A stretch of 35,516 nt of DNA. It comes from Candidatus Poseidoniia archaeon (GTDB taxonomy: Archaea; Thermoplasmatota; Poseidoniia; MGIII; CG-Epi1). The translations under genes and the position numbers were made by a program. Numbering within the stretch: position 1 is the first letter of the stretch; every line of letters starts with the position of its first letter. The notes beneath the pieces were generated by a model. It had not been told where the DNA came from and searched no databases. It saw only the letters and a program-made list of their open reading frames with translations. The stretch is taken from NCBI GenBank assembly GCA_030748895.1, contig JASMLC010000005.1, positions 1 through 35,516 of the forward strand, in the 5' to 3' direction. This document shows, one piece after another, positions 1 to 35,516 of the stretch.

Positions 1-630
1 CCCTCACCTTCCGAAAAGGGAACGACCGTAGTCTTCAGCGGCTCTGGCTCTGATAGTGACGGTACGGTTGTGGCCTACCATTGGGAATCATCGTTTGATG
101 GGGATTTAAGCACGGAAGCGAACTTCAGCAGCAACAATTTGTCTCTTGGACACCACACAATCACCTTCCGGGTGCAGGACAATGATGGGGATTGGAGCAG
201 TGATTCTGAATGGGGGCTGTGGATTTACGCAGTGCCGGTAGCAATTGCCGGAGATGATGTATCGACCACGCCCACCGTCCCAGTCCAGTTCAACGGCCAG
301 GGGACCGACGAGGACGGCACCATAGCAAAGTACGAGTGGGACTTCGATGGCAACGGGGTTTACGACTGGTCATCAACCGAGAACGGCCGGGAACTCAACA
401 TCTACAACAACGTGGGCGTTTACACAGCGATGCTGCGGGTCACCGACAACGACGGCTTCACCGATACAGATACGGTAGTCATCACGGTGACGGAGAAGAT
501 AATTCAGATTGATGACGAAGGCAATGTTACTGTCACGGACGCCGGAGAGGATGAGGAAGGCATCCCCGCGCCGTCGCGGGCCGCCTCCGTCGCCGCCATG
601 GCCGTCATCGCGCTGCGCCGCCGGCGCTGA
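1..630 (+). CDS. PKD-domain secreted surface protein, C-terminal part (5' truncated)
   Basis: The frame is open from the first base of the window, so the true start lies upstream. Two PKD-like beta-sandwich units are visible: a first ending near DNDGDWSSDSEW, and a second with the typical TDEDGTIAKYEWDFDGNG core and a closing VTDNDGFTDTDTVVITV strand. PKD domains are extracellular adhesion or spacer modules. After an acidic linker the protein ends with GIPAPS, a short Ala/Val-rich hydrophobic stretch and four arginines, which is the three-part layout of PEP-CTERM/PGF-CTERM sorting tails. The hydrophobic part is only about 12 residues, shorter than in typical tails. It probably marks a sortase-processed, cell-surface protein. 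PKD assignment is firm; the sorting function is inferred. Near-identical DNA for the tail recurs on the other strand at 7516-7569. Confidence 0.85.
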   Translation, partial: PSPSEKGTTVVFSGSGSDSDGTVVAYHWESSFDGDLSTEANFSSNNLSLGHHTITFRVQDNDGDWSSDSEWGLWIYAVPVAIAGDDVSTTPTVPVQFNGQGTDEDGTIAKYEWDFDGNGVYDWSSTENGRELNIYNNVGVYTAMLRVTDNDGFTDTDTVVITVTEKIIQIDDEGNVTVTDAGEDEEGIPAPSRAASVAAMAVIALRRRR

Positions 631-737
631 AGGCGCTATCTCGTCCATTGTAGCACCTGCAAGAATTCCAAGGGGGGAGGGGTGTTTTCGTGCGGTTCTG
701 GCAAAATACAGGGCAATAGGGGGTAAGGTCCCCAAAT

Positions 738-755
738 AATATTAAAAAATATTGT
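738..755 (-). terminator. T-rich archaeal-type terminator after the PAC2 gene
   Basis: Read on the minus strand, the bases just after the PAC2 stop codon form an uninterrupted AT stretch with a run of six T. Archaeal RNA polymerase commonly terminates on such T-rich tracts. It lies between two converging genes. Confidence 0.4.
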
Positions 756-756
756 G

Positions 757-1512
757 TTAGCCGATGTACCGTGGTGATTCCGACCGCGCCTCGGAGGGCG
801 CCTGGTCGCGCATCAGGCGCAGCTGCGCCTCGAGTTCCTCCGCTTCTTTCAGCAGCGGCTCCGGGTCAAGCTTGATGGCGAGCAGTAGCTCGTCCAGTGC
901 CGCGATAACGCGGGCTGCCGCACGGGCGTCGGGCAAGTCTTCCTTGACCTCGGCCAGCAGGCTCAGTACGTCGATTCCGCGCCGTTTGCCCTCGTTGAGC
1001 ATCACTCCCGAAACGCCGCCGATGGTGCCGAACTTGAACGGGTTGACGCCCGCATCGCCAATCCAGCCACGTGCGGCCTCGGTCGAGCCGACGCCGTAGA
1101 CTTCGTCGGGGACAGCGTCACCATCGGCAGCGTGGAATCCCTCGGCTGAAACCAGCCGGGTGCAGCCCTTGTCGAGCATCCAGTCAAAAAGCGCGGTGAC
1201 CAGCGGCTTGGTCAGCTGCGCCGGCGGCGAGAATTCGCTGACGCAGACCACCAGCTGGTTGCAGGTGCCGTCGCGGCAGCTCTGCTCTCCGGCGTAGAGC
1301 CGTACGGGGTTGTGCGGAACGCCATCCTTGACTACGGAAACTGCGGGAAAATGGGAGCTCTCGATGACGCCAATCTGCTCAAGGCCCTGGGAGTTGATGA
1401 GGTGGTTGGCAGCAATCGTGCCGACCAGTCCTACACCGGGAAAGCCGTCGATAACGGTCGCGCCTTTCAAGTCCTTTTCTACAAGTTCGTGGATTTCAAC
1501 CTGGGGACTCAT
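757..1512 (-). CDS. PAC2-family (proteasome assembly chaperone-like) protein
   Basis: The 251-residue product carries the PAC2-family signature near its N-terminus (residues about 22-40, IDGFPGVGLVGTIAANHLI), followed by the conserved region with FPAVSVVKDGVPHNP. Archaeal PAC2 proteins (PbaA/PbaB type, COG2047) are related to eukaryotic 20S proteasome assembly chaperones, and some form oligomers that bind proteasome or PAN subunits. The last 40 residues are helical and charged (LLKEAEELEAQLRLMRDQ). Its ATG overlaps the stop of the upstream acidic protein in an ATGA, so the two are probably translationally coupled. Family membership is clear; the exact partner is not known from sequence. Confidence 0.85.
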   Translation of the reverse strand: MSPQVEIHELVEKDLKGATVIDGFPGVGLVGTIAANHLINSQGLEQIGVIESSHFPAVSVVKDGVPHNPVRLYAGEQSCRDGTCNQLVVCVSEFSPPAQLTKPLVTALFDWMLDKGCTRLVSAEGFHAADGDAVPDEVYGVGSTEAARGWIGDAGVNPFKFGTIGGVSGVMLNEGKRRGIDVLSLLAEVKEDLPDARAAARVIAALDELLLAIKLDPEPLLKEAEELEAQLRLMRDQAPSEARSESPRYIG

Positions 1513-1865
1513 AGAAGGTCGTCCAGGTCCTCATCATCTTCGAGGTCGGGTAGCTCCTCGTCGTCGCTGAGCAGGTCACCCAGCTCGTCGTCAAGGTCGC
1601 TCTCCTCGAACTCTTCCTCAAGGTCGAACTCCTCGTCGTCCTCACCGCCCTCGCCAAGATGCAGCTCGGTCCAGAGTGTGAAGCCGTCAATGTCGTTGCG
1701 CTTCGCGTAGCGATGTGCGTCGCTGACAGTGCGGAAGCGGCCAATGACTGCGTCACCGTCGTCCGCTCCACCGGGAAGCATGACGTAACGCTTCTTGCTT
1801 ACGATGTCGCCCATCAGCAGGCGGACTGCCTCGAGTACTTCCGGATTGTCTACAGCTTCGGACAT
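1509..1865 (-). CDS. small acidic-tailed protein coupled to the PAC2 gene
   Basis: A 118-residue protein. The first about 65 residues look like a small folded domain (MSEAVDNPEVLEAVRLL, then a basic patch KRYVMLPGG and SDAHRYAKRNDIDGF). The remaining about 50 residues are almost entirely Asp, Glu and Leu in a repeating pattern. I do not recognise the family. It is first in a two-gene unit with the PAC2 gene (4-nt ATGA overlap), so a role in proteasome assembly or substrate handling is possible but only inferred from position. A TATA-like box at 1896-1903 supports this start. Confidence 0.75.
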   Translation of the reverse strand: MSEAVDNPEVLEAVRLLMGDIVSKKRYVMLPGGADDGDAVIGRFRTVSDAHRYAKRNDIDGFTLWTELHLGEGGEDDEEFDLEEEFEESDLDDELGDLLSDDEELPDLEDDEDLDDLL

Positions 1866-1895
1866 ATTTCGCTCCGGCCGTCGACCCGGTCGTCG

Positions 1896-1903
1896 TTATA
1901 AAT
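1896..1903 (-). promoter_or_regulatory. TATA-like box for the acidic protein/PAC2 operon
   Basis: Minus-strand ATTTATAA, centred about 35 nt before the ATG at 1865. Archaeal transcription usually starts about 25 nt downstream of the TATA box, which would give a leader of only some 8-10 nt. Confidence 0.6.
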
Positions 1904-2063
1904 ACTTATCCACGCGTTTTGTAGCGGTTTAACTGCCTGCCGTGCCCCCCGCTGCCAGCAGCCGCCAGAACGGCCGCAGCCGCTGCTTTGCCCGCTCCCT
2001 CTGGTCGCGGGCTTCGCGGCGCGGCTTGGCGGCAACCCTGCCCGTGGCAGGCTCGCCGCAGCC

Positions 2064-2070
2064 GCTAAAA
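2064..2070 (+). promoter_or_regulatory. TATA-like box for tyrS
   Basis: GCTAAAA centred about 26 nt before the ATG at 2094. This favours 2094 over the in-frame GTG at 2073, which would lie almost on the box. The rest of the 1866-2093 intergenic stretch shows no gene. Confidence 0.45.
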
Positions 2071-2093
2071 GGGTGCATGCGGTTGAAGCGGCG

Positions 2094-3119
2094 ATGGCGG
2101 AACGACTTGCAACGGTATTGCGCGGCGTGGCCGAGTGCGTTACCCTGCCTGAGCTGGAGGCGCTGCTGGAAGCGAAGGCGCAGCCGAAGGCCTACGTCGG
2201 CTTCGAGCCGTCGGGGTTGCTGCACGCGGGGTCGCTGGTGCCGATGCTCAAGGTGCGCGACCTGATTGCTGCCGGCTTTCGCGTTACCGTCCTGCTCGCC
2301 GACTGGCACGGCTACATCAACAACAAGCTCGGCAGCGACTGGGACGCGCTGCGCGCCGGGGTCGAGTACCAGCGGCAGATGTTTGGCGCGTTCGCCCCCG
2401 GCGCCGAGTTCCAGACCGCGAGCGAGCTGGTGCGCAGCGACGGCTACTGGGAGCGGGTGCTACGCGTTGCCAAGGCGACTTCGCTGAAGCGCATGCGGCG
2501 TGCGGTCTCGATTATGGGGCGCAGCGAAGACGAAGCCGACTCTGACACGAGCATGTTCTTCTATCCTGCCATGCAGGCGACCGATATCTACGCGCTCAAA
2601 GCCGACCTCGCGCTGGGCGGGATGGACCAGCGGCACGCGCACATGCTGGCGCGCGACGCCGCCGAGAAGCTGCGGCTGCCGAAGATTGTTGCGCTGCACA
2701 CGCCGTTGCTCGGCTCGCTCTCGGGGCCGGGCCGCATGGACGCCGACAGCAAGATGTCGAAGTCCGACCCGAGCGGCGCGCTGCTGGTGCACGACAGCGC
2801 GAAGCAGTTGCAGAAGAAGCTCTCGAAGGCGTTCTGCCCGCCCGAGCGCAAGGGCAACCCCGTGCTGGATATCTGGGAGCACCTGCTCGCCCCCGCGCTG
2901 GACGGCGTCACGATTGACCGCCCCGAGAAGTTCGGCGGTCCCGTGGAGTTCGCCGACTACAGCGCGCTCGAAGCGGCGTGCGCCGGCGGCGAGCTGCACC
3001 CGCTCGACCTGAAGAACGGCACCGCCGCCGCGCTTGACCGGCTTTTCGAACCAATGCGCGCCGCAGTCGCGGCCGAGCCCGGCCCGTTCAAGGCGCTAAC
3101 CGCTGCACTCGCCGATTGA
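2094..3119 (+). CDS. tyrS: tyrosyl-tRNA synthetase, archaeal type
   Basis: Charges tRNA-Tyr with tyrosine in the cytoplasm. Class I Rossmann core: YVGFEPSGLLHAGS carries the Tyr-binding Y and the HIGH-equivalent motif, then LLADWHGYINNK, YPAMQATDIY (tyrosine-recognition Y/Q/D), GGMDQRHAHMLAR and the KMSKS loop as DSKMSKSDP. The C-terminal part ends with IDRPEKFGGPVEF and ELHPLDLKNG, as in Methanocaldococcus TyrRS; length (341 residues) is slightly above the archaeal norm. The ATG at 2094 is chosen because of the upstream TATA-like box; an in-frame GTG at 2073 would add seven residues. The 3' end overlaps the converging DUF309 gene by 24 nt. Confidence 0.95.
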   Translation: MAERLATVLRGVAECVTLPELEALLEAKAQPKAYVGFEPSGLLHAGSLVPMLKVRDLIAAGFRVTVLLADWHGYINNKLGSDWDALRAGVEYQRQMFGAFAPGAEFQTASELVRSDGYWERVLRVAKATSLKRMRRAVSIMGRSEDEADSDTSMFFYPAMQATDIYALKADLALGGMDQRHAHMLARDAAEKLRLPKIVALHTPLLGSLSGPGRMDADSKMSKSDPSGALLVHDSAKQLQKKLSKAFCPPERKGNPVLDIWEHLLAPALDGVTIDRPEKFGGPVEFADYSALEAACAGGELHPLDLKNGTAAALDRLFEPMRAAVAAEPGPFKALTAALAD

Positions 3120-3464
3120 AGGCGGCGGACGCCGCTCCGCCGACGGCAGGTCGCCTTGCGGGGGAATCGCCGCGGTGACCGCGGCGACCCACTCGCGCAG
3201 CGGCCGCAGCTCGGCACCGCGCCACGCGTCGGGCAGCGCCGCCGCGAGTTGCGGGAGCTGGCGCATCAGCCGTTGCGCGGCGCGCAGGTTGCCGGTTTCC
3301 AGGTGCACCGCCAGCGCATCGGCCTGCGCGAGCGCCTGCGCGATGTCCTTGTCGGCGCGATTGCCCAGCTCGAGCCATAAATCCTCGAAGAGTTCGTGCG
3401 CCTCGTGGTAGTCGCGGGCGTTGTGGTGGCGCAGCGCGGCGCGCCACAATTCGTCGTCGCTCAT
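3096..3464 (-). CDS. DUF309 family protein
   Basis: 122 residues. The N-terminal HHNARDYHEAHELFEDLWLE matches the DUF309 pattern of an Asn/Arg-x-x-x-Tyr/Phe-x-x-E-A-H-E helix with conserved His and Glu, followed by a second helix with LAVHLETGNLRAAQRLM. The biochemical function of this small all-helical family is not known to me. The start ATG overlaps the stop of the upstream thioesterase in an ATGA. Its last 24 nt run antisense to the end of tyrS, and the tail after about residue 105 (PPQGDLPSAERRPPPS) is probably disordered. Confidence 0.8.
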   Translation of the reverse strand: MSDDELWRAALRHHNARDYHEAHELFEDLWLELGNRADKDIAQALAQADALAVHLETGNLRAAQRLMRQLPQLAAALPDAWRGAELRPLREWVAAVTAAIPPQGDLPSAERRPPPSIGECSG

Positions 3465-3934
3465 CCCCAGCGGTGCCACGCCGGATGACCTTCCCGCACG
3501 GCGACGAACAGCCCACGTCCAGTGGCGCACGTTTCCCCGTCGGCCTTGAGTTCGAGCATCACCTCGGCGCGGTCGTCCTCGAGCGCCAGCACGCGGCTGC
3601 GCACCTCCAGCGCGGGGCCGAACGGTGTCGGCCGCCGCAGCTTCACCTCGTACTGCGCGGTGACAGTGCAGAGCGGCTGCTCCAGCCCGAGCCGGTCCAT
3701 GATGGCGATGGCGGCGGTCCAGTTGCCGTGGCAGTCGAGCAGCGCGCCGATGATGCCGCCATTGATGACGCCGGGAAACGCCTGGTGCTGCGCCTGCGGC
3801 TGGAACGCCATGCGGAGCCCCTCCCCCTCGCGGAACGACTTGATGCGGAGCCCATCCTCGTTGGCAGGGCCGCAGCCGAAGCAAATGCTGTCCGGCGCGT
3901 AGCTGTCCTGCACGGCTTCGGTCATGGTCAACAT
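3461..3934 (-). CDS. hotdog-fold thioesterase, PaaI/4HBT type
   Basis: 157 residues. The core HQAFPGVINGGIIGALLDCHG is the PaaI-type hotdog motif with its Asn-Gly-Gly turn and catalytic-position Asp on the central helix. An N-terminal CFGCGPANEDGLRIK segment is typical of one PaaI subgroup. It probably hydrolyses an acyl-CoA; the substrate cannot be read from sequence. The start at 3934 overlaps the end of the lipoprotein gene by 7 nt; an in-frame ATG at 3925 would remove the overlap and suit the AT-rich box at 3941-3950 as a TATA element. It is coupled downstream to the DUF309 gene. Confidence 0.85.
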   Translation of the reverse strand: MLTMTEAVQDSYAPDSICFGCGPANEDGLRIKSFREGEGLRMAFQPQAQHQAFPGVINGGIIGALLDCHGNWTAAIAIMDRLGLEQPLCTVTAQYEVKLRRPTPFGPALEVRSRVLALEDDRAEVMLELKADGETCATGRGLFVAVREGHPAWHRWG

Positions 3935-4488
3935 ACCCTCATATTATAATTCATCTCGTATTTTATGTTTGAAGGGTCGGCAAACTCATCCTTGAATAAC
4001 GAGGTAAAATGTTCGACCGCTGGTTCGAATTTGATGGTCTCATTGGCAAAAGTTTCTTTCGTCATATTTTCCAGTTCTTCTAAGGAATCAGCCACGAAAG
4101 TGTCGTCCGTACTATCATAACTGAACAATAAGACTCTCATGTGTGCTGACTCACCCCTTATCATTCCATATGCAACAATATGAGTTGTATTATTGCTGTC
4201 AATCATATCAAATTCTAAAGAAGAGTCATAGATTGTTGCATTGAATTCTTCTGACGAATTTCCATCACCAAAAAAATAATCACGCATTTTCGTATCATTA
4301 TATTCCATATTTTCAAAAAAAAGATTAGCAGTCACTCCTTCATAGTAATAAGTTGGCGGGCAATCAAAATCTATCTGGTCCATGGAGTCAATGCATCCCG
4401 AAAATGCCCCAAGCATCATGACCGCAGTCAGAACTGCAACGCCGATTTTCCCCCAGTCATCTATCACCATCGAACTGATTTTGGTCAT
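3928..4488 (-). CDS. AT-rich predicted lipoprotein of unknown function
   Basis: 186 residues, not recognised. The N-terminus has a short polar stretch, a hydrophobic segment and a lipobox-like AFSGC, so it is probably a membrane-anchored lipoprotein facing outside, with Cys about residue 32 as lipid site. The mature part is acidic with several N-x-S/T sequons (NNTT, NETI, NMTK). Base composition is strikingly AT-rich and its codon use differs from the GC-rich genes on both sides, suggesting a recently acquired or fast-evolving gene. An internal ATG at 4470 fits an upstream AT box (about 4494-4501, 27 nt away) better than 4488. It lies 8 nt after the M3 peptidase gene. Confidence 0.7.
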   Translation of the reverse strand: MTKISSMVIDDWGKIGVAVLTAVMMLGAFSGCIDSMDQIDFDCPPTYYYEGVTANLFFENMEYNDTKMRDYFFGDGNSSEEFNATIYDSSLEFDMIDSNNTTHIVAYGMIRGESAHMRVLLFSYDSTDDTFVADSLEELENMTKETFANETIKFEPAVEHFTSLFKDEFADPSNIKYEMNYNMRVC

Positions 4489-4496
4489 CTGTGTAA

Positions 4497-6200
4497 TTAA
4501 GTTTCCTCTGCCGTCAGCTCCCCCAGTGTGCGCTCGATGAGCGACACTGCGTCACCCAGCGTCGTCGCATCAAAGGCGAAGCGGCCGCCCGCTGCGGCGT
4601 AGAGCTCCGGCAGAGTCACCGTCGCGCCTAGCGCGAGCGCGCGGCGGTAGTCGGCGACCGCCTGTTGCTGGTCACGCAGCGCGTTAGACCAGACTTGCAC
4701 CGCGCCGAGCTGCGCCATGCCGTATTCGACGTAGTAGAATGGCACGTGGTAAAGGTGCAGTTTGTTGTGCCAGCCGGTCGCGACGTAATCCTCGAAGCCG
4801 CTCCAATCAAGGTGTGGATGGAACCGCAGCCACAAATCGAGCCACGCAGCGTCGCACTCCGCCGGCTGCGCCGCCGCCTGCGGGTGGGTGTAGGCCCAGT
4901 GCTGGAAGCCGTCGACGACCGCCATGTAGGGCCAGAAGAGCAGCGACCGCTCCAGATGCTCGCCGCGAGCGCGCGCCGCCTCTTCTTCGGAATAGAAGCC
5001 GCCGTCGCGCTCCGCAAGGTAGGGCGCCGCCAGCAGCTCCATCGCCATCGACGCCACCTCGGCGAACTCCATTCCGACTTCGCGCTGCATCGCATACGGC
5101 AGCGCGGCGGACTCGAAGACGTGGAACGCGTGTCCCCCTTCGTGGAGCAGCGTCTGCACGTCGCCGTGGACCCCGACGGCGTTCATGAAGATGAACGGCA
5201 GCCGCTGTCGGTGGTATTCGGTACAGTAGCCGCCCGGCGCCTTCCCCTTGCGGTTGTCAAGGTCCAGAAGACCGCCGTCGCACATGGTGCGGAACCGCGC
5301 GCCGAGTTCGGGCGCGACCGCCTCGAAGATGCGCTCGCAGCCCGCCTCAAGCTCGTCAACGTCGCCAAAGGGCGCTAATGGCCCGCGGCCGTGCGGGTCG
5401 ACCGCCAGGTCCCACGGCCGCAAATCGCCCACGCCCAGCGCCTCGCGCCGCAGCGCGAGCCGCTTCCCGGCGGCCGGCAGCGCCACCGCGGCAATCGCCT
5501 CGTGGAATTCAAGGCAGTCCTCGGGCGAATAGTCGAAGCGCTGCAGCGCCTTCCAGCAGAATTCGCGGAAATCTTCACAGTCGGCGTTGGCGGCAATCTG
5601 GCAGCGCAGCTCGAGCAGCTCCTGCCAGATGGTGCTGATGGCGTCGCGGTCCCGCAGGCGACGTTCCGTCACCAGCCGCCAGACAGCCTCGCGGCGGTCG
5701 CGGTCCTGTTCGAGCATCACCGGCTGTAGCTGCGCCAGCGTTTTTTCCTCGCCGTCCCACTCGACCGACTGCGCGCCGATGATTTCGTCGTAGCGGTTGG
5801 CGAGCTTCTTCGACGCGGTGAAGAGCGGCAAATTCGCCTCGCGGTAGAGCTCCGCCTCGCTGCGCATCGCGCGCAGCGGGATGGCAAAGCCGTCCGGCTC
5901 GAGTCTCGACGCGAGCAGGTGCTGCTTCAGCCGCTGCTCGGCCGCCTGCGCCGGCTCGCCCACCTCTTTCAGGAAGGTGTGGTAGGCGTCGCGAGCCTCC
6001 GTATCTGTGGTGTCGACCGTCGTCGCGATGTGCATCCGCGTGCCGACTTCCGAGAGCAGTTCGACCAGGTCCGACCACTGCTGTAGCCAGTCGCCGACGG
6101 ACGCCGCGTCCAGTTCGGCGCTCGCGAGCGCTTCGTAGTGCGGCGCGTAGTCGTCCCAGCCCCAGTCAAGCAGCTCGGCGCTAGTGGCTGGCAGCGACAT
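4497..6200 (-). CDS. pepF: M3-family metallopeptidase (oligoendopeptidase F-like)
   Basis: 567 residues, the usual length for the oligoendopeptidase F branch of family M3, which degrades short peptides in the cytoplasm. The zinc motif is HEGGH in TLLHEGGHAFHVFES (about residue 350), with the third ligand Glu expected in EFAEVASMAMELL about 25 residues later. Other family blocks are GKAPGGYCTEY before the motif and YHVPFYYVEYGMAQLGAVQVW near the C-terminus. No signal peptide is visible. A TATA-like stretch at about 6219-6226, inside the PAP2 stop region, lies about 23 nt before the ATG and could give a leaderless message independent of the upstream gene. Confidence 0.92.
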   Translation of the reverse strand: MSLPATSAELLDWGWDDYAPHYEALASAELDAASVGDWLQQWSDLVELLSEVGTRMHIATTVDTTDTEARDAYHTFLKEVGEPAQAAEQRLKQHLLASRLEPDGFAIPLRAMRSEAELYREANLPLFTASKKLANRYDEIIGAQSVEWDGEEKTLAQLQPVMLEQDRDRREAVWRLVTERRLRDRDAISTIWQELLELRCQIAANADCEDFREFCWKALQRFDYSPEDCLEFHEAIAAVALPAAGKRLALRREALGVGDLRPWDLAVDPHGRGPLAPFGDVDELEAGCERIFEAVAPELGARFRTMCDGGLLDLDNRKGKAPGGYCTEYHRQRLPFIFMNAVGVHGDVQTLLHEGGHAFHVFESAALPYAMQREVGMEFAEVASMAMELLAAPYLAERDGGFYSEEEAARARGEHLERSLLFWPYMAVVDGFQHWAYTHPQAAAQPAECDAAWLDLWLRFHPHLDWSGFEDYVATGWHNKLHLYHVPFYYVEYGMAQLGAVQVWSNALRDQQQAVADYRRALALGATVTLPELYAAAGGRFAFDATTLGDAVSLIERTLGELTAEET

Positions 6201-6219
6201 GGCGGGCCAGCTGCCGCGG

Positions 6220-6858
6220 CTATTTGAGCCGTGCGCGGGGCAAGTAGTGGTAGCGATACCAGAGCGCGGCGACCGCCACCCCGCCGACCGCGTCGATGAG
6301 GAAGTGTTGCTTGACCAGGAAGGTCGAGACTGTCAGCACGCTCGCGCCAAGCGCCATCCAGCGGCCGAGCCGCGGGTCGTGCTGCCACACCACCAGCGCG
6401 GCGAGGGTCGCGAGCGAGACGTGCAGGCTGGGGAAGGTGTTGAAGGGCGGGTCAATCGTCCAGAGCAGCTCGAACAGCGGCGTTAGCGCGCCGGGCACAA
6501 GCCCGGCGCGCGACATCTTCATCGGCGCGATGAGGAAGACGGCGAACGACGAAACGATGACCCCTATGTAGGTCCAGAAGCCGGTGCGGATTTTCGCCTC
6601 GGAGAGCACGAACGCTGGCACCGCGACCATCGGCAGCAGCGGCAGGTAGAGCAGGATGGCGGCCGGGACGAACGGAATGCTCTCGTCGAGTGCTGACCAC
6701 GGCTCCAGGTAGTTGTGCCCGAGCGTGTCAGCACGCCACACCGTCAGGTGGTTGATGAGAGCGTAGCCGGTATACTCGAAAATGAGCAGCGCCCCGAGCA
6801 CCTGCAGCCGCAGTTGCATCCCGCTGCGCGACGCCAGTAAGCGCTCGACAGGGTTCAT
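6220..6858 (-). CDS. PAP2-superfamily membrane phosphatase
   Basis: 212 residues with about six hydrophobic segments. The active-site motifs of PAP2 lipid phosphatases/phosphotransferases are visible: FPSLHVS (C2, with catalytic-position His) and KQHFLIDAVGG (C3, His and Asp). The first motif (K-x6-RP) is not clear, as in the inositolphosphotransferase-like branch (PAP2_3/AUR1-like). It probably dephosphorylates or transfers a phospholipid head group at the membrane. The start is set by a TATA-like box 24-25 nt upstream at 6880-6885, shared with the divergent cupin gene. Confidence 0.8.
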   Translation of the reverse strand: MNPVERLLASRSGMQLRLQVLGALLIFEYTGYALINHLTVWRADTLGHNYLEPWSALDESIPFVPAAILLYLPLLPMVAVPAFVLSEAKIRTGFWTYIGVIVSSFAVFLIAPMKMSRAGLVPGALTPLFELLWTIDPPFNTFPSLHVSLATLAALVVWQHDPRLGRWMALGASVLTVSTFLVKQHFLIDAVGGVAVAALWYRYHYLPRARLK

Positions 6859-6879
6859 GCGACCGGCAGGGACCGCGGG

Positions 6880-6885
6880 TTTAAG
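6880..6885. promoter_or_regulatory. shared TATA-like box of a divergent leaderless gene pair
   Basis: TTTAAG (CTTAAA on the other strand) lies at the centre of the 50-nt gap between the ATG at 6858 (-) and the ATG at 6909 (+), 24-27 nt from each. No second box is present in the gap. Confidence 0.5.
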
Positions 6886-6908
6886 CGCTGGCGGCGACTC
6901 CTACGCAC

Positions 6909-7289
6909 ATGGGCCGCACATCAATCCCTGTCGTCAACCTGCGCGACGCCGGCACGCCAGAGTTCACCGCCGGGGTCGGCGACGCGCTGCGCCGCTGGGA
7001 CGCCGAGCGCGACGGCCCGCCCACCGAGGCGAAGTTGCGCGCGCTGCTCGAGGCGCGCGGCTACGCGGTCGCGCGCTACGCCTACCCGCCGGGCACCCGC
7101 TTCCCGCCGCACACGCACGGCGTGGCGAAGATTGACGCGGTGCTTGAGGGGGTTTTCCGCATGGGAATGCACGGCCGCTTCGTCGATTTGGGGCCGGGCG
7201 ACTGGCTCGAAGTCCCGGCCGGCGCCGAGCACTCGGCCGAGGTCGTCGGCGACGCGACGGTCGTGTCGCTGGACGCGGTCAGACGCTAG
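6909..7289 (+). CDS. cupin-domain protein
   Basis: 126 residues. The C-terminal 70 residues are a single cupin barrel: PPGTRFPPHTHG supplies metal-binding His residues, then LGPGDWLEVPAGAEHSAEVVG is the second cupin motif with its conserved Pro and His. The N-terminal 55 residues are helical and charged. The ligand or reaction is not evident; small cupins of this type are often metal-dependent sensors or isomerases. The stop shares the palindrome CTAG with the stop of the converging Cys-rich gene. Confidence 0.8.
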   Translation: MGRTSIPVVNLRDAGTPEFTAGVGDALRRWDAERDGPPTEAKLRALLEARGYAVARYAYPPGTRFPPHTHGVAKIDAVLEGVFRMGMHGRFVDLGPGDWLEVPAGAEHSAEVVGDATVVSLDAVRR

Positions 7290-7477
7290 TGCGCGTGCAT
7301 ATCGTTGCCGCAGCACATTGGCGACTTGATGCGACCGCAGCCGGCCGGGCATTCCGACGTGGCGACGACGGTGCCGTCGTCCTTGGTCACGCTGCCGGGC
7401 ACCAGATCGGCACCGCAGCCGCCGCAGGTCAGGCCGCTGACCGACATGCCGCAATCGTGGCAGTGATAGTTGGTCAT
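7286..7477 (-). CDS. Cys-rich zinc-ribbon-like mini-protein
   Basis: 63 residues with eight cysteines at positions 6, 9, 18, 21, 43, 47, 55 and 56, arranged as CHDC, CGGC, CPAGC and MCCG, plus a His-rich end (MHAH). This suggests one or two metal sites (Zn or Fe-S). A TATA-like CTAAA at 7501-7505 lies about 26 nt before the ATG. I recognise no named family with certainty. It ends in the shared CTAG stop with the cupin gene. Confidence 0.7.
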   Translation of the reverse strand: MTNYHCHDCGMSVSGLTCGGCGADLVPGSVTKDDGTVVATSECPAGCGRIKSPMCCGNDMHAH

Positions 7478-7501
7478 GCAGGCACCACCGCCGGGTGGGG
7501 T

Positions 7502-7575
7502 TTAGGTGTTTCTCGGGCGGCGCAGCGCGATGACGGCCACGGCGGCGGCCAGCGACGGCGCGGGGATGCAGAAGA
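7502..7575 (-). pseudogene. stranded C-terminal sorting tail of a lost surface-protein gene
   Basis: On the minus strand an open frame ends in IPAPSLAAAVAVIALRR plus a few residues and TAA. Over 54 nt it matches the tail-coding end of the PKD protein (560-622) with two mismatches and one 9-nt gap. The upstream part of this frame is AT-rich and runs into the promoter and start of the oppositely oriented secreted-protein gene, with no start or signal peptide. It therefore looks like the leftover 3' end of a surface-protein gene replaced by other DNA. Confidence 0.6.
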
Positions 7576-7587
7576 TAGAACCAAATC

Positions 7588-7597
7588 GTATATATAT
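7588..7597 (+). promoter_or_regulatory. TATA box of the secreted-protein gene
   Basis: A clear alternating TATATATA element centred about 25 nt before the ATG at 7618, placing the predicted transcript start at or next to the start codon. Confidence 0.7.
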
Positions 7598-7617
7598 CCC
7601 GAGACATTCAGACAAAA

Positions 7618-8208
7618 ATGGTTTTGAATATCCGGACTTCCAGCCTTCTGGCGACGTTGTTGTTTGCAGCGGTTATTTTTCTGGCCTCAAATGCAGAAGC
7701 TGATGGGCCAGGCGAGGCCTTCCTGCCGCTTGGATTTTACGGCGGGTTGTCTCCGAATGAGGAGTCCGGCTGGGTAAATTTCACATACACGGAAGACAGT
7801 TCTGGAGACTATTACTGCACGGTCACCAATACAACTGCTGAATATGACATTGAAGATTATGCGTATTATCTATTGGACAGTACGGGCACGACCAGTGAAT
7901 TTGGTGAGATTGCAATGCAGAATCTCTCCGGCAACGTGGTCGGGGTCGACGTCAGCTACGACGCCACATGTGGCGACAGCTGCGACGCAGACCTGCAGAC
8001 GCGCTCGGACGCGGTCGATGCGGATGACGGAGCACTCTACGCCGTCACCTTCAACGACAACGACCGGGACGGCAAGCTGTCAGCTGGTGACAAGTTCACC
8101 GCACGCGGCAATGGCCACTCTTCCAACGGCCCCGCTGAAGACGAATGGTCACTCGAAGTCAAATTCGATAACACCGGCGACGTAATCGGCAGCAAGCGAC
8201 TAGGTTAG
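7618..8208 (+). CDS. secreted protein of unknown function with a GDxFT repeat-like end
   Basis: 196 residues. A signal peptide is clear (basic start, hydrophobic LLATLLFAAVIFLA, then SNAEADG). The mature protein is acidic, with a YYCTVTNTT segment, two close Cys (ATCGDSCDAD) and a final module with NDNDRDGKLSAGDKFTARG, which resembles Ca-binding Asp-rich loops in marine archaeal surface proteins, and GDVIGSKRLG at the end. I recognise no catalytic domain. Composition changes inside the gene: AT-rich up to about 7920, GC-rich after, suggesting a mosaic origin. It is monocistronic, between its own TATA box and a hairpin terminator. Confidence 0.75.
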   Translation: MVLNIRTSSLLATLLFAAVIFLASNAEADGPGEAFLPLGFYGGLSPNEESGWVNFTYTEDSSGDYYCTVTNTTAEYDIEDYAYYLLDSTGTTSEFGEIAMQNLSGNVVGVDVSYDATCGDSCDADLQTRSDAVDADDGALYAVTFNDNDRDGKLSAGDKFTARGNGHSSNGPAEDEWSLEVKFDNTGDVIGSKRLG

Positions 8209-8231
8209 ATTCGTCTAACTGGTCCAACGGA

Positions 8232-8270
8232 GGGCGGGGGCTCACAGCTCCCCCGCCCCACCCCTTTTTT
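8232..8270 (+). terminator. GC hairpin plus T-run terminator
   Basis: A perfect 9-bp stem (GGGCGGGGG with CCCCCGCCC, loop of nine) is followed after six bases by six T at 8265-8270. It sits 24 nt after the stop of the secreted-protein gene and before the end of the converging membrane-protein gene. Confidence 0.65.
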
Positions 8271-8294
8271 CCAGAGCGCAAGCTCTCGGCAGTC

Positions 8295-8966
8295 CTATAA
8301 CTGAAATCCTGCCAGCAGCAGCGCTCCCACCAGCAACGGCTGGTGCAGCAGGTAAATCGGCAGCGTGCGTCGCCCCGCCCACAATAGCGGCGCGGGCCAC
8401 TCGCGCGCCAGCAGCGGCTGCCCTTCGGCGTAGGCGCGGCTGCTCGCCCAGAAGGCGAGCAGGAAAACCCCGAGCCACGGCTTGAGCGGAAAGTAGTCCA
8501 CCGTCATGAAATCGTAAGCGCGCAGCCCGAGCCATTCGCCGCCCGGCAGCGCCAGCCACGGCAGCAGCAAACAGGCTGCGCCGAGCGGCAGCGCCAGCCG
8601 CTCGCGCCCGCGCAGCGACAGCGCCACAAGGCCGGCCAGCGCCAGCAGATGCAGCACGCCGAAACGCACGAAGGCGTGCGGCAGCGCCAGCCAGGTGACG
8701 AGTGTGATGCCATAGGCGATGCCGGCCAGCTTCAGGGAGCGGCGCAGCGCCTGGCGGGGGTCGCCCGTGCGGCTGGCCAGAAACGCCGCGACGCCCGCCA
8801 CGGCAACGAACAGCCCCCCCGTCAGGCGCGAAAACCACCACCAGCCGCTGCCTGCGGCCACTTCCATAGCGTCGAAGAAATCCAGGTCGCTGACGAAATT
8901 GGAGAGCAGCATCATCCCCAGCGCGACTCCACGCAGCGCGTCGAGCTCGTCGAGACGACGGCTCAT
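8295..8966 (-). CDS. DUF1624-like multi-pass membrane protein (acyltransferase-like)
   Basis: 223 residues with about six or seven hydrophobic helices. The N-terminus RRLDELDALRGVALGMMLLSNFVSDLDFFD follows the pattern of DUF1624/heparan-alpha-glucosaminide N-acetyltransferase-like proteins (R-x-x-x-D-x-x-R-G-x-A-x-x-x-M). The end has RRTLPIYLLHQPLLVG, as in acyltransferase-type membrane proteins. It may transfer an acyl group across the membrane to a glycan or lipid; the substrate is unknown. The ATG at 8966 is chosen because it overlaps the stop of the upstream fusion gene in an ATGA. Confidence 0.75.
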   Translation of the reverse strand: MSRRLDELDALRGVALGMMLLSNFVSDLDFFDAMEVAAGSGWWWFSRLTGGLFVAVAGVAAFLASRTGDPRQALRRSLKLAGIAYGITLVTWLALPHAFVRFGVLHLLALAGLVALSLRGRERLALPLGAACLLLPWLALPGGEWLGLRAYDFMTVDYFPLKPWLGVFLLAFWASSRAYAEGQPLLAREWPAPLLWAGRRTLPIYLLHQPLLVGALLLAGFQL

Positions 8967-10348
8967 GCGTCGAACTCGCGCCGTCCCAGCAGGTGCCGCA
9001 GCGCCTGCTCGAGTTCCGGCAGGCGCCAGCGGTAGCCGCGCGCGGCAAGTCGCTCCGACGAGGCGCGTACGCTGGCGAGCAGCAGCGAGCGCCCCATCTC
9101 GCCCATCGCGCCGCCGACGACGAAGCGCGGCAGCGGAATCACCGCGGGCCGCCGCAGCACCCGGCCAACGGTCGCGGCGAAGTCGCGCTGCCGGACCGCC
9201 CCGGCGACGACGTTGTGCGGCCCGCGCAGCCGCTGGTCGCAGAGCGCGTGGTGGATTGCACCAATCGCGTCGTCGAGCGCGACCCACGACCACCACTGCT
9301 GGCCGCCGCCGATGGAGCCGCCCGCGAGCGGCGCGAAGGGGAGCGGGAGCATCCGCGGCAGCGCACCGCCTTGCGGGGAGAGCACGATGCCGAAGCGCAG
9401 GTTGACGACGCGGATGCCGGCCGCCAGCGCCGGTTCGCACGCCGCCTCCCAGTCGCGCACCACTTCGGCGAAGAAGTCGTCGCCCGGCGGCTCGTCCTCG
9501 GTGAGCGGCTCGTCGCCGCGGTCGCCGTACCAGCCGATGGCCGACGCGCAGATGAGCGTGCGCGGCGGGACGACCATCGCCGCAAGGTGCTCCGCCAGCA
9601 AGCGTGTCCCGGCGATGCGGCTCTCGCGGATTGCCCTGCGCTTGGCGGGCGACCAGCGCAGCAGCGCACCGACGTTTTCGCCCGCAAGGTGGACGACCGC
9701 GTCATGGCCCTCCAAGGGGCCGATGTAGTGGCGTGTCGGGGACCACTCGATTTCGCCCGCGTGCGGGGCGCGTCGCACCATGCGGCTCACCGCATGGCCA
9801 CCCGCAGTCAGGAACGGCGCCAGCGCCGAGCCAATCAGCCCGCTGGCGCCGGTAATCGCGACGCGCAGTCGCCCCGGAAACCGGGAGTGCGCCTCGACGT
9901 CGTGGCGCGTGACGTGGTGGCGGTAGCCGAAGAGTTGCGCGACGCGCTGCTCGACGCCGCCGACAGCGCGGCCGAGCGCGCCGAAGGGCGCCTCGTATTC
10001 GACGCGGTCGCGCAGCAGCGACCGCCCTTCGCGCAGCGGCTCGAACAGGTGGGTGTGCTCCCAGTGGCGAAACGGCCCGCGCTCCATCGTGTCGACGAAC
10101 TGCCGCTGGCGGACGTAGCCGTGGTGCCGCGCGACCCACTTGCGGCGGAAAGGAGCGCGAACGCGCAGCTCGACTGTCCCGGATTGCAGGTCGCCTTCGC
10201 GGCGTAGCACCGTCACGGGGTCGAACGGCGGCACCAGCCGCTCAAAAGCACCGGGCCGTTCTTGCCAGCCGAAAAGCTGCTCAACCGGCGCTGCGATTTC
10301 GGTCTCGCGCTCGAAGAGCTCCACGCCTGCCGAAGGACAGCACGCCAT
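8963..10348 (-). CDS. SRPBCC domain fused to SDR39U1-type epimerase (TIGR01777 family)
   Basis: 461 residues. Residues about 8-150 form an SRPBCC/START-like lipid-binding domain (FERETEIAAPVEQLFGWQ, then HTHLFEPL and DRVEYEAPFG). The rest is an extended short-chain dehydrogenase-like domain of the TIGR01777/SDR39U1 family: the NAD(P)-binding ITGASGLIGSAL, ASAIGWYGDRGDEPLTEDEP, the tail domain DUF1731 with RRPAVIPLPRFV. This two-domain fusion is known in bacteria; the reaction remains undefined. The ATG at 10348 is supported by the TATA-like box at 10368-10373; a longer frame up to 10435 has no family similarity. It is coupled to the downstream DUF1624-like gene. Confidence 0.85.
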   Translation of the reverse strand: MACCPSAGVELFERETEIAAPVEQLFGWQERPGAFERLVPPFDPVTVLRREGDLQSGTVELRVRAPFRRKWVARHHGYVRQRQFVDTMERGPFRHWEHTHLFEPLREGRSLLRDRVEYEAPFGALGRAVGGVEQRVAQLFGYRHHVTRHDVEAHSRFPGRLRVAITGASGLIGSALAPFLTAGGHAVSRMVRRAPHAGEIEWSPTRHYIGPLEGHDAVVHLAGENVGALLRWSPAKRRAIRESRIAGTRLLAEHLAAMVVPPRTLICASAIGWYGDRGDEPLTEDEPPGDDFFAEVVRDWEAACEPALAAGIRVVNLRFGIVLSPQGGALPRMLPLPFAPLAGGSIGGGQQWWSWVALDDAIGAIHHALCDQRLRGPHNVVAGAVRQRDFAATVGRVLRRPAVIPLPRFVVGGAMGEMGRSLLLASVRASSERLAARGYRWRLPELEQALRHLLGRREFDA

Positions 10349-10367
10349 AAGTGGCGCGGCCGGCGAC

Positions 10368-10373
10368 CTTAAG
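10368..10373. promoter_or_regulatory. shared palindromic TATA-like box of a divergent pair
   Basis: CTTAAG, a perfect palindrome, lies at the midpoint between ATG 10348 (-) and GTG 10395 (+), 22-25 nt from each. Same layout as at 6880-6885. Confidence 0.5.
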
Positions 10374-10394
10374 CCGTGCAAGGCTTCGGACTGC

Positions 10395-11813
10395 GTGGCG
10401 CGTCGTCGCGAACATATGCCATCCGCCTGCCGCACGTTGATACGGCGTTCGCGACAGGGGGCTCCGCTGGAAGCGCTGGTCGAGCAGGCACACGCTCTCG
10501 AGCCATACTACTGCGCACTGGCGCTGGTCGAGCTCTCGGGTCGCGACGATATCGCGCAAGTGCGGGCGCAGGAGTTCGCGAGAGAAGCGCTGGCTTGCGC
10601 CGAGCGTGTCGAGCAGGAATGGCGCCACGCCGAACTGGTCGGCGAACTGGCGAAGCAGCTCGCCGACTGGCGCTCTGCGGGGGACCGCCCGCCGGTGCTG
10701 CGCGCGCTGGTGGGGCATTTGCGAACGCTGCATGGCGAGACGCTGGTGACCGTACTCAAGGCCGCCGCGCCGCGGCTGCCCCCCCAGTTTCAGCACGACC
10801 TGCTCGAGCTGGCGCTCGCCAACGCCGAGCAGGAAGTCGCGTCCGCCAAGCCGGTGCTGCGGGCGTGGGCGGGCGACTTGCAGCCGGCACCGGTGATGGC
10901 GCATCTCTCGCGCCTGCCCCGCAATCAGGCGGTGCGGCTGCTGGGCTACCTCCATTTGCAACTGCGCCGCAGCGAACGCGCCATTTCGCCGACCGCGCTC
11001 GAGCAGGCGCTGGCGCTGGAGCCGAACGCGAGCGGGTTGCGCTACCTCGTGTCGGTCACTGCGAAGGACGAGCTTGAGTCGCTGGTCGCTGCCGCGCGGC
11101 AGCGACCATCCGACGAAGCGGCGCGGCTGCTCGGAACGCTCGCTGGCGCAGCGCATCGGCTGGGCGACCGCGACACCGCGAAGGCGTGGCTGGCTGAAGG
11201 GGGCGAACTGGCTGCCAGCATCGACGATGCCACGACCCGGCAGCGAGTGCTTGAGACGCTCGCGCGCGGGAAGGAGCGGCTGGGCGGCAAGGTCGCGAAA
11301 GCCAGGCCTGCGGCGGCCGTCAAGCTGCCGACCCTGAAGGGGGAGCATGTGCTCGGCCTCTGGAACGGCTACCGCGGCGGCCTCAAGCCACCGCACTTGC
11401 GAGCGCTCGCGCGGGCAGGGGCGCTCTGCGCCGGTTTCGGACTCGACCTGGCGCTGGTCGATTTCCCCCAAACCGAGCTGCCGCGGCTGGCGCAGCGGGT
11501 CGCGCGCGAGTCGCGCGCCGACGGCGGCGAATGGTTCGCGGCGCTCGTCGGTGCCGACCGCGTGAAGCTGTTCGACGGCGTCCCGGGAAAGTGGGCCGGA
11601 ACGCTGGTCGCGACGACTCCCCAGCCGGGCAAGCCGGAACCGCCCGTGCCGTTCGAAGGCCGCCTCTGCCTGATGCTGGGAGTCGGCCCGCAGGGATTGC
11701 CGGGCAAGCTGCTCAAAGCGGCCAAGTTCCACCTTGAGTTGACAGGCTACGGCGTCGAGCTGGAAACCGCGACCGCGATGGGTGTGATTGCGGAGCGGCT
11801 GGCGCAATACTGA
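10395..11813 (+). CDS. alpha-helical repeat region fused to DUF531 (SPOUT-like) domain
   Basis: 472 residues if the GTG at 10395 is used; ATG 10416 is an alternative. Roughly residues 20-300 are helix-rich, Ala/Leu/Glu-rich and look like HEAT- or TPR-type repeats (QAHALEPYYCALALVEL, QEFAREALACAERVEQ, AEGGELAASIDDA). The last about 160 residues match archaeal DUF531: LGLWNGYRGGLKPPHLRALARAG, FGLDLALVDFP, TLVATT and LCLMLGVGPQGLPG, then HLELTGYGVELETATAMG. DUF531 is thought to have the SPOUT fold of RNA methyltransferases but has no established substrate. The N-terminal extension is unusual, since the stand-alone domain is the form I know. It converges on mutL with one base between stops. Confidence 0.75.
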   Translation: MARRREHMPSACRTLIRRSRQGAPLEALVEQAHALEPYYCALALVELSGRDDIAQVRAQEFAREALACAERVEQEWRHAELVGELAKQLADWRSAGDRPPVLRALVGHLRTLHGETLVTVLKAAAPRLPPQFQHDLLELALANAEQEVASAKPVLRAWAGDLQPAPVMAHLSRLPRNQAVRLLGYLHLQLRRSERAISPTALEQALALEPNASGLRYLVSVTAKDELESLVAAARQRPSDEAARLLGTLAGAAHRLGDRDTAKAWLAEGGELAASIDDATTRQRVLETLARGKERLGGKVAKARPAAAVKLPTLKGEHVLGLWNGYRGGLKPPHLRALARAGALCAGFGLDLALVDFPQTELPRLAQRVARESRADGGEWFAALVGADRVKLFDGVPGKWAGTLVATTPQPGKPEPPVPFEGRLCLMLGVGPQGLPGKLLKAAKFHLELTGYGVELETATAMGVIAERLAQY

Positions 11814-11814
11814 A

Positions 11815-13542
11815 CTAAAATCCGGTTCTCTTGAATTTGCGATCGAGCTCGGCGGGAGTGATAGTCATCACCGTCGGGCGGCCGTGGACGCACGCGTAGG
11901 GATTGGGGATGGACGCCATCTCGCGAATCACGAACTCCATCTGCGCCAGCGTCAGCCGGTCGCCAGCGCGCAGCGCCGAATGGCACGCGATGGAGTAAAG
12001 CAGCCGCTCGTGCCGCTCCTGCGCCGACTTCATGCCGCCCGACTCGACGATTTCCTGCAGCGCTTCGCGCACGCGCTGCGGGCCGCCACCGGCGAGCAGC
12101 GCCGGGACCGAGCGGACGACGAAGCTGCTAGCGCCGAAGCGCTCGATGGCGAAGCCCAGTTCTCCGAGCTCGGGCAGCAGCTGCTCCAGCGCCGAACCCT
12201 CAGCGCGCGAGAGCTCCAGGCTGAGCGGCTCGAGCAGCTCCTGCGTGCCAACGCGCTGATATTGCGACTGGAGCCGCAGTCGCTCGTACATCACCCGTTC
12301 GTGCGCGGCGTGGAAGTCGATTATGTAGACGCCGTCCGGGCCTTTAGCTATTATATATCGGTCGTCGAGAAGTTCGAGCGGTCGCATCCCCGGCAAACTG
12401 CTCGCCGGTAGTGGCTGGTCAGGCTGCGCGACCGCCAGCTGCGCCTGCACTCCGCTCGCGGAAGTCGGCGCTGCGCCAGCCGGTGCGGCTGCGGTCGCAG
12501 CCGCGCCATGCGGCAGCGCGGGAGTGGGCTCGCCCAGCTCCAGATGCGGTACCAGCGCCTGCTCCTGTAGCACCCGTTCGACCACTTCGCGCAGCGTCGA
12601 GCAGACCGCATCCTCGCGCGCCAGCCGCACCACCCGCTTGGCAGGGTGGACGTTGGCGTCCACCTCGTCGGGCGGCAGCGTCAGGAACAGCGCCCCGACG
12701 GGAAAATGGCCTTCGTGCAGCAGGTTGCCGTAGGCGGCGCGGGTCGCATACGCCAGCGAGCGCGCCTGCACCGGCCGGCCGTTGACGTGCAGGAACAGCT
12801 TCTGCGGCGACCGCAGTGTAATGGCAGGCTTGGCGAGCATCCCTGCAATCGAGAGTGCTGGCGATTCGAAATCCACTTCGACCAGCTCGCGCGCCGTCTC
12901 GCGCCCCAGCAGCATCCCGATGCGCTCGCGCAGGTCGCCTTGCGGGGCGTCGATGAGCGTCCGGTCGCCATGGACCAGTTCGAAACCGACTTCGGCGCGG
13001 GCGATGGCGAGCACCGTCACGGCGCGCATGATGTGCCGCAGCTCGGTCGCCGGCCGCTTCAGGTGCTTGGCACGCGCCGGCAGCGCATGGAACAGCTCCG
13101 CTACCTCGACCGTCGTCCCGGTCGGCGCGGCGATATCCTCGACCGCCTCGACGCGGTTGTCTTCGACCAGTACCCGCGTCCCGTTATCCGCATCGGGCTC
13201 GCAGGTTGTCAGCCGCACACGGGCGACGGCAGCGATGGACGCCAGTGCCTCGCCGCGGAAGCCGGCGGTCGCCGCTTCGAGCAGGTCGTCGAAATCGCGG
13301 ATTTTGGACGTCGCGTGCTTCTGGAACGCCAGCAGCGCGTCGCCGCGCTCCATCCCGCAGCCGTCGTCGCGGACGCTCACCAGCGCAACGCCGCCCTCCT
13401 CGACGCGCACCGCGATGCGGGTCGCGCCGGCATCGAGCGCGTTCTCGACCAGTTCCTTGACAACTGACGCCGGCCGCTCGATGACCTCGCCGGCGGCGAT
13501 GCGGTTTACAGTATGCTCGTCCAGCAGCCGGATGCGCCCCAT
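11815..13542 (-). CDS. mutL: DNA mismatch repair protein MutL, endonuclease type
   Basis: 575 residues. GHKL ATPase domain at the N-terminus: IAAGEVIERPASVVKELVENALDAGA, DDGCGM, HATSKI and GFRGEALASIA. A Pro/Ala-rich linker around residues 340-385 leads to the C-terminal dimerisation/nuclease domain. The metal-binding endonuclease motif is present as DFHAAHERVMYE (family form DQHA-x2-E-x4-E, here with Phe for Gln), with the later ACHSA and CVHGRP blocks also present. It would nick the strand in methyl-independent mismatch repair with MutS; no mutS is in this window. MutL is rare in archaea and this copy is probably of bacterial origin. A TTAATC element about 26 nt upstream fits a leaderless start. 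Confidence 0.93.
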   Translation of the reverse strand: MGRIRLLDEHTVNRIAAGEVIERPASVVKELVENALDAGATRIAVRVEEGGVALVSVRDDGCGMERGDALLAFQKHATSKIRDFDDLLEAATAGFRGEALASIAAVARVRLTTCEPDADNGTRVLVEDNRVEAVEDIAAPTGTTVEVAELFHALPARAKHLKRPATELRHIMRAVTVLAIARAEVGFELVHGDRTLIDAPQGDLRERIGMLLGRETARELVEVDFESPALSIAGMLAKPAITLRSPQKLFLHVNGRPVQARSLAYATRAAYGNLLHEGHFPVGALFLTLPPDEVDANVHPAKRVVRLAREDAVCSTLREVVERVLQEQALVPHLELGEPTPALPHGAAATAAAPAGAAPTSASGVQAQLAVAQPDQPLPASSLPGMRPLELLDDRYIIAKGPDGVYIIDFHAAHERVMYERLRLQSQYQRVGTQELLEPLSLELSRAEGSALEQLLPELGELGFAIERFGASSFVVRSVPALLAGGGPQRVREALQEIVESGGMKSAQERHERLLYSIACHSALRAGDRLTLAQMEFVIREMASIPNPYACVHGRPTVMTITPAELDRKFKRTGF

Positions 13543-13586
13543 CGGAGACGCGCAGCCGCGAGCGGTTAATCAGCCTGACCTTGGAT

Positions 13587-14357
13587 TCAGGTGCCGTTTT
13601 TCCCGGGCGTCAGGTCGCGCAGCAGGTTGCTGAACGCCTGCACCAGCGAGATGCCGTAGCGGCTCGAGACGACATGCGCTATGCCGAAATAGGCCAGCAC
13701 CGCCGCGCCCGACAGCAGCGCGCTCTCGGGAATCAGCCCGATTTCGCCGAACTCGTACATCGCCTTCGAGACCAGGAAGGCGGCGAAAAGCAGCAGCAGC
13801 ACGGTCGAGCCGTCGAACAGCAGCCGCAGGTCAATCTTGCGCGTCGACGAGAAAATCAGCCAGCCAAGCCCGCACGCCAGCACGATGCCGACCAGCGCGC
13901 CAACGCGGGCGTCGACGGTCTGCGTCCCGGCACCGAGAAAGATTACTGTCTCGACCCCCTCGCGCCAGACCGAAACGAAGGCGAGCAGCCCCATCCCGAA
14001 GGCTTCGCGGCGCTCGATGGCCGCCTCCGCCTTGCGCTCGAGCATGCGGCGCGTGTCGTGGCCGAAGATGTGCAGCACCACCGTCGTAATCAGCGCCGCC
14101 GCGAACAGGTATAGAATACCCTCGAAGAGCTCCTCGTTATACTTCGAGAACTCGCCCGCGAGCAGGAAAAACGCCTGCCAGGTCACGATGGACGCGACGA
14201 GCGCCGCCGCGACGCCCGCCCAGACCCAGCGCACCATCGCGCCGCGGTCGGTGCGCTGCAACAGCGCGACCAGAATGCCGATAATCAGCGCGGCTTCGAG
14301 CGCCTCGCGGAAGCCGATTACGCCCCCCGCAGCCAGTTCATCAAGGTTGGATAACAT
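13587..14357 (-). CDS. FTR1-family iron permease
   Basis: 256 residues with seven predicted membrane helices. Both iron-binding REGLE-type motifs are present: FREALEAAL (residues 16-24) and WREGVETVIF (131-140). FTR1/EfeU proteins import ferrous or oxidised iron. The archaeal cell would use it as a single-component permease here, since no EfeO/EfeB partner is adjacent. Its promoter holds an AT-rich TATA element at about 14387-14395 flanked by two copies of a palindrome, pointing to metal-dependent repression. Downstream is mutL after a 44-nt gap. Confidence 0.9.
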   Translation of the reverse strand: MLSNLDELAAGGVIGFREALEAALIIGILVALLQRTDRGAMVRWVWAGVAAALVASIVTWQAFFLLAGEFSKYNEELFEGILYLFAAALITTVVLHIFGHDTRRMLERKAEAAIERREAFGMGLLAFVSVWREGVETVIFLGAGTQTVDARVGALVGIVLACGLGWLIFSSTRKIDLRLLFDGSTVLLLLFAAFLVSKAMYEFGEIGLIPESALLSGAAVLAYFGIAHVVSSRYGISLVQAFSNLLRDLTPGKNGT

Positions 14358-14360
14358 GGA

Positions 14361-14410
14361 TTTCGGGCGACCTAAAAAACGGCCCTATTTAATATTTAGG
14401 GCGACCTAAA
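14361..14410. promoter_or_regulatory. two-site palindromic operator around the FTR1 TATA box
   Basis: Site 2 (14395-14410) is TTTAGGGCGACCTAAA, a 16-bp palindrome with one mismatched pair. Site 1 (14361-14376) is TTTCGGGCGACCTAAA, the same with one half slightly changed. They are 34 bp apart start to start and bracket the AT-rich TATA element at about 14387-14395. Half-sites TTAGG/CCTAA are those of DtxR/IdeR-family boxes, though the spacer is shorter than the classical 19-bp box. Site 1 covers the predicted FTR1 transcript start and site 2 the region beside the TATA box, a typical repressor layout. Confidence 0.6.
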
Positions 14411-14427
14411 AAATCGCGTTGCGAGCG

Positions 14428-14832
14428 ATGGACTTATGGCCCGCGCGCGGCTGCCGCACCATGCCCGGCGCCCTCTACCTGCTGCTGAGCGGTCCCGCCG
14501 ACGCGGTCCGCGCGCTGGAGCTGCTGCGGCTGGCGGAATCGCAGGCCGGCAGCGGCGACCACGGCGTCGCCGTGCTGCTACAGGGCGACGCGGTTGCGTG
14601 GCTGGCCGGGAGCGATGATGACGAAGCGGCCGGCGCGGTGCTGGCAGACGAATCGCTCACGGAAGCGCAGGCGGCGTTGCAGGTCATCGGCGAGCTGGGC
14701 GGCGCGGTCTTCGCCTGCTCGCATTCGCTCGCCGAGCGCGGCATCGTGCCGGCGCTGAAGGTGCGCGAAGCGCTCGCGCCGCAGCGCGTCTCGCAAGCCA
14801 TCGCGCGCGGCTGGCAGGTCATCTCCGGGTGA
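14428..14832 (+). CDS. DsrE/TusB-like small protein
   Basis: About 134 residues from the ATG at 14428; 123 if the ATG at 14461 is used, where the recognisable fold begins (MPGALYLLLSGPAD). The pattern of a beta strand, helix ALELLRLAESQ, HGVAVLLQGDAVAWLAG and FACSHSLAERGI resembles the DsrE/DsrH (TusB/TusD) fold, in which a conserved Cys can carry sulfur. Here one Cys (FACSH) is at a plausible site. A role in sulfur relay or redox is suggested by the thioredoxin gene 100 nt downstream. Family call is moderate. It diverges from FTR1 and shares the operator region. Confidence 0.6.
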   Translation: MDLWPARGCRTMPGALYLLLSGPADAVRALELLRLAESQAGSGDHGVAVLLQGDAVAWLAGSDDDEAAGAVLADESLTEAQAALQVIGELGGAVFACSHSLAERGIVPALKVREALAPQRVSQAIARGWQVISG

Positions 14833-14920
14833 CGCGCCGCGCCAGCGCGCTGGCACGGCGCAAAAGCGTTTAACAGCCCCCTGAAGTGGCGCGCTTACCG
14901 CGGTCCCGAAGGCCGCTAAT

Positions 14921-14926
14921 GGAGTG
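14921..14926 (+). promoter_or_regulatory. Shine-Dalgarno site of the thioredoxin gene
   Basis: GGAGTG lies about 6 nt before the ATG at 14933, so this is a leadered gene, in contrast to the many leaderless ones in the window. It favours 14933 over the GTG at 14924, which lies inside the site. A TATA-like GTTTAAC is upstream at about 14866-14872. Confidence 0.5.
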
Positions 14927-14932
14927 AATTAT

Positions 14933-15253
14933 ATGGGCAACGCAATCGAAGTAACAGACGACACGTTCGAGTCAACTATCGCCGACAACAAGCTGGTGCT
15001 GGTCGACTTCTGGGCACCCTGGTGCGGCCCCTGCCGCATGGTGGCGCCGGTGCTGGACGAAATCTCCGGCGAGCACGGCGACAAGGTGACCATCGCCAAG
15101 GTGAACACCGACGAGAACCAGGCGGTCGCGTCAAAGCACGGCATCATGTCCATCCCGACCATGATGCTCTTCAAGAACGGGGAGAAAATCGACCAGATGG
15201 TCGGCGCGCTGCCCAAGCCGCAGATTATGGCGAAGCTCGAGCCGCATTTCTAG
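14933..15253 (+). CDS. trxA: thioredoxin
   Basis: 106 residues, the standard thioredoxin length. The redox site WCGPC is at residues 30-34 in VDFWAPWCGPCRMVAP; the cis-Pro loop is IMSIPTMMLF and the end is GALPKPQIMAKLE. It reduces protein disulfides in the cytoplasm, normally with a thioredoxin reductase that is not in this window. It follows the DsrE-like gene on the same strand with its own Shine-Dalgarno site. Confidence 0.95.
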   Translation: MGNAIEVTDDTFESTIADNKLVLVDFWAPWCGPCRMVAPVLDEISGEHGDKVTIAKVNTDENQAVASKHGIMSIPTMMLFKNGEKIDQMVGALPKPQIMAKLEPHF

Positions 15254-15273
15254 GCTCAAAACGTCGCGCACGT

Positions 15274-15888
15274 TCAGCCGGCAACGACCCGTACTTCGTC
15301 GCGCTCCAGTTCGGCCCGCAGCTCCGTCGCGTCGGCAGCCGAGAGCCGGCAGCGCAACGCGAACACTTCGTACATGCCTTCGATACCGCACGCCTCGACC
15401 GCCACCGCACCGCCGCCCGCCGGTATGAGCGTGACGTTGACCAGCCCGTCGAGCGGGATGCCGCCGGTAGGTGCCCGCCCCGCGAACTGGTCGAGCAGCT
15501 CGCGCGCAGTCGGCGTCCCGCCGTCGAGCACCAGTACGTCGCCGTAGAGCATCAGCCAGCGCCCGCGATGGCCGACCACCGGCCACGCGCGCGAAGCCGG
15601 CAGCGGCGGCCGCTCCGCCTGCGGCACCCCCGCCCAGCGGCCGGTCTCCTCGCTCCAGTCGTCAGCCTCGGCGGCCGCAACGCCGGCAGCGCCCGCCGCA
15701 CCGCCCTCCCCCGGCGCGCTGCCGGGCGGAATCGCCAGCAGCGCGACCGCGGGCGCCCAGCGGTTGCCGTCCCAGAAGTGCGCCGCGTGCGACAGCGCGC
15801 CGCTCTCCAGGTCGGCGCGCAGCCGCGACACCGGCATCGGCCCGAAGGTCGCGTCGCCGACCCGCACGGGGTATTCGAGCTCGCTCAC
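15274..15888 (-). CDS. GYF_2-like domain protein of unknown function
   Basis: 204 residues. The first about 50 residues (VRVGDATFGPMPVSRLRADLESGALSHAAHFWDGNRWAPA, broken here by the Gly-Pro core) follow the GYF_2 pattern of GP, a helix, SG-L, then W-x-G-x-x-W, a small domain used for protein contacts. A Gly/Ala-rich linker follows, then a beta-rich C-terminal domain with VVGHRGRWLMLYGDVLVLDGG, which I cannot place. It starts with GTG in a GTGA overlap with the pentapeptide-repeat gene, so the two proteins are probably made together and may interact. No signal peptide. Confidence 0.65.
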   Translation of the reverse strand: MSELEYPVRVGDATFGPMPVSRLRADLESGALSHAAHFWDGNRWAPAVALLAIPPGSAPGEGGAAGAAGVAAAEADDWSEETGRWAGVPQAERPPLPASRAWPVVGHRGRWLMLYGDVLVLDGGTPTARELLDQFAGRAPTGGIPLDGLVNVTLIPAGGGAVAVEACGIEGMYEVFALRCRLSAADATELRAELERDEVRVVAG

Positions 15889-17216
15889 GCCGGTGCTGGT
15901 GGGTTACTATCGTAGCGGTCGCCGTCGGTCCAGATGGTCTGGTGCCAGTATGTGTCGTCGAAGTTAGTGTTAGTAACAGTCGCTGACGTGAAGTCGGCGA
16001 ATTTCAGGTCCGCACCGTACAGGTCGGCACCCGTCAGGTTTGCATGCATTAGGTGGGCACCCGTCAGGTCCGCATAAGACAGGTCGGCATCCGTCAGGTC
16101 CGCACTGGACAGGCTGGCATCCGTCAGGTCCGCAGACCCCAGGTCGGCATCCGTCAGGTCCGCACTGTACAGGTTGGCATCCGTCAGGTCCGCCCACCAC
16201 AGGTTGGCATCCGTCAGGTCCGCAGACACCAGGTAGGCATCCGTCAGGTCCGCACTGTACAGGTTGGCATCCGTCAGGTCCGCATACACCAGGTTGGCAT
16301 CCGTCAGGTCCGCATACCACAGGTGGGCATCCGTCAGGTCCGCATCCTCCAGGTTGGCACCCGTCAGGTCCGCAAATCGCAGGTCGGCACCCGTCAGGTC
16401 CGCATCGTACAGGTCGGCATCCGTCAGGTCCGCAGACCCCAGGTAGGCACCCGTCAGGTCCGCATACCGCAGGTCGGCATCCGTCAGGTCCGCATACTGC
16501 AGGTAGGCGTTGGAGAAGTTCGTGGAACTATTACCCTCGATGTTCATCAGCAGGCTCTCGTTCAGTCTCGCCCCGGAAAGGTTAGCACCCTCCAGATTGG
16601 CGCTGCGCAGGACGATACCGGTGAGGTCCATCCCGCTCAGGTCCGCGCCGCTCAGGTCTGCGTCGGCGCAGTTGCCGAACGGCACCAGCTGGCAACTCGT
16701 CGCGTTCTCGAGTTCCGCTTCGAGCGCGGCGATGTCGGCGGCGTGCTGGTCGAGTATCTGGTTGATATTCGTGACCGCAATCTCGAGTGTCGTAACTGCT
16801 GCCTCAGCGGCGGCGAGCCGGAGCTCGACCGCAGCGAGGTTGGCGGCGACCGCGCTGATGTTCGCCTCGACCGCCTCCATCAGCAGCAGGTCGGCATCGA
16901 GGATGTCGATGATGGCATCGATTTCAGCCTGCAATTCGGCGATTTGCGTGTCGGTGGTGTTGTCAGCGCTCTCGTTCTCGAGCGCATCGACGCGCGCGTC
17001 GAGCGCTTCGATGAGCGCCAAGTCGGCGTCGAGGATGTCGGAGATTGCCCCGAGTTCGGCGTTCAGCGTGGCGATGTCGGCGTCGTTGCTCGCGACGGTC
17101 GACTCGACGTTATTGATGTCGGATTGCAGCGAGCTGCTGAAGAACACGTTCAGCAGCAGCACGACTGCCAGTCCTCCGGCGACGAGCGCCGTCTGGGTGG
17201 GATTGCCTGCGTCCAT
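15885..17216 (-). CDS. membrane-anchored coiled-coil pentapeptide-repeat protein
   Basis: 443 residues. One N-terminal membrane helix (TALVAGGLAVVLLLNVFF) is followed by a long coiled coil (about residues 30-170, with repeated ILDADL and EIDAI heptad stretches). After a short segment with two Cys (CQLVPFGNCA) there is a pentapeptide-repeat domain of the A(D/N)L-x-x class, about residues 180-420, which should form a right-handed quadrilateral beta-helix. In its central part the repeat unit is ten residues (for example SADLTDANLY). A short non-repeat cap ends the protein. It is probably exported and held at the membrane as a rod. A TATA-like GATATAG lies about 24 nt upstream. Confidence 0.9.
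   Translation of the reverse strand: MDAGNPTQTALVAGGLAVVLLLNVFFSSSLQSDINNVESTVASNDADIATLNAELGAISDILDADLALIEALDARVDALENESADNTTDTQIAELQAEIDAIIDILDADLLLMEAVEANISAVAANLAAVELRLAAAEAAVTTLEIAVTNINQILDQHAADIAALEAELENATSCQLVPFGNCADADLSGADLSGMDLTGIVLRSANLEGANLSGARLNESLLMNIEGNSSTNFSNAYLQYADLTDADLRYADLTGAYLGSADLTDADLYDADLTGADLRFADLTGANLEDADLTDAHLWYADLTDANLVYADLTDANLYSADLTDAYLVSADLTDANLWWADLTDANLYSADLTDADLGSADLTDASLSSADLTDADLSYADLTGAHLMHANLTGADLYGADLKFADFTSATVTNTNFDDTYWHQTIWTDGDRYDSNPPAPA
16021..16500. repeat. sixteen tandem 30-bp units coding pentapeptide repeats
   Basis: Units begin every 30 bases with AGGT, then GGCATCCGTCAGGTCCGCA with few changes, followed by six variable bases and C. The length is a multiple of three and the frame stays open, so they encode ten-residue units of the protein at 15885-17216. 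Identity at synonymous positions is high, which points to recent expansion by slippage or unequal exchange. Confidence 0.9.
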
Positions 17217-17242
17217 GCCGCACGCACTTTTCCCGGGCTATA

Positions 17243-18529
17243 TCAGTATGCGCGCAGGTCCGCCGCTTTCATGATTTCGCGCATGAAGCTGGTGGCGTAG
17301 GTGCCCTTGTCGAGCGCGAAACGGAACTCCGGCACGGCGCCATCCATGCGCCACTCCAGGGCTTGGGCCGTAGCGTGGATGGGGCGCCGCAGTCCGTCGG
17401 AGGCGAGCCGCGGCGCCTCCGGCAGCGCGTAGCGCTCGCGAGCGATGCCGCTCTCCGCAACCACTTGCCGCTCGATATCGCCTTGCGGGCCGTCGGCGAA
17501 CGGCGCCGCGAGGCCGGGGAGCAGCGCGGTGACCCACGCCTTGCCTTCGGCGCAGCGCTTCGTGAGCTTGGGCTGGTTGCGCGCGGTGACCGCAATCGGC
17601 GCGCGCTGGTCGGGGCCGCCGTGCCGGTCGGCCGGCAGTACGATGTCGCCCGCCTGCGGCACGTCGAGCGGCAACCGCTGCGCAAGCCGCTGCGCAACCA
17701 TCTCGTTGAACAGGGCGGCCTGCGCGGCGTGGATGAACATCTGCTGCAGGTTCGGCGGCAGCCGCTGTAGCGCCCCCTGCCAGTCGTCGGGCTGGCGCAG
17801 CAGGTGGCCGACTAGCTGCCGCTCGAAGAGCAGCGACCCCGGCAGCGCCTCGAGCGTCCCCGCCGGGTCACCGGTTTCGCGGTAGTGAGCGCGCGCCGCC
17901 TCGGCCGCGGCGCGCGCTTCGCTCGCGTCGGCCGCTTCCGTCGCTGGCGCACCGATGTAGGTCTCGACCGCGCGCTGCCAGTTGCCCTGCAACAGCGCCT
18001 CGCCGACCCGGTGCGTGACGGGGCGCGACGCGCCGAAGCGCTGGACGCCGAAGTAGTTGGGGAAGCGCCCCGCCAGCTCCGCCAGAATCGCGGGAACGCG
18101 TTTCTCCGGCTCGACCGCATCGGCGACGCGGATGCAGAAGCGGTTGCCGCGCAGCTGCCCCAGCCGCAGCGGTTTCGGCGTGCGGTGCAGCGGCTCGAGC
18201 GTGACGCCCGGCAGCGTGACCGCGGCGAGCGCCCCGGGGCTGGCGCGCACGCTCATCAGCTGCGTCGTGACGGCGCGCTTGTCCTTGGTGCCGGCAAAGC
18301 CCAGGGCGTGGGGCCGGATGCCGAGCGCACGGGCGAGGTCGCGCAGCAGCAGGTTGGTCTCGCAGTTGCGCGCCGTAACGCGCACGACCGTATGGCGACC
18401 ATCGGATGCCTCGGGTGGCAGCAGCTCGCGCTCAATGACCGCAAAATCCTCGGGGGTCGCGCGCAGCCGGCCGGCTATCCCGTCAGCGCTGGAGAAGTAT
18501 GGCTCGCGTCCCGGCTCCGGGAGGCTCAT
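17243..18529 (-). CDS. truD: tRNA pseudouridine synthase D (TruD family)
   Basis: 428 residues from the ATG at 18529, which overlaps the rpoL stop in an ATGA. TruD isomerises uridine-13 in tRNAs. The motif with the catalytic Asp is GFAGTKDKRAVTTQ, with RGNRFCIRV and NYFGVQRFGASRPVTHRVGE following, and the TRUD insertion domain lies between about residues 170 and 330. The N-terminal EDFAVIE strand is typical. The reading frame extends further upstream but the extra part is unlike the family. The promoter of the next gene lies in its last codons. Confidence 0.93.
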   Translation of the reverse strand: MSLPEPGREPYFSSADGIAGRLRATPEDFAVIERELLPPEASDGRHTVVRVTARNCETNLLLRDLARALGIRPHALGFAGTKDKRAVTTQLMSVRASPGALAAVTLPGVTLEPLHRTPKPLRLGQLRGNRFCIRVADAVEPEKRVPAILAELAGRFPNYFGVQRFGASRPVTHRVGEALLQGNWQRAVETYIGAPATEAADASEARAAAEAARAHYRETGDPAGTLEALPGSLLFERQLVGHLLRQPDDWQGALQRLPPNLQQMFIHAAQAALFNEMVAQRLAQRLPLDVPQAGDIVLPADRHGGPDQRAPIAVTARNQPKLTKRCAEGKAWVTALLPGLAAPFADGPQGDIERQVVAESGIARERYALPEAPRLASDGLRRPIHATAQALEWRMDGAVPEFRFALDKGTYATSFMREIMKAADLRAY

Positions 18530-18798
18530 GCCTCTTTGGCGAGCTGGTCCTGGATAGCGGCGATGTCGGCGAGGACGGATTCCATCGCACGGTCGATGGC
18601 TGCCTTCGGGGCGCCTTTCTTGGTCCGGACGTAGAAACGGGGGTCGTCCAGCAGGATGTGCCCCATGTAGTAGGAAGCGTAGTCCACCTGCGGGTCTGCC
18701 AGCGTGCGATTGAGCAGTGGCCCCAGCAGCGTCTCGTTGGCGCCGTGGACCTTGATTTCCAGCTCGTTTTTCGACTTGCTGACCTGCGTGACTTCCAT
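18526..18798 (-). CDS. rpoL: DNA-directed RNA polymerase subunit L (Rpo11)
   Basis: 90 residues. Equivalent of eukaryotic Rpb11: it pairs with subunit D to nucleate RNA polymerase assembly. Visible signatures are the SKNELEIKVHGANETLLGPLLN segment (broken here at the turn) and YASYYMGHILLDDPRFYVRT, then a long C-terminal helix with AAIDRAMESVLADI. The ATG at 18798 gives the usual family length. A TATA-like CTTATAAAC at 18848-18855 predicts a leader of about 25-30 nt with a weak AGAGG. It overlaps truD by four bases. Confidence 0.9.
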   Translation of the reverse strand: MEVTQVSKSKNELEIKVHGANETLLGPLLNRTLADPQVDYASYYMGHILLDDPRFYVRTKKGAPKAAIDRAMESVLADIAAIQDQLAKEA

Positions 18799-18847
18799 CG
18801 TGCCTCTTACCGGCACAATCGCCGGGGTGGCGCGGACCTGCCTGCCG

Positions 18848-18855
18848 TTTATAAG
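18848..18855 (-). promoter_or_regulatory. TATA-like box of rpoL-truD
   Basis: Minus-strand CTTATAAA embedded in the last codons of trm1, about 53 nt before the rpoL ATG. Confidence 0.45.
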
Positions 18856-19901
18856 GATTGCACCGCAGCGACCTGCTCGTCGAGCGGTGCGTCGGTGCGA
18901 ATGCCGAGCGGGTGGAAGATGCTCGACGATGCAAACCAGCCGCGTTCCCGCAAGGCGACCACGATGCGTTCGCGGGCGGGCGTCTCCCCCTCGCCGGCCG
19001 CGCGCGCCATCTCGTTCATGTCCCACAGCCCCGGCGGCCCCGGCAGCTCCGCGCGCAGTGTCGCCAGCATGCGTTCCAGCCGGCGGCGACGAGCCGCCGC
19101 CGGCTGGCCCGGCAACTCTGCCTCGTCGGGGAACGCTTCCGGGTCGCCCAGCGCGCCGGCCCAGAGCGGCCCCGCACGGCCACGCGCCGGCTCGTCGTGC
19201 AGCACCATCTCGCGCGAGAGCCAGCGCAGCGGCGACGATTCGCCCGGCGCCAGCCGCACCCACGCCCGCAGGTGGTGGCCTTCGGCGTAGCAGAGCAGCG
19301 GCGTGATGGCGCACCCCGCCGCGGCCGCTTCGCGCGCGATGGCGCCGAGCAGGATGCGCAGGCCGACTTCCTTGGCGGCGACCCCCGCCAGCGGTAGCGC
19401 CCCGTAGCGCCGCTCGCACGCCGTCGGCTGCGCGCCGCACAGGACCGCAGTGTCAGTCGCCGCCACACCGAGGATGCCGCCGTCGGCGACCGCCCGCACG
19501 GCGACGGGGAGGAAGCGTGCCGGCGTCCCGAAGGGGTCGATGTCGAGCGCGCCGAATTCGCGCCCCTCCAGCACTTCGAGCAGGTCGCCCTCGTACACCT
19601 GCGCCGCGAGCGAATTGCGCGCCAGATTGGCGCGAATCGCCTCCGCGGCAAGCGGCGAGCAGTCGCAGAACTCAACGCTGGCGCCAACCTCGGCCATCAA
19701 CCGCAGCCCGCGCACGCCCGATGCCGCCAGGCCGTCGAGCGTTACCCCGGCCGGCGCCAGCTTACGCCAGAGCGCTACGTGCAGGTCGCGTGCGAACGCC
19801 ATGGCGGGATTGTAGAATACGCCGCCCGCCTTTCCCGGTCCGGAACCGGGGCCTGAGACTTCGGCCTCGAACTCAACCGCCCCTTCGCGGTGGAGCTTCA
19901 C
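18849..19901 (-). CDS. trm1: tRNA (guanine-26-N2) dimethyltransferase Trm1
   Basis: 350 residues. Methylates G26 of tRNAs using SAM. The N-terminal GGVFYNPAMAFARDLHVALW, the SAM-site GLAASGVRGLRLMAE and the catalytic-site DIDPFGTPARFL are Trm1 hallmarks, followed by AATDTAVLCG and ERRYGALPL. The C-terminal domain is shorter than in some archaeal homologues and ends in an LGIRTDAPL segment. Its ATG overlaps the stop of the THEP1-like gene in an ATGA. Confidence 0.95.
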   Translation of the reverse strand: MKLHREGAVEFEAEVSGPGSGPGKAGGVFYNPAMAFARDLHVALWRKLAPAGVTLDGLAASGVRGLRLMAEVGASVEFCDCSPLAAEAIRANLARNSLAAQVYEGDLLEVLEGREFGALDIDPFGTPARFLPVAVRAVADGGILGVAATDTAVLCGAQPTACERRYGALPLAGVAAKEVGLRILLGAIAREAAAAGCAITPLLCYAEGHHLRAWVRLAPGESSPLRWLSREMVLHDEPARGRAGPLWAGALGDPEAFPDEAELPGQPAAARRRRLERMLATLRAELPGPPGLWDMNEMARAAGEGETPARERIVVALRERGWFASSSIFHPLGIRTDAPLDEQVAAVQSL

Positions 19902-20458
19902 ACCATTCCGGTCTTGAGGATGCGCACCGCTTTCGACGGCAGCAGGCCGGAGTTGATGCGCGTCACCTCAAGCGTGCGCAGGTCGTCCCGCTTGCGGATG
20001 GACTGTAGCAGCGGGTTGCGCGACCGCTTGTGCATCGTAATCAGCATCGGCTTGCCGCACTCGAGCGCGTCGTCCAGCGCCTCGGCAAATTCCTTCGACT
20101 CCGAAACCAGCTTGCCGACTTCGTCGATGAGAATCAGGTCGTTCTCCTCGATAGCGCGCAGCACCGAGCCGGCGGCGATGCGCTTGACCGTGTCGAGCCG
20201 GATGCCGAGCGGCGTCGCCTCCGGGGTGCGTCCCGGCACGCGCGGCTTGACGTCCCAGCGCACCGAGGCAGCCAGCTCCTCTTCGCCGGTAATGTAGTCG
20301 CGCAGCATGATGCCAATCATCACGCCATCTTCCTCGACAGCGTGGGTAGTGAAGCCGCCAATGCTGAAGCGATCGCTCACCATCCCGGCGATTTTCAGTA
20401 CCATCCCGGTCTTGCCGGTGCCCGGCTGTCCTGAAATAGCAAGTTTGACTGGAATCAT
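19898..20458 (-). CDS. THEP1-type nucleoside-triphosphatase
   Basis: 186 residues. P-loop SGQPGTGKTGMVLKIA at the N-terminus, GGFTTHAVEEDGVMIGI as the THEP1-specific second block, and Walker B LILIDEVGKLV. Archaeal and bacterial THEP1 hydrolyse nucleoside triphosphates broadly; the physiological role is unsettled. The ATG at 20458 has a good Shine-Dalgarno GGGAGG a few bases upstream and a TATA-like GTTTAAG (minus strand CTTAAAC) at about 20485-20491. It starts the trm1-coupled unit, so a link to tRNA metabolism is possible. Confidence 0.85.
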   Translation of the reverse strand: MIPVKLAISGQPGTGKTGMVLKIAGMVSDRFSIGGFTTHAVEEDGVMIGIMLRDYITGEEELAASVRWDVKPRVPGRTPEATPLGIRLDTVKRIAAGSVLRAIEENDLILIDEVGKLVSESKEFAEALDDALECGKPMLITMHKRSRNPLLQSIRKRDDLRTLEVTRINSGLLPSKAVRILKTGMV

Positions 20459-20486
20459 GTGGAGCCTCCCAAAGCGGCGCAGTGGT

Positions 20487-21329
20487 TTAAGTGTTGGTGC
20501 CCGCCGGCGGCTTGTCGAGCCGCTCCGGGCAGCCCCTGCGGCGCGAGCAGTTCTGGCACTTGCCAGGGCGGTTGTGGTTGCGGTGAACCTCACTCTGTCC
20601 CGCCAGCGCGTCGTTCATCTCTTCCAGCTTCTCGAGCACAATGGCCTTCAGCTTCGGCTCCCACTCGACCGTGTGCGGCTCGGTCTCGAGGCCATAGCGC
20701 AGCTGCCCGCCGGGCGGGGACTTGCCGTACATTTCCTCGACCAGCAGGCAGTAGGCGCCCGCCTGCAGCACGTGGCTGAAGAAAGGCGCCCGCGGACGGC
20801 GGCCGGTCTTGACCTCGACCGGGATGCGCACGCCGTCCTCGTGCAGGATGTAGTCAGGTCTCCCCGCGAGGTTGTGTTTCTCCGACTTGAGGACCGGTGC
20901 TTTCGCAGTCATATCGTCCGGCGCCTCGATTTCGCCCTCGCCCAGCTTGTAATCGTCGCGCAGTTTGTCGACACGCTCGGTCGACTGCAGCAGCCGGTAG
21001 AGCAGGAACGATGCGCCCAACATGAAAAACAGGCTCACGATTAACATGATTTCGCCCTCGTTGGAGCCAATGCGCCACAGGATGAAGAGCGCCACCAGCA
21101 CCAGTATCCCGATGTAGAGTACGACCGCCAGCAGCGTGCTTGAGGTCTCGCGCGACTTGTGCTCCTCATGGAGCAGCGTCTTGAGCGAGTCGCCGATTTC
21201 CTGATGTTTCTCAAGGCCACTCGCGACTTCGCTGCCTTCGGCGTCGACGCCAGTGCGGCCCAGCCACCACGAGAGGGGGCAGTATCCATACCGCTCCATC
21301 TCGGAGGCCGAGATGACTTCCTTGCTCAT
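20487..21329 (-). CDS. Cas4/RecB-like nuclease with a two-helix membrane insertion
   Basis: 280 residues. Cas4-family features in order: Cys17 in ERYGYCPLSWW, a conserved-type His at 42, the nuclease core with GRPD (Asp159), VEVKTG (Glu172, Lys174), and the QxxxY motif (Gln189, Tyr193), then a C-terminal cluster with Cys258, 261 and 267 spaced C-x2-C-x5-C. Four cysteines in this layout hold a 4Fe-4S cluster in Cas4. Unusually, two hydrophobic helices (about residues 66-86 and 93-113) sit between the first Cys and the nuclease core, so the enzyme should be membrane-bound. No CRISPR array or other cas gene is in the window. Role unknown: DNA repair or defence at the membrane is possible. Confidence 0.8.
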   Translation of the reverse strand: MSKEVISASEMERYGYCPLSWWLGRTGVDAEGSEVASGLEKHQEIGDSLKTLLHEEHKSRETSSTLLAVVLYIGILVLVALFILWRIGSNEGEIMLIVSLFFMLGASFLLYRLLQSTERVDKLRDDYKLGEGEIEAPDDMTAKAPVLKSEKHNLAGRPDYILHEDGVRIPVEVKTGRRPRAPFFSHVLQAGAYCLLVEEMYGKSPPGGQLRYGLETEPHTVEWEPKLKAIVLEKLEEMNDALAGQSEVHRNHNRPGKCQNCSRRRGCPERLDKPPAGTNT

Positions 21330-21370
21330 CGGTGTTAAGTCCGGGGTTGGGTCCGGGAAAATCCCCAGCC

Positions 21371-21376
21371 GGGGGC
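21371..21376 (-). terminator. T-run terminator after the giant-protein unit
   Basis: Read on the minus strand there are six T about 16 nt after the stop of the small membrane-anchored gene, preceded by another short T run. A CCCCGGC/GGGG hairpin-like stretch follows. It fits an archaeal T-rich terminator between this unit and the Cas4-like gene. Confidence 0.4.
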
Positions 21377-21391
21377 AGCAAAAAAGCCTTT

Positions 21392-21793
21392 TCAGACCTG
21401 ACGGTAAGTTTCGCTCCAGGCGAGGTTACCGTATTCGGAGATTTCGTACGCCCAGCGCAGCTCGTGCGGACCGTTCCCGTCACTGAAGCGGATAGTCAGC
21501 AGCAGCTGGTAGTCGAAGGCTGATGGTTCGTGGTAAACCAGCGACGGGAGCTTGACCGACTGGTGCGCCGCCAGTGTGCCGGGGCGCCACGATTGCTGCT
21601 CGACGAGCAGGGTGTCGTTCCAGACCGACATCTCAATCTCCAGCCCCGAGAAGGCGAGGGTCCCTTCGTTGGTAACGCGACACTGGATAAAATTGCCCGA
21701 GTAGGAGTGGTGGTAGACCGTTTCGACCCGCAACTCAGTGCGCGGGATGGCGTACGCCCAGCCGGCCCAGAGCAGCAGCAGGATGGCGCCCAC
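21392..21793 (-). CDS. small membrane-anchored beta-domain protein, partner of the giant protein
   Basis: 133 residues from GTG 21793. An N-terminal hydrophobic helix (AILLLLWAGWAYA) is followed by a beta-rich extracellular domain (VTNEGTLAFSGLEIEMSVWND and LRWAYEISEYG). I do not recognise the family; the fold looks like an FxLYD/CARDB-type beta-sandwich. The frame stays open upstream without ATG, GTG or TTG before the end of the giant gene. A CTG at 21835, overlapping the giant gene's stop as CTGA, would add 14 residues (LNREQQRLLLRISA) and give a better basic N-terminus. I keep the GTG but consider the CTG start likely. It follows the giant gene and is probably co-transcribed. Confidence 0.65.
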   Translation of the reverse strand: MGAILLLLWAGWAYAIPRTELRVETVYHHSYSGNFIQCRVTNEGTLAFSGLEIEMSVWNDTLLVEQQSWRPGTLAAHQSVKLPSLVYHEPSAFDYQLLLTIRFSDGNGPHELRWAYEISEYGNLAWSETYRQV

Positions 21794-21831
21794 CGCGCTG
21801 ATGCGCAGCAGCAGTCGCTGCTGTTCGCGAT

Positions 21832-24800
21832 TCAGAGGCTCGCCCCCAGTGATGCGAAGAAGCTGGTGCCGGGCTCGGGCAGGATGTAGTGCCGCTCGCC
21901 TGCGCCGAGCTCGGTGTCGAGGCCGCCGCGCTGATACTCGAGCCAGCCCGGAATGAGCGGCAGCCCACCCACCTCGCGCAGCCGTATGTCGAGCAGCATC
22001 GCGGCGGTGTCGAGCGTCAGCGGCCCCAGCCGCAATTCGCCTGCAATCGCAATGCCCAGCTCGCCACCACGCGCCTCGCTCAGCTCGAAGACCGGGTAGA
22101 CACCGAACAGCTCGTGCGGCGTGATACGTACGTGCTCGACCCCCACGGCGTGGAGTTCGAGGTAGTGCAGTGTAAACTGCGGCGTCGCCGGCGAATTGGT
22201 GCTGCGCAGGAACGCCTCGCCAATACCGTTCGGCGCGTCAATTACGTACGCGTAGCCGTCGATGTAGAGCCGGGTGTCATTGCCCAGGTCGGTCGCATCC
22301 AGCCAGGTGCCGCTGTGGCCGCCGGTATAGCCCGGGTCGAGCTGTAGCACCACGTCCATCCCCGGCTCGGAGACCTGCACAACGACGTTGGGGAAGCCCT
22401 GGAACATGAACGGCAGGTCCATGTCGAAATCGTAGTTGGGTTCTATCTGCATGTCGAAGAAAGCAGGGACGTCGTGCACCAGCGCGGTCGCCGTGCGCCA
22501 GCCACCGTAGCGGTCGCTGGTCGAACGCGCCATCAGCAGCTCCTGCCCGGAGGACGAATGGAAGTTGAAGCGCACCTCGCGTCCCACCAGCACCTTCGCC
22601 CGCAATTCGTGCGGCACCTCGGAGAGGATGATTTCGTTGATGGAGCGGCCGGTCTGGTTATGCGAACGGAAGTAGGCGCGTCCCAGCCCCTTCGAGGCCG
22701 AGATGTCGAAGACCGAATCGCTGTCGATGCCGGCGGCCGAGTCCTTGCCGAAGCTGAAGGTCCCGACCAGATCACTCCCGGACGGGATGTCGTCGAGGAA
22801 CAGGCGCAGCCCGGTGCCGGCGGTCCCGCGGTCAATATCAAGCCAGACCCAGTCGCGCTCGGGCGACCAGCCCTGCAAGTCGAGGCTGATTACGTCGGGC
22901 TCGCCGGTCGCCAGCTGTAGCGATGCCGCCTGCGGCAGGCCGGTCAGGTGGAAGCGCAGCGAAACGTTGTCGCCCGCTTGCCGCAACACCGCGCCGTGGG
23001 TCCAGTACGCCGGTTCCGGGACGCTGCCGACGTCGGCCGCCAGCGTCGCGCGTGGAATCGCTACCAGCGACGAGAATTCGAGCCCGACGGTGTCGCCCAG
23101 CGTGGCGCCCAGCGACGCCGACTCCGGGAGCTCCGGCAACGCGATTTCGACGTCCATCTCGCGCACCGCGTCGGTCACGCGGCCGTAGACCGTGCCGAGC
23201 GGCTGGTCGGTAGTAATCGTCAGGTTGGCGCTGACCGGGTCGCCCCCGACGTCGGTTTCCACCAGCAGTAGCGCGGTCGCATCCAGGTTGGCGGGGAGGT
23301 CGCCCAGCCGCAGGTCGAGCGACTTGTTGTCGACACCGGAAACTTGCGCCACCAGCTCCTCCATATCACCCCCGGCATTGAAATCGGTCGCTGCGAGCCC
23401 CAGCGAAGTCCCGTCGGGCCGGTCGCGGTACTCGATTGAGAGCTGCGGCGAGATGCCGCGCAAATACGCCTTGACGCTCATATCGCCCTCTCCGGAGCGT
23501 ACCAGCGAGAGCCCGTTGACCCATTCGCTCTCGAGCCGCGCCGTATCGCCCAGCTCGGCCGCAAAGACGACGTGGTCCACTGCCTCGCTGGCACTCAGGT
23601 TGAGGACCATACGGTCGGCCTTGATATCCAGCTCCAGCGAGAGGTCGCGCGGCAGTTGCGGCAGCAGGATTTCGAGCGAGTAAGGACGCTCACCGTCCTC
23701 CTCGACGCGTATATAAATGGGGCCGACCGGCTGGGTGCTCTCGAAATCGATTGAGCCGGCGAGGGTGAAGTTCTCGACAGTGGCGTTGATGGTCAGGTTG
23801 GCATCAATCGCCAGGTCGAGTGATTGCGGTATGTCGGCGATGTAGGCGGTGAACTTCGGGCCGAAAATGCCGTGCTCGCGGAAGAAGAGGTAGTCGGCGG
23901 TCGCCTCGTGGTTATACTGCTTCAGGTCGAGCAGCAGCCGCAGGTCGTCGCCGCGCGAAAGGTAGTCGGCGTCGACCAGTCGCGGCAGCCCCGGCAACAG
24001 CAGGCGCGCCGCGAGAACCTCTTCGTCACCCACATCCAGCTGGTCTGACCAGAGCCCCTGCACCCAGCGCGGTGGCTCCTCCAGCAGCGAGACATTGCCC
24101 TTGTCAATCCAGGCCGTAATCGCCACTTCCTCCTCGACCGAATAGATGAAGCGTGCGACAGTCTCGAACGACTCGACGTTGGAAATCAGGTTCAGAGACA
24201 GGTCGGAGACCAGTTGCACCATCGCCTCCCCCAAATCGGATAGCGCCTCAATCAGCCGCGCCACGTCGCCCAGTGAACTTACATTGCCGACACCGGCCGG
24301 CAGGTCATCTGCATCGAGCAGTGGCACCCGCACGGTCAGGTTGACCGGCAGCGGGTCGACCAGCACGTAGGCGTTGAGCCCGGCAGTGGGTGACCCGTAG
24401 TCGGTCAGGTCGACCGCCCCCACCTTGAACTGCACCGGCTGCCGGTGCTGAATCTGGAAGTCGGCCATGTCGCCGGCGCTATCGAGTCGCAGCGACTGGA
24501 GCCAGTTGAGTTGTCCCGCCAGCGACGCCGACTCGTCGGGGGCGCCGACGCGGTCGCGGTAGAGCAGCACCCAATTACCGTCGAAGACCGACTCGTCCCA
24601 TATCTGCGCGGTCGCGACGCCGTCCGCAGTCTGGTTGGTGATGGCGAAGCTGAAGTTGAACCAGCTGTCGGTCAGCAGCCGCATGTCGCTGCCGTCAACC
24701 GCGATTTCGGCGTCGCCCGGCAGGTGCTCGAGCGCGAAGCGGGTATAGATGTCGTCCGCCAAGCTGGTGAAGGTGATGGACTCCATCACTCGGTCGCCGT

Positions 24801-27165
24801 GCGGGTCTCCCACCGGTCCACCGCTGTACTGCACCGAGCCGCCCTGCATCTCCAGCGCAATCTCGGTCGGGATGTCGCTGAAGGTGACGTTGGCCCAGTG
24901 GGTCGTCGCGCCCGCCGCGTCAACCCCTTCGAAGTAGACTCGCAACGGATGGTCGCGGCCCGGCTGCACCGAGAGCTCGACCGTGCGGTCGCTCCCCTCC
25001 GAGGAATAGTAGGCGTCGCCGACTCCCGTCAGGCGGCCGCTGAAGCTGTAATCCAGGTTTTCGCCCGAAACGGCGGCGCGGCCCGGTGCGGGCGAGTTGG
25101 CCGCCAGCCATGCGGTCTCGTTGTAAATCGCGAAGTAGTCGTCGCCTGCCGGCAGCGTCAGCCAGGCGTGGCTGGTAATCCAGAACTCGAGCTTCCCGAG
25201 CCAGGCCTTCTCGCCGGAGCGGGTACGCATCGTGAGCCGTACCTCGCCGGCGCCCTCACCCACAGTGACGCCGAGTACTGCCTGCGGGATGGAGCGCAGG
25301 ATGCGACCGATGGTCACCAGCTTGCTAGCCAACGCGAACATCATGTTGTTCAGGAAGTCTCCCACCAAGTTACCAAGGTCCTGTACCGGTGGCAGGGAGT
25401 CGTCGTCGAAGAGCGTGAATGACCCTTCGAGCAGGACATGCTGCGGCAGGTCCTGCATCACCACGCCGGTGAAGATGCGGTAGTCATGCTCGCCCCACGC
25501 CGCTCCCACCTCAGTGGAGGAAAGATACTCATAGTCGCCGTAAACGAGTGACTTGAGACGCTGCGTAGAGCTGAACTCGACCACGGTGCGGTTCTGCTCA
25601 TCGGTCGATTCGTTACGCACCTCCAGCCAGAGCGAGGTGCCGGGACGGTCGCTGAGGCAGGCGAACGGTTCCCCCGGAAGCAAGCCACGGTCGCAGCTCG
25701 GAATTCCCTCCAGTTCGGCGACTATATGCGACAGAAACGGGTCGCTCCCATCGCGCGGGGCGACGTTGTACTCGTAATAGTGGAAGTCCAGATTGAAACT
25801 GGCGTCCTGCTCAAGCGGGTCGTCGCGATCGACAAGTCTGGCATACAACTCGAGTGCATCGCGATCGACGCCATCCTCGTCATCGGAGATAATGCGCAGT
25901 TCCAGCTCGGCCGGAATCTTGCCACGTGGATTGGAGATGTTGAGCTTGACGAAAGACATCTCCTCTATCGCTGGCAAGGGTTCTTCCGGGGTACCGCCGC
26001 GTGACCAGTTGTACTTGATGTAGCCAGGGGTAATCGTCAGCCCCTCGACACCATTATCGGACGAGTTGGACTGGTCGGCGTTGATGTGGTAGCGCAGGTT
26101 ATAGGGTGCGTTCAGGCTGGTCAGGTCACCAGGGTTGATTCCACTCGCATTAAGATAAATTGCAAAATCATCGGTTGTACCCTCCCAGTCATAGGTGTCA
26201 GGTACGTCCTGGAACTGCGTATCCACGGTCCAGATGTAGGTCAGGTCCTCGCCCTGATCGCCGGTATAGGTTGCGCCGCGAATCACCGCTATTTCCAGTA
26301 GCTGGTCCAGTTCCACGCCAGGCAACTCTTCAAACTCGAATGAAAGGCCGCCTTCGGCCCCCACCTGAACATCGCCGTCGAAGGGGTTGGCATCCGACTG
26401 CTCTATCAGGTTCCCGATAATCGGCACCAACCGGCAGCGGACGTCGTCGTTGCCGTCACCGGTAACATCAATGTTGACCCAGGAGATGTCGCTTTCGTCA
26501 AGGGAGCTGATGAGTAATATGAAAATGTCCACGAAAGGGTTCCCGGGGGGGAGGGTAGCGTTAACCCAGGCTGTCAAGAGCGAGGTCGAGGAGCCAAAGA
26601 GTGTGGTAATCAGGTCCTTCTCCTCGATGCCCTCCTCTTCTACGGAGATATTACCATCCCCGTTAGCGTCATAGGCCCAGTAGATCAGGTATGTCTGGAG
26701 GAACAGCGACGCGGCCGTGCCAAGCATGGTATCCTGCCACATCTCCTCGTTTTCAATCATTTCCCCCATAATGCGAGCTTGTTGCGGCTGCGGGTCGTCC
26801 ACCACCACCGGCATGAAGCCGCGGTCGCCGTATTCCCAGCTCATCTCGGCCATGTCGACCGACGCATTCACCTCCTCGGTCGCGTTGAGTTCTGCCAGCG
26901 TCTGCCGCTGGTCCTCGAGCAGCGAAAAATTGGCAATCCTGCCGTCGTGCAGCTGCCGCAGCAGTGCCAGCTCCTCGCCAACCAGACTCGCCTGTTCCTG
27001 CCGATGCAGTTCCAGCGACCCGAAGAGTTCCTCCATCACCGCGGCGGAGCCGTAGTCGCTCCCGTCGCCACCGCCCGGCGAATGGGTTGTCGCGCCCGCG
27101 AGGAGCGGCTGCAGGATTATCAGCAGGGCGATTCCCAGCACCAGCACTCGACGACGGGGGGTCAT
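21832..27165 (-). CDS. giant secreted surface protein with Ca-binding loops and beta repeats
   Basis: 1777 residues. A signal peptide is clear (RRR then VLVLGIALLIILQPLLAGA). Residues 166-177 (DANGDGNISVEE) form an EF-hand-like loop, and 232-242 (DVTGDGNDDV) a second Asp-rich loop. Many N-x-S/T sequons suggest N-glycosylation. The C-terminal third contains four diverged copies of a beta module with a G-x-x-Y/F-x-R core followed by a strand ending in LPxLP, at about 23,720, 23,190, 22,670 and 22,210, so a spacing near 160-180 residues. There is no C-terminal membrane helix or sorting tail; the adjacent small protein could anchor it. A TATA-like CTATAAAT lies about 30 nt upstream. I know no characterised homologue; it may be a cell-wall or fibre protein. 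Confidence 0.85.
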   Translation of the reverse strand: MTPRRRVLVLGIALLIILQPLLAGATTHSPGGGDGSDYGSAAVMEELFGSLELHRQEQASLVGEELALLRQLHDGRIANFSLLEDQRQTLAELNATEEVNASVDMAEMSWEYGDRGFMPVVVDDPQPQQARIMGEMIENEEMWQDTMLGTAASLFLQTYLIYWAYDANGDGNISVEEEGIEEKDLITTLFGSSTSLLTAWVNATLPPGNPFVDIFILLISSLDESDISWVNIDVTGDGNDDVRCRLVPIIGNLIEQSDANPFDGDVQVGAEGGLSFEFEELPGVELDQLLEIAVIRGATYTGDQGEDLTYIWTVDTQFQDVPDTYDWEGTTDDFAIYLNASGINPGDLTSLNAPYNLRYHINADQSNSSDNGVEGLTITPGYIKYNWSRGGTPEEPLPAIEEMSFVKLNISNPRGKIPAELELRIISDDEDGVDRDALELYARLVDRDDPLEQDASFNLDFHYYEYNVAPRDGSDPFLSHIVAELEGIPSCDRGLLPGEPFACLSDRPGTSLWLEVRNESTDEQNRTVVEFSSTQRLKSLVYGDYEYLSSTEVGAAWGEHDYRIFTGVVMQDLPQHVLLEGSFTLFDDDSLPPVQDLGNLVGDFLNNMMFALASKLVTIGRILRSIPQAVLGVTVGEGAGEVRLTMRTRSGEKAWLGKLEFWITSHAWLTLPAGDDYFAIYNETAWLAANSPAPGRAAVSGENLDYSFSGRLTGVGDAYYSSEGSDRTVELSVQPGRDHPLRVYFEGVDAAGATTHWANVTFSDIPTEIALEMQGGSVQYSGGPVGDPHGDRVMESITFTSLADDIYTRFALEHLPGDAEIAVDGSDMRLLTDSWFNFSFAITNQTADGVATAQIWDESVFDGNWVLLYRDRVGAPDESASLAGQLNWLQSLRLDSAGDMADFQIQHRQPVQFKVGAVDLTDYGSPTAGLNAYVLVDPLPVNLTVRVPLLDADDLPAGVGNVSSLGDVARLIEALSDLGEAMVQLVSDLSLNLISNVESFETVARFIYSVEEEVAITAWIDKGNVSLLEEPPRWVQGLWSDQLDVGDEEVLAARLLLPGLPRLVDADYLSRGDDLRLLLDLKQYNHEATADYLFFREHGIFGPKFTAYIADIPQSLDLAIDANLTINATVENFTLAGSIDFESTQPVGPIYIRVEEDGERPYSLEILLPQLPRDLSLELDIKADRMVLNLSASEAVDHVVFAAELGDTARLESEWVNGLSLVRSGEGDMSVKAYLRGISPQLSIEYRDRPDGTSLGLAATDFNAGGDMEELVAQVSGVDNKSLDLRLGDLPANLDATALLLVETDVGGDPVSANLTITTDQPLGTVYGRVTDAVREMDVEIALPELPESASLGATLGDTVGLEFSSLVAIPRATLAADVGSVPEPAYWTHGAVLRQAGDNVSLRFHLTGLPQAASLQLATGEPDVISLDLQGWSPERDWVWLDIDRGTAGTGLRLFLDDIPSGSDLVGTFSFGKDSAAGIDSDSVFDISASKGLGRAYFRSHNQTGRSINEIILSEVPHELRAKVLVGREVRFNFHSSSGQELLMARSTSDRYGGWRTATALVHDVPAFFDMQIEPNYDFDMDLPFMFQGFPNVVVQVSEPGMDVVLQLDPGYTGGHSGTWLDATDLGNDTRLYIDGYAYVIDAPNGIGEAFLRSTNSPATPQFTLHYLELHAVGVEHVRITPHELFGVYPVFELSEARGGELGIAIAGELRLGPLTLDTAAMLLDIRLREVGGLPLIPGWLEYQRGGLDTELGAGERHYILPEPGTSFFASLGASL

Positions 27166-27190
27166 GACGCTACTTGGAGAAACCTGCGGT

Positions 27191-27227
27191 ATTTATAGGT
27201 GGCCGGAAAGCCTGAGCTTTAAATAAA
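27191..27227. promoter_or_regulatory. divergent promoters of the giant protein gene and ftsZ
   Basis: CTATAAAT on the minus strand (27191-27198) lies about 30 nt before the giant-protein ATG. TTTAAATA on the plus strand (about 27218-27226) is centred about 26 nt before the ftsZ ATG. A GGAGG at 27228-27232 is 15 nt or more from the ftsZ ATG; it would only be in the message if transcription began at the more distant box. Confidence 0.55.
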
Positions 27228-27247
27228 GGAGGAAAGTCCAGCCGAAT

Positions 27248-28393
27248 ATGCCTGAGGATGAAAGCCCGGCAGAGGTGCCGGCGGAAGAGGAACCGCAGGA
27301 GCCCGCAACCGAGGTGAAACAGGAGCGGCTTGAGGCGGACAATGGCTTCCGTGGTGAAGCTAACGAGCGCGAGCTGCAGGAGCTGGTCGCGAACCTCAGC
27401 ACCAATATCCTGATTATCGGCGCCGGCGGCGCTGGCAACAACACCCTCGAGCGGCTCTACCGTGAAGGAATTGACGGTGTCGAGATGCTGGCGCTGAACA
27501 CCGACGCGCAGCACTTGCTCGCGGCGCGGGTACCTCACCGCATGCTCATCGGCAAGCAGCTCACGAAGGGGCTCGGCGCTGGCGCCGAGCCCCGCCTCGG
27601 CGAGGGGGCCGCAGAGGAAGCACGGGATGACCTGCTCAACGCCTGCCACGGAGCGGACATCGTATTCCTGACTGGCGGGCTCGGCGGCGGCACCGGTACC
27701 GGCGCGCTGCCGGTAATGGCGCGATTTGCCAAGGAAAAGGAGGCGCTCACCATCGCAATCGTCACGCTGCCGTTCAGTAACGAAGGAGCCCGGCGCGCCA
27801 AGAATGCGAAACAGGGGCTGGAGCGGCTGCGCAAGGTGGCCGACACAGTTATCGTGATTCCCAACGACAAACTGCTGCAGGAGGAAATCGCGCAGCTACC
27901 GCTCAACGAAGCGTTCCGCAAGGCCGACGCCATCCTCGGTGGGGCGATTCGCTGCATGTCTGAAATCACCACCCGCAGTGGACTGGTCAACATCGACTTC
28001 GCCGACCTGCGTTCAATCATGGGTGAGGGTGGGGTAGCGATGATTGGCACCGGCGAGGCGCAGGGTGCGGACCGTGCGGCCGAGGCGGTGCAGTATGCTT
28101 TCTCGTCGCCACTGCTGGAGGTCGATATCAGCCAGGCTTCGGGCGCGCTCATCAACGTCACCGGCGGTGACGACATGACTCTGCAGGAAGCGCACGAAGT
28201 GGTGCGCGAAGTGAATGCCAAGATTAATAAGGAGGCCCGAATCATCTGGGGAGCTTCCATCGATTCTTCTCTCGAGCATTCCATTCGTGTGATGCTTGTA
28301 GTAACTGGTGTGAAATCATCCCAGATACTTGGTCCTCCAGAAGGAGTCGAAGATGAACTGGTGGCGCGCTACGGGATAGACTTCGTGCAATGA
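27248..28393 (+). CDS. ftsZ: cell-division tubulin-like GTPase FtsZ
   Basis: 381 residues. Residues 1-50 are an acidic, probably disordered extension. The GTPase domain has [17 protein letters not shown], the tubulin signature GGGTGTG (146-152, in [15 protein letters not shown]) and the T7 loop [11 protein letters not shown] needed for polymer-driven hydrolysis. It forms the division ring. Gene order with secE and spt5 downstream is that of euryarchaeal ftsZ1, so FtsZ1 is the likely paralogue. The end (ARYGIDFVQ) is short. Its TGA overlaps the secE ATG in an ATGA. Confidence 0.95.
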
Positions 28394-28629
28394 GCTACAT
28401 CAAGCGAATCTGGAATACGCAACAGGGTCTCGAGGACCGCTTCCGGCGCATTGGCCGCGGCCGGTTCGGGCGCGTGCTGAGGCTGGCGCGCAAGCCGACC
28501 TACGACGAGTTCATCAAGTCCTCGTGGATTGTCGGAATCGGCATCGGTATTGTCGGCCTGATTGGCTTCATAGTCTACTACATCTGGCTGAAAGTCCCCC
28601 CCATAATCAGCGACGTACTGGGAATCTAG
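28390..28629 (+). CDS. secE: protein translocase subunit SecE/Sec61-gamma
   Basis: 79 residues. A basic amphipathic N-terminal half ([23 protein letters not shown]) with the typical KPTYDEF hinge is followed by one membrane helix (about 48-71, [20 protein letters not shown]). It clamps the SecY channel. It lies between ftsZ and spt5, the standard euryarchaeal arrangement. Confidence 0.92.
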
Positions 28630-28637
28630 GATTAACC

Positions 28638-29177
28638 ATGGCAACCTTCGAAGACGAAACAGAGCCTGAAACGCCTTCCGCGGAGGCGAGCATCTACATC
28701 ATGAAGACCGCCATCGGGCGCGAGCAGACCGCCGGCGAGCGGCTCGCCGACCGCGTTCGCCGCAGCGGCGCGCCGGTCTGGTCAATCCTGGCGCCCTCCA
28801 AACTGCGCGGCTTCGTGTTTGTCGAGACCAACAGCCCCGAGCTGCTGCGCGACAACCTGAAAGGGCTGACGCACGCCCGCGGCATGGTGATGGTCAAGGG
28901 AATCGGCTACGGCCGTTCCAAGCAGCCCGACTCCTTCGGCACCAGCACCCTCGAGGAGCTGAAGCCGCACCTGACCCCGCCGCCGGCCGTAACCGGCATC
29001 GCCGAGGGCAACATCGTCGAAGTCATCGCCGGGCCGTTCAAGGGCGAGAAGGCGCGCGTCCAGCGCATCGACGAAGGCAAGGAAGAGGTGACTGTCGAGC
29101 TGTTCGAGGCGATGGTTCCCATTCCGATTACCGTCCGCGGCGACCACGTCCGCGTGCTCGAGAAGGAGCCGAACTGA
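28638..29177 (+). CDS. spt5: transcription elongation factor Spt5 (NusG family)
   Basis: 179 residues from the ATG at 28638. The NGN domain runs from IYIMKTAIGREQTAGERLAD through LRGFVFVETNSPELL and ARGMVMVKGIGYG. The KOW domain follows with IAEGNIVEVIAGPFKGEKARV and ends in VRGDHVRVLEK. Together with Spt4 it closes the RNA polymerase clamp and promotes processivity. An acidic N-terminal tail of about 20 residues precedes the NGN domain. Its TGA overlaps the rpl11 ATG by one base (TGATG). Confidence 0.94.
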   Translation: MATFEDETEPETPSAEASIYIMKTAIGREQTAGERLADRVRRSGAPVWSILAPSKLRGFVFVETNSPELLRDNLKGLTHARGMVMVKGIGYGRSKQPDSFGTSTLEELKPHLTPPPAVTGIAEGNIVEVIAGPFKGEKARVQRIDEGKEEVTVELFEAMVPIPITVRGDHVRVLEKEPN

Positions 29178-29647
29178 TGGGCGAGACCGTCGAAGCCCTA
29201 GTCGAAGCAGGCAAGGCCAACGCGGGACCGCCGCTCGGGCCGGCACTCGGCCCGAGCGGCGTCAACGTCAAGGCCGTCATCGACGAAATTAACGCTAAAA
29301 CGAAGGAAATGGCAGGCATGAAAGTGCCAGTCAAGGTGAAGGTTGCCGATGACAAATCCTTCAGCATCTCGGTCGGCACGCCCCCCGCGGCGTCGCTGGT
29401 CAAGCAGGTTCTCGGCCTCGCCAAGGGGTCGGGCGAAGCGGGAACCGTCATCGCAGCCGACATGACCCTCGAGCAGGCAATGACCGTTGCCAAGCAGAAG
29501 GCACCCGCACTGACGGGCGGCGACCTGAAGGCGATGACCTCCGAAATCCTGGGTGTCGCCAAGTCGATGGGGCTGACCTGCGAGGGGCAGGACCCCAAGG
29601 CGTTCCAGGCCAAGCTACGCGCCGGCGACTACGACGACCGGTTCTGA
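29177..29647 (+). CDS. rpl11: ribosomal protein L11 (uL11)
   Basis: 156 residues. The N-terminal domain contains the hallmark AGKANAGPPLGPALGPSG and VNVKAVIDEINAKT, and the C-terminal RNA-binding domain has PPAASLVKQVLGLAKGSGE. It binds the GTPase-associated centre of 23S rRNA. A GGAG lies about 9 nt before its ATG. In many archaea L1, L10 and L12 follow; here a carbamate kinase gene starts on the next base. Confidence 0.95.
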   Translation: MGETVEALVEAGKANAGPPLGPALGPSGVNVKAVIDEINAKTKEMAGMKVPVKVKVADDKSFSISVGTPPAASLVKQVLGLAKGSGEAGTVIAADMTLEQAMTVAKQKAPALTGGDLKAMTSEILGVAKSMGLTCEGQDPKAFQAKLRAGDYDDRF

Positions 29648-30556
29648 ATGCGCGCCGTGCTGGCGCTGGGTGGTAACGCCCTCCAGCAGTCCGGCGACGA
29701 CGGCAGCGTCGAAGGCGAGCTGCGGCGTGCGTACGCTTCGCTGGCACCGCTGGCGGAATTGCTGACGGGCCGCGACCGGCTGCTGCTGACGCACGGCAAC
29801 GGCCCGCAGGTAGGGCACGCGCTGCTGCGCGCCGAAGCGGGGCGCCCTGAAACCCCCGAGCGTCCGCTCGACCACCTTGTTTCCGACACGCAGGGCGGCC
29901 TCGGTTACCTGCTCGAGCGCACCGTGCGCGAAATCATCGCTGGCGCGGGTGGCAGTCGCGATGTCATGACCATGCTGGCGCAGGTCGAAGTCGCTCCCGA
30001 TTTGGGCGAACCGCGCAAGCCGGTCGGCCCCTGGTATCCGGCGGAACGGCGCGCCGAGCTGGAAGCGCGCGGCTGGGCCCTGGCCGAAGGCGAGCAGGGG
30101 GTGCGGCGGCTGGTCGTCTCGCCCACGCCGTTGCGAGTGCTCGAGCTGGATATCATCCGCTCACTGTTCGAGAACCGCATGCTCTGTATCACCGCCGGTG
30201 GCGGCGGGACGCCGGTAGTTCGCGACGGCAACCGCTGGCGCGGCGTCGAAGGGGTCATCGACAAGGACTCGGTGGCAGGAATGCTGGCGCAGCAGCTGAA
30301 CGCGACGCACCTGATTATCGCCACCGACGTCGAGCACGTCTGGGTCGGCCCCGACCGGCGGCCGCTGGGCGAAGTGGGTGTCGCCGAGCTGCGCAGCCAC
30401 TACGGCGCGGGCGAATTCCCGGCCGGCTCGATGGGACCCAAAGTACGCGCCGCGCTCGACTTTGTCGAGCGCGGCGGCGAAGCGGCCATCATCACCGCGA
30501 CCGGGAAAGTGATGGCAGCGCTCGCGGGCGAAGCGGGAACGCGAGTCGTCGCCTAG
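29648..30556 (+). CDS. arcC: carbamate kinase
   Basis: 302 residues. Amino-acid kinase fold with LALGGNAL, THGNGPQVG, SDTQGGLGYLLERTV, KPVGPWY, ITAGGGGTPVV and VIDKDSVAGMLAQQL, all carbamate kinase blocks. It interconverts ATP, carbamate and carbamoyl phosphate. The segment after VEVAPD is a few residues shorter than in typical enzymes. It starts directly at the L11 stop and converges on pyrBI, ending in a CTAG shared with the pyrI stop. Placed next to aspartate carbamoyltransferase, it may supply carbamoyl phosphate, as proposed in Pyrococcus. Confidence 0.9.
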   Translation: MRAVLALGGNALQQSGDDGSVEGELRRAYASLAPLAELLTGRDRLLLTHGNGPQVGHALLRAEAGRPETPERPLDHLVSDTQGGLGYLLERTVREIIAGAGGSRDVMTMLAQVEVAPDLGEPRKPVGPWYPAERRAELEARGWALAEGEQGVRRLVVSPTPLRVLELDIIRSLFENRMLCITAGGGGTPVVRDGNRWRGVEGVIDKDSVAGMLAQQLNATHLIIATDVEHVWVGPDRRPLGEVGVAELRSHYGAGEFPAGSMGPKVRAALDFVERGGEAAIITATGKVMAALAGEAGTRVVA

Positions 30557-31011
30557 AGGAACTGCAGTTCTTCCTCAGCTACCAACCGCGCGCAGTAAGC
30601 GCACGCCAGCTGGAGCGGCTCGCGGCTGCGCAGCAGCAACCGGCTGGCGGCGCCACGTTCGTTGTTGGAAATGCAGTTGGTGTTGGGGCAGCGCGCGACC
30701 CCGGAAACTTCCTCGGGAATTTCGACCGCCGTCTTCTCGGCGACCGAATAGTTGCGAATGATGTTGACGTGCGCGCCGGGCGAGAGCAGCGCGATGCGCT
30801 CGGTTTCGCTATCGGTCAGTTCGCGGTCCTCAATCTTGATGATGTCCTTGCGCCCCTGCTTGGAGCTGGGAACGTTAATCAGCAGGCTGACCGTATTACC
30901 GGTGCCCGCCACGTCGAGGATATCGAGAATCTTTAGCCCGGCACCAGCGTGCAGGTGGTCAATCACGGTGCCGTTACGAATCGGCTGCACCTTGAGCAGG
31001 TTGTCCGCCAT
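30553..31011 (-). CDS. pyrI: aspartate carbamoyltransferase regulatory subunit
   Basis: 152 residues. The allosteric domain begins VQPIRNGTVIDHLHAGAGLKILDIL, and the zinc domain contains CPNTNCISNNE and a later CAYC, giving the four Cys ligands. It binds nucleotides and holds the catalytic trimers together. Its ATG shares one base with the pyrB stop (TGATG), so the subunits are translated together. Confidence 0.95.
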   Translation of the reverse strand: MADNLLKVQPIRNGTVIDHLHAGAGLKILDILDVAGTGNTVSLLINVPSSKQGRKDIIKIEDRELTDSETERIALLSPGAHVNIIRNYSVAEKTAVEIPEEVSGVARCPNTNCISNNERGAASRLLLRSREPLQLACAYCARLVAEEELQFL

Positions 31012-31916
31012 CAGTCGCCCCCGAGCAGCATTTCCAGCAGTGCCATTCGCACCGGGACGCCGTTGAACGCCTGTCGGAAGTAGGCGGCGTGGTCGGTCTC
31101 GTCAACGTCGGTCGCAATCTCGCCGACGCGCGGGAGCGGGTGCAGTACTCGCAGTTCTGGCTTCGCGTCGCGCAGCGTCTCGGCCGAAATGGTGTAGGCG
31201 CCAGCAATCCGTACGTAGTCCTCCGGGTCGGGGAAGCGCTCCTTCTGTATGCGGGTGACGTAGAGCAGGTCCAGCTCCGGCAGCACCTCGTCGAGCGCAG
31301 TGTGCGCGCTCCAGCCGTCGGGCAAGCCCGTGGTCACGCGGCGCGGCATCGCCAGACTCCGGGGCGCGATGAAGTGCAGCGTAGCATCGTAGCGCGCCAG
31401 CGCCGCAGCGAGCGAGTGGACCGTGCGGCCGTAGCGCAAATCCCCGAGAAGGCCGACCGTCAGCCCCTCCAGCTTGCCCAGTTCCTCGCGAATCGTGAAG
31501 AGGTCGAGCAGCGTCTGCGTCGGGTGCTGTCCCGCGCCGTCGCCGCCGTTGATTACCGGGACGTCGGAGATTTCAGCCGCCAGTCGCGCCGAGCCTTCCT
31601 GCGGGTGGCGCAGCACAATCGCGTCAGCGTAGCCGGCGACCATTCGCACCGCGTCAGCCAGCGTCTCGCCTTTCAGGTGCGAAGTCGCCTTCGGGTCGGC
31701 GAAGCCGATGATGTTGCCGCCCAGCCGGTGCATGGCGGTCTCGAAGGAGAGCCGCGTGCGCGTCGAGGGTTCGAAGAAGCAGGTGGCGAGGATTTTCCCG
31801 GCGAGTGTGTCGCTGCGCTTTTCGCCGCGCGCTACCGGCAGTAGCTCGCGTGCGCGGTCGATAATGGACGCGATTTCGTCATCGGCGAGGTCCTGTATGG
31901 TGACGACGTGGTCCAC
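31011..31916 (-). CDS. pyrB: aspartate carbamoyltransferase catalytic subunit
   Basis: 301 residues. Makes N-carbamoyl-aspartate from carbamoyl phosphate and aspartate, the committed step of pyrimidine synthesis. Carbamoyl-phosphate site FFEPSTRTRLSFETAM, aspartate-domain blocks HPTQTLLDLFTI and LLGDLRYGRTVHSL, and HPLPRVGEI near the end. It starts with GTG at 31916; the TATA-like box at 31938-31944 is about 26 nt upstream, so a leaderless GTG start is likely. Confidence 0.96.
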   Translation of the reverse strand: MDHVVTIQDLADDEIASIIDRARELLPVARGEKRSDTLAGKILATCFFEPSTRTRLSFETAMHRLGGNIIGFADPKATSHLKGETLADAVRMVAGYADAIVLRHPQEGSARLAAEISDVPVINGGDGAGQHPTQTLLDLFTIREELGKLEGLTVGLLGDLRYGRTVHSLAAALARYDATLHFIAPRSLAMPRRVTTGLPDGWSAHTALDEVLPELDLLYVTRIQKERFPDPEDYVRIAGAYTISAETLRDAKPELRVLHPLPRVGEIATDVDETDHAAYFRQAFNGVPVRMALLEMLLGGD

Positions 31917-31937
31917 GGCGGGCGCAGGGAGGGGGGT

Positions 31938-31944
31938 CTTTTAG
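31938..31944 (-). promoter_or_regulatory. TATA-like box of pyrBI
   Basis: Minus-strand CTAAAAG centred about 26 nt before the pyrB GTG, next to the panD stop, so pyrBI can be transcribed separately from panD. Confidence 0.5.
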
Positions 31945-31946
31945 GG

Positions 31947-32315
31947 TTAACTTGGCGCGCCACGCCGGGTTTCGAGGACGCGATTGCCTTCGCCGAGGAT
32001 GACGATGCGTGGCTGCCATTCCCCGGCTTCGGCAGGAGTCATCCCGGCGAAAGTGGCGACGATGACACGGTCGCCCGGCTCGGCCATGTGCGCCGCGGCG
32101 CCGTTGACGCACGCCTCGCCCTGGCCGGGGTGGAGCATGGCGTAGGTCACCAACCGCGTGCCGCGGGTGATGTTCCAGATGTGCACCTGCTCGTGCTCCC
32201 CGATATCGGTCGCCTTGAGCAGGTCGGCGCTGAGGCCGATGGAGCCTTCGTATTCGAGGTCGGCCGCGGTGACGCACAGGTTGTGCAGCTTCGATTTGAG
32301 CAGCGTAAGCCGCAT
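31947..32315 (-). CDS. panD: aspartate 1-decarboxylase, pyruvoyl type
   Basis: 122 residues. Makes beta-alanine for pantothenate and CoA. Self-cleavage site Gly24-Ser25 in EYEGSIGL creates the pyruvoyl group. Lys9, Arg54, Thr57 and Tyr58 are at the same positions as in the Escherichia coli enzyme (RGTRLVTYAM), and NGAAAHMAEPGD follows. Most archaea use a PLP-dependent decarboxylase instead, so this gene was probably acquired from bacteria. It lies upstream of pyrB, and both enzymes use aspartate. A CTTTAAG box 26 nt before the ATG indicates a leaderless message. Confidence 0.95.
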   Translation of the reverse strand: MRLTLLKSKLHNLCVTAADLEYEGSIGLSADLLKATDIGEHEQVHIWNITRGTRLVTYAMLHPGQGEACVNGAAAHMAEPGDRVIVATFAGMTPAEAGEWQPRIVILGEGNRVLETRRGAPS

Positions 32316-32337
32316 GCGCGGCCCCCGCTCTCGCGCG

Positions 32338-32378
32338 CTTAAAGCGTTTGCATGCGCAACGGTTTATACCTGCGCAAC
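32338..32378. promoter_or_regulatory. divergent promoters panD/DUF454 with TGCGCAAC repeats
   Basis: CTTTAAG (minus, about 32338-32344) serves panD. GTTTATAC (plus, 32362-32369) is about 27 nt before the ATG at 32393. The second box is flanked by direct repeats TGCGCAAC at 32353-32360 and 32371-32378, 18 bp apart, which could be a regulator site. Confidence 0.5.
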
Positions 32379-32392
32379 AGGGGGCGGCGCCC

Positions 32393-32956
32393 ATGGAAGA
32401 TACCGGCCTGAGGCTGGCGCGCAATCCACTGGCGCGCAGCGTCTGGATGCTGCTGGGCCACGCTTGCGTCGCCATCGGCACCATCGGCGCGTATGTGCCG
32501 GGACTGCCGACCGTCTCGTTCTACGTGCTGGCGGCGGCGTTCTACGCGCGCGGCTCGGAGATGTTCTACAACTGGCTGCTGCACCACCCGGTCTTCGGCC
32601 ACTACGTCCGCGACTACCGCGCCGGGCTGGGGATGCCGTTCCGCTCGAAGGTCTACACGATTGCGATGATGTGGGTCGCCGTTACATACGCGGTCTACGC
32701 GCTGACGCGGCTGGGCGACCCGGGCTACGGGCAGGCGACGGTGCTGCTGGCTGGCGTCATCGGCGCCTGGTTTGTCGGCCTGCACATCCCGACGCAGCAC
32801 ACCGACCGCGAAGCGAATATGCGCTGGCTGCTGCGCATCCTTGGCGCCGCTTGCGCGGCGCTGTTCGCGGCGATAGCATGGCTGGCGGCCGGGCCGCTGC
32901 AACTGCTGGCGCTGGCGGGGGCCGTGATTGCCGCTGGACTGACAGCAAGGGCTTAA
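32393..32956 (+). CDS. DUF454 (YbaN-like) membrane protein
   Basis: 187 residues with about four hydrophobic helices. The N-terminal signature RSVWMLLGHACVAIGTIGAY, VPGLPTVSFYVLAAAFYARGS and WLLHHPVFGHYVRDYRAG match DUF454. Bacterial members are small inner-membrane proteins of uncertain role. An extra pair of C-terminal helices follows. The ATG at 32393 fits the TATA-like box; an upstream in-frame TTG at 32348 would place the box inside the gene. Confidence 0.85.
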   Translation: MEDTGLRLARNPLARSVWMLLGHACVAIGTIGAYVPGLPTVSFYVLAAAFYARGSEMFYNWLLHHPVFGHYVRDYRAGLGMPFRSKVYTIAMMWVAVTYAVYALTRLGDPGYGQATVLLAGVIGAWFVGLHIPTQHTDREANMRWLLRILGAACAALFAAIAWLAAGPLQLLALAGAVIAAGLTARA

Positions 32957-32957
32957 G

Positions 32958-33590
32958 TTGCTCGAGCGTTCGCGCGGCGTGGCAGCGCGTAAGGATACTA
33001 ACACCGCCTACAAGATTTATGCGCCGGTCTACGACCGCGTTTTCGCGCCCAGCTTCGCCGAAGGGCATACACGGATGGTCGAGGCGCTCGACGCACAGCA
33101 GGGCGAGCGGGTGCTGGAAGTGGGAGTCGGCACCGGCATTTCGCTGCGCCACTACGTAGCCGGCGTCAGGGTCGACGCGCTCGACTTCAGCGCGGCGATG
33201 CTGAAGAAGGCACGCAAGCGGATTGACAAGGGCGAGGTAGCTGCGGAGGTGACGCTGCACCAGATGGACGCGCACAAGCTGGAATTCGACGACGGTACGT
33301 TCGACCACGCAGTGGTAGCGCACGCGATTGCCGTCGTGGCGGAGCCGGAAGTGGTACTGCGCGAGATGATGCGCGTCACCCGACCCGGTGGCAAGCTGGT
33401 GGTGGTCAACCACTACAAGGACGAACCGGGGAAACTCTGGCGCGCGTGGAACCCGGTGCGACGGAAGCTGGGGCTGGGCGAGCACTTCGACCTTCCGGAG
33501 CTTTTGGAGGCGTGCGGGCTGGAAATCGTGAGCGACGATATCGTCAACCGCATCAAGTCGCGGCTGATTGTGACGCGGCTGCCCACCTAG
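32958..33590 (+). CDS. class I SAM-dependent methyltransferase (PmtA/UbiE-like)
   Basis: About 210 residues. SAM-binding motif I is RVLEVGVGTGISLRHY, followed by VDALDFSAAMLKKARKR (motif with the acidic ribose ligand) and DGTFDHAVVAHAIAVV. Similarity is to phosphatidylethanolamine N-methyltransferase PmtA and UbiE-type enzymes, so a lipid or quinone substrate is possible, especially beside a membrane-protein gene. Start is uncertain: TTG 32958 is one base after the DUF454 stop; GTG 32979 lies 25 nt after a CTTAAG element (32952-32957) and would be leaderless. It ends in a CTAG shared with the converging M28 peptidase gene. Confidence 0.85.
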   Translation: MLERSRGVAARKDTNTAYKIYAPVYDRVFAPSFAEGHTRMVEALDAQQGERVLEVGVGTGISLRHYVAGVRVDALDFSAAMLKKARKRIDKGEVAAEVTLHQMDAHKLEFDDGTFDHAVVAHAIAVVAEPEVVLREMMRVTRPGGKLVVVNHYKDEPGKLWRAWNPVRRKLGLGEHFDLPELLEACGLEIVSDDIVNRIKSRLIVTRLPT

Positions 33591-35056
33591 AGGCCGTGGC
33601 GCGCGACGTGCAGGCCGTAGCTCCCGAGGATTTGCGGCGCGATTTGCAGCGACTCGGCGTTAATTTGCTCGATAGTGTCATACTTGGTATGGTACTCAGC
33701 CGACCCGGAGCCGTAGCCAGTGGCGGTCGTGAAGCCCTCCATCGCGAAGGTGCGGTGATCGGACGGCCCCGCCGCGGCTGAGTAGCTGACTGGCGTCTGG
33801 TAATCAGTTGCCAGCGCGGGGAACCGTTCGCGCCACAATTGCATGACCGCCTCGATTTCTGCTTTCAGGTCGGGGTCGTTGACCTCGAACGGGATGCGGT
33901 CGCCGCTCTCCCCAAGGTCAGCGTGGGTCATGTCAAAATTCAGGTAGAGCCGTAAGTCGCTCTGCAGGGCCGCTTCGTTCTGCAAAAAGTAGCCGTACGA
34001 GCCGAGCAATCCTAGCTCCTCGGCGCCCCACGTCGCGAAGCGCACCGTGTATTCCAGCTCGCCCGCCTGCGCGAACTGGCGCGCCATCTCGATGACTTCG
34101 GCGGTGCCGACGGTATTGTCGACCGCGCCGTCGCCGACGTAATGCGTGTCCATGTGCGCGCCGAGCATCACGATTTGCGACGACTTGCCGATTATGTCGC
34201 CAGTGGTGACATAGGTTTCGCGCGGCTCGATTATGACATTTATATCCAGATCGACGAGCGCCGACTCGTCATCATCCCCTTCGGCAGCGTCAATCCAGTC
34301 CTGCAATTGCTGGCCCGCGGTCTGGGAAAGCATCAGGTGCGGAATCAGGCTGTCAGCATATTCGGGATATGCTTCGGGGAACGGGACCGAGTGGCCGCGC
34401 GCGTCGACCCCGTAGGACGCCTTGCCAATTGGCCAGTCGCGCCCCGCGTCGTAAATCAGCGAAACTGCCGCGCCATTATCGAGTGCCCGCAGGTAGAGTT
34501 CGCTGTAGCTGGATGAGTAGTCGTTGGCGACCAGCACCGCACGGCCGGAGACCGAGCCGGTAGCGGAGTAGTTAGCGTCGTCGCCGTTGCCGACGAAGAC
34601 CGCCTCGATGTCGGAGTCATCGAGCGACCCCGAGAAGGCGAGCACGGTGAAGTCCTCGAGATGCGACAGTTGCTGTTCGTCGCGGTCAATCGTTGCTCCC
34701 AGAAACGGGTCCCGCTCCTCGCGAGCGATGGTCAGCTCCTGCGCCCCATCCGGCTCGTAGAGCGTCCACGGCACGGGGTGTACCGTAACGCGCGACAGCC
34801 CCGCCGCCGTGAACTGGGCGGCGACATATTCGGCGCCCAGCCGCTCGCCCTCGCTGCCGGCAAAGCGCGGGCCGTTGGCAGTCAGCGCCTCGATGTCCTC
34901 GTAGGCGCGCTGGTAGTCGAAGGCGATGAACTCCACCTCCGGCTCCCCGAACGGCCACCAGACCCAGGCGGCCGCGCCGCTGACAAGCAGCAGCAGCACC
35001 AGCGCCACCGCGATAATGCGGCCGCGCGTCGTCTCGAGGCTGGAGGGAAATTGCAC
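33587..35056 (-). CDS. membrane-anchored M28 family metallopeptidase
   Basis: 489 residues from GTG 35056. One N-terminal membrane helix (IIAVALVLLLLVSGAAAWVWW) anchors an extracellular peptidase. A PA-type inserted domain lies around residues 120-250. The two-zinc site of M28 is complete: His and Asp in LGAHMDTHY, the bridging Asp in DGAVDNTVGTAEV, EE in WGAEELGLLGS, Asp in NFDMTHAD, and the last His in AEYHTKYDT. It is an aminopeptidase, likely feeding on external peptides. GTG 35056 is chosen because the TATA element is about 25 nt upstream; the longer frame to 35158 would run into the divergent regulator gene. Confidence 0.9.
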   Translation of the reverse strand: MQFPSSLETTRGRIIAVALVLLLLVSGAAAWVWWPFGEPEVEFIAFDYQRAYEDIEALTANGPRFAGSEGERLGAEYVAAQFTAAGLSRVTVHPVPWTLYEPDGAQELTIAREERDPFLGATIDRDEQQLSHLEDFTVLAFSGSLDDSDIEAVFVGNGDDANYSATGSVSGRAVLVANDYSSSYSELYLRALDNGAAVSLIYDAGRDWPIGKASYGVDARGHSVPFPEAYPEYADSLIPHLMLSQTAGQQLQDWIDAAEGDDDESALVDLDINVIIEPRETYVTTGDIIGKSSQIVMLGAHMDTHYVGDGAVDNTVGTAEVIEMARQFAQAGELEYTVRFATWGAEELGLLGSYGYFLQNEAALQSDLRLYLNFDMTHADLGESGDRIPFEVNDPDLKAEIEAVMQLWRERFPALATDYQTPVSYSAAAGPSDHRTFAMEGFTTATGYGSGSAEYHTKYDTIEQINAESLQIAPQILGSYGLHVARHGL

Positions 35057-35078
35057 GGGGCGCCAGCGTGGCGCGCTA

Positions 35079-35097
35079 ATAAGCGCAATCCGCTTAT
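35079..35097. promoter_or_regulatory. 19-bp dyad holding both divergent TATA elements
   Basis: ATAAGCG, five bases, CGCTTAT: a perfect 7-5-7 inverted repeat. Its left arm is the TATA-like element of the M28 gene (about 25 nt before GTG 35056) and its right arm that of the DtxR-like gene (about 26 nt before ATG 35121). A protein bound here would block both promoters, so autoregulation by the adjacent repressor is plausible. Confidence 0.5.
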
Positions 35098-35114
35098 ACG
35101 CAGCACGCAAGGGG

Positions 35115-35516
35115 ATGGCGATGGTATCCGAGAGCGCCGAGATGATGCTCAAGCACATCTACTCGCTGTCCGCCGCGGGCGACCGCGTGCGCACCACCGA
35201 CCTGGCGCAGCAGACCGGGCTGACGCCGGCGACCGTGACCGAGATGGTGCAGCGGCTCGGCAGCGAAGGATTCCTCGACTACCAGCCCTACCACGGTGTG
35301 CTGCTGACCAACGAAGGCTTGCACGTAGCCGCGGAGATGGAACATCGCTTCGACCTGTTGCAACGCTTCCTGGTCGAAGTGCTGGGGGTCGAGCAGGGCG
35401 AAGCCGACACGGTCGCGTGCCGCATGGAACACATCCTGACGCGCGACATCGAGACGCGGCTCTGCAACCTGCTCGGCATCTCGCCCGACGACTCGGAAGC
35501 GGCGGTCTGTCAGGAA
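35115..35516 (+). CDS. DtxR-family metal-dependent transcriptional repressor (3' truncated)
   Basis: 134 residues are visible before the window ends. The N-terminal winged helix-turn-helix (SAEMMLKHIYSL, TTDLAQQTGLTPATVTEMVQRL, broken here by the wing FLDYQPYHGVLLT) is followed by the dimerisation domain (EHRFDLLQRFLVEVLGV and VACRMEHILT). Metal-site residues of DtxR are present: Met at position 10 of the alignment and the C-x-x-E-H set (Cys102, Glu105, His106 in DtxR numbering). Cys rather than Glu at that place points to iron more than manganese sensing. ATG 35115 and 35121 are both possible; the TATA position favours 35121. Candidate targets are its own promoter and the FTR1 operator. Confidence 0.9.
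   Translation, partial: MAMVSESAEMMLKHIYSLSAAGDRVRTTDLAQQTGLTPATVTEMVQRLGSEGFLDYQPYHGVLLTNEGLHVAAEMEHRFDLLQRFLVEVLGVEQGEADTVACRMEHILTRDIETRLCNLLGISPDDSEAAVCQE

Follow-up and report, generated by a model that had tools for sequence, protein, structure and literature searches.

We analysed a window of 35,516 nucleotides (contig JASMLC010000005.1) from a Candidatus Poseidoniia archaeon. Positions 21392-27165 contain two genes, both on the minus strand, as are all features described within them. The larger (21832-27165) is present in single copy and encodes a predicted secreted protein of 1777 residues, hereafter the giant, defined by its open reading frame, full-length relatives and a family profile. 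The smaller (21392-21835) encodes a protein of 147 residues, hereafter the partner. Divergent from the giant lies ftsZ (27248-28393), where an ftsZ-secE-spt5 cluster starts at 27248 and runs in the opposite direction. The 82 bp between giant and ftsZ (27166-27247) carry AT-rich, TATA-like stretches on both strands and form a putative divergent promoter region. An earlier note on this DNA had described a 1777-residue protein diverging from ftsZ, and both points were confirmed, the protein being read from one intact minus-strand frame. This frame has no internal stops and is intact at 82-93% identity in close relatives, so it is not a chance frame; Marine Group III (MGIII) euryarchaeotes are among the named close relatives, and the window comes from an MGIII archaeon.

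The giant begins with a predicted signal peptide, MTPRRRVLVLGIALLIILQPLLAGA (about residues 1-25; 27091-27165), in which an RRR n-region is followed by about 15 hydrophobic residues and then by LAGA. By hydropathy, no other 19-residue stretch of the protein is strongly hydrophobic. Its position is conserved in the family, and cleavage is presumed. The composition of the giant is acidic, with 15.8% D+E and 6.0% K+R. Two calcium-type loops follow the signal peptide. One, DANGDGNISVEE (residues 166-177; 26635-26670), is of canonical EF-hand type and matches Pfam EF-hand_5 weakly (E=0.035, below the cut-off). The other, DVTGDGND (residues 233-240; 26446-26469), has the DxxGDGxxD pattern, which the family conserves as IDxDGDGxDDI with D233 and D237 invariant or near-invariant. 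Calcium binding by the giant at these two sites is probable.

Potential N-glycosylation sites are abundant. The giant contains 27 sequons where shuffling predicts 7.4 ± 2.6, and none of 500 shuffles reached the observed count. Against a background of 666 greedily called ORFs of the host genome (about 0.83 Mb of sequence read), the observed/expected ratio was 1.02 for cytosolic-like proteins, 1.85 for secreted-like proteins and 3.75 for the giant. Overall, the sequon enrichment in the giant is about 3.5-fold. The host genome encodes the oligosaccharyltransferase STT3, and we infer that the giant is N-glycosylated in the lineage of the window. Other MGIII giants and most outgroup giants were enriched too. 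In contrast, MGII giants carry 9-13 sequons where 7-11 are expected, though MGII has STT3; heavy N-glycosylation across the whole family was accordingly rejected, and glycosylation looks lineage-specific rather than family-defining. Signal peptide, calcium-type loops and many sequons had all been read from the sequence in the earlier note, and each of these readings held.

Structure prediction pointed to a very long beta-sheet. Given residues 861-1777 and an alignment of 15 MGIII sequences, AlphaFold2 returned a model (pTM 0.63) that was confident from about residue 1065. It predicts about 55-60 consecutive antiparallel strands in residues 861-1777, about 50 of them within a continuous region spanning residues 1064-1765 (21871-23976; block pLDDT mostly 60-91). 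The strands are strongly amphipathic, scoring 3.31 compared with 1.83 ± 0.19 in shuffles of the same strands, and hydrophobic residues make up 73% of one face and 27% of the other. The N-terminal half is predicted as beta from about residue 240, at low confidence (pLDDT 51). If these models are right, the giant would fold mostly into one very long, continuous antiparallel sheet with one hydrophobic face.

The motif G-x-x-Y/F-x-R occurs exactly four times in the giant, at residues 1148, 1324, 1495 and 1649, and marks the cores of successive beta modules. Modules M1 (residues 1065-1255; 23401-23973; core GPIYIR) and M2 (residues 1256-1425; 22891-23400; core GTVYGR) aligned with each other in hhalign at E=7e-19, and M2 aligned with M3 (residues 1426-1590; 22396-22890; core GRAYFR) at E=2e-7. 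On this profile evidence M1-M3 are homologous repeats. A putative fourth module (residues 1591-1770; 21856-22395; core GEAFLR) is defined by its core motif only, the M3-M4 alignment being borderline (E=1e-3, probability 22%). Thus, where four diverged modules had been proposed, the fourfold motif and the kinship of the first three stand and the fourth module is doubtful. A stretch of the family profile was matched twice in MGIII giants, which are longer than MGII giants; these extra copies relative to MGII fit growth by module addition.

The protein ends in the tail HYILPEPGTSFFASLGASL (21835-21891), a P-x-P motif with a short hydrophobic end, which is kept across the class and in most outgroup members, and in similar form even in members that have no partner. 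It does not reach the usual length of a membrane span, nor does it have the basic end of other large surface proteins of the host genome. The tail could serve in membrane docking or in capping the sheet. The earlier note had seen neither anchor nor sorting tail; a classical anchor is indeed absent, but the end of the protein does have features of its own. In carrying proline-glutamate-proline close to this end, the giant recalls archaeosortase substrates (PGF/PEF-CTERM). Unlike PEP/PGF-CTERM substrates, however, the giant has neither a TM segment nor a basic cluster at its C-terminus, and an archaeosortase/exosortase tail was rejected on these grounds. The Pfam exosortase family was not found in the host genome, a result to be read with the fact that the same model also misses a Haloferax control genome.

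Searches with single proteins and with alignments of 22 and 28 members gave the giant no Pfam, NCBIfam or PDB sequence match except the sub-threshold EF-hand. The broad alignment of the giant family (A1) held no conserved stretch of 7-10 residues, and an MGIII alignment (A3) was used as the scan query in its place. No catalytic-domain profile matched the giant; the test for homology to a known enzyme family was thus negative, and the reading given in the earlier note survives it. Fold searches were likewise short of a relative: the nearest solved structures, apolipoprotein B and large beta-barrels, gave weak matches. The best PDB fold match of the beta region, obtained with a partial-length model, was the middle region of apoB100 (E=5e-4, TM-score about 0.1), and further matches were to LptD, ushers and TonB receptors, all of them other long meander sheets. 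The N-terminal half matched SprA and TonB receptors; these matches were dropped as evidence of identity, the model having a pLDDT of 51. A viral fold library returned nothing interpretable, and no archaeal S-layer protein was among the 50 fold matches listed for either model of the giant. With TM-scores of about 0.1, and 0.16 by query length for the best listed, the matches indicate a type of structure, not kinship.

The main alternative to the reading that we prefer below is a giant that handles lipids. Its amphipathic sheet would lie on membrane lipid or form a hydrophobic groove, docked by the partner, and would store, shield or move lipids or hydrophobic compounds in the manner of apolipoprotein B or of bridge-like lipid transfer proteins. 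Some 55 consecutive strands with sharply unequal faces, the match to apoB100 and to other long meander sheets (SprA included), the conserved hydrophobic tail, the greater size of MGIII than of MGII giants and an M1-M3 kinship that fits extension by duplication all speak for such a role. Yet amphipathicity is expected of any buried beta-sheet, TM-scores this low are no real fold match, and none of the 22 giant members examined had a Pfam match to AsmA, TamB, VPS13 or vitellogenin. Dense sequons would be odd in a lipid-embedded protein, and we know of no second membrane in Poseidoniia cells. We consider lipid handling unlikely, at roughly one chance in five.

The partner was matched by its family profile at E=1.7e-47. 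Its start overlaps the TGA stop codon of the giant and was set at a CTG (21835), because relatives read CTGA, GTGA or ATGA at the overlap: the window has CTGA, its genus CTGA or GTGA, and other MGIII usually ATGA. Sequence and alignment place a single transmembrane helix at about residues 9-30 (21746-21811), directly followed by an invariant P31. The remainder (residues 31-147; 21395-21745) is predicted to be an extracellular Ig/CARDB-like beta domain, in which N56 and G58 are invariant. Pfam, NCBIfam and PDB searches with single proteins and alignments found only scattered matches, all in relatives: CARDB in 3/28 family members (best 4.7e-6), the partner of the window itself having none, and DUF2393 in four (best 1.7e-4). 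The partner that the earlier note described, a small beta protein with a helix anchor, is present.

In order of breadth, a profile built from 22 class members detected the giant in 111 of 293 genomes of the phylum, and a profile that included outgroup members detected it in 156 of 390, comprising 132 of the 135 class genomes and 24 from about 13 other families. It is a single-copy protein, nearly class-wide. Strong partner matches (E<1e-10) were present in 106 of the 293 genomes and in none that lacked the giant (Fisher p=1e-74, shared ancestry ignored). Weak matches to the partner profile, with E between 1e-3 and 1e-7, were left out of the count; most fall in larger ORFs, and they resemble generic Ig/CARDB matches. 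The partner adjoins the giant downstream in the class loci examined, and in 18/19 genomes outside the class it is the next gene downstream, on the giant's strand; in the exception (G096) the two genes are on different contigs.

Five giants had no strong partner. Three of them (G029, G095, G118) are cut off by a contig end. The other two (G069 and G078) are deep-branching giants from which the partner is absent, and both carry a charged N-terminal region of ~80-100 residues followed by a strong TM segment, a predicted signal anchor; the N-terminus of the G069 giant starts zinc-ribbon-like. The partner is missing as well from G079, a more distant relative whose giant ends in a short hydrophobic segment and a basic tail. 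Since the partner-less G069 and G078 giants have a membrane segment of their own, they support a tethering role of the partner, in a natural experiment that comprises 2-3 lineages with inferred start codons. The partner is thus missing only where the giant is cut or has its own membrane segment. This conservation of the pair, with co-occurrence and adjacency, bears out the view of the small protein as a dedicated partner, and giant and partner very probably constitute one functional unit.

Alternatively, the partner may be a folding or export helper, the giant being attached by an uncleaved N-terminal helix or by its hydrophobic C-terminal tail. This would agree with retention of the tail in partner-less members and with the long N-terminal regions that precede the hydrophobic segment in several outgroup giants, where a signal anchor is possible; such regions, as in G069 and G078, are found in part of the other outgroup giants, with uncertain start codons. 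Class giants, on the other hand, have short n-regions and AxA-like sites behind the helix, and the tail, as described above, falls short of the usual length of a span and has no basic end. A helper role accordingly appears improbable, on a par with lipid handling.

The neighbourhood of the pair varies between lineages. The giant is divergent from ftsZ in the MGIII loci examined, and in several loci of one MGII family (f3) some 5-6.5 kb separate it from this gene. No ftsZ was found near the pair in loci of another MGII family (f2) or outside the class, where the genes around the pair are otherwise unrelated housekeeping genes (ABC ATPase, GHMP kinase, PAC2, M24 peptidase, TBP, PCMT, Pus10). The ftsZ neighbourhood is therefore kept in MGIII, loose in MGII f3 and absent elsewhere. 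A link between envelope and division through ftsZ, suggested by the earlier note, was not supported, and a general ftsZ link was rejected. Although the arrangement in MGIII and MGII f3 would suit an envelope factor that serves division through coupling to FtsZ, the persistence of the pair with no ftsZ nearby makes this very improbable.

In MGII, the pair lies among predicted surface proteins: a PKD/TM/zinc-ribbon protein is encoded upstream, and downstream comes an S8 subtilase that has a TM segment and, at its C-terminus, a zinc ribbon, followed by an Ig-repeat protein. Extracellular S8 peptidases are encoded by MGII archaea (PMC6864105). Both observations would agree with a giant that acts, with the neighbouring surface subtilase, as an adhesin, or as a scaffold that captures substrates for protein breakdown outside the cell. 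Neither the MGIII nor the outgroup loci, however, showed this cluster next to the pair, and single-copy, nearly class-wide presence suggests a core role. We regard a role of this kind as slightly less probable than lipid handling.

Taken together, these results make a membrane-tethered two-component surface (coat) system the most likely reading of the pair, to which we give an even chance. The giant would be exported via its signal peptide and then freed from it. The partner would be made from the giant's message through the overlapping stop and start codons and, with its helix in the membrane and its Ig/CARDB-like domain outward, would hold the giant at the cell, since the giant has no membrane helix of its own. 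Tethering by the partner is somewhat favoured. That the giant itself is a structural coat is a little under an even bet; the envelope would then have the giant as its main structural layer, or as one of its major ones, like a SlaA lattice on its SlaB anchor. Physical binding, tethering and coat function are what we infer, unlike the secretion-type sequence, the conserved pair, the beta fold and the sequon enrichment, which were computed.

Points counted for a coat were co-occurrence, adjacency, sequons together with STT3, near class-wide presence, surface-protein neighbours in MGII and the SlaA/SlaB model; those counted against it were unenriched sequons in MGII, an amphipathic sheet unlike SlaA, a partner with neither coiled coil nor multiple Ig domains, the split contigs of G096, and long N-terminal regions like those of G069 and G078 in part of the other outgroup giants. 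An S-layer goes unmentioned for Poseidoniales in the genome papers checked, and Thermoplasmatales have no paracrystalline one (PMC12448462); both facts also count against a coat. Codon adaptation (giant 0.62, 38th percentile; genome mean 0.64) was uninformative as a proxy of abundance, ribosomal proteins (mean 0.66) being only slightly above the genome mean. Thermoplasmatales do, however, carry a glycoprotein layer that is not ordered (PMC12448462), so that a coat without crystalline order can reasonably be expected in the phylum. A more specific picture, an undescribed kind of archaeal envelope in which cells of Poseidoniia and of several other Thermoplasmatota lineages would be wrapped by the giant as essentially one continuous, apolipoprotein-B-like amphipathic sheet, extended by modules and pinned to the membrane by a small Ig-helix protein, is improbable.

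Poseidoniia (MGII and MGIII) are uncultured and among the most abundant planktonic archaea. The genome papers checked do not name any component of their cell wall. The pair, undescribed so far and present in 132/135 class genomes and in about 13 other families of the phylum, provides a testable envelope candidate with a possibly unusual beta-sheet architecture.

Among known systems, apolipoprotein B-100 and lipovitellin-type beta-belts recall the very long amphipathic antiparallel sheet predicted for the giant, and the best of its weak fold matches points there; the giant differs from apolipoprotein B-100 in being archaeal, with a TM-score of about 0.1 and no sequence relation. The bridge-like lipid transfer proteins AsmA, TamB and VPS13 resemble it as long, membrane-tethered beta structures of variable length within a family, but the giant has no Pfam match to them, its anchor would be a separate protein and no second membrane is known in these cells. 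The closest resemblance is to SlaA and SlaB of Sulfolobus. SlaA has 1424 residues, is mostly beta and carries 31 predicted sequons, and SlaB combines a TM helix with Ig-like domains (PMC10903991). Like SlaA, the giant is large, secreted, mostly beta, sequon-rich and devoid of a TM anchor of its own; as with SlaB, a dedicated neighbouring gene encodes a small TM protein with an Ig-like domain. The partner has an N-terminal TM helix, one domain and no stalk, whereas SlaB has a coiled-coil stalk, three Ig-like domains and a C-terminal TM helix. Unlike SlaA, the giant is predicted as a continuous amphipathic sheet and its MGII members are not enriched in sequons; solved S-layer proteins gave no sequence match to giant or partner, and no sequence homology to any solved chain was found. 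The statement in the earlier note that no characterised system resembles the pair is thus true by homology but too strong as regards function: SlaA/SlaB would be a close functional analogue, not a homologue, of the pair.

The partner, the small membrane protein encoded next to the giant secreted protein, appears to start at CTG in the species studied here and its closest relatives (putative codon at 21833-21835, minus strand), the overlap with the giant's stop reading CTGA or GTGA; ATG is the start in the majority of other MGIII genomes. The partner gene is absent for a deep-branching relative of the giant in genome G069 (L147:4874-8938, minus strand), which carries a zinc-ribbon-like motif and a TM helix at its N-terminus. 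Large secreted proteins with a zinc-ribbon-like motif at the C-terminus are encoded in our genome (C3:106356-110510 and C10:13804-17475, both plus strand) and in MGII (L027:1133-5707, minus strand). Placed behind a TM helix, this C-terminal motif would be cytoplasmic, possibly serving as a signalling or retention module.

Among neighbouring genes, a PD-(D/E)XK/Cas4-like nuclease (20487-21329, minus strand; Pfam PDDEXK_1 E=2.5e-12, Cas4 E=2e-9) is conserved in MGIII; it has a hydrophobic segment and looks membrane-bound. A 443-aa pentapeptide-repeat protein (15885-17216, minus strand) has a predicted coiled-coil N-terminal part; its counterpart in relative L023 encodes 1090 aa. The genome holds two FtsZ paralogues, one within the ftsZ-secE-spt5 cluster of the window (27248-28393, plus strand) and the other at C2:129520-129996 (minus strand).

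The oligosaccharyltransferase of this genome, STT3/AglB, is a fusion protein of 2317 aa (C4:86086-93039, or L119:6086-13039, plus strand) comprising, from the N-terminus, polytopic STT3, a chain of many CarboxypepD_reg-type domains, CARDB and a terminal TM helix. The majority of Poseidoniia, and other Thermoplasmatota too, have STT3 frames 2000-3300 aa long.

Many large surface proteins of this genome have a hydrophobic stretch followed by a basic cluster at the C-terminus, for example those at C4:113023-120135 (minus), C4:94355-101179 (plus), C8:15704-19336 (minus) and C3:68809-71739 (minus), together with the truncated PKD protein at the left edge of the window (1-630); the giant does not follow this pattern. 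No match to the Pfam exosortase model turned up in this genome, but the model fails to detect the Haloferax control as well. In several of these large surface proteins the hydrophobic and basic end is preceded by a proline-containing motif, an archaeosortase-like arrangement.
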